From assembly GCA_027459775.1 (NCBI GenBank), contig DAIDHE010000296.1, positions 1 to 39,639 on the forward strand: 39,639 nucleotides of DNA, given 5' to 3'. The DNA is from Planctomycetales bacterium. GTDB taxonomy: Bacteria > Planctomycetota > Planctomycetia > Isosphaerales > Isosphaeraceae. The translations under genes were made by a program, and so were the position numbers. Under the pieces are notes generated by a model. The model saw only the letters and a list, made by a program, of their open reading frames with translations, ran no database searches and was not told the DNA's origin. Positions 1 through 39,639 of this stretch are shown here, one piece after another (positions within the stretch are counted from its first letter, which is position 1; the number at the start of each line of letters is the position of its first letter).

Positions 1-651
1 ACGAGGCAGGCCAGGGATCAGGCGATCAACCCATGCGCCCGCGGCGACTATCAGGCGGTCGGCGATGATCCGAACGGCGTCCCCCAGCAGTACCGGTTTC
101 GCGCCGTCGAGATCGACCCGGCGGATCGGAGTCTGCTCCAGGATCCTGGTACCCGCGCCGCCCAGCGAGCGAGCAAGCCCAACCGCGAGCGCCCGGGCGC
201 GGTCGGCGGCGAGCATGCCGGCGTCGGGCTCGAAGACGACGTCGGCGTCGCCCGGGAGTGCGAAGACGGGATGGCGCGAGTTCCAGTCGCGGCCCGGCCC
301 ATGCCAGTGGGGTACGCCGATCTCGGCCAGATTGGCCGCGACGGCGCTCGTGTAGCTCGAGCCCGCCGGGGCGAATGACACGCCCCCCGTGCGGAAGTAA
401 ACCGATTCGCCGGCCTCGCCCTCGAAATCCCTCCAGGTGCGAAACGCCCAGGGCATGAGCTGGGCGTATGTCCGGTCGGCGTACGAATGGCGAGTGATCC
501 GCGCGGCCCCGTGCGAGCTGCCGCGGTCGTGATCGAGTGCGAATTGCTCGACCAGTAAGACCGGCTCGCCCCGCTTCGCCAGATGATAGGCGGCCATCGC
601 CCCCATGATCCCAGCACCCAGGACCACGTTCCGAGCCTCGATCGTTTCCAT
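1..651 (-). CDS. FAD-dependent oxidoreductase, monomeric sarcosine / N-methyltryptophan oxidase-like (partial, C-terminus off window)
   Basis: The visible 217 residues begin METIEARNVVLGAGIMGAMA, with the Rossmann glycine motif GAGIMG at residues 13-18 that binds the ADP of FAD, followed about 20 residues later by the acidic strand end (LLVEQF). GSSHGAARITRHSYAD matches the characteristic segment of monomeric sarcosine oxidase and N-methyl-L-tryptophan oxidase, enzymes that oxidise N-methylamino acids to the free amino acid, formaldehyde and H2O2. The ATG lies 46 nt after the stop of the type III glutamine synthetase gene on the same strand, so the two look co-transcribed. The C-terminal half, including the cysteine that binds flavin covalently in this family, is outside the window, so substrate and flavin linkage cannot be judged. 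In this context N-methylglutamate is a plausible substrate, by inference. The family call is firm; the substrate is not. Confidence 0.85.
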   Translation of the reverse strand, partial: METIEARNVVLGAGIMGAMAAYHLAKRGEPVLLVEQFALDHDRGSSHGAARITRHSYADRTYAQLMPWAFRTWRDFEGEAGESVYFRTGGVSFAPAGSSYTSAVAANLAEIGVPHWHGPGRDWNSRHPVFALPGDADVVFEPDAGMLAADRARALAVGLARSLGGAGTRILEQTPIRRVDLDGAKPVLLGDAVRIIADRLIVAAGAWVDRLIPGLPR

Positions 652-697
652 GGCTTGTTTTCCCTTCAAAACCTCATTCCACGACGAGCCGGGATTC

Positions 698-2068
698 TCA
701 AAGAGCCGTCAGATAGCGATGGATCTCCCAGGATTCGACCTGGGCGTGGTATTCGTTCCACTCGTCGTGCTTGAGCTTCAAGAATTCCTCGGCGATTGGC
801 CCCAGCGCCTCGCGAACGACGGGGTCGCGCTCGAGACAGCCGAGGGCTTCGATCAGCGTTTGGGGCAGGGTTTTCACTCCCTGCCCGGCCATTGAGGCGA
901 TATCGGCGTCATACAGGTTTCCACGAATCGGGAGCCCGGGGTCGAGCCCGCGCTCGATGCCGTCGAGTCCCGCGGCCAGATAGGCGGCCAGGCCCAGGTA
1001 AGGGTTGACCGCGCTCGAGACCGATCGATCCTCGACATGGCCCGGGCCCGGGGCGCGGAGCATGAGGGTGCGGTTGGAATCGCCAAGAGCGATGAAGGCC
1101 GGCGTCCAGGTATAGCCCGAGCGCGAGCCGCGAAGGGCCGCGCCGATGCGCAGGCGCTTGTAGCAGTTGACCGTCGGCGACAAGACCGCGCAGAGCGCCC
1201 GCGCGTGCTCGACGACGCCCCCCAGAAAATGGTAGGCCAGGGCGCTTTGACCGAGGCCGCGAGGGTCGGCGGCGTCCTCGAACAGGTTGACGCCGTCGTC
1301 GGCGCGGGCCAGGTGATAGTGCAGATGCGCGCCCGAGCCCGTGCGCTCGGCGAACGGCTTGGGCATGAAGGTCGCGATCGCGCCGGCGCGGTGGGCGGCC
1401 TCGCCGAGCATCATCCGAAAGAATATCAACCGATCTGCCGACGTCAGCGCGTCTGAATATTGATAATTGATCTCATATTGATCATTGGCGTCCTCGTGAT
1501 CGGCCTGATAGACGCCCCAGCCCAGGTTGTTCAAGCCGCGGGCGAGGTCGCCGAGCATCTCGAGCACGGGGGCCATGGCCTTGTAGTCGTAGCAGGGTTT
1601 GGCGGCGTGGTCGATCGCGCGGGGATCGTGGCCGCGAATCGAGCCGTCGGGGTTTCTCGTCACTAGAAAGAACTCGGGCTCGATCCCGACGTTGAATGTG
1701 TAGCCCCTGTGGCGGGCCTGGTCGAGGACTCGCTTGAGGTTTTGCCGGGGACAGTAGGGGTGGGGCTCTTGGTCGACGAAGAGGTCGGCGGCGAACCGGG
1801 CGACGCCGGGCTGGAGGGGCATGGGGGTGTAGGTGGCGAGGTCGACCCGCGCCATCAGGTCGTGGGCGTCGGGCCCCTGCCCCATGCCCCAGACCGCGCC
1901 TCCGGCGAAGCCGGCCCCTTCGCGTGCGACGGTCTCGAGGGCGGAGGCGGGGACGAGCTTGACCTTGGCCGCGCCATGGATGTCGACGAACTGAACCAGC
2001 AAGAACGCCACGCCGTCGGCGGTGAACCGGGCCTCGAGCTCGCGGATCAGGGAATCGTTGTCGGCCAT
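698..2068 (-). CDS. glnT: type III glutamine synthetase-like ligase (GlnT / gamma-glutamylmethylamide synthetase type)
   Basis: This 456-residue protein is a glutamine synthetase homologue of the GlnT/GmaS class. The beta-grasp N-domain is followed by catalytic-domain motifs: GIEPEFF (residues 128-134, metal-binding Glu), QYEINY (197-202) and GSGAHLHYH (244-252, glutamate/ATP site). The class ligates ammonia or methylamine to glutamate with ATP. The ATG at 2068 is preferred over an upstream in-frame start at 2125 because GAGG lies 8 nt before it and homology begins at MADNDSLIRELE. It diverges from mgsA across 120 bp and is followed by the flavin oxidase gene. Being next to MgsABC-type genes points to gamma-glutamylmethylamide synthesis from methylamine; the same set is called glnT-glxBCD in rhizobia, where the role is less clear. 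Sequence alone does not separate glutamine from gamma-glutamylmethylamide synthesis. Confidence 0.88.
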   Translation of the reverse strand: MADNDSLIRELEARFTADGVAFLLVQFVDIHGAAKVKLVPASALETVAREGAGFAGGAVWGMGQGPDAHDLMARVDLATYTPMPLQPGVARFAADLFVDQEPHPYCPRQNLKRVLDQARHRGYTFNVGIEPEFFLVTRNPDGSIRGHDPRAIDHAAKPCYDYKAMAPVLEMLGDLARGLNNLGWGVYQADHEDANDQYEINYQYSDALTSADRLIFFRMMLGEAAHRAGAIATFMPKPFAERTGSGAHLHYHLARADDGVNLFEDAADPRGLGQSALAYHFLGGVVEHARALCAVLSPTVNCYKRLRIGAALRGSRSGYTWTPAFIALGDSNRTLMLRAPGPGHVEDRSVSSAVNPYLGLAAYLAAGLDGIERGLDPGLPIRGNLYDADIASMAGQGVKTLPQTLIEALGCLERDPVVREALGPIAEEFLKLKHDEWNEYHAQVESWEIHRYLTAL

Positions 2069-2118
2069 CGAATACCTCGCTCGGGTCGGTCGGTCGGGGA
2101 ATCGGCAGCCAATTGTCG

Positions 2119-2154
2119 ACGACATCGACCGCGTGAGCCAGTAGAATCAGGATC
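2119..2154 (+). promoter_or_regulatory. candidate sigma70-type promoter for mgsAB
   Basis: ACGACA (2119-2124, 4/6 to TTGACA) and TAGAAT (2142-2147, 5/6 to TATAAT) are separated by 17 bp in the divergent glnT-mgsA intergenic region. Transcription would start near 2154, about 35 bp before the mgsA ATG. Read by eye only. Confidence 0.3.
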
Positions 2155-2188
2155 TCGGCCGGTCGTTTTTCTGGTAGGGTGAATCCTC

Positions 2189-3157
2189 ATGTGCGGCATC
2201 GTCGGGTTTTTGGCGAAGGATTCCGCGCACGCGGCGGCGAGCGGGCGAATCGTGCTCGAGATGCTCGAGGCCCTGGCTCGCCGCGGGCCCGACGGCGCGG
2301 GCTTCGCCGGGATCGGTCCGGCGGTCGATGGGCACGATCAAACGGTCGTGATTCGCATTGCCGGGGGCGAATTGAGGGTTCTGCGCGCTCTCGATGCGCT
2401 CGGAATCGTGGACCAATCCGGCTCTGGTCCGCGGCTCGAGGGGGGGACGATCCGGCTGCGATTCGAGCCCGCCCAGGGCGTGACGGCGGGCCAGGTCGAG
2501 ACCGCGCTCTCGGCCGCGGCGGGCGCTCCCGAGGTTCTCGCATTCGGACCGCGGCTCGAGCTGGTGAAAGGCGTCGGGCCGCCGCGGGCCCTCGAGGCCG
2601 CCCATGCCGTTTCGCGGTTCGTCGGACCAGTCGCGATCGGCCACACCCGGATGTCGACCGAGAGCCGGATCGACCTCTGCCACTCACAGCCGTTTTGGAT
2701 CCACGGGCTTCCCGATCACGCGATCGTCCACAATGGACATATCACGAATTATCACAGGCTGCGCAGGGCGTTCGAGCAAGAAGGCGCTCGGTTCCATACC
2801 GAAAATGACTCGGAAGTGATCGGCGTCTTTCTGAAGCGCTCCATGGATCAGGGTCTCGACCTGATCCAGGCGATGGAGCGATCGGTGGACGAACTCGACG
2901 GCTCGTTTAATTATCTGGTGGCCGCGCCGGAGGGACTGGGGGTGGTCCGCGACCCCCATGGCTTCAAGCCTCTCGTGCTCGCCGACGCCGTCGAGTTCAC
3001 AGCCGTCGCGACCGAGGAGATCGCGCTTGAGCAGGCGCTTCCGGGCCCCTTCCACGCCCGCGAGCCGGCCCCGGGCTCGGTCCTGTTTTTTCCCGCCCCC
3101 AAGCCGGCTCAATCGGCCCGGGACGCAGGCCAGCGACTCCGGAGCACCGGAACGTGA
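2189..3157 (+). CDS. mgsA: class II glutamine amidotransferase subunit (MgsA/GlxB-like)
   Basis: The 322-residue protein starts MCGIVGFLAK, so Cys2 becomes the N-terminal nucleophile of an Ntn-type glutaminase after Met removal. RRGPDGAGFAG, HTRMSTES and IVHNGHITNY are the usual class II amidotransferase landmarks. It corresponds to the amidotransferase domain of glutamate synthase as a separate protein. In the N-methylglutamate pathway MgsA hydrolyses gamma-glutamylmethylamide and channels methylamine to the synthase subunits. Its stop overlaps the GTG start of the next gene (GTGA, 3154-3157), indicating translational coupling. About 80 residues around 45-125 diverge from the compact family core. 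An ordinary role in ammonia transfer remains possible. Confidence 0.85.
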   Translation: MCGIVGFLAKDSAHAAASGRIVLEMLEALARRGPDGAGFAGIGPAVDGHDQTVVIRIAGGELRVLRALDALGIVDQSGSGPRLEGGTIRLRFEPAQGVTAGQVETALSAAAGAPEVLAFGPRLELVKGVGPPRALEAAHAVSRFVGPVAIGHTRMSTESRIDLCHSQPFWIHGLPDHAIVHNGHITNYHRLRRAFEQEGARFHTENDSEVIGVFLKRSMDQGLDLIQAMERSVDELDGSFNYLVAAPEGLGVVRDPHGFKPLVLADAVEFTAVATEEIALEQALPGPFHAREPAPGSVLFFPAPKPAQSARDAGQRLRSTGT

Positions 3158-3894
3158 GCGAGCCCTTGCCGAACAGCGACCCGCCGGCGGCCAGGCCCGA
3201 AGCGGCCGTCATCGATTGCCAGGGGTTGACGACGCGCGCGATCGGTGCGGCCGTCTGGGCGGCCGTTGACCTGGGGTCGAAAACCGCGCGGTTGGAGAAT
3301 CCAGGCGCCAGGCACAGTCTGGGCGTGGCCTTGCCAGAGGGCTTTGAGCTCGTGATCGCCGGGAGTGCTGGCTATTACGCGGGCGGTCTCAACGACGGCG
3401 CGACGATCCGAATCGAGGGCAATGCCGGCTGGGCTGCGGCGGAGAGCCAGCGGGCGGGGACCGTCGTGATCGCCGGCAACGCGGGCAACGCCGTGGCCGC
3501 CTCGATTCGCTCGGGGCTGGTGGTGGTGCGAGGGAACGCCTCCACCCGGGCGGGTATCGGCATGAAGGGGGGAGCGCTCGTCGTCGCGGGCGATGCCGGG
3601 CCCATGGCCGGGTTCATGATGCAAAAGGGAGCGATCGTCATCGTCGGCGACGCCGGCGACGGGGTCGCCGACAGCATGTACGAGGGGACGATTTACCTGG
3701 GGGGCCAGGCGGGCGAGCTCGGGGCCGACGCCGTCTTTCAAGAGATCGGGCCGGCCGATCACCGGCTGATCGAGGATCTGCTCGGACGGGCCGGCCTGTC
3801 CCGGCCCGTCAACGGCTTTCGCAAGCTGGTCGCGGGGCGAAAGCTCTGGAATTTCCAGACGAGCGAGCGCGCGGTCTGGAAGGGGGCTCTTTGA
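3154..3894 (+). CDS. mgsB: glutamate synthase GXGXG-domain subunit (MgsB/GlxC-like)
   Basis: The 246-residue protein consists mainly of the right-handed beta-helix of the glutamate synthase C-terminal (GXGXG) domain. Repeated glycine-rich rungs are visible: IEGNAGWAAAES, VIAGNAGNAVAAS, VVAGDAGPMAG and VIVGDAGDGVADS. This domain has no active site; in glutamate synthase it is structural and helps form the ammonia tunnel. It begins at a GTG overlapping the mgsA stop, so the two proteins are probably made in equal amounts. As a separate polypeptide of this size it matches MgsB/GlxC. A 258-bp gap with a promoter-like sequence follows before the next gene. Confidence 0.85.
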   Translation: MSEPLPNSDPPAARPEAAVIDCQGLTTRAIGAAVWAAVDLGSKTARLENPGARHSLGVALPEGFELVIAGSAGYYAGGLNDGATIRIEGNAGWAAAESQRAGTVVIAGNAGNAVAASIRSGLVVVRGNASTRAGIGMKGGALVVAGDAGPMAGFMMQKGAIVIVGDAGDGVADSMYEGTIYLGGQAGELGADAVFQEIGPADHRLIEDLLGRAGLSRPVNGFRKLVAGRKLWNFQTSERAVWKGAL

Positions 3895-3931
3895 AGGTTC
3901 GGTAAAATACCAATTCCTGTTCGGCACATGA

Positions 3932-3960
3932 TTGACAGTGAGGGTGGGCCCTCGTAAAGT
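3932..3960 (+). promoter_or_regulatory. candidate promoter with embedded inverted repeat upstream of the TPR gene and mgsC
   Basis: A perfect TTGACA (3932-3937) is followed by a 17-bp spacer and TAAAGT (3955-3960, 4/6 to TATAAT). The spacer holds an inverted repeat, GAGGG-TGGG-CCCTC (3940-3953), which could be an operator or simply a small hairpin. It would give the TPR gene and mgsC a start independent of mgsAB. Confidence 0.4.
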
Positions 3961-4152
3961 CGGGTGGAATCCGCCTTGAACGCATGAGTCTGTCAGTCAC
4001 TCCTCGAATCGTCTATCATCATTAGAAAGCGTCTCCGCCGCGGCCGCCATTTTCGGGGGTTGCAGGTGGGGGGTGCGCGACCATGATGGGGCGGATCGAG
4101 CGATCTCGATCAACGTCGATCACCGGCTCCGAACACGCATGATCCACGACCC

Positions 4153-5067
4153 ATGAGAATGTACCAGCTCTTACAGCAGGCGATCAACTGGCCGGGTCCG
4201 CGGGCGCTGGGCGTGGCGGTCGCGTTCGCGGCCGTCTTGGTGCTGGCCGCGGGGATGATCGCGCTTTCGGGTCGATTCCGCTGGTTCTCGCGCGGGCTGG
4301 CCCTCCTGGGTTGCCTGGTGATCATGGCGGCCTGTGCGACGATTCGCTTGCAGACGATCACCGAGCACCAATCCGAAAGCATCACCGTGATCCGCCCTCG
4401 CAACACCGAGGCCGAGCGCATCCGCGCGGGCTGGGGCCTGGTCGCCGTCCCGGCGGCCGTGGCGGCATGGGTGGTGGTCGCCTGGATCGCACGCCGACAA
4501 TGGCTTCGCTCCCAGATCCCGCGCAGGCTCAAGCTCGGCCATAAGTATCAGGTCGAAGGCGATTATCCCGCGGCTCTGGCCCAATACACTCATGCGATCC
4601 AGATCTCGCCGCGTCTGGGCGAGGCCTACTGCGCCCGCGCGCGAGTTTACAAGGCCATGGCAGATAAGGAACTCGCCCGCGCCGATTTCGATCGGGCGAT
4701 CGATCTCGAGCCCAGGCACGCGCGGTCGCGGATCGAGCGTGCGATGTTAAGAATCGAAAAAGGCGAGATCGAGCCCGCGCTCGATGACCTTGCCATTGCG
4801 TTCATCTTGCGCGCCAACGATCCCGAATGCCATCTCCTGCGTGGAATCTGCCTCTTCCACAAGGGCGAGTTCGATGAGGCGCTCGCGGATTTTCATCGGG
4901 TGCTCAAACTGACCAACCACTCCGACTTCGCCGATCCCGCCCGGGCGTACATCCAACAGATTGAGGCCCCGCAAGCGGGCGGCGTTCCAGGCAGCCACCA
5001 TACCGGCAACGGGGCGCCCTCGGCCCAACCCCAAGATTTCCTCAAGCCCCAAGATCACACCTATTGA
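4153..5067 (+). CDS. membrane-anchored tetratricopeptide-repeat protein
   Basis: The 304-residue protein has three predicted hydrophobic helices (about residues 17-37, 44-63 and 92-112) followed by a soluble part built of at least three tetratricopeptide repeats. The repeats show the alternating pattern GDYPAALAQYTHAIQISPRL, ADFDRAIDLEPRHA and GEFDEALADFHRVLKL. The tail after about residue 270 is low-complexity and rich in Pro, Gln and His. TPRs usually scaffold protein complexes. It sits between mgsB and mgsC, and its stop overlaps a possible TTG start of mgsC, so it is probably co-transcribed with mgsC. It is not part of the described mgs system. No specific function is recognisable. Confidence 0.82.
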   Translation: MRMYQLLQQAINWPGPRALGVAVAFAAVLVLAAGMIALSGRFRWFSRGLALLGCLVIMAACATIRLQTITEHQSESITVIRPRNTEAERIRAGWGLVAVPAAVAAWVVVAWIARRQWLRSQIPRRLKLGHKYQVEGDYPAALAQYTHAIQISPRLGEAYCARARVYKAMADKELARADFDRAIDLEPRHARSRIERAMLRIEKGEIEPALDDLAIAFILRANDPECHLLRGICLFHKGEFDEALADFHRVLKLTNHSDFADPARAYIQQIEAPQAGGVPGSHHTGNGAPSAQPQDFLKPQDHTY

Positions 5068-5099
5068 ACGACGATCGAGGCGCCAAGGATCGCGGACTC

Positions 5100-6506
5100 A
5101 TGACGCCGGACGACAGCACGGCGGATCAGCCAACCGAATCCACGCAGGGCCGCCATGACCGTGGCGGCGACCCCTCGCCGCGCGAACGCTCCGGCGTCTT
5201 TTCGCCCGCGGTGATCGAGGACATCCAGATCAAGGCCGAGCTCGCGCGGTATCGCATCCGCGGCTTTGGAACCTTGCGCCCGCGCACCTGGGCCACCTTC
5301 GACGACCTGACCTTCATCCCCGCCGGGCTGACCCGGATCCCGCTCGAAGGCTATCGCGAATCGTGCTCGAGCCGCACAATCATTGGGACGCGGTTCGCGT
5401 CGCGGCCGATCGAGCTCGAGATCCCGCTCATGGCCACGGGAATGAGCTTTGGAGCGCTCTCGCTGCCCGCCAAGACAGCGATCGCCCGGGGCGCACGGTT
5501 GGCGGGCACGTCGTCGACGACGGGAGACGGCGGGATGCTCGAGGTCGAGCGCGCTGAATCGCGGATCCTGATCTACGAGGTTTTGCCCAGCCGCTATGGG
5601 ATCGACGTTCGCCATCTGAAGCAGGCCGACGCGATTGAGCTCACGATCGGCCAGGGTGCGAAGCCGGGCACCGGCGGGCTGCTGTTGGGCGCGAAGGTCT
5701 CGGGCGAGATCGCCAAACGCCGCGATTTGCCTCCCGGGGTCGATCAGCGCTCGCCATGCCGGCATCCCGATTTCCTGGGCCCCGACGACCTGGTGCTCAA
5801 GATCGAGGAGCTCCGCGAGGCCACGCGTTACCGCGTACCGATCTTCGTCAAGATGGGCGCTTCGCGCGTTTTTGACGATGTCCGGCTCGCCGCCAAGGCG
5901 GGCGCGGACGTGGTCGTGGTCGACGGCATGGAAGGGGGCACGGGCGCTTCCCCGGAATTGCTTCAGGAGCACACCGGCATCCCCACGCTCGCCGCCGTCT
6001 GCGAGGCCCGCGCGGCCCTCGAGGACGTCGGCCTGTTCGGAACGGTTCAGCTCGTGATCGCCGGCGGCCTTCGCCATGGCGCCGACTGCGCCAAGGCCCT
6101 CGCCCTGGGGGCCGACGCCTGTTACCTGGGAACGGCGCTCTTGATCGCTCTCAACTGCAATAAACCTCTTTATATCGACGATTACCACGCCATCGGCGCT
6201 GCCCCCTACGAATGTCATCATTGCCACACGGGCCGCTGCCCGGTGGGCATCACGACCCAGGATCCGGTCCTTTCGGCCCGCCTCGCAATCGAACCCGCCG
6301 CCGAGCGCGTCGCCAATTTCTTCCACGCCCTGGACGCCGAGATCCAGATGCTCGCCCGCGCCTGCGGCAAGAGCGACGTCCACAACCTCGAGCCCGAGGA
6401 TCTCCGCGCGCTGTCGCTCGAGGCCTCGCTCATCACCGGCCTGCCTCTGGCCGGTGCCAACCGCCCCTTCGCCGGCGGGCCGGGGTGGAAGAGCCAGCAT
6501 CCCTGA
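5100..6506 (+). CDS. mgsC: FMN-binding glutamate synthase-type subunit (MgsC/GlxD-like)
   Basis: The 468-residue protein is the FMN/iron-sulfur synthase domain of the glutamate synthase family. Visible landmarks are GDGGMLEVER, the loop GQGAKPGTGG, VVVDGMEGGTGASPE, and a phosphate-binding region IAGGLRHGADCAKALALGAD. Cysteines at about residues 372, 375 and 380 (ECHHCHTGRCPVG) form the iron-sulfur cluster motif, spaced CX2CX4C. With MgsA and MgsB it would transfer methylamine from gamma-glutamylmethylamide onto 2-oxoglutarate to give N-methylglutamate. The ATG at 5100 is chosen because AAGGA lies 10 nt upstream; a TTG at 5064 overlapping the previous stop is the alternative and would add 12 residues. 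Either way the first ~45 residues look disordered. It is convergent with fumC, with only 7 bp between the stops. Confidence 0.86.
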   Translation: MTPDDSTADQPTESTQGRHDRGGDPSPRERSGVFSPAVIEDIQIKAELARYRIRGFGTLRPRTWATFDDLTFIPAGLTRIPLEGYRESCSSRTIIGTRFASRPIELEIPLMATGMSFGALSLPAKTAIARGARLAGTSSTTGDGGMLEVERAESRILIYEVLPSRYGIDVRHLKQADAIELTIGQGAKPGTGGLLLGAKVSGEIAKRRDLPPGVDQRSPCRHPDFLGPDDLVLKIEELREATRYRVPIFVKMGASRVFDDVRLAAKAGADVVVVDGMEGGTGASPELLQEHTGIPTLAAVCEARAALEDVGLFGTVQLVIAGGLRHGADCAKALALGADACYLGTALLIALNCNKPLYIDDYHAIGAAPYECHHCHTGRCPVGITTQDPVLSARLAIEPAAERVANFFHALDAEIQMLARACGKSDVHNLEPEDLRALSLEASLITGLPLAGANRPFAGGPGWKSQHP

Positions 6507-6513
6507 TCGCGAA

Positions 6514-7917
<1,404 letters not shown>

Positions 7918-8002
7918 CGCGATTCACCCCAGCAAGAGTCTCTTTGAGCCCAACCTGACTCCAACATACTCGTTCGCGCTCGGGCCGGCACGAGAGCACT
8001 GG

Positions 8003-9358
8003 CTACTTGCCAATGCAGAAACGACTGAAGACGCGGTCGAGGACGTCGTCTTCGACCACCCGCCCCAGAACCCTCCCTAACTCGTCGATCGCGAGATGGA
8101 CGTCGAAGACGACGATTTCGTCGCCCGCGCCGAGCGCCAGCGCCTGGGCGGCCCGATCGAGCGCCTCGGCCGCGGCGGCGACGCCCTGGCGCGCCCGCGC
8201 CCCGATTTCCAGCCCCATCAGGGCGCTTGTGGAAGCCCCCTCAAGGGCGCGCCCGATGGCCGTTCTGAGAGCGCCAATGCCAACGCCATTCATCGCGCTC
8301 GTGACCACCCAACCGCGGTCGTCATCGGTCGGGAACGGGGCGAGGTCGGCCTTGGTCCAGACCTTGATCGTAAGACGATCGTCGGGCCTGCTTCCTCTTG
8401 ATTCCCCATTCCCGCCGGCGGAGCGGCAATCGAGAACCAGGTCGGCGGCCTGGGCCTGGAGTTCGCGGAGGGCCTGGGCGCGGGCCGGTAGGACGTCGTC
8501 GGCCGGTTCGATTCCCGCGGTGTCGATGAGCTCGACCCGCATGCCTCCGACGTCGAGGGTCGCGGTCAGGTAATCGCGGGTCGTGCCCGCCTCGGGCGCG
8601 ACGATCGCCCGATCAGCGCCGACGAGGGCGTTGAACAGGGAGCTCTTGCCGGCGTTGGGCGGCCCGACCAGGACGACGCGGGGGTGATCCAGGGGCCGAT
8701 CGCGGTCGCGGAGGTTTTTGGTGAGCTCGACCAGCGCGCCGGCCGCCGTGGAAAGCTCGGCCGCCAAGGCGACTCGGCCGACTTCGCTGACGTCGGGCTC
8801 CTCGCTGAAATCGAGCCCGGCCTCGAGCCCGGCGGCGAGGTCGAGCAGCCGGTCGCGGAGGGTCGCCAGGGGATGAGCGAGACCGCCGGCGAGCCGCTCG
8901 AGCGCCTGCTCGAGGTCGCCGGGCCCGCGCGCGTGGATCACCGCCAGGACGGCCTCGGCCTGGGTGAGGTCGAGCTTGCCCGCGAGAAACGCCCGCAGGG
9001 TGAACTCTCCGCGCTCGGCCAGCCGTGCGCCTTGCAAGACGAGCTGGGAGAGCAAGAGGTCGACCAACGGGGGCGAGCCGACCAGGTGGATCTCGGCCAG
9101 GTCTTGCCCGGTATACGAGCGCGGGCCGCGCCAGCGCCCGAGCCGGACGGGAAGTGCTCGGCCGAGACCCTCGATCGCCAGGGTTCCGGCCTCGACGGTC
9201 GGCCCCAGGGCATTGGGATAGCAGTCCGTGGATGTGAATCCGACCGATGCGATCACCAAGGCGCGGGGGCCCGAGAGTCTGACGATCGCGCGAGCCCCCG
9301 CGCCGGGGGCGGTCGCAAGGGCGGCGATGGTGTCGCTGGGATCAAGGGCGACTTGCAT
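8003..9358 (-). CDS. mnmE: tRNA uridine-5-carboxymethylaminomethyl modification GTPase MnmE
   Basis: The 451-residue protein is MnmE/TrmE, which with MnmG modifies the wobble uridine of several tRNAs. The N-terminal folate-binding domain starts DTIAALATAPGAGARAIVRL. The inserted G domain has G1 GPPNAGKS (232-239), G3 DTAG (279-282) and G4 TKAD (335-338), the last using Thr where many homologues have Asn. The protein ends in CIGK, the conserved C-terminus carrying the essential cysteine. It lies 38 bp downstream of yidC on the same strand, the usual yidC-mnmE neighbourhood, though rpmH, rnpA and jag are not seen here. Confidence 0.95.
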   Translation of the reverse strand: MQVALDPSDTIAALATAPGAGARAIVRLSGPRALVIASVGFTSTDCYPNALGPTVEAGTLAIEGLGRALPVRLGRWRGPRSYTGQDLAEIHLVGSPPLVDLLLSQLVLQGARLAERGEFTLRAFLAGKLDLTQAEAVLAVIHARGPGDLEQALERLAGGLAHPLATLRDRLLDLAAGLEAGLDFSEEPDVSEVGRVALAAELSTAAGALVELTKNLRDRDRPLDHPRVVLVGPPNAGKSSLFNALVGADRAIVAPEAGTTRDYLTATLDVGGMRVELIDTAGIEPADDVLPARAQALRELQAQAADLVLDCRSAGGNGESRGSRPDDRLTIKVWTKADLAPFPTDDDRGWVVTSAMNGVGIGALRTAIGRALEGASTSALMGLEIGARARQGVAAAAEALDRAAQALALGAGDEIVVFDVHLAIDELGRVLGRVVEDDVLDRVFSRFCIGK

Positions 9359-9396
9359 GGCTCATGCGACCTCGCCTGGGCGCATCGCGGTTTCGA

Positions 9397-11628
9397 TCAG
9401 CGTCCCCGGGGTTTCGCCCGCGGCCGCGGCCGTCCGCGAGGCGGCTCGGGGTCGGCCGCGCCGTCTTGCTTGCGATAGGTGCCGTCCTTGCGCGCCTGCT
9501 CGAGCACCTGCTCCCAGAGTTGGGCGATCTTGCCCTGGGGCTTCACGGCGACGGCCTGACCATTGGAACTCGTGGCCGACCCACCCCGCTCGCCCGCTCG
9601 CCCGGCATCGTCCGCCACGATCACCTTGGCATGGGTGATCTTGGGCAAAAGCAGCCGCTCGCCGATCGCCCACAGGCTGCTCGTGATGAAGTACAGACCC
9701 AGTCCCGACGGAACCTTGTAAAACATGAAACCCATGAACACCATCATGAATTTCATGACCTTTTGCTGCTGCTCGGCCTCAGGCGTGGTGGCCGGGGGCG
9801 AGAAGAGCTTGGTCTGGAAGAGCATCAGCCCGACGACGATGAAGGGCAAGATGTTGAACCAGTTGCCCAGGTCGATCCAACTGCCGAGCGTCGGCATGTC
9901 GAAGGGGAACCGAAAGAGCATGTCCGGGGCGGCGAGATCGCGGATCCAGAGAAACGATGCATGCCGCAGGGAAAAGCTCGTGTTCAGCGCCTGCCAGAGG
10001 CCGACGAAAATGGGCAACTGAATGAGCGCTGGCAGGCAGCCGGCGATGGGGTTCACGCCGTGCTTGCCATAGAGCGCCCAGGTTTCCTTGCCGAGCTTTT
10101 CCTTGTCGTCTTTGTGTTTTTCTTGCAGCTCTTTGATATGAGGCTGGAGCGCCTGCATTTTCTGGGCGGCCAGGGCCTGTTTGCGGCCGATCGGGAACAT
10201 GAGGGCCCGGACCAGGATGGTGAGCAGGATGATCGCGACGCCGTAATTCCCGCGCGTGCCGCCGAAGAGTTTGGCGATGCGCTCGGTGAGGCCGTACATG
10301 AAGCCCAGGGTGGGGGTGATCACGACCCGGGCCAGGTAGGCGGCGAAGGGGATGATCGAGCTCTTACGGTATGACGCCAGCCCCTCGGCCCCGTATGCGA
10401 CGAGGGCTTCGGGCGTCTTGGGTCCGGCGAAGACCTGGTAGACGTGCGTGACCGGAGTTCCCGGCGCGAGCTCGATCGGCCGGGACGAGATCCGCACGCC
10501 AATGTCGGCCTTGTGGGGCGCTCGGTCGTCCTTGTGCAGGACCATGGCGATCGTCCGCGCGTCCCACCGGTCCTCGGGCTTCGCGGGAGGGGGAAAAGGG
10601 GCGACCAAGGTGGCAAAGTATTGGTTTTCGATCCCGGCGAAGCGGATCGGGAGCGTGCTGTTGTCGATGGGCTTGTCGCGGGCCCCGACGACGTCGCTGG
10701 CCGTGTACGTGGCGACATCCACCGCGCCGCGGTTCATTTGCCCGAACACCAGCTCGCGAAAGGTGCTGGTGTACCACTCTCCCTCGATGCGGAGGCCGTG
10801 GGGACCGAGCAGGTTATAGACCACGGTCCGCGGCCGATCGGGGCTTTCGAAAGTGATCTCGACGTCGACGCCGTCGCTGTTTTTCCAGAGTTTGAAGGTC
10901 TTCTGGACCACGACGCCGTCGGCCGAGGTCGTGCGAAACACGACCGACTGCCCCTCGATTGGCTTGCCCGTGGCGGGATCGTCCTTCACGATCGCCCGCT
11001 TGATTGCCCCGGCGGGGTCGCGGACGACCTCCCAGAGGGTGGCATCCAGAAAGTCCTCGACGTTCGTGACGGCGGCCCGAACCTGGTCGTCGGGGTGGTC
11101 GGCGTCGGGCTCGGGGGTGGCGGGCGTGCCAGTCTTGCGGGCCGGCGTCAGCGTGAGGGCCAGCGACGGCGGCCAGACCGGATCCTGCCGGATGAGCTGA
11201 AGCGGCGACCGGTCCCGTTTGCGCTCGCCGAAATCGGCGTCATAGCGCGACGAGAGGACCGACTCGATCCCCGCCCCCTTCTGGGCCAGCCACACTTCCA
11301 GCCGATAGCCTCCGTCGGTCTTGTCGGCCGCCGAACCGAGCACGAGCTCGGAGACGTCGACCTCTTCGACCTGAGGCTTCTTGGGTAGGGCGGGCTTGGC
11401 GGTTTTTTCGGTCGGGGCCGGCGGCGAATCGGGGCCGGGGCTCTTGGCGGCGTCTTTCTTCGCGTCGGGCTGGTCCTTCTGAGCGGCCTCGGCCGCCGCC
11501 GCCTTGGCTGGCACGGGGGGCTTCTTGGGCGCGACGTCGTAGCCCAGGAACCGCATCACGGTGGGATAGAGCATCAGCCAGGCGAACGTGACCGTGACAA
11601 ACAGAACAAAACGCTTCTCGGTGCTCAT
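9397..11628 (-). CDS. yidC: membrane protein insertase YidC
   Basis: The 743-residue protein has the full Gram-negative YidC layout. A signal-anchor helix (residues 5-24) is followed by an Ala/Pro/Lys-rich linker, a large periplasmic P1 domain, and the conserved insertase core. The core begins near residue 440 with the segment NYGVAIILLTILVRALMFPI, whose Arg (about 473) is the hydrophilic-groove residue. A charged coiled-coil hairpin (KELQEKHKDDKEKLGKE) and NPIAGCLPALIQLPIFVGL follow. The C-terminal tail is basic and low-complexity (about 70 residues). The ATG at 11628 is chosen over an in-frame start at 11781 because the hydrophobic anchor follows directly, as in homologues; no strong ribosome site is visible. 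Confidence 0.95.
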   Translation of the reverse strand: MSTEKRFVLFVTVTFAWLMLYPTVMRFLGYDVAPKKPPVPAKAAAAEAAQKDQPDAKKDAAKSPGPDSPPAPTEKTAKPALPKKPQVEEVDVSELVLGSAADKTDGGYRLEVWLAQKGAGIESVLSSRYDADFGERKRDRSPLQLIRQDPVWPPSLALTLTPARKTGTPATPEPDADHPDDQVRAAVTNVEDFLDATLWEVVRDPAGAIKRAIVKDDPATGKPIEGQSVVFRTTSADGVVVQKTFKLWKNSDGVDVEITFESPDRPRTVVYNLLGPHGLRIEGEWYTSTFRELVFGQMNRGAVDVATYTASDVVGARDKPIDNSTLPIRFAGIENQYFATLVAPFPPPAKPEDRWDARTIAMVLHKDDRAPHKADIGVRISSRPIELAPGTPVTHVYQVFAGPKTPEALVAYGAEGLASYRKSSIIPFAAYLARVVITPTLGFMYGLTERIAKLFGGTRGNYGVAIILLTILVRALMFPIGRKQALAAQKMQALQPHIKELQEKHKDDKEKLGKETWALYGKHGVNPIAGCLPALIQLPIFVGLWQALNTSFSLRHASFLWIRDLAAPDMLFRFPFDMPTLGSWIDLGNWFNILPFIVVGLMLFQTKLFSPPATTPEAEQQQKVMKFMMVFMGFMFYKVPSGLGLYFITSSLWAIGERLLLPKITHAKVIVADDAGRAGERGGSATSSNGQAVAVKPQGKIAQLWEQVLEQARKDGTYRKQDGAADPEPPRGRPRPRAKPRGR

Positions 11629-11853
11629 GTGGAGGCGACCCTGGGGCCAAGAGGAATCCTGGCGAGTCCGGACCTTGGCGACCGAATCGCGCCCAGCGAG
11701 GAGTGATCGTGACCCCGATCGTGGACCATGGACACGCCGCTCCGACCGGCCGCGTGGGAGTGCCGCGGCTCGCACGGACATCCGTGGGGGAGCAGGCCAA
11801 TCGCGGAAAACCCCTCGAACGAATGGCTCGTTCCCGAGTGTGCAAGCACGCGA

Positions 11854-12666
11854 TCAGCGTCCCTGCCGCAGGCGATCACCCAGAAACGGTTCGAGGTCGG
11901 TAATGGCATGTATCTTCTTGATCGTAGTCTCAAAATCATACGGAAGCCGACGATACTGCAATCGTGCGCCCCGGGGAAGAGCCAACGGAACCTCGGCCGC
12001 CGCGCCGTTGGCTTGATTGTCGGGCAGTCCGTCGTCTAATAGGACATAACACGCCCGGTTGTCGCCGTCGCGCGGTTGGCCCACCGAGCCGACGTTCACC
12101 ATCACCTTCCCCTCGCCGAGCGCGTATTCGTTGTCAACCTCGTCGGGAGCGAAGAACTGATGGTTCTCCGTGAAAACTCCAGGCACGTGGGTGTGGCCCT
12201 GGAAGCAGTATTGGCCGATCAACTGAAACAGCCGCTCCATCTTGCGGTGGTTGTAGATATCCTCGGGAAAAACGTACTCGGAAAGCGGGTTTCGCGGCGA
12301 GCCGTGCACGAAGAGATAGGGCCCCATCCGATGCGACCGGGGCAACTCGCCCAGGAACTCCCAGCGCTGTTCCTTGCGGTCGCGGCCCAGCGGGCTGTCG
12401 AGCTGGTCCCGCGTCCAGAAAATCGCCTTCTCCGCCCCGATATTGAAACCCTCGGGGTCGAACATCGCCCCCTGGTCATGATTCCCCAGGAGGGTGATCG
12501 AGCACGACTCCATGACAAGGTCGATGCATTCGCGAGGGTTGGGACCGTACCCCACGATGTCGCCCAGACAGTACGTCTCGGCGACGCCCTGGCTCTTGAT
12601 ATCGTCGAGCACGGCTTCCAGGGCTTCGAGGTTCCCATGGATGTCACTGATCAATGCGCGACGCAC
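11854..12666 (-). CDS. calcineurin-like metallophosphoesterase (YfcE/ApaH-like)
   Basis: The 270-residue protein has all the metal-binding motifs of the calcineurin-like phosphoesterase family in order: [30 protein letters not shown] and QGHTHVPG. The presence of every metal ligand suggests an active enzyme. The family cleaves phosphomonoesters, cyclic nucleotides or dinucleotide polyphosphates, and the substrate cannot be told here. A GTG start at 12666 is preferred because GGAGGG lies 9 nt upstream and the conserved core begins at once ([11 protein letters not shown]). An ATG at 12705 would add 13 unlikely residues. It is divergent from tsaB across 190 bp. Confidence 0.88.
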
Positions 12667-12856
12667 CGGGGAAAACCCTCCGTTCCTCACCGAGCAACGG
12701 CCCAATTGACCCGTTCAAGCTCGGTTAACCGTCTCGACCGATGATCCAACTCTGCGTACTTTGATTCTAATGACGAGCGTGAGTAAAGGATAGGGCGAAC
12801 TCGACCGGGCGGTCAAGTCCACGACGTCATGGTTTCAGGTCGCGGAGCGATGGTGC

Positions 12857-13576
12857 ATGAGGAATACACTCGCACTGGAAACGTCGACGGAGACCACGAT
12901 CGTGGCCGCGTGTTCACGTGACGGTCGCCGCGCGGGCGACTCCGCCACGGGATGCCGGCGCCACGGCCGCGATCTGATCCCCTTGATAAAAGCTATGTTA
13001 GGCCACATCGGCCTTGCGATCCGCGATCTTGAGTTGATCGGCGTGGGTCTGGGTCCTGGATCTTATACCGGCTTACGGATCGGTGTGACGGCGGCCAAGA
13101 CTTTGGCCTATGCGACTGGGGCGAAGGTCGTCGGCATTGACAGCCCGCTGGCTTTGGCGCGAAACGCCCCGGCGGAGGCGCTCGAGATTGCCGTCCTGGT
13201 CGACGCTCAACGTGACAACGTGTACGTGGCGGAATTCGGCCGGCTTGAGTCAGGGCTTCCGCTCGTCGCTCGGGGCGCGGGCCGGGTCCAATCGATTGCA
13301 TCGTGGCTCGCGGCTCGTCCGGCCGGCCAGCTTGCGATCGGGCCCGCGCTCGAATCGCCGCGAATCCGGGCGCGGATGCCGCCAGGTCTCATCAGCGTGG
13401 GCTGTGAGGTCAATCAGCCGGACTGGCGCGCGGTCTTGGATCTCGTGCTCGAAACCCATGAGACGGGTCGGCGCGACGATCCCTGGAGCCTCGAACCCCA
13501 CTATTCGCGTCCGAGCGCGGCCGAGGAAAAGCGCCTGGCCTCGCTCGCGGCCGCCGCGGGCGACGGCAAAAGCTGA
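12857..13576 (+). CDS. tsaB: tRNA N6-adenosine threonylcarbamoyltransferase partner TsaB
   Basis: The 239-residue protein belongs to the TsaB branch of the ASKHA fold. It starts LALETSTETTIVAACSRDGR and contains the diagnostic segment GVGLGPGSYTGLRIG (about residues 62-76) followed by AKTLAYATGAKVVGIDS. TsaB pairs with TsaD and, with TsaE and TsaC, makes the t6A37 modification of tRNAs reading ANN codons. The C-terminal half is shorter in motifs, as usual. It starts a plus-strand pair with the methyltransferase gene 9 nt downstream. The ATG is fixed by the start of homology. Confidence 0.92.
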   Translation: MRNTLALETSTETTIVAACSRDGRRAGDSATGCRRHGRDLIPLIKAMLGHIGLAIRDLELIGVGLGPGSYTGLRIGVTAAKTLAYATGAKVVGIDSPLALARNAPAEALEIAVLVDAQRDNVYVAEFGRLESGLPLVARGAGRVQSIASWLAARPAGQLAIGPALESPRIRARMPPGLISVGCEVNQPDWRAVLDLVLETHETGRRDDPWSLEPHYSRPSAAEEKRLASLAAAAGDGKS

Positions 13577-13585
13577 AGGAGCAAG

Positions 13586-14494
13586 GTGTTGGATCACTCG
13601 TCGCGACTCCAAGAGGGAGCGTCCGCCAGATCGGAATCGAGCGCCCCTGGCCTCGACCAGGCTCGCACCAAGTCAACGTATTCGTTGCAGTGGAACCGAT
13701 ACAGGATTCTTCGCCCGGACGAGGATCGGGCGACTTTTCGCAACCACACGGGGCTTGGGCCGGCCGACCTGGCGGGGGCCGTCGTGCTCGACGCCGGCTG
13801 CGGCATGGGGCGATACCTGCGCATCGCCGCGGAAGCGCCGGCGGCCCTGATCGTGGGGCTCGACCTGAGCCTGGCCGTCCTGGCCGCCCGCGACTCAACC
13901 CGCGACCAGCCCGCGGTCGCCGTCGTCCAGGGCGACCTCGCGCGGCCGCCGTTTCCACCCGGCGCCTTCGACCAGATCTATTCCCTGGGCGTGATCGACC
14001 ATACGCCCGACCCCGAGACGACCTTCCGTTCGCTGGCAGGCTTGCTCAAGCCTGGCGGCCGCATCGTGGTCTGGGTTTATCCCCGCGAGAGCCCGATCGT
14101 CGAGCTCATGATGAACGCCCAGCGCAGGGTTTCGACCCGGCTTCCGCTGGCGATCCTGGATCCGCTTTGCCGGCTGCTGGCGCCGGTGGGGGCCCTGAAG
14201 CGACGGCTGGCGGCGAGCCGGTTCCGCCCGATCGAGCGGCTCGGGGTCGCGCTTCACCTGGCGACGATCGGCGTCTCGATGCACCCCGATCCCGAGGTCC
14301 GCGTCTGCGACACGCTCGACTGGTATGCGCCTCGATACCTTTCGCGGCACACGCCCGAGGAAGTGATCGGCTGGTTTCGCCGGGCGGGGCTCGACGACGT
14401 GGTCGACCTGGGCCGCGACCCCATCTTTTACCACGCGGGTCAAGGGCGCGGCGTCAACATCGCCGGCCGCCGACCGGCGGTTTCCAGCGGCTAG
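13586..14494 (+). CDS. class I SAM-dependent methyltransferase
   Basis: The 302-residue protein has a typical class I methyltransferase core. Motif I is VVLDAGCGMGRYL (about residues 66-78), the acidic motif II region is VGLDLSL, motif III is VVQGDLARPPFP and the post-I segment LLKPGGRIVVWVYP closes the core. The first 30 residues look disordered, and the C-terminal third (from LPLAILDPLCRLL) is probably a substrate-recognition or membrane-proximal lid. The GTG start follows AAGGAG by 4 nt; a TTG one codon later would have better spacing. It sits 9 nt after tsaB and is probably co-transcribed. Small molecule, lipid or glycan substrates are all possible; nothing indicates which. Confidence 0.85.
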   Translation: MLDHSSRLQEGASARSESSAPGLDQARTKSTYSLQWNRYRILRPDEDRATFRNHTGLGPADLAGAVVLDAGCGMGRYLRIAAEAPAALIVGLDLSLAVLAARDSTRDQPAVAVVQGDLARPPFPPGAFDQIYSLGVIDHTPDPETTFRSLAGLLKPGGRIVVWVYPRESPIVELMMNAQRRVSTRLPLAILDPLCRLLAPVGALKRRLAASRFRPIERLGVALHLATIGVSMHPDPEVRVCDTLDWYAPRYLSRHTPEEVIGWFRRAGLDDVVDLGRDPIFYHAGQGRGVNIAGRRPAVSSG

Positions 14495-14531
14495 ATCCCG
14501 CCCCTTCGCGCCGGCACGGGCGCACGATCGC

Positions 14532-14561
14532 TTGCCGACGCGAACCCTCGAGCCGTATGAT
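14532..14561 (+). promoter_or_regulatory. candidate promoter for the DUF1573 gene
   Basis: TTGCCG (14532-14537, 4/6) and TATGAT (14556-14561, 5/6) are spaced by 18 bp in the 190-bp gap after the methyltransferase gene. Expected transcripts start about 115 bp before the ATG. Confidence 0.38.
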
Positions 14562-14684
14562 GAACGTGTTCGGTCCAGATGAGCCAGCGCGAGTCAGCCG
14601 GCCCTCTGGATTTTGGTCGTGCTCTCATCTCGGCGTCGTCAGAATCGTTTTGGATTGGGATTTCCCAAGGGAAGAGGATACACC

Positions 14685-15812
14685 ATGACGCGATGGATCA
14701 TCCTGGCGGTCGTCGTCGTCGGCTTGACGGGCGCTGCCACGTTCCTGGTTCAGTATGTTCCCGAATCGGATGGGGAACTGATCTCGCCCGTCGTCAAGGC
14801 GACCGGTCCGTCGCCCAAGGTCGACATCGCCCAGGAACTGACGTACGATTTCGGCATCATGTCCCAGGAAGACAAGCGCAGCCACACCTGGGTGGTCAAG
14901 AACGCGGGCGCGGGCGAGCTCGAGCTCTGGCTCGAGGGAAAACCGACCTGTTCGTGCACCGTCGCCGAGCTCGACACCGCGAAGGACGAACAAGCCGGCC
15001 CCAAGAAAATCGTCCACGTCAAGCCGGGCGACTCGACCAAGATCAATCTCGTGTGGGATACGAAACTGCGCGAGAATCACTATTCACAGTCGGCCACCAT
15101 CGGCACCAACGACCCGGCCAAGCCGAGCTTCACGATCGCCGTCCATGGGCTGGTCCATCCTCCGGTGATGGTTGTTCCGCCGCAGATGATCACGCTCGCG
15201 CAGGTTTCGAATGAAGACCCGACCCTCACGCGAATCGGCGTGTTCTCGCTCGACAGGCCGGCGACCAAGGTGACGAAGGTGACGACGTCGCGGCCCAGCC
15301 TGATCACGGCCCGGGCGGTTCCCTTCGGCGACGAGGAGAAGAAAGTCTTCAAGACGGCGTCCGGCTATCGGATCGAGGTCGAGATCAAGCCTGGCATGCC
15401 GCTGGGGCGATTCCAGGACGAGCTCGTGATCGCGACCGATCATCCCAAACGTCCCGAGACCAAGGTCACGATCACCGGAAACGTGACGGGCCCGATCAGC
15501 GTGGTGCCGGAACGGCTGCGAATGCCGAACGTGGTCGGCCAGCAGGGAGCGACCCGCGAGCTCACGCTTCTGGTTCGGGGCGCGGAAACGACCAAGTTCG
15601 AGGTTGCCCATAAACCCGACAAGGTCGAGGTCGCCATCACCCCGTCCAACTCGGGCGAGACCAAGGGCCGCTATCTCGTGACCGTCAAGGTGCCTCCGGG
15701 CACGGCCGCCGGCTGGGTCGACGATGAGATCATCCTCAAGACCGACCACCCCAAGGCGCACGAGCTCAAGATCCCGGTCAGCATCATCGTTTCGAACAAC
15801 AGCGCCAGCTAG
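14685..15812 (+). CDS. DUF1573 domain protein, exported and membrane-anchored
   Basis: The 375-residue protein begins with a short basic stretch and a hydrophobic helix (WIILAVVVVGLTGAATFLV), so it is exported or anchored by its N-terminus. Residues about 45-145 fit DUF1573: TYDFGIMSQEDKRSHTW, then the signature cysteines in KPTCSCTVAEL. Further Ig-like beta-sandwich repeats follow (GRFQDELVIATDHPKRPE, GWVDDEIILKTDHPKAHE). Such proteins are abundant in planctomycetes and often stand by cytochromes or peptidases, but no role is proven. The ATG at 14685 is supported by GAGGA about 8 nt upstream. The next gene encodes a multiheme lipoprotein. Confidence 0.85.
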   Translation: MTRWIILAVVVVGLTGAATFLVQYVPESDGELISPVVKATGPSPKVDIAQELTYDFGIMSQEDKRSHTWVVKNAGAGELELWLEGKPTCSCTVAELDTAKDEQAGPKKIVHVKPGDSTKINLVWDTKLRENHYSQSATIGTNDPAKPSFTIAVHGLVHPPVMVVPPQMITLAQVSNEDPTLTRIGVFSLDRPATKVTKVTTSRPSLITARAVPFGDEEKKVFKTASGYRIEVEIKPGMPLGRFQDELVIATDHPKRPETKVTITGNVTGPISVVPERLRMPNVVGQQGATRELTLLVRGAETTKFEVAHKPDKVEVAITPSNSGETKGRYLVTVKVPPGTAAGWVDDEIILKTDHPKAHELKIPVSIIVSNNSAS

Positions 15813-15870
15813 ACCGTAACTGCGTCTGGCGGCCGGCCGGCCCGACGCGCCCCCTCATTCGTGATTGGCC

Positions 15871-15899
15871 TTATCGCGGCGGCGACGGCACGCTATAAC
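15871..15899 (+). promoter_or_regulatory. candidate promoter for the multiheme lipoprotein gene
   Basis: TTATCG (15871-15876, weak) and TATAAC (15894-15899, 5/6) are spaced 17 bp apart, about 110 bp before the ATG of the cytochrome gene. Confidence 0.3.
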
Positions 15900-16009
15900 T
15901 CCCCCAGGATGCGTCCACGCGGGACAGGTGTGCTGCGCGCTCGAAAAAGCGCCGCGGTTCGCGCCACGGAGGCGCGGGGCTCTCCCCGAGACGCGAGGAT
16001 CAAACGATC

Positions 16010-17608
16010 ATGACCCATGGCGACCTTCGCCCCTGGATCTCCGTGAGCCTGGTTATTCTCGCGCTCGCCTACGTCGGCTGCACCAGTTCGCCCACGGAAC
16101 CGATCAAGAAAACCGCGACCCCGCCCACGCCGGCAACCACGCCCGCCACGCCGCCAGCAACCTCGACCAAGCTCATCGCCAACCTGGGCGACCCGGTCGG
16201 CGTCTTGATTGTCTCTGGCGAACGCAACGGCTATATGGAGCCGTGCGGCTGCTCCGAGGACCAAAGCGGCGGGCTGATCCGGCTCTACGACCTGGTCGAA
16301 AGGCTGCACCAGCAAAACCTACCGACCGCGTTCATCGATCTGGGGGGGCTGATCAAGAACCCGGCGACCGCGCGGGGGGGGTTTGAGCAGACCAAGATCA
16401 AGCTCGACTACGCCATCAAGGCGCTCGCCCTCTTGAAATGCAGCGCACTGGGGCTGTCGGCCGAGGATCTCAAGGTGGGTGTGAGCGAGACGCTGGGCTT
16501 GTTCCTGAACAGCCTGGGCGAGACCAGGATCGTGGCGGCCAACATCGAGCCGAACGAGGCTTACGCGTCGTTGTTTCGCCCGAGCGTGATCACGAGGAGC
16601 GGCCCCGTGAGGCTTGGGGTGACGGCCGTCACCGACCCGGCGTCGCTCGAGGGCCTGGCCGACCCCGAGCGCGAGGCGCTCTTGCCCAAGATTCTCCGTC
16701 CCGAGGACGCGCTTCCCAAGGTGCTCGCCGATCTGGAATCGAAGAGCGATTACCAGATCTTGATGGTGCAAGGGCCACCGGATCTCGCCCGCCGGCTCGC
16801 CGGGGCTTATCCCGGCTTTGACATCGTGGTCTCGACCTCCGAATTCCCCGACCCCTTGAACCACGATCCCGAGCTCTTAAACGGCGGCAAGACGATGCTC
16901 GTCACCGTCGGGCAAAAAGGGAAGAACGTCGGCGTGTTCGGCTTTTACAAGGATGGCGAGCAAGCGCCGAAATACCAGCTCGTCACCTTGAACAAGCGCT
17001 ACGACGGACCGGCGACCGCGATGAAGAAGCTGATCCAGACCGAGTATCGCGAAACGCTCAAGGCCGCCGGCATCGTCGAGAACATCCTCCGCCACGACCT
17101 GGCCTCGGCCCCGACGGGCAGCCGGTTCGTCGGCGTCGACGCCTGCAAGACCTGCCATCCCAAGACCGTCGAGCACTGGAAAACGACCAAGCACGCCGAG
17201 GCCTATGAGACCCTGCTCCACGATCCCAAGCCCAACACCCAGTACGACGCCGAGTGCATCCTCTGCCACACGACGGGCTTCGAGATCAATTCCGGCTGGG
17301 TCTCGGCCGACAAGACGCCGCACTTGCTCGGCAATCAATGCGAAAACTGCCACGGGCCGGCCTCGCGGCACGTCGCCGAGCCCGACAACCGCGAGCTCCG
17401 CAAGGCGATTGCGCTCACAACCGAACGGGCTGACCGAACCCGCCAGTGCCTCCAGTGCCACGACGAGGAAAACTCCCGCGAATTCGAATTCACCGGCTAC
17501 GAGAGCGAGATCCACCACAAGGGACTCGACGACTACTCCGACCCCAAGGTCCACAAGGGCGCCGCCGCGCAGGCGGTCGCCCCGAAAGCCGGCGCCAGCG
17601 GCCCCTGA
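16010..17608 (+). CDS. exported metallophosphatase-like / tetraheme cytochrome c fusion, probable lipoprotein
   Basis: The 532-residue protein has an N-terminal hydrophobic signal ending in a lipobox-like VGC (Cys24), then a Thr/Pro-rich linker. Residues about 60-370 resemble the 5'-nucleotidase/UshA-like metallophosphatase fold, with the family-typical segment GYMEPCGCSEDQSGGLIRL (75-93). The C-terminal part contains four CXXCH heme sites, at about residues 378 (CKTCH), 417 (CILCH), 444 (CENCH) and 480 (CLQCH), in a cytochrome c554-like context. It is therefore an exported electron carrier, presumably held to a membrane. The heme-rich end and the acceptor-like end are one polypeptide. The classic DXH and GNH metal motifs of active phosphoesterases are not obvious, so the first domain may be non-catalytic. 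Confidence 0.85.
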   Translation: MTHGDLRPWISVSLVILALAYVGCTSSPTEPIKKTATPPTPATTPATPPATSTKLIANLGDPVGVLIVSGERNGYMEPCGCSEDQSGGLIRLYDLVERLHQQNLPTAFIDLGGLIKNPATARGGFEQTKIKLDYAIKALALLKCSALGLSAEDLKVGVSETLGLFLNSLGETRIVAANIEPNEAYASLFRPSVITRSGPVRLGVTAVTDPASLEGLADPEREALLPKILRPEDALPKVLADLESKSDYQILMVQGPPDLARRLAGAYPGFDIVVSTSEFPDPLNHDPELLNGGKTMLVTVGQKGKNVGVFGFYKDGEQAPKYQLVTLNKRYDGPATAMKKLIQTEYRETLKAAGIVENILRHDLASAPTGSRFVGVDACKTCHPKTVEHWKTTKHAEAYETLLHDPKPNTQYDAECILCHTTGFEINSGWVSADKTPHLLGNQCENCHGPASRHVAEPDNRELRKAIALTTERADRTRQCLQCHDEENSREFEFTGYESEIHHKGLDDYSDPKVHKGAAAQAVAPKAGASGP

Positions 17609-17647
17609 TTCCCACCACCAGCCTCACGAAGAGCCAGGAACCCCTCC

Positions 17648-18004
17648 ATGCACGATGCGGAACCGAACGATTCGGCGACGTCCAGGCCGGCCTTCTTCTC
17701 GCGACTCGCACTCTCCGACCAGTATCGCGACGACCATCAGAACCCGGTCAACCATTTTCTCCACGTCGGCGTCGGCTGGCCGGCCGCGGCGATCGCGGTC
17801 GTGATGCTGCCCTTTCGGCCCGCCTGGGGCGTCGGGCTCTTCCTGGCCGCCTACGCCATCATGTTCTTCGGGCACTTCGTCTTCGAGCGCAACATCCCGA
17901 CCGTCTTCAAGCATCCCAGCACGCCTTTCGTCGTCGCGGCCCAGGTCGTCAGGCGCATGGCTTCGGGCCTCGTTCGGCTGGCAACGGGCGCTCGGGCGGG
18001 ATAA
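17648..18004 (+). CDS. DUF962/Mpo1-like small membrane protein
   Basis: The 118-residue protein shows the conserved pattern of the DUF962/Mpo1 family: YRDDHQNPVNHFLHVGVGWP with spaced histidines, two hydrophobic helices, then GHFVFERNIPTVFKHP. The fungal member is an Fe(II)-dependent alpha-dioxygenase acting on 2-hydroxy fatty acids; the histidines that could bind iron are retained here. The bacterial role is not established. It sits 39 bp after the multiheme gene. Confidence 0.8.
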   Translation: MHDAEPNDSATSRPAFFSRLALSDQYRDDHQNPVNHFLHVGVGWPAAAIAVVMLPFRPAWGVGLFLAAYAIMFFGHFVFERNIPTVFKHPSTPFVVAAQVVRRMASGLVRLATGARAG

Positions 18005-18056
18005 GCTGCCTCAAACCACGACGATCGTCACCGACCGAGCACCAGGAGCCCAACTC

Positions 18057-18389
18057 ATGGCCGACCCGATCAACTACGAAGACTTCGCCAAGCTCGAGCT
18101 CCGGGTCGCCCGGGTCGTCGAGGCCCGGGCCCATCCCAACGCCGACAAACTGCTGCTCTTGCAGGTCGATCTTGGCGACCGCCAGAAACAGATCGTCGCC
18201 GGCATTCGCGCCCATTACGAGCCCGAAAAGCTGGTCGGCAAGCTGATCGTGATCGTCGACAACCTCGCCCCCGCCATGCTCCGCGGCGAGACCTCGAACG
18301 GCATGCTCCTGGCGGCGACCTCCGGCGAGAAGGTCATCCTGCTCACCGTCGACGACCCCGAATGCCAGGTCGGCGCGAAGATCAAGTAA
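18057..18389 (+). CDS. free-standing tRNA-binding domain (MetG C-terminal / Trbp111 / CsaA-like)
   Basis: The 110-residue protein is a single OB-fold domain of the EMAP-II/Trbp111 type. The opening FAKLELRVARVVEARAHPNA, then DKLLLLQVDLGD, IVAGI and the closing SNGMLLAA are the family hallmarks. In many bacteria this domain is fused to the C-terminus of methionyl-tRNA synthetase, where it dimerises the enzyme and helps bind tRNA; here it stands alone, as Trbp111 does in Aquifex. The neighbours give no further clue. Confidence 0.88.
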   Translation: MADPINYEDFAKLELRVARVVEARAHPNADKLLLLQVDLGDRQKQIVAGIRAHYEPEKLVGKLIVIVDNLAPAMLRGETSNGMLLAATSGEKVILLTVDDPECQVGAKIK

Positions 18390-18434
18390 TCCATACACTT
18401 GCATTGTTACAAGATTCAGCTGGAGCTCGCGCTC

Positions 18435-19541
18435 ATGAGGCGGCTGCTCACGGTAATGCTGGTCTGGGGCTTTGTCGCCGCCGGTCAGGCCCGCGGCCAG
18501 ACGCCGCCGCGAGAGACCAAGACCCGGAACGTCGTGCTCGTCGTCTCCGACGGCCTGCGCTGGCAGGAGATTTTCCGAGGCGCGGACCGGGCCTTGCTCA
18601 ACAAGAAGGACGGCGGCGTCGACGATCCTGCGGCACTCAAGGCCGAATTCGACCGCCCCACCCCCGCGGAAAGCAGGCGGGCGCTTTTTCCGTTTTTCTG
18701 GGGCGAGATCGCGGTCAAGGGCCAGCTTTACGGCGACGCCGACTCGGGCGCGGACGCGGTGGTCACCAACGGCAAGAATTTCTCATATCCGGGTTACAAT
18801 GAACTGTTCACCGGCTGGGCCGACCCGCGGATCGCCAGCAACGCCAAGCGCGACAATCCCAACGTGAGCGTCTTCGAGTGGCTGGCCGGCCAGCCGGGTT
18901 TCGAGGGCCGGGCGGCGGCCTATGGGTCGTGGGAGGTGTTCCCGTTCATCCTGGGCCGGCATCGGGGCAAGCTGCACATCGTCGCGTGCTGGGAGCCGCT
19001 CACGGGGGGCGTGTTGTCGCCCGAGGAAAAGCTGCTCGATCAGGTGAAGGGCTCGACGCACCGGCTCTGGGAGAGCTGTTCGTTCGATTCGTTCACGTTC
19101 ACGGCCGCCCATGAGTATCTCAAGCGCGAGCATCCCAGGGTCTTGTTCATTGGCCTGGGCGAGACCGACGAATTCGCCCATGAGGGGCGTTACGACCATT
19201 ATCTGCACTCCGCCCATCGGGTAGACGAGGCGCTCCGGAAGCTGTGGGGAACGTTGCAATCGCTCCCCGACTATCGCGACAAGACGACGCTTCTGGTCAC
19301 CGCCGACCATGGCCGGGGCGATGCGCCCGAGGAGTGGAAGCACCATGGCGCAAGGGTGAAGGGTTCGGAGCGCATCTGGCTCGCGGCGATCGGCCCGGAT
19401 ACGCGGGCCTTGGGCTCGAGAACCGGCGTCCACATCGCCCAGAACCAGATCGCCGCGACGATGGCGGCGCTCCTGGGCTTCGATTACCGAGCGAGCGTTC
19501 CCAAGGCCGGGCCGGCGATCGGGGAGCTGCTCGGGAAATAA
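18435..19541 (+). CDS. secreted alkaline phosphatase-superfamily phosphodiesterase-like protein
   Basis: The 368-residue protein starts with a signal peptide (MRRLLTVMLVWGFVAAGQAR). The alkaline phosphatase/nucleotide pyrophosphatase superfamily metal sites are visible: VVLVVSDGLRW (first Asp), a probable Ser nucleophile in NFSYPGYNELFTG, GETDEFAHEGRYDHY (Asp and His) and LLVTADHGRGD (Asp and His), then KHHGA. Proteins of this kind hydrolyse phosphate mono- or diesters outside the cytoplasm; the substrate is unknown. The ATG at 18435 has GGAG 9 nt upstream; an in-frame codon at 18399 is less likely. It starts 45 bp after the tRNA-binding gene. Confidence 0.85.
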   Translation: MRRLLTVMLVWGFVAAGQARGQTPPRETKTRNVVLVVSDGLRWQEIFRGADRALLNKKDGGVDDPAALKAEFDRPTPAESRRALFPFFWGEIAVKGQLYGDADSGADAVVTNGKNFSYPGYNELFTGWADPRIASNAKRDNPNVSVFEWLAGQPGFEGRAAAYGSWEVFPFILGRHRGKLHIVACWEPLTGGVLSPEEKLLDQVKGSTHRLWESCSFDSFTFTAAHEYLKREHPRVLFIGLGETDEFAHEGRYDHYLHSAHRVDEALRKLWGTLQSLPDYRDKTTLLVTADHGRGDAPEEWKHHGARVKGSERIWLAAIGPDTRALGSRTGVHIAQNQIAATMAALLGFDYRASVPKAGPAIGELLGK

Positions 19542-19832
19542 GGCCTGGCAGCCTGCGTTCGCGCTGGCGACGACTCGGACCGATCAGGTCGCCGCGCGCC
19601 GCCGACCGGAGACCAGCGGCGCCAGCGCACCGCCAAGCGCGGCCGCGAACAGGGCCAGCAGGCAGTGGCCGCCGATCAGGAAGGCGTTTTCGTACTGGGG
19701 GCTTGAGGGTCCGAGCCGTTCGCGGTCGATCTACAGGCCGGCTTCATTGGGCGAACCAGGGTCCGTCGGCACGCTGGGGGGCGATACGCCGGCGTGAGGC
19801 GACCAATTCCGTCCCGCATCCGAAGGTGCTCG
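19542..19832. other. intergenic stretch with a broken minus-strand hydrophobic reading frame
   Basis: No intact gene is seen. On the minus strand about 19735-19588 reads as a short frame containing a hydrophobic segment (AFLIGGHCLLALFAAALGG) and ending GRRRAAT then stop. It is preceded in frame by a TAG at about 19731-19733 and has no start. It may be the 3' remnant of a membrane protein gene. Confidence 0.35.
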
Positions 19833-20198
19833 CTATTCGGCCCGATCGTGGGCCGCGTACTCGAGCCAGTCTCCAAATGCCTACATCCGGGCGACGATCT
19901 CCCATCCGGGCGAGGCGAAATCGTGGACGACGACGATTTGGCCCGAGACCTGTTCGGGATCGTGAATGACAAAGCACGCGACGTCATCATTGTCCGCCCG
20001 GTGCGCGAACGGTACGACCCAGCGGATAGGGTAGAGAACGTTCAAACCGGTGTAGAGGGGGTCGAACCCTTCGTCGGATACGAAGTACCAGGGATCCAAA
20101 TTGGCCAGCGTCGAGTTGTCGGCCAGATCGTAAACGTTGGGAGGCTTGACTCCGTTTTCCGCCGCAACGAGCAACAGTCGCTCTCGATCATCATGTCA
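19833..20198 (-). pseudogene. SMI1/KNR4 (SUKH)-like protein gene, interrupted
   Basis: The open frame from about 20195 to 19884 encodes a segment typical of SMI1/KNR4-family proteins: VYDLADNSTLANLDPWYFVS, then RWVVPFAHRADNDDVACFV, and GQIVVVHDFASPGWE. It is stopped by TAG at 19881-19883. The same frame continues past the TAG as AFGDWLEYAAHDRAE to a second TAG at 19833, and FGDWLEYA is the usual C-terminal piece of the family. So the gene appears to carry a nonsense mutation. At the 5' end an in-frame TGA (20196-20198) precedes DDRERLLL, and no ATG exists; only TTG at 20174 could start it. SUKH proteins are often immunity proteins against toxins; no toxin gene is visible nearby. Confidence 0.6.
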
Positions 20199-20246
20199 TA
20201 GTCGCCCGGATTCCGTGCTCAGGGCCAGAACCGCCTCCTCCGCCTT

Positions 20247-21254
20247 TCACGCCGCCTTGCCCGCGCGGGGGGCGGCGATGGGGCCGGGGGATTCCTTGAA
20301 GCTGTCGAGACTCTTGCGAAAGCCCGGCAATAACTCGTCGAATCGTTTGGTTTCGACGGTGTATTTGACCTCGTAATCGAACCGCTCGCCGCGGAACCTG
20401 AGCTCGAGGACGGTCATCGAAAAGGGGCCGCGGGCGGTGCGGACGATCGTCTCGAGGGCCTGCGCGTCGCCGTGGGGCACCAGCTTGCACGAGAGAACCT
20501 CGCAGCCAGGCTCTTCGTGTTGCAACTGGTCGGGAAGCTCCTTGACCAGCTTTTGTAGGTCCAGGTCGCGGCGGGCATGCGCCAGCACGAGCAAATTGTC
20601 GGTCCAGACGCCGTGGGGCGCTCCGCTGGCGAACAAGAGCGCGACCGAGCTCGGCGCAAGCGCGGGCGCCCAGCCCGGGGGCAAGTCGAGGGCGAACTTG
20701 TACTCGCGCTGGATCCAGCGGTTCGACCCCTTGGCCAGAAGATCCGCGCCCGTGTTGGGGGGAGTGAACCGCGCCGACGACACAAGCTGGTCAAATAGCG
20801 GCCGCGCCTGGGCATGGATCGAATCCTCGACGTTCAGGATGAACGTGTAGAGCTGGCGATTGGCGACGATCCGGATGCTGATCTCACGCCAGAAACCGCC
20901 GGAGTCGGGGTGGAACTCCCAGATTGTCTCGAGCCGTTCGCCGCCCACCCCCTTGACCAGGCGATTGGCGGCGAGCTTGCCGCTCTTGCGCCCGCCCCGC
21001 TGGGCCGTCTTGTCGATCCGGGTGCGATAATCGTCGAGACTCTCGGGCGCCATCCCCAGCTCGCACGCGACGGCCCCCGGGCGCTCGAAATCCTTTTGGG
21101 GGATGATCGCGACAAAGACCTGGTCGTCCTGCTCGCGGGCCGCGATCGACCAGTCGGGCGGAATCTCGACCTTGAGGCCGTAACGCGGCGAGTCAAACGC
21201 CTGGGGCTCGGCGGATGCCAGGACTGCGGCCAGAATCGTGAGAGGAATCGTCAT
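20247..21254 (-). CDS. secreted protein of unknown function, PsbP/DcrB-like repeats
   Basis: The 335-residue protein has a signal peptide (MTIPLTILAAVLASAEPQ) and two similar halves. Each opens like a PsbP/DcrB-fold lipoprotein domain: SPRYGLKVEIPPDWSIAA near residue 22 and REYKFALDLPPGWAPALA near residue 180. Each ends with a segment on regression of fluxes or stress proteins of no known use. The C-terminus is Pro/Ala-rich. The ATG at 21254 has GAGGG 5 nt upstream. It begins 8 nt after the stop of the 621-residue-class upstream gene, so they form one transcript. Function not recognised; the fold call is by eye. Confidence 0.7.
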   Translation of the reverse strand: MTIPLTILAAVLASAEPQAFDSPRYGLKVEIPPDWSIAAREQDDQVFVAIIPQKDFERPGAVACELGMAPESLDDYRTRIDKTAQRGGRKSGKLAANRLVKGVGGERLETIWEFHPDSGGFWREISIRIVANRQLYTFILNVEDSIHAQARPLFDQLVSSARFTPPNTGADLLAKGSNRWIQREYKFALDLPPGWAPALAPSSVALLFASGAPHGVWTDNLLVLAHARRDLDLQKLVKELPDQLQHEEPGCEVLSCKLVPHGDAQALETIVRTARGPFSMTVLELRFRGERFDYEVKYTVETKRFDELLPGFRKSLDSFKESPGPIAAPRAGKAA

Positions 21255-21262
21255 ATCAACCC

Positions 21263-23137
21263 TCAATGATCGCGGATGAAATCGGCGGCGTACGACCGCA
21301 CGTGTTTGCCGTTCAAGACGTGAAACGTCCGCATTTGCTCGATGAGCGAACCGCTGAAGCGCTTGAGCGGTAAGTGGACGATCTTGCGGCCAAACCGGCG
21401 CGCCAGCCTGCGCCAGGTGGCCAGGGGAGGGATCGGGCTGGCCAGGGCCACGTGCCGCTCGCGCGAGTGGGCGAACGCCGCCGCCAAGAGCCGCTCCTCG
21501 AGCGTGTCGGTGAAATCCAAGGCCTTATCCGTCCAGACGTCCTCGATCGGCCGCGGCGGAAACAGGAACATCGCCCCGCCGTACTCGGCCTGCGCGATCC
21601 CCGGCCCGATCAGTTTCTCGAACGGATTGGTCGCGTAAAACGCGAGCGTCGATTCATTTTCGTGCTCGGCGTACCAGGTCGTGCGATTGGTGTAGACCGA
21701 GGGGTCGGCGGGCGTCTCGAAGAGAAACACCACGACCTCGATCGAGCCTCGCGAGGGAGGCACGACCTTCACGTAGAGGTCGCCCGTGTGCCAGTTGCGC
21801 AGGGTCTCGCGAACGTCGATCCCGTCGCGGACGCTGGTGGTGAATTTCTCGGAGCGCGCGAGGTCGAGCCCCATGACCTGTTTGGCCTGGTCGCGAACGT
21901 GGCGCTGAAAGCCCTCGATGCGGTCGTCCTCGGGGGGCCATGAGCACATCCCGAACGGATTCCAGCGCTGTCGCCAGCGGCGTTCCTGGGCCTTGGGGGG
22001 CTTGGGCCGTAGCTCGGTGGACCGCCATGTGACCGACTGGCCGGGCAGCCTGCACACCATCGGCCCCGTGCCCAAGAGCGGGATCGACGCCCGATCGACG
22101 CCGAACCGAGCCAGCCCGGCCGATTCGCCGGCGTGGTCTGGCTCGGCTGGCGCGAAGGGATAGGTCCGGGCCGTCTCGGCGACCGCGAGCGCGAATTCGT
22201 CGCCGGCGGTTTGCTGGGCGGCCTTCACAATCGTGTAAAAATCGGGAGTGAGCCGTCCTTCGACGAGTGCCAGGTTGCGAACGTAACGAAAATAGATCGA
22301 GAGTGTCTGGGGGGTGAGCCGCTGGGCGACCCGGGGATGGGTCGTCTTGAGCCTGGTCCGGGCCTCGAGCACGAGCTCCTTCACGCCGTCGATCGAGAGA
22401 TTGTCGTCGGGCTCGAGCTCGCGGCGCCCACGTTCGTAGAGCCCGGTGATGAATGGCAGCTCGCCCAGCACGAAGATCAGCGTGCGAGGGTCGACGCCAA
22501 ACGCGACGGCTCGCTCGTCCGCGGGTTCGGGCTCGGGGGGTGGGAGGGCGCGCGAGTAAGCGTCTTTCACCCACGGCCAGTCGAGGATCGAGCAGACGAA
22601 AAGCGTCAGTTTGTGCCTTGTTTCGAGTCGTCTGAGCTGGTCGGCCATCCAGGCGATTCGATTCCGGGTCTGTTCATGCGGCGGCGGGGGGATCGCGGGT
22701 AGAAGCGCGGCCGCGAATCGGTCGGGACTGACGCGTTTGAGCGCGTAGGGGTCGGGAAACGAGCCGGCGACGGCCACGAAGCCGGCCGTTTCCATGTCGA
22801 TGAACGCGCGATCCAGCCGTTCCTCGGCCGCTACGCGCAAGGCGGCGATCACCCCCTGGCAGGGATCGATCGGAACGTAGCTGAAGCCCGGCTCCCCTTC
22901 CTCGTTTTCGCCGTCGCGCTCGACGACCACGCCGATCTCGGGCAGCCGGGCGACGGCCGATTCGACCTCATCCTGAAACGACGGCGGCAGCGGGACGGCC
23001 ACGCAGTCGTAGGGGCGTTTCAAGAGCTCATCGCGCACGGCGACCGCGAAATCGCCCGATCCGTGGATGATCGGCATCACCCGGATCCGGGGGCTGAGCG
23101 CCAGAAAGTCGTCGGCCGAACCGCCGGCCTGGTTCAT
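21263..23137 (-). CDS. large cytoplasmic protein of unknown function, possible TraB/ChaN-like N-domain
   Basis: The 624-residue protein has no signal peptide or membrane helix. Its N-terminal 200 residues have a pattern reminiscent of the TraB/ChaN/EreA (TIKI) superfamily: VMPIIHGSGDFAVAVRDEL, then DCVAVPLPPSFQDEV, and later RNRIAWMADQLRRLE. Those families use a His near the first strand and an Arg-rich helix; this is weak similarity only. The middle includes LPPPEPEPADERAVAFGV, and the C-terminal half contains a run of Trp/Arg-rich strands ending FHVLNGKHVRSYAADFIRDH. It is the first gene of a pair with the PsbP-like secreted protein. Nothing in the sequence names a function. Confidence 0.72.
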   Translation of the reverse strand: MNQAGGSADDFLALSPRIRVMPIIHGSGDFAVAVRDELLKRPYDCVAVPLPPSFQDEVESAVARLPEIGVVVERDGENEEGEPGFSYVPIDPCQGVIAALRVAAEERLDRAFIDMETAGFVAVAGSFPDPYALKRVSPDRFAAALLPAIPPPPHEQTRNRIAWMADQLRRLETRHKLTLFVCSILDWPWVKDAYSRALPPPEPEPADERAVAFGVDPRTLIFVLGELPFITGLYERGRRELEPDDNLSIDGVKELVLEARTRLKTTHPRVAQRLTPQTLSIYFRYVRNLALVEGRLTPDFYTIVKAAQQTAGDEFALAVAETARTYPFAPAEPDHAGESAGLARFGVDRASIPLLGTGPMVCRLPGQSVTWRSTELRPKPPKAQERRWRQRWNPFGMCSWPPEDDRIEGFQRHVRDQAKQVMGLDLARSEKFTTSVRDGIDVRETLRNWHTGDLYVKVVPPSRGSIEVVVFLFETPADPSVYTNRTTWYAEHENESTLAFYATNPFEKLIGPGIAQAEYGGAMFLFPPRPIEDVWTDKALDFTDTLEERLLAAAFAHSRERHVALASPIPPLATWRRLARRFGRKIVHLPLKRFSGSLIEQMRTFHVLNGKHVRSYAADFIRDH

Positions 23138-23308
23138 GGTCCGTCCCGCCGATCACGATCGATCCCCTGGATCGGCCCATTCCGCCAGGAGATGAGAAGC
23201 GTCGTTTCTCGCATTGATGTATTCTATCTTCACGGCCGAGAAAGAGCGACGACGGAGGCGCGCCCGGAAGTCGAGGGCACATCGGGCGCGCCATGCCGCG
23301 GCGAAATC

Positions 23309-23439
23309 GCGGATGACGCGACGCGGATTCTGACGGCGATCGAGAGCGGCGACCCGGGTCGGCCGAGCAGTTGCCGCCGCTAGTCCACGACCGGCTCTGG
23401 CGGCCGGCGGCGCGCCAGCGGGCGCATGGGAGCGCTTAA
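23309..23439 (+). pseudogene. remnant of an ECF sigma factor N-terminus, frameshifted
   Basis: One frame reads ADDATRILTAIESGDPG, the usual start of planctomycete ECF sigma factors. Shifting frame near 23357-23362 the reading resumes as AEQLPPLVHDRLWRPAARQ, matching the following AEQLLPLVYDELRRLAA of the family. It ends at TAA 23437-23439. The rest of sigma region 2 and region 4 is absent. Confidence 0.6.
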
Positions 23440-23845
23440 CCCGCGCCTCGCCGTTCCGGGGCGTGACCACTCTCGAGATCCTCGATCAAGTCAAGAACGC
23501 CGAGCCGCCCCGCCGTCCCGGCTGGTCCCCGGCCTGCCGCGCGACGTCGAGACGATCACCTTCGTATGCCTGCAAAAGGCTCCCGAAAAGCGCTGCCGAT
23601 CCGAAGCCACGGCCGCCTCCGACATGCGGCGGTTCCGCGACGGCGAGGCGATCCTGGCTCGCCCGATCCCCGTCTGAACCAGAGCCCAGGACGCGCCCGC
23701 CGCCGGGCACGGCGGCCAGAAGGCGCGGGCGGACAGATCGCTCCACGCCGTCTGGTGGGGCAAGCCGGAATCTCGACTCCTCCTCCTCAAGGCCAACGCA
23801 CTCATCCTGGACGCCCCCCTACCGGCGAAGCCATTCGCCCCGTGA
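23440..23845 (+). pseudogene. remnants of a Ser/Thr protein kinase with TPR tail, frameshifted and internally deleted
   Basis: Three pieces of one kinase type are visible. From about 23445, SPFRGVTTLEILDQVKNAEP is the C-lobe helix region. After a frameshift near 23515, PSRLVPGLPRDVETITFVCL and MRRFRDGEAILARPIPV complete the C-lobe and its boundary, ending at TGA 23675-23677. Another frame near 23760-23845 reads RLLLLKANALILDAPLPAKP then FAP stop, like the extreme C-terminus of planctomycete TPR-kinases. The N-lobe, active site, membrane helix and most TPRs are gone. It directly follows the ECF sigma remnant, the normal order of these gene pairs in planctomycetes. Confidence 0.6.
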
Positions 23846-23989
23846 CGGCGATCAACGCTCCACCCCCCAGGCTCGCCGCCGATTCACTGTTCGGAGAGTC
23901 CGCGGCGTCGTTTTTTTGCTTATTTTTTCGACGGCCAACTCCGAAAACGACGCATTCCATGGTGACGACTCAAATGGAAGGACCACCAG

Positions 23990-24253
23990 ATGATGCTAGA
24001 CCCGAGACGCGTGCGAGAGGTATTCTGGCAAGCCGTCCAGTACCCCAAGACCAGCGACCGAGCGGACATCCTGGAATGGGAGTGCAAGGCCGATTCGTGG
24101 CTCAGACAAAAGGTCGACGTCTTGCTACACGCCCACGACGACCACGACCGATTTCTCAAGACGCCAGGCGCGGATCTCTCGACCCAGGGCGCCCGTCCGC
24201 GCCCGGCCGGCAATGCGGAACCGGGCTCTGACCGCAACCAGTCCTGGCCTTGA
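23990..24253 (+). CDS. orphan N-terminal segment of a Ser/Thr kinase-type protein (truncated gene)
   Basis: The 87-residue product, MMLDPRRVREVFWQAVQYPK and onward to LRQKVDVLLHAHDDHDRFL, matches the non-catalytic leader that precedes the kinase domain in many planctomycete Ser/Thr kinases. No P-loop or catalytic motif follows; the frame ends at TGA 24251-24253. AAGGA lies 7 nt before the ATG, so it may still be translated. It is best seen as a truncated gene; whether the peptide has a role is unknown. A TTG of the next frame overlaps its stop. Confidence 0.5.
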   Translation: MMLDPRRVREVFWQAVQYPKTSDRADILEWECKADSWLRQKVDVLLHAHDDHDRFLKTPGADLSTQGARPRPAGNAEPGSDRNQSWP

Positions 24254-24330
24254 AATCAAGGCAGGGCGTTTTGGTCCCAGGTCGCCACGTTCCAAAGTCC
24301 ATGAAGCAAACCTCGGGAGTCCCATGGCGC

Positions 24331-24660
24331 ATGAGCACGGTTCCGCCTGGCGCGAATCAGACCAGGAAAAACCGCGGTTCCAGGATCGCGCGTGCATTGA
24401 CCGCCTTCGTCGAGAATCCCATCACGAACCTGGTGAAGGGAATTGTGCTGCTCTTGATCGGCGTCAGCGAGGCGTCGCGAACTTTCAGCGAGGATCTGGC
24501 GCGGTGGCGGTTTCGGGTCGGCCACGGCCTGGTCTTGATCGGACTCTTTGGTATTCTCGAAGCGCTTCCCCACTTGATCGACAGCGTCGAGGCGGGCCTG
24601 CGCTACCTCGAGCTTCGCGAGCACAAAAACAGGACGGATAAAAACGAGGCCGACCGATGA
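24331..24660 (+). CDS. small membrane protein of unknown function
   Basis: The product has about 109 residues from the ATG at 24331, with two hydrophobic helices (ITNLVKGIVLLLIGVSEA and GHGLVLIGLFGILEALPHL) separated by a charged loop, and a very hydrophilic Lys/Glu/Asn tail. The start is uncertain: an ATG at 24301 and a TTG at 24250 are in frame; GGGAG about 11 nt upstream favours 24331. Its stop overlaps the start of the DUF202 gene (ATGA), so the two are translationally coupled and probably work together in the membrane. Confidence 0.62.
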   Translation: MSTVPPGANQTRKNRGSRIARALTAFVENPITNLVKGIVLLLIGVSEASRTFSEDLARWRFRVGHGLVLIGLFGILEALPHLIDSVEAGLRYLELREHKNRTDKNEADR

Positions 24661-25076
24661 GCGAGGAGCCGTTCAAACCCGACATTCCCCACGCGTTCCA
24701 CGCGCGAGACCAGGCGGGCCTGTCCTATTTCCGGACCCTGCTCGCCCTCGATCGGACCACGCTCGCGTGGGTCAGAACGACGCTGACCATGGCGAGCTTT
24801 GGCTTCAGCATGGTCGCGTTCTTTCGCACGATGCAGTACCAGTCGCCGAACGCCGAGACCGTACGCCTGCACCGAGGCGCGATTCGCATGGGCATGGCCC
24901 TGATCCTTCTGGGCATCATTGGAGCCGTGCTCACAGGTCTATCCCACTGGTCCACTCTGCGCAGGCTCAGGCGCGGCGAAACCCTCGAGGTAAGCCAGTG
25001 GCCATTGAGCGTCACCGTGGCCATGCTGATCGCGGTCATCGGCCTCCTGGGCGTCTGGGAACTGTTCGTGAAATGA
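24657..25076 (+). CDS. DUF202 family membrane protein (YidH-like)
   Basis: The 139-residue protein has the DUF202 pattern: RTLLALDRTTLAWVRTTLTM at the start of the first helix, then three membrane segments (about residues 42-60, 82-102 and 117-136). The conserved acidic/polar residues around LALDRTTLAWVRT are the family signature. Function is not known; members are inner-membrane proteins. The gene overlaps the preceding small membrane protein gene by 4 bp. Confidence 0.85.
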   Translation: MSEEPFKPDIPHAFHARDQAGLSYFRTLLALDRTTLAWVRTTLTMASFGFSMVAFFRTMQYQSPNAETVRLHRGAIRMGMALILLGIIGAVLTGLSHWSTLRRLRRGETLEVSQWPLSVTVAMLIAVIGLLGVWELFVK

Positions 25077-25195
25077 CGAACCGCCCTCGGCCCTCGCCCA
25101 GGCGCGAATCGCGCTACCAAGACATGTTTTTCAATGATGAAATAACAAGCGATGATGCGATAGCCTTGCGTGCCATCTCGAGGAGTACGACGCGA

Positions 25196-26953
25196 ATGAA
25201 GACGAGTACGATTCCATCACTGGCGTTCGTGGGGCTGGGCGCGATGCTCGGCTACCTGGCGGCGACCAGGGATCTCGCGCCTTGGTCGCGAGCCAACGAG
25301 GCCCGGGCGGCCTCAGGCAACCCGGCCGTCCCGGCGGACGCGACGCCCGGTTCCTGTTCCGACGGGGTGGTCAAGGGAGCGATCATGGCCCAGACGTTCC
25401 TCGGCAAGAGGATCGCTCAGGCCCCGCCAGCGGCGGCCGGAAAGAAGCCCAACGTCGTCTTCATCATGGGCGACGACGTCGGTTGGTTCAACATCGGCGC
25501 CTATCACCGCGGCATCATGGCCGGCAAGACGCCTAACCTCGATCGTTTGGCCTCGCAGGGCATCCTCTTCACCGACTATTACGCCGAGCCGAGCTGCACC
25601 GCCGGCCGTGCGAACTTCATCACCGGACAGTTGCCGATCCGTACCGGACTCACCACCGTCGGTCAGGCCGGCGCCAGGGTCGGCATGCCCGCGACGGCGC
25701 CCACCATCGCGACCGCACTCAAGGCGATGGGCTACGCCACCGGCCAGTTCGGCAAGAACCACCTGGGCGACCTCAACGAGTACCTGCCCACCGTCCACGG
25801 GTTCGACGAATTCTTCGGCTATCTCTATCACCTCGACGCCATGGAAGACCCGGCATCTCATTCCTATCCGCCAGAGCTGATCGCCAAGATCGGCCCCCGA
25901 AACATGATCCATTGCTGGGCGACCGACCAGGACGACCCAGCCGAACAGCCGCGCTGGGGCAAGGTCGGCAAACAAAGAATCGAGGACGCAGGCACCCTCT
26001 ACCCCGACCGCATGAAGACCGTGGACGACGAAATCCTCGGCCACGCCTTCAAGTTCATCGATAAGGCCAGCGGAGACGGGAAGCCGTTCTTCGTCTGGCT
26101 GAACCCGACACGTATGCACGTCATCACGCACTTGTCCAACAAGTACGCCAAGCTACAAACCCCCGAGAACGGCTGGTACGTCTACGAGGCCGGCATGGCC
26201 CAGCTTGACGACATCGTGGGGTCTGTGATGAAAAAGCTGGAGGACATGGGCGCGGCCGCCGACACGATCCTCGTCTTCACGACCGACAACGGCGCTGAGA
26301 ATTTCACCTGGCCGGACGGCGGCCAGACTCCGTTCGCGGGGGCCAAGGGGACCGTCATGGAAGGGGGCATGCGCGCGCCATGCATCGTGCGTTGGCCCGG
26401 CAAAACGCCCGCCGGAAAGGTCGAAAACCAACTGATGTCGGGACTCGACTGGTTCCCCACGCTGGTGGCCGCGGCCGGCGACCCCGCGATCGTGGACGAG
26501 CTCAAGCACGGCAAGACCCTCGGCGAGACGACCTACAAGGTCCACCTGGACGGCTACGATCAGACCGACATGATTACGGGCAAGGGACCGTCAAAGCGCC
26601 ACGAGATCGTTTATTTCGCCGAGGGAACCTTAGGCGCGATTCGCATCGACGATTACAAGTACCGCTTCATCGACCAGCCCAATGGCTGGCTGGGCGGCTC
26701 GATCAAACCCGATTGGCCGATCCTGGTCAATCTGCGCCTCGACCCCTTCGAACGCACTGGACTGTCGGGCTCGTTAAATTTCTACGAGTTCTACATCCAC
26801 GAATTCTGGCGCTTTACGTTCGTCCAGCAAGAGGTGGCCAAGATCGCGGAAACGTTCCTCGAGTTTCCTCCGATGCAGAAGGGGGCGAGCTTCAATCTCG
26901 AGGCCGTCAAGGAACAAATCTTGAAGGCCATTCAGATGAGGGCCGCCAAGTGA
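25196..26953 (+). CDS. type I sulfatase (arylsulfatase family), exported
   Basis: The 585-residue protein is a formylglycine-dependent sulfatase. The sulfatase core begins at PNVVFIMGDDVGWFN (metal-binding Asp93-Asp94). The modification motif is CTAGR (Cys134-Arg138), of the C-X-A-X-R type rather than CXPSR. GKNHLGD, TDNGAEN and GAKGTVMEGGMRAP supply the remaining Lys, His and Asn of the active site. The N-terminus has a hydrophobic anchor (ATTPSLAFVGLGAML-type, residues 6-22) and then a long linker, suggesting export with retention. It cleaves sulfate esters of a polysaccharide or aryl substrate that is not identifiable. The ATG at 25196 has GAGGAG 10 nt upstream; an in-frame ATG at 25124 is less likely. 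Confidence 0.9.
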   Translation: MKTSTIPSLAFVGLGAMLGYLAATRDLAPWSRANEARAASGNPAVPADATPGSCSDGVVKGAIMAQTFLGKRIAQAPPAAAGKKPNVVFIMGDDVGWFNIGAYHRGIMAGKTPNLDRLASQGILFTDYYAEPSCTAGRANFITGQLPIRTGLTTVGQAGARVGMPATAPTIATALKAMGYATGQFGKNHLGDLNEYLPTVHGFDEFFGYLYHLDAMEDPASHSYPPELIAKIGPRNMIHCWATDQDDPAEQPRWGKVGKQRIEDAGTLYPDRMKTVDDEILGHAFKFIDKASGDGKPFFVWLNPTRMHVITHLSNKYAKLQTPENGWYVYEAGMAQLDDIVGSVMKKLEDMGAAADTILVFTTDNGAENFTWPDGGQTPFAGAKGTVMEGGMRAPCIVRWPGKTPAGKVENQLMSGLDWFPTLVAAAGDPAIVDELKHGKTLGETTYKVHLDGYDQTDMITGKGPSKRHEIVYFAEGTLGAIRIDDYKYRFIDQPNGWLGGSIKPDWPILVNLRLDPFERTGLSGSLNFYEFYIHEFWRFTFVQQEVAKIAETFLEFPPMQKGASFNLEAVKEQILKAIQMRAAK

Positions 26954-27006
26954 TTTCGATCGGAGTCCGCGGGCGATGGGGATGCTGCCCGTCTCGACGC
27001 CCGTGG

Positions 27007-27045
27007 GCGCGAGTGCCTTGGCCTCAAGGCGGGCCGGCGCTTTTT
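27007..27045 (+). terminator. candidate terminator after the sulfatase gene
   Basis: An inner stem GCCTTG-gcct-CAAGGC (27015-27030) lies within flanking GCGC blocks (27007-27010 and 27037-27040) and is followed by TTTTT at 27041-27045. It is 54 bp after the sulfatase stop. The flanking pairing is short, so the call is moderate. Confidence 0.35.
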
Positions 27046-27178
27046 CGTCCTCGGACCGCGGGTCACGAGAGTCCGACATGGGTCTCGAGCCTCTTGTCGG
27101 GTCGAATCGTATTCTATCCTCAATGATCGGGAACAGCGACGTCGCTCGTACGATCGTTCCATGCAAGGAATTCGCTGA

Positions 27179-28075
27179 ATGGGCGCGATCCGCGACCTCC
27201 TCGACCGCCTGTTTCCTCCACTCAGAATCCGCGCGAAGCTCTGGACGTGGATGATCGTCTTTGCGATCTATGGCGCGGTCGTCGGCGTCGTGATCCGGAT
27301 CGAGGGCCTGCCGGAGATCCCGTGGGGCTCGGAGTCGACGGTCGTGAACGGGCTCGTACTGGGCTTCTTCATCGCCTTCCGCAACAACAATGCGTATGCC
27401 CGCTGGTGGGAGGCGCGGAAACTCTGGGGGAAGCTCCTGAACGACACCCGCAACTTTTGCCTCAAGATTCGGGCGCTCCCGGAGCTCGAGGCCGCCGACC
27501 GCGCCGAGGTCGGACGGCTCTTGATCGCATTCGCCTGGACTCTGCTCAATCACCTGAGGCTCAGGCAAAACCTGGACGAGCCCGAGCGCGGGCTCCCCAG
27601 ATCCTCGACGACCCACGCGCCCACTCGTGTCGCGGGGGAATTGATCGCGGCGCTCGGGCGGCTTCGCGCGATCGGGCGGCTCGACGGCTTTTCGTTACTC
27701 TGGCTTGACGCCGAGACGCGGGGTCTCATGGAGGTCTGCGGCGCATGTGAACGGATCCGAAATACACCCCTTTCGTCGTCGTATCGGGCGCTCCTGCGGC
27801 ATGGAATCGCGATTTATCTGGCGATCGCTCCATTTTACTTGATGGAGGACGTCGACGTCGGATTCTCGGGCCTCCCCATGTTTCTCATGGCGGCCTATTT
27901 CCTGCTGGGCATCGAACTCGTCGCCGAGGAGATCGAAGAGCCCTTCGGACCTGGTGGCGACAATCTGCCGATCGAGAAATACTGCTCGACCATTGAGACC
28001 TCGACGCGCGAGATCCTGGGCCTGGAGGCCTCGACTCCGCCGACTGTCGAGCACGCTCCGGGAACGGGGCCGTAG
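27179..28075 (+). CDS. bestrophin-like (UPF0187/YneE) membrane channel protein
   Basis: The 298-residue protein has the bestrophin-family pattern of bacterial UPF0187 members. A first helix pair (WTWMIVFAIYGAVVGVVIRI; VVNGLVLGFFIAFRNNNAYA) carries the signature FRNNNAYARWWEARKLWG. The second helical pair is near residues 205-260 (YLAIAPFYLMEDVDVG, MFLMAAYFLLGIELVAEEIE), followed by EEPFGPGGDNLPIE, the conserved cytoplasmic segment. Homologues form pentameric ion channels; bacterial ones described so far conduct cations. Its ion is unknown. The ATG has AAGGA 9 nt upstream. Confidence 0.87.
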   Translation: MGAIRDLLDRLFPPLRIRAKLWTWMIVFAIYGAVVGVVIRIEGLPEIPWGSESTVVNGLVLGFFIAFRNNNAYARWWEARKLWGKLLNDTRNFCLKIRALPELEAADRAEVGRLLIAFAWTLLNHLRLRQNLDEPERGLPRSSTTHAPTRVAGELIAALGRLRAIGRLDGFSLLWLDAETRGLMEVCGACERIRNTPLSSSYRALLRHGIAIYLAIAPFYLMEDVDVGFSGLPMFLMAAYFLLGIELVAEEIEEPFGPGGDNLPIEKYCSTIETSTREILGLEASTPPTVEHAPGTGP

Positions 28076-28627
28076 CCGTGAATTCCAAGGGCCGCTCCAC
28101 GGAGGGAAGGCGCCCAAAACGCGGCGGTGGAACCGGTCTCGACCCGTCAAACGATTCCTCACAATCGTTTGCCTGATCGAAGACCGGCCCCACCGTCGTC
28201 CGCGTCCAGAAACGGACCCGAAGGCCCGCTCGAGGCCGCATGAGCCCAGGCTAGGTCGAACCGAGGCCCAGAGTCCCTGGGGGGAGCGCACGAGGCGCCG
28301 GCTGCGCTCCCGCGTGCACGAGAACGCCGCCGCTCGTGCAAATCAGCGTCAAACCCGGGGCCCCAGTCCGAACATTTGCCAAGAAAAAACCAAATCGCGA
28401 ACAGCGGCCGCGAAATCGCCGAGCGCGGGCCCGGCCGGCCAGGAATGACGCCTAGGAATTTCGTGCAGGGCGGAGGGACGCGAAGGGGAGGAATCGAATC
28501 CCCGGACAACCCCCCGACCCTTGACGATCCCCAGATCCACTCGTCGATCGCGAGCTCGCACCAGACCGGGGCTCTCGGTCGCGCTGGCTCGGACCGCGCG
28601 CCGAGCCCACAGGAGGCGTCCGAAGCC
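28076..28627. other. 552-bp gene-free gap with one hairpin
   Basis: No credible gene is seen in either strand. It contains a perfect 9-bp inverted repeat at 28148-28171 (reported separately). The part from 28470 onward is purine-rich and gives a strong ribosome site (AGGAGG, 11 nt before the next ATG at 28628). Confidence 0.5.
28148..28171. repeat. perfect 9-bp inverted repeat, CAAACGATT / AATCGTTTG
   Basis: CAAACGATT (28148-28156), loop CCTCAC, AATCGTTTG (28163-28171). It lies 73 bp after the bestrophin stop. It has no T-run, so it may be an operator, a terminator of a different kind, or transcript-stabilising hairpin. Confidence 0.6.
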
Positions 28628-30214
28628 ATGTCGAGCCTCTTACTCACGATTCCGCTCGCCGACCCATCGATCGCCGTCGATAAACCAGACGAGTCGGCTC
28701 ACGAATCCCAGGAATCGCGTTCGACGGCCGAGCGGCTGGGGCTCACGCCCGTACGCCCCACGGGCGGGGCCAAGGAACGCAAGCTCGAGGACTGGATCGC
28801 GAGCACGATCGATCACGAATCGTCCCCGTCCCTGTCGCCGGCCACGATATGGAATCGCCTGATCGCGGGGCTGCCGGGAGCTCTCGGCCGCAAGCATCCC
28901 CTGGGCGCGCGGGGCGAGGCTCGAACCCTTCCACCCATCTGGGCGAGGTTTCAGGTCGCCTACAAGCGAGGGATCACGATCGTCCGCCTTGTTGACAAGA
29001 ATATCGTTAAATCAGCACGAGTAGAAGAGTTGCGAAACCAGCTCCTGGACCTGATCGCCGCCGACAATCACCGGTTGATCGTGGACTTCAGCGGGGTCGA
29101 GCGGTTCTCGAGCTGGGTTGCCGCGATCATGGTCGAGGCGGCTGGCCGCGCGACCCAGCGGCCCGACGGAGCGCTCAGGCTTTGCGGAGTCGACGAACGA
29201 AATCAGCGGGTCTTCTCCCTTGCGGGTCGGGCGCGGATCGGCTTCGCGGCCGACCAGGCCGCCGCCCTCGCGTCGTCCTGGCCCGCGCCTTCAGGCCCTC
29301 CCGCGCTGCCCGTCGAAATCCTGTCGGCCTTGTTCTCGTCGGCCGAGACCGCTCCCGCGCCCCGGACTCCCGCGGCGAGCGGCCGCGCTCCACGCAGGGA
29401 AGCGAGCGCCGGCCGGGTCGTCCTGTTGATTCAGATCGGCGGCGGCAAGGCCCGTGCCGTTCCCGTCACCAAGCCCCGATACCTGATCGGCCGTCAGCAA
29501 GGGTGCGACCTGCGCCTTGGCTCACCCATGATCAGCAAGCAGCACGCGGTCCTGATCGAGCGCGATGGCTCGCTCCACGTCCAGGATCTCGCCAGCACAA
29601 ACGGCACGATGGTGCGGGGGGCGCCCCTTCGAAACGGCGAAACCGTCGTGAACCACGGCGATAGGATCCAGTTCGGACCAGTCGTGTGCACGGTCCAGGT
29701 CGACGCGCGCGGCCCTCACAAGGCCGCTCCGCGATTCCACGACGAGGACGATCACGCGTTCGATTCGCCCGGCGAGGCCGTCGATCATGGGCCGACCTTG
29801 ACATTTCCAACCTCCGGCCTCGACGCGGCAATCGACTCCAGGATCCATTACGAGCTGATCCAGGACGTGCTCGTCGTCACGCCCAAGCTGCCGAATCTCG
29901 AAGAGGATCCCGACATCGACGCGATCCGCGGGGCGCTTCACGGCCTGATCGAGCAGGCACTGCCACGGCGGGTCGTCGTCAATCTCGAAAACGTGGACCA
30001 GCTCGCCCCCCGCGCGATCGGCGTGTTGCTCGCACATCATCTGCGTCTCGACGACCTGGGCGGCTCGTTGCGCATTTGCCAGGGACGGGCGCGGATCATG
30101 ACGGTGCTCCACCAGGTTCGGCTCACCATGCTCGTGGAATGCTATCCCACGCTCGACCAGGCGGTCCTGGACGCCTGGCCGTGCGAGCCGAATCGGCCCC
30201 GGCTCGACGATTAG
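28628..30214 (+). CDS. STAS-FHA-STAS signalling protein
   Basis: The 528-residue cytoplasmic protein has three recognisable domains after a disordered N-terminal 100 residues. The first STAS domain (about 106-205) has VDFSGVERFSSWVAAIM, with Ser161/Ser162 at the usual phospho-acceptor position of anti-sigma antagonists. The FHA domain (about 270-358) has the phosphothreonine-binding residues: YLIGR, SPMISKQH and STNGT. The second STAS domain (about 405-516) has VDQLAPRAIGVLLAHH, lacking Ser there. Such proteins relay Ser/Thr-kinase signals to sigma-factor or stressosome-like partners; no partner is encoded beside it. The ATG at 28628 is chosen by its AGGAGG; an upstream frame start is not supported by homology. 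Confidence 0.87.
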   Translation: MSSLLLTIPLADPSIAVDKPDESAHESQESRSTAERLGLTPVRPTGGAKERKLEDWIASTIDHESSPSLSPATIWNRLIAGLPGALGRKHPLGARGEARTLPPIWARFQVAYKRGITIVRLVDKNIVKSARVEELRNQLLDLIAADNHRLIVDFSGVERFSSWVAAIMVEAAGRATQRPDGALRLCGVDERNQRVFSLAGRARIGFAADQAAALASSWPAPSGPPALPVEILSALFSSAETAPAPRTPAASGRAPRREASAGRVVLLIQIGGGKARAVPVTKPRYLIGRQQGCDLRLGSPMISKQHAVLIERDGSLHVQDLASTNGTMVRGAPLRNGETVVNHGDRIQFGPVVCTVQVDARGPHKAAPRFHDEDDHAFDSPGEAVDHGPTLTFPTSGLDAAIDSRIHYELIQDVLVVTPKLPNLEEDPDIDAIRGALHGLIEQALPRRVVVNLENVDQLAPRAIGVLLAHHLRLDDLGGSLRICQGRARIMTVLHQVRLTMLVECYPTLDQAVLDAWPCEPNRPRLDD

Positions 30215-30280
30215 AGAACGAGTCGTTCCGCGCGGCGGTCACGCCCAACCCGACGGACACCTTGCACCGGAGAAAGCGCC

Positions 30281-30949
30281 ATGACGAACCTGGTAGTCTC
30301 AGCCTACGACGCGCTCCTGGAAATGACGATGGACGAGATCCTGGCGGCCCTTCTATTGAGTGCGATCGCGGCCATGACCTTGTCGGGGATCTTCGCATTG
30401 ATGCGCAAGCGTACGTCAGATTCGCCACCGCTCGTGGGGGCGATGGTCCTGGTCGCCTGCGCGGCCTCGGTCGCGCTCGCGCTGGGCTATGCCCGGCTCA
30501 AGCACACCGGCGGCGGCACGGGCCAGTTCCTCGGTTTTCTCCCTCGCACGCCGCCGACCGGCCCTGGCGGCGTGCCGGCCGGTTCGCTGGCGGGCCATCC
30601 GTTCGTGCCCCGCCTGCCCGGCGCTGGCTTTCTTGGCGGCCCTCCAGGGTTCGCGGGCTCGGTCTTTTCGCGCGTTCTCATGGATGCCTACGATCTGGAC
30701 CACGACGGCCGACTGACTCGCGACGAGGCCGCCCACGCAATGGCCGATATCCTGAAGGACGGCGACGGTCATGAGCGCGACTCGATCGAACGCGGTGATA
30801 TTGAAAGACTCATCAACCGCCGCCTACGCGTGCATGAGCCGCCGTACGAGGGGGGCTGGAATCCTCGTGAGAGCCGGTCGACCTCGAGATCCTCGGTTGG
30901 CGCTCCAGTCGTTCATTCGTCGTCGAACTCGTCGCCGCGGTCGGGGTGA
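30281..30949 (+). CDS. two-helix membrane protein with an EF-hand
   Basis: The 222-residue protein has two hydrophobic helices ([18 protein letters not shown] and [19 protein letters not shown]), then a Gly/Pro-rich linker and a perfect EF-hand calcium loop, [13 protein letters not shown] second, degenerate loop follows around [14 protein letters not shown]. The C-terminal 40 residues are Ser/Arg-rich and overlap the 3' end of the MoxR gene on the other strand by 37 bp. It lies 66 bp after the STAS-FHA-STAS gene and may be co-transcribed with it. Function not recognised. Confidence 0.75.
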
Positions 30950-31902
30950 AGCGGATCGTCGGGATCAAAGAAAAGATCCCCGAGCCCCATGGGCGAGTGC
31001 TGGCCCCCCAGAGCGTTTCGTTTGCGCTTGGCGAGATTCTCAAGATCGAGCGCCTCTTCGCCCAGCACCCGGAACAGCGACTCGCGCCAGGCCGAATCGC
31101 GGCCAATCGGGTGATTGGGATCCTGGGCCATCCGCTTGATCGCGTAGCGGAGCACGCTGATGCCGTCGCGCGGGGAGAAGCTCAGCCTGAGCTCGTGCGC
31201 CCTCTGAAGGAACTCGACGGTCATCGCCAGCAGTTCTTCCTCGGCGAACGGCAGGTGGTATTTGAGGATCGCCATCTCGTCGTCGCGCCTGGGGAAACCC
31301 AGGGCGAGGCTGGGTTGCAGCCGCGACAAGATATAGTCAGGAACTTCATATGTCGATTCGTCCTCGTTCATCGTGACGCAGACGCGGAAATCGGCCGCCG
31401 CCGGGATCGCGATGCCCGCGACGATGCTCTCGACGTATCGCCTGTGATCGAGCAAAGGCGCCAGGCTGGCCCACGACTTCTCGTTCATCCGGTTCCCCTC
31501 GTCGAGCACGCACACGCCGCCCGTGACCATCGCCGAGACCAGGGGCGAGGCGTGATAGGCGATCGAGCCGCTCTCGGCCAATACCGGGGTCACGATCAGA
31601 TCCTCGGGCCGCGTGTCGGCCGTGCACTGGGTGATGAAGATCGCCTGCTCGCGCGCCCGGGCCGCGGCCATCGCCAGCGTCGTCTTACCGATCCCCGGCG
31701 GGCCGGTCAGCCGCGGGGCGAGCGGCAGATCCCGCGGATCGACCACCAGCCAGCACGCCAGCAATTGCTTGAGAATCTCGCGTTGACCGATCCATTCTTG
31801 CTGGGACGCGTCGGGCAGCGCCAGCCGCAGGGTCACACCGTCGATCACGACGCTCCGGGCGTGCGGCGACTCGGTCCGCGCCGGATTCCTAGATAGAGAC
31901 AT
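30913..31902 (-). CDS. MoxR-type AAA+ ATPase
   Basis: The 329-residue protein is a MoxR-family AAA+ ATPase. Walker A is GPPGIGKTT, Walker B is [10 protein letters not shown], and sensor-like MNEDES follows. MoxR ATPases usually act with VWA-domain proteins to assemble or activate metalloenzymes and complexes. No VWA gene is within the window; the neighbour upstream is a DUF502 gene on the opposite strand. The coding end overlaps the EF-hand gene tail to tail by 37 bp. GAGAGG lies about 10 nt before the ATG. Confidence 0.86.
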
Positions 31903-32117
31903 ATCCTGCGATCCTCTCCCTTTCCCCTCGGCCGTCCATCCGCGCGAAATCGCCGCGCCGACCCATGATCGTACCCGCTGGCCGGGAAACCCGCGAGTGA
32001 TTCCGCCACGAAGACCGAGGCGGTGTTTGCCATCCGGGGCCTGAGCAGGCTAGGCTCACGGGCTGGATTCGAGGGCGACGCCTCGCACGATTCGAGGGCC
32101 ACCAGAAAGGACCGCGC

Positions 32118-32891
32118 ATGAATCAGACCGCCATATCCGAGGAACCCCAGGTCGAGCCGCCACGCGCGCCCTTCTCGAGATTCGGGGGATGGCTCGCCGG
32201 CCAGTTCGCCCCGATCCGCGCACGATTGATCAGCGGACTGCTCGTGGCCGCGCCAATCGTCATCACAGGCTGGATCGTGTACTGGCTGTTCGTCACGCTG
32301 GCGCGGTTCATCCTCGACCCGCTCGCGATGCTCGTGAAGGGAGTGCACAATTGGTTGCGCGAAGCGCCCGCGCTCCAGGACGCGGGGATTCCCGACTCCG
32401 ACTGGTGGTACACGATCGCCTCGCCGATCCTGGCGATTCTGCTCGTGCTCGCCACGCTTTACATCCTGGGACTGGCGGTCCGGTCGTGGGTCTATCGGAT
32501 GGTCGACTGGATGATCCTGCAAGCGCCCGTGGTCGCGACCATTTACCGGGCGGTCCGCAACCTGGTCGATTCGCTGGGCGGCCGGCTTCAGGGCAAGGCC
32601 GACCCCCGGCGGGTGGTTCTGGTCGAGTTTCCCCACCCCGGCATCCGGTCGCTGGGCCTGGTGACCAACTCGATCCGCGACGAGGCGACCGGTCAGAAGA
32701 TCCTGGTGGTCTGCATGCTCATGGGCGTGATGCCGCCGACCGGGTTCACCCTGTTCGTCCCCGAGGAGAACGTCACGAACGTGGACTGGAGCGTCAACGA
32801 GGCGCTCCAGACGATCGTGTCGGGCGGGATCTCAGCACCCCCGTCGATCCCGTTCACAAAACGAAGCCGTCTGGCGGACGGGAAGAAGTAG
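32118..32891 (+). CDS. DUF502 family membrane protein
   Basis: The 257-residue protein has the DUF502 pattern: ARLISGLLVAAPIVITGWIV at the first helix, a second helix about residues 104-124 (ASPILAILLVLATLYILGL), then the conserved QAPVVATIYRAVRNLVDSL, and the soluble part VVLVEFPHPGIRSLGLVTN and VMPPTGFTLFVPEE. The family is widespread and uncharacterised. It is divergent from the MoxR gene (215 bp), which may hold both promoters. AAGGA precedes the ATG by 6 nt. Confidence 0.88.
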   Translation: MNQTAISEEPQVEPPRAPFSRFGGWLAGQFAPIRARLISGLLVAAPIVITGWIVYWLFVTLARFILDPLAMLVKGVHNWLREAPALQDAGIPDSDWWYTIASPILAILLVLATLYILGLAVRSWVYRMVDWMILQAPVVATIYRAVRNLVDSLGGRLQGKADPRRVVLVEFPHPGIRSLGLVTNSIRDEATGQKILVVCMLMGVMPPTGFTLFVPEENVTNVDWSVNEALQTIVSGGISAPPSIPFTKRSRLADGKK

Positions 32892-32936
32892 AGATATGAC
32901 CCCGGCGCGTGCGCAGGCACGCAAGGCGCGCGGAAA

Positions 32937-32957
32937 CGGGGGCCTTTTGGGCCCCCG
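32937..32957 (+). terminator. stem-loop after the DUF502 gene
   Basis: CGGGGGCC (32937-32944), loop TTTTG, GGCCCCCG (32950-32957): 8-bp GC-only stem 45 bp after the DUF502 stop. There is no T-run. It is a plausible terminator in a high-GC genome. Confidence 0.5.
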
Positions 32958-32980
32958 CGTCGTGAGTTTCCGCGAGCGTT

Positions 32981-33011
32981 TCGGCCGAGGCTTCTTGCCA
33001 GCCTCGGCCGA
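32981..33011 (-). terminator. 12-bp hairpin after groEL, probably bidirectional
   Basis: TCGGCCGAGGCT (32981-32992), loop TCTTGCC, AGCCTCGGCCGA (33000-33011): a perfect 12-bp stem starting 11 bp after the groEL stop. It lies between the convergent ends of DUF502 and groEL and can fold from either strand. No T-run follows. Confidence 0.6.
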
Positions 33012-33022
33012 TCGGCTGGGTC

Positions 33023-34651
<1,629 letters not shown>

Positions 34652-34760
34652 GCTTGGATCTCTCCCCTTCGCGTTTTCAGAGGTTTACCTGGAGTTGTTC
34701 GCTTGAAACAGGTCTGGATGGGGGTCGATCGCGGCGCGGTTCGACCCGTGTGTCTTGGGC

Positions 34761-35051
34761 TCAGCCGACCACGGCGAGGATGTCGTCCTCGCGCATGAGC
34801 AAAACCTTCTTGTCGCCGTCGATCTTGAATTCCTCGCCGGCGTACGAGGTAAAGAGGACGTGCTCGCCGACCTTCACCTGGAGTTCCCGGCGTTTGCCGT
34901 CCTTGGTGATGCGGCCGTCGCCGACGGCGAGCACCTTGCCCTTTTGGGGCTTGTCCTTGGCGGTGTCGGGGAGCACGATTCCCCCGGCGGTCACGTCCTT
35001 GGCCTCTTCGCGTTCCACAACCACGCGGTCTCCCAGCGGCTTCAGCGTCAT
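34761..35051 (-). CDS. groES: co-chaperonin GroES
   Basis: The 96-residue protein, MTLKPLGDRVVVEREEAKD onward, has the mobile loop TAGGIVLPDTAKDKPQKG and the dome/closing ILAVVG. Length matches the family. It caps the GroEL ring. No CIRCE-like repeat (TTAGCACTC-N9-GAGTGCTAA) is found in the 314 bp upstream, so heat control by HrcA is not evident. The start is set by homology. Confidence 0.96.
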   Translation of the reverse strand: MTLKPLGDRVVVEREEAKDVTAGGIVLPDTAKDKPQKGKVLAVGDGRITKDGKRRELQVKVGEHVLFTSYAGEEFKIDGDKKVLLMREDDILAVVG

Positions 35052-35365
35052 CGACCCCGTCTCCTCCGTCTCGATTGACCTCGCGAGTCCACAACCAACC
35101 GGGCGCGGACCCGACACATGACTCAAGATGAGATTACCCTCATGCAAGCCCCGTGCCTTGCCGAAATGGTTTTCTAACATCCATTCCAGAAAGACGTTAT
35201 GAACGTTAGTCGGGATTCGGCGTGGCCCGATTCCCTGCCGGTTCGCGAAACCGTGGCCGTGACGCTGCCATTTAGGCAGGTGGTGGAGGGATCGGAGCGA
35301 GAGCAATCGCGGTTGGGTTGCGTGTCGGCGATTGGCGATCCGGAAAGATGCTTCCGCCTCTCGCC
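35052..35365. other. groES upstream region, no gene
   Basis: No coding sequence is supported. The segment 35172-35215 holds short inverted elements, CTAAC (about 35173-35177) with GTTAG (about 35204-35208) and ACGTT-ATG-AACGT inside it, that could mark the regulatory part of the groES promoter. No CIRCE was found. Confidence 0.35.
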
Positions 35366-36355
35366 TCAACCACCGGCCGCTCTCAGCAGCACCCGCAGGC
35401 CCGCGCCTTGGCCGAGCATCTTGGCGGTGGCGCGGTCGAATGTTTTGCCGAGCCAGGTCGCGACTTGCTGGGTATTTTCCAGGCCCGGCAAGGTTTGCTC
35501 GACGCCGAGGAGGTCCGCGCCCAGGGCGATTCCCTCGTAGCCTGTCTGGCCCTGGAACGGAATCGCGGCGATCGACTCGATGGCGGTCTTAAGGGCGTCG
35601 GGCGAGTCGTGGTTCGGGAGCCCCGGACTGAGCCCGATCACCCCGCCGATCGAACTGAGCCGCGCCAGGTTGTCATGGTTCGCGAGCCCGGGATCGCCCA
35701 ACCCTCCCCGGCTCCAGATGACGGGCAAGCGGTCGATCCGATTCGTGTCGGCCGAGAGCCAATCGAGCGTCTCCGCGGTCGCGATCGCACTCATGCCCGC
35801 GAGATCGACGATGGCGCGCGGGCCGGAAGCTCCCTGGGCCAGCTCGGCGAGCCGGCTCAGGCAGTCGCGGCCGAGCGCGGTCAGGCCTCGATCGTCGCGG
35901 GATTCCGCCGAGCCCGCCAGTGGGCCGCCGGGGCTCTGCACGAGCTGAAAGACCCGGACTCCGCGATCAAACACGCGGGCGAGCGCGTCCGGATCGGCGG
36001 GTTCGCGGACAAGCTGGTCCAGCCCGCCGATCGCCAGGATGCCGTAACAGAGCCCACCCATCCGGAGCGATTCGGCGTGCCGTGGGATGTCGTCCTGGCC
36101 GATGAGCAGCCGGCCGGCGAACTCGGCCTCGTAGCGCGTGATCAGGCTTCCGAGCGCATGCCAGCGGTCGCCGCGGGCGGCCCAGTCGGCCGAGGATCGA
36201 GCGCAGACGAGCACGGCCGTCGCGACGCTCTGGAGATAGCCGTCGAGACGCCCCCGTCGCGCGACCGCCAGGGCGTATTCTCCATCGGGCTCGAAGAGGG
36301 TTGATTCGCCAGCGTACTGAAGCAGCCAGTTGCAATGGAGGTCGACGAGTCGCAT
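35366..36355 (-). CDS. M19 (renal dipeptidase) homologue, probably not catalytic
   Basis: The 329-residue protein has the TIM-barrel order of membrane dipeptidases (M19): DLHCNWLL at the start, IVDLAGMSAIATAETLDWL, PVIWSRGGL, then GGVIGLSPG and GYEGIALGADLLG. At the usual zinc ligands, His is kept at residue 7, but Asn9 replaces the Asp of HXD; Ile109 stands near the bridging Glu, Gly187 replaces His of DLSH and Arg216 replaces His of SHS, while Asp281 is kept. Most metal binding is thus lost. A non-hydrolytic role is likely. The ATG at 36355 is 22 bp after the stop of the secreted protein gene, so they are co-transcribed. Confidence 0.8.
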   Translation of the reverse strand: MRLVDLHCNWLLQYAGESTLFEPDGEYALAVARRGRLDGYLQSVATAVLVCARSSADWAARGDRWHALGSLITRYEAEFAGRLLIGQDDIPRHAESLRMGGLCYGILAIGGLDQLVREPADPDALARVFDRGVRVFQLVQSPGGPLAGSAESRDDRGLTALGRDCLSRLAELAQGASGPRAIVDLAGMSAIATAETLDWLSADTNRIDRLPVIWSRGGLGDPGLANHDNLARLSSIGGVIGLSPGLPNHDSPDALKTAIESIAAIPFQGQTGYEGIALGADLLGVEQTLPGLENTQQVATWLGKTFDRATAKMLGQGAGLRVLLRAAGG

Positions 36356-36377
36356 GGGTGGGATCTCAACCTTGGAT

Positions 36378-37979
36378 TCAAGAGTGGGGCCGGGCTGGGT
36401 CGGCTGGCGGTGGATCGAGGGGGATGCGATCGAGAAACGCCCGCGTGCGCGCCCTGAGCCCCTTCCAGACGAGCGTGTCGTGGGTGCGCGGACCCTCGTC
36501 CCGACCGAGCCATACAACGGGCGGATCGTCGGCCAGTGTCTTGCGTATGGCGGCGTCCATCGCCCCCAGCCCGGGAATGCAGCGGGCGGGCCAGACGAGG
36601 GCCAGGCGCGAGACGTGCGATGCCTGGTCCACGAGTGTGGTCGGCCGCTCCGCGGGCCGCGCGGCGAGCGCGGCGAGCGCATCCGCACCCCAGGCGATGC
36701 GCACCGATCGGCCGCGACGGTCGATCTCGAGCGGCCTGCCCGAAGCCTGGCCGCGGAGTCGATCGCCCTTGGCGTCGAGCGTGAGCCCGCCCGCCAGGCG
36801 GCCGAGCCGGGGCGCGACGTCGCGGACCAGCCGGGTCGCGCTCGCCTCGGAATTGGTGTGCAAGATCAGCACGAGCCCCGTGAGCTTGCCGGGCGCATCG
36901 GGCGCGGCCGTGACGGCCGCCGTGAAGCCCAGCAGCCGCGGCCACAAATCGGCCTCGAGGTTCACCCCCGCCGTCCGAGTCGTGAGGTTCAGCCGCGTTC
37001 GCGCGGGCGCGGTCGTCGCATACGCGGGGTCGAGCCTGAGCACTCGATCGACGACGCCAAACGCCCGATCGACGAAAGCGCCGCCCGGCGCGATCGCGAC
37101 CGCGATAATCGCCATCATCGATTCATGCGAGAATCCGTCGATCCAGCTTGGGTCGACCGTCTCGCGGGAGGGCGCCTCGTTCGCCGCCGCCGTGCGTTGG
37201 CCTTCGATCTGGGCCTGGATCTGGTCGTCGTGGAGCGCCAGCCGCGTCTCGAGCCGTGTGAGACCCAGGCCCTGGGCGCAGATGAGCGCGCGGCCGAGGG
37301 CGAGCGAGGGCACGGCGGCGGGCGACATGCGTTCGAGGTCGAACGCGGCGGTGAGCCCGTCCGCGAGGGGCGTCTTGAGCAGCGAGATCGCCGGCGATTC
37401 GCCGGCTTGGTCGAGCATTCGAGCGAGTGATTCTCGGTTGCTAGCGAGGGTGAGGCGAGGGCCGTCCTGGGCGGCGAGGAGCGAGCCCGTCTGGCCAAGG
37501 CTGACGACCGGAAGCCGACGGCCGCCAACCTGGAGCTCGGGAAGGTCGGCCCCGGCGCCGAGCCGCGTCGTCATGATCAGGGCCGCGAGCGCGCCGTCGT
37601 CGTCGTGGGGGCATAACGCTCGGTAGCGCGGCCCGGTTCGAGGGTCGCCCGGCTCGATCACCAGGGTCGCCCCGTCGAAGGCACGCCATTCGGGGCTCAT
37701 GAGCGGGTTGAAAAGCGCGATCGCGGCCTCGAGCGCCTTTCCCAGGTCGCCCCCCGAGGCCCGCTTCCACGCCGCCAGCGCCGCCGCCGGATGCGCGGCC
37801 CGCGCCCCGTCGAACAGCCCGATCACCGCCGCCGCCTGCCGATCCGGCCGATCGAGCCGGATCACGATCGCCTCGCCCCCGCTGGGCTTCGGACTCTGCG
37901 CGACCCCCTGAGACGGCGCCATGCCCAAGGCCAGGCCCAGTGTCATCGCGGAGAGGATCGCGTTCGCTTGAGACTCCAT
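36378..37979 (-). CDS. large secreted protein of unknown function
   Basis: The 533-residue protein has an N-terminal signal peptide (LSAMTLGLALGMAPSQG, cleavage after about AQS). The mature part has alternating beta/alpha segments such as EAIVIRLDRPDRQAAAVIGL, RLTLASNRESLARMLDQ and TGLVLILHTNSEASATRLV, with a cysteine-poor composition. It resembles the DUF3352-like exported proteins of planctomycetes in layout only. The ATG at 37979 has GGGAG 9 nt upstream. It is divergent from a small secreted protein gene and precedes the M19-like gene by 22 bp. Confidence 0.75.
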   Translation of the reverse strand: MESQANAILSAMTLGLALGMAPSQGVAQSPKPSGGEAIVIRLDRPDRQAAAVIGLFDGARAAHPAAALAAWKRASGGDLGKALEAAIALFNPLMSPEWRAFDGATLVIEPGDPRTGPRYRALCPHDDDGALAALIMTTRLGAGADLPELQVGGRRLPVVSLGQTGSLLAAQDGPRLTLASNRESLARMLDQAGESPAISLLKTPLADGLTAAFDLERMSPAAVPSLALGRALICAQGLGLTRLETRLALHDDQIQAQIEGQRTAAANEAPSRETVDPSWIDGFSHESMMAIIAVAIAPGGAFVDRAFGVVDRVLRLDPAYATTAPARTRLNLTTRTAGVNLEADLWPRLLGFTAAVTAAPDAPGKLTGLVLILHTNSEASATRLVRDVAPRLGRLAGGLTLDAKGDRLRGQASGRPLEIDRRGRSVRIAWGADALAALAARPAERPTTLVDQASHVSRLALVWPARCIPGLGAMDAAIRKTLADDPPVVWLGRDEGPRTHDTLVWKGLRARTRAFLDRIPLDPPPADPARPHS

Positions 37980-38175
37980 TCCGTCGCTCTCCCAGGTGCC
38001 ACCCAATCCGGCCGATCCAGGCTTGGAGCCGGGAAAAAACGTCGACCGCTTGCAAATCGATCGAGACGAGTGTATCAATATGGACCGAAGACGCGCAGGC
38101 GACATCGCAAATCTTGTCCGCTCGGTGCCGGTGTTCCCGATCCACACAGACGAATCTGACAATCAACCTCGATTC

Positions 38176-38601
38176 ATGACGATCCCTTTCCGCTCCTGGC
38201 GACCGATCGGCGTTCCGGCCGTTGCGATCATGATGATGATCGCCGTGCAGGCGATCGCGCCTGGCGCCGCCCAGGGGGGATGTTCGCATTACGTTTCGGC
38301 GCGGCTTGGGATCGAGAAATCGAGCGCGGCCCTGGATCGCCTGATCCAGAACGGCACGGATCGGCTCTCGACCCCGCTGCCCGCGCCCGCGCCTGGGAAA
38401 CCGTGCTCGGGCCTCTCGTGCTCCGGAGAGCCCGCCGCGCCGGCCGCGCCCGCGGGTGCGACGCGGCCGATCGCTCCTTTGTGGGCATGGAGCCCCGTCG
38501 GCGCGGGCCAATCGGCGCCGGCCGTTTCGTCGCGCTGCGCCGAGCCCGAGCCGACGCTTCCGGCGCCTGCCGCCGCCGACATCTTCCACCCTCCCCGCTA
38601 G
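38176..38601 (+). CDS. small secreted Pro/Ala-rich protein
   Basis: The 141-residue protein has a signal peptide (VPAVAIMMMIAVQAIAPGAAQ) followed by GCSHYVSARLGIE and a Pro/Ala/Cys-rich mature part ending AAADIFHPPR. It has five cysteines, two in the CSGLSCSG segment, suggesting disulfides outside the cell. An upstream frame exists but the signal peptide marks the ATG at 38176 as the start. No family is recognised; it could be a lineage-specific secreted protein. Confidence 0.55.
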   Translation: MTIPFRSWRPIGVPAVAIMMMIAVQAIAPGAAQGGCSHYVSARLGIEKSSAALDRLIQNGTDRLSTPLPAPAPGKPCSGLSCSGEPAAPAAPAGATRPIAPLWAWSPVGAGQSAPAVSSRCAEPEPTLPAPAAADIFHPPR

Positions 38602-38955
38602 CGTCTCTCGCTCGCAATATGCTTGCGCTCACGCCGCCGTTTCGAGCGGCCCGTCGGCGAACCGTCGGCGCTCCAGGGCGAAACTCGTCCACCGAGCGCG
38701 GCAGGCCGCGGACCAACCGCTTGACCGGCCGCTGAAACCTCGTCACTCGCGATCGGCCCTCGTCGATTCCTTCGGCGACGGCGGCGGGATCTGATCGCCC
38801 TGACTTTGCCCGTCTCGTCCGTCCCAGTCGCGAGTTCGTCCGTCGCCGTCCCTCGTTTGGGCGGCGATCGGCGCGGGTTCGTTCCCTGCGCCGAGTGAGC
38901 GGAACTTGTTCATAGTTTTTTTCCTGCACAACCCTGATACGAAAGAGTCCAACAC
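38602..38955. other. intergenic region with one possible small gene
   Basis: On the plus strand nothing coding is seen in 354 bp before the DUF1559 gene. On the minus strand a 56-codon frame (38743-38913) is the only candidate and is listed separately. Confidence 0.4.
38743..38913 (-). CDS. possible small hydrophilic protein (56 aa)
   Basis: The product begins MNKFRSLGAGNEPAPIAAQT, is rich in Asp, Arg and Gly, and has no hydrophobic segment. AGGA lies about 8 nt upstream of the ATG in the divergent gap before the DUF1559 gene. No family is recognised. Composition and length leave a chance frame quite possible. Confidence 0.28.
   Translation of the reverse strand: MNKFRSLGAGNEPAPIAAQTRDGDGRTRDWDGRDGQSQGDQIPPPSPKESTRADRE

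Positions 38956-39639
<684 letters not shown>

Follow-up and report, generated by a model that had tools for sequence, protein, structure and literature searches.

The closest described system is the N-methylglutamate pathway, encoded by gmaS, mgsABC and mgdABCD and described from Proteobacteria such as Methyloversatilis universalis; gmaS serves as a marker for methylamine users. The locus analysed here, from a member of the Isosphaeraceae (Planctomycetota), resembles that system: gmaS is present, the three mgs subunits share its domain composition, and the residues of the GmaS site are identical. It differs in that mgdABCD is missing and a one-subunit oxidase of the monomeric sarcosine oxidase (MSOX) family adjoins gmaS, and in that mgsABC is divergent in sequence, divergently transcribed and interrupted by a TPR gene that separates mgsC from mgsB. 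A one-subunit ending would be a variant of the known N-methylglutamate pathway. The mgsABC-gmaS-mgdA loci of Pirellulaceae and Planctomycetaceae (L044, L046, L048 and L051) share the gene set of the first two steps, with a gmaS about 60% identical, but there mgdA lies directly 3' of gmaS, together with mgdC where the contig reaches, and the locus holds no monomeric oxidase. In another Isosphaeraceae genome (G006, Centralia_MAG_412), the order mgsC-TPR-mgsB-mgsA / gmaS-oxidase is the same as here, but a complete mgdABCD follows straight after the oxidase. The literature searched yielded no paper dealing with methylamine use in Isosphaeraceae, none describing an N-methylglutamate oxidase of one subunit, and no published report of MSOX-family activity on N-methylglutamate.

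The window, that is, the whole stretch of DNA analysed (39,639 nucleotides), is the entire contig C396 of the draft genome G000, whose assembly comprises 494 contigs and is 89.7% complete; absences in this genome are read within that limit. A leftward unit consists of gmaS followed by the oxidase gene and a rightward unit of mgsA, mgsB, the TPR gene and mgsC:

1..651, minus strand: flavoenzyme of the monomeric sarcosine oxidase family, first 217 of ~376 residues, truncated by the contig end
698..2068, minus strand: gmaS, gamma-glutamylmethylamide synthetase (TIGR03105; PDB 9qur; residues)
2069..2188, no strand: short intergenic region separating the divergent gmaS-oxidase and mgsAB units (sequence)
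2189..3157, plus strand: mgsA-like glutaminase, a class-II amidotransferase with N-terminal Cys (PF13537/PF13522; MCGIVGF start)
3154..3894, plus strand: mgsB-like GXGXG subunit (PF01493; 4-base overlap with mgsA)
4153..5067, plus strand: gene for a TPR membrane protein, between mgsB and mgsC (family scan; locus comparison)
5064..6506, plus strand: mgsC-like FMN/Fe-S subunit (PF01645, Glu_synthase; CHHCHTGRC Fe-S motif)
beyond mgsC, other strand: fumC, mnmE and yidC (named from their sequences)

Family scans found every gene of the original prediction in its place, namely the ligase, the MgsA, MgsB and MgsC types and the flavoenzyme, in two divergent units; the TPR gene is one that it does not mention. 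A longer gmaS, starting at an alternative ATG at 2125, is possible, and the intergenic region holds a weak promoter-like match at 2119-2147. Another promoter-like site (TTGACA-17-TAAAGT) lies at 3932-3960, 5' of the TPR-mgsC pair, and suggests that this pair may be a separate transcription unit. The TPR gene is probably a resident gene outside the methylamine pathway, because it adjoins the oxidase in gmaS-less relatives too.

The gmaS product scores 542 bits against TIGR03105 (cut-off 470), an NCBIfam match labelled type III glutamate--ammonia ligase, and its nearest solved relatives are the glutamate--methylamine ligase 9qur (the best, E=1e-123) and RhGmaS (7cql). When compared with the methylamine-site and catalytic residues reported for RhGmaS (PMC7948447), it conserves all of K30, A48, Y147, Q175, D177, E179, E186, N188, W300 and R312. 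Trp300 replaces the Glu-flap glutamate and Ala48 the Asp50-loop aspartate, so that both substitutions distinguishing GmaS from glutamine synthetases are present. By this residue signature a methylamine-type ligase is well supported, with a predicted preference for methylamine over ammonia. MgsABC is made of three subunits, a glutaminase, a GXGXG protein and an FMN/Fe-S protein, as revealed by family scans and motifs. In a tree of MgsC, seven Isosphaeraceae rows group with MgsC proteins from gmaS loci and lie far from GltB, which the same genomes encode separately and at full length. The Isosphaeraceae proteins form a deep separate clade beside the known-type MgsC, and the identity of MgsA, MgsB and MgsC to the Pirellulaceae subunits is only ~30, 39 and 55%, respectively. 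Comparison of G000 with G001 shows purifying selection on all four gmaS-mgsABC genes (omega 0.08-0.23; 0.14 for gmaS and 0.08 for mgsC). Methylamine use by this locus is therefore a well-supported prediction from gene sequences, and the GmaS and MgsABC assignments of the original prediction are borne out by the TIGR03105 score, the match to 9qur, the residue signature and the MgsC tree.

We searched the genome for the enzyme that would complete the pathway, taking GCV_T proteins as the indicator of MgdC. In agreement with the absence of mgdABCD claimed by the original prediction, the whole-genome search of G000 returned neither SoxD (MgdB) nor a SoxA-type GCV_T protein, and the same was true of the near-finished gmaS-positive relatives G028 (4 contigs) and G084 (6 contigs), each ~99% complete or more. 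SoxD was not found in 44 of 45 Isosphaeraceae genomes and is present in one, and the GCV_T proteins of the gmaS-positive genomes, G006 excepted, are of the GcvT and YgfZ types only. The absence of mgdABCD within the family is real, the genes having been lost in seven of its eight gmaS-positive members, and since it extends to G000 and two near-finished relatives, a one-subunit ending can fairly be inferred. As for formaldehyde handling, Fae was found in the genome; it is encoded in all 10 genomes tested, gmaS-positive and gmaS-less alike.

Contig C94 opens with the remainder of the oxidase (C94:3-473), which aligns at 76% identity with the last 147 residues of the G001 orthologue, and the downstream genes of this contig match those in G001 and G002, which are of the same genus. 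The full-length G001 orthologue matches monomeric sarcosine oxidase with E=6e-54 and has a predicted fold (mean pLDDT 89.5) that matches MSOX (TM-score ~0.9 to 2gb0 and 7exs). The MSOX catalytic residues R49, R52, Y55, Y254, K265, H269 and K348 are conserved, as is C315, the residue that links FAD covalently. Predicted fold, catalytic residues and Cys315, all shared with monomeric sarcosine oxidase and N-methyltryptophan oxidase, place the enzyme in the monomeric sarcosine oxidase family. It differs from these two by an identity of ~33% and in its pocket, compared here by residues alone: Met245, which forms part of the sarcosine pocket in MSOX (PMC12582975), is Ile in all orthologues, and nearly all have Ala in place of Thr48. 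With Ile throughout at position 245, the preferred substrate may therefore not be sarcosine. A pocket-side lysine beside position 245 was considered as a mark of gmaS-positive genomes and rejected, as it is found with and without gmaS and is missing in G006.

The oxidase gene lies immediately 3' of gmaS on the same strand in seven of the eight gmaS-positive genomes, with gaps of ~20-200 bp (G006 excepted). The linkage seen in the window thus recurs in relatives, in six genera and in two distinct chromosomal contexts. The neighbourhoods of gmaS-less relatives are equally informative. G028 and G011, of one genus, have collinear flanks around a 4.7 kb gmaS-mgsABC block that is missing in G011, and the oxidase is in both. 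In G002, from the genus of the window, the oxidase, the TPR gene, fumC and mnmE follow in order without gmaS, mgsA, mgsB and mgsC, and the same arrangement, with gmaS-mgs missing beside the oxidase, is found in G079 and G018. Adjacency of the TPR and oxidase genes without gmaS is compatible with either gain or loss of the gmaS-mgs genes.

We then asked how far the oxidase tracks gmaS. At a threshold of at least 44% identity, oxidase orthologues are present in 37 of 45 Isosphaeraceae genomes and gmaS in only 8 (seven detected, plus the fragmented gene of G026), so that 29 of the 37 gmaS-less genomes carry the oxidase and its occurrence is not tied to gmaS-mgs. Calculated from these counts, the chance of finding it in all eight gmaS-positive genomes is ~0.18; hence, the co-occurrence is uninformative. 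The oxidase tree follows the genera, and the gmaS-linked oxidases are not one clade (six changes, the same as in shuffles). Joint horizontal transfer of oxidase and gmaS was rejected, since the oxidase tree tracks genus. Pocket residues are identical between oxidases from gmaS-positive and gmaS-less genomes, and no alignment column was found that discriminates the two sets. In gmaS-less pairs the oxidase is under purifying selection (omega 0.14-0.33). Because it is kept, selected and in place in genomes lacking gmaS, the oxidase has a function independent of gmaS. The original prediction, that the oxidase belongs to the pathway, consequently finds no support in its distribution (orthologues in 29 of 37 gmaS-less genomes, with the same pocket residues, chromosomal place and purifying selection), and its view of the oxidase as simply standing in place of MgdABCD is weakened by G006, which carries both side by side; the two are therefore not mutually exclusive, nor simple alternatives.

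Gene content, the GmaS residue signature, the family placements, the missing mgd genes, the recurrent linkage and the wide spread of the oxidase are what was observed. The reading that we favour, with a probability of about 0.5, is an N-methylglutamate-type locus in which an older, family-wide N-methyl-amino-acid oxidase replaces the lost mgdABCD at the last step, all substrates named being predictions. GmaS would join methylamine and glutamate, and MgsABC would turn the methylamine of the amide into N-methylglutamate. The adjacent MSOX-like enzyme would then demethylate N-methylglutamate to glutamate, formaldehyde and H2O2, the formaldehyde being handled by Fae and the H4MPT route. The oxidase would not be a dedicated invention but would have a function of its own, with sarcosine or a different N-methyl amino acid as the probable substrate; as the last-step enzyme it is plausible rather than specifically supported by its sequence. 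Slightly short of even odds is the narrower proposal that it is a working N-methylglutamate demethylase, making GmaS, MgsABC and the oxidase a complete pathway in Isosphaeraceae, and that it replaced mgdABCD through a stage with both present, of which G006 is a surviving example; Actinomycetota may offer a parallel. We counted in favour of this reading the GmaS residues, the position of MgsC outside GltB, the missing mgd genes, the gmaS linkage, mgdA occupying the place of the oxidase in Pirellulaceae, the catalytic residues, Fae and purifying selection, and against it the oxidase in 29 of 37 gmaS-less genomes, the lack of a separating column, the presence of both enzymes in G006, the lack of a report of MSOX-family activity on N-methylglutamate in the literature searched and the 89.7% completeness of G000.

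An appreciable chance, about one in three, is left to an oxidase that acts on sarcosine or other N-methyl amino acids and has no methylamine role, its adjacency to gmaS reflecting shared locus ancestry, while an unrecognised enzyme demethylates N-methylglutamate. Such an oxidase would be the core gene independent of gmaS that we see, with a tree ordered by genus in which linked oxidases form no clade, an unchanged position in the gmaS-less G011, G002, G079 and G018, purifying selection in gmaS-less pairs and co-residence with mgdABCD in G006. However, it would leave the tight same-strand linkage to gmaS in six genera and two chromosomal settings to ancestry alone; no SoxA/SoxD or GCV_T-type alternative was found in the near-finished gmaS-positive genomes, and with Ile for Met245 the pocket is no strict copy of that for sarcosine. 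It is improbable that the pathway ends at N-methylglutamate, which would be exported or kept as, for instance, a solute, or that the ligase and synthase are a nitrogen-scavenging or detoxifying pair with no demethylation: loss of mgdABCD in seven of eight gmaS-positive members and the divergent MgsABC clade would fit, but a demethylating-type oxidase is adjacent, and a demethylase is retained at the locus in the Pirellulaceae relatives and G006. That the GS homologue is an ordinary type III enzyme, a case raised by the original prediction and echoed in the NCBIfam name, or ligates some other amine, with MgsABC being a split glutamate synthase and neither having a methylamine link, is improbable given the full set of GmaS-specific residues, GmaS structures as the best relatives, a separate full-length GltB in the genomes and homologues linked to mgdABCD.

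Returning to replacement by a one-subunit oxidase, a second case is possible. Gordonia and Mycobacterium loci (L065, L083, L062 and L075) combine gmaS-mgsABC with a single DAO-family flavoenzyme nearby, usually directly 3' of mgsC, and SoxD is missing in 8 of the 15 genomes searched. Their flavoenzyme belongs to another subfamily, ~25% identical to the oxidase described here and lying between SoxB and N-methyltryptophan oxidase. If replacement is true, genome surveys that require mgdABCD would miss planctomycetes finishing the pathway by a generic oxidase, and the C1 unit would be released as free formaldehyde, with H2O2, requiring the Fae/H4MPT route, which these bacteria have. The locus offers a clean test case for the loss of a four-subunit enzyme whose step is covered by a general oxidase.

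Some minor observations were made on these genes. One in-frame TAG interrupts each of two otherwise conserved genes, mgsC of G084 (L154:16563-18050) and the oxidase gene of G079 (L143:6307-7431), in both at a position where relatives have Glu, between Ala and Leu; decay, an error in the sequence or a systematic cause might each explain it. A linkage of the oxidase to glycine cleavage in gmaS-less genomes, suspected from gene sizes, was rejected, the neighbours being hisS, hisZ and hisG. In several gmaS-less Isosphaeraceae the oxidase adjoins these three genes or lies within a few kb of them (L158, L157, L159, L160, L156, L148 and L150). Four Isosphaeraceae genomes from two genera, gmaS-positive and gmaS-less ones among them, have a cyanophycinase-family gene adjoining the oxidase (L125:6820-7830, L124:6883-7860, L151:4756-5781 and L153:7166-8221).
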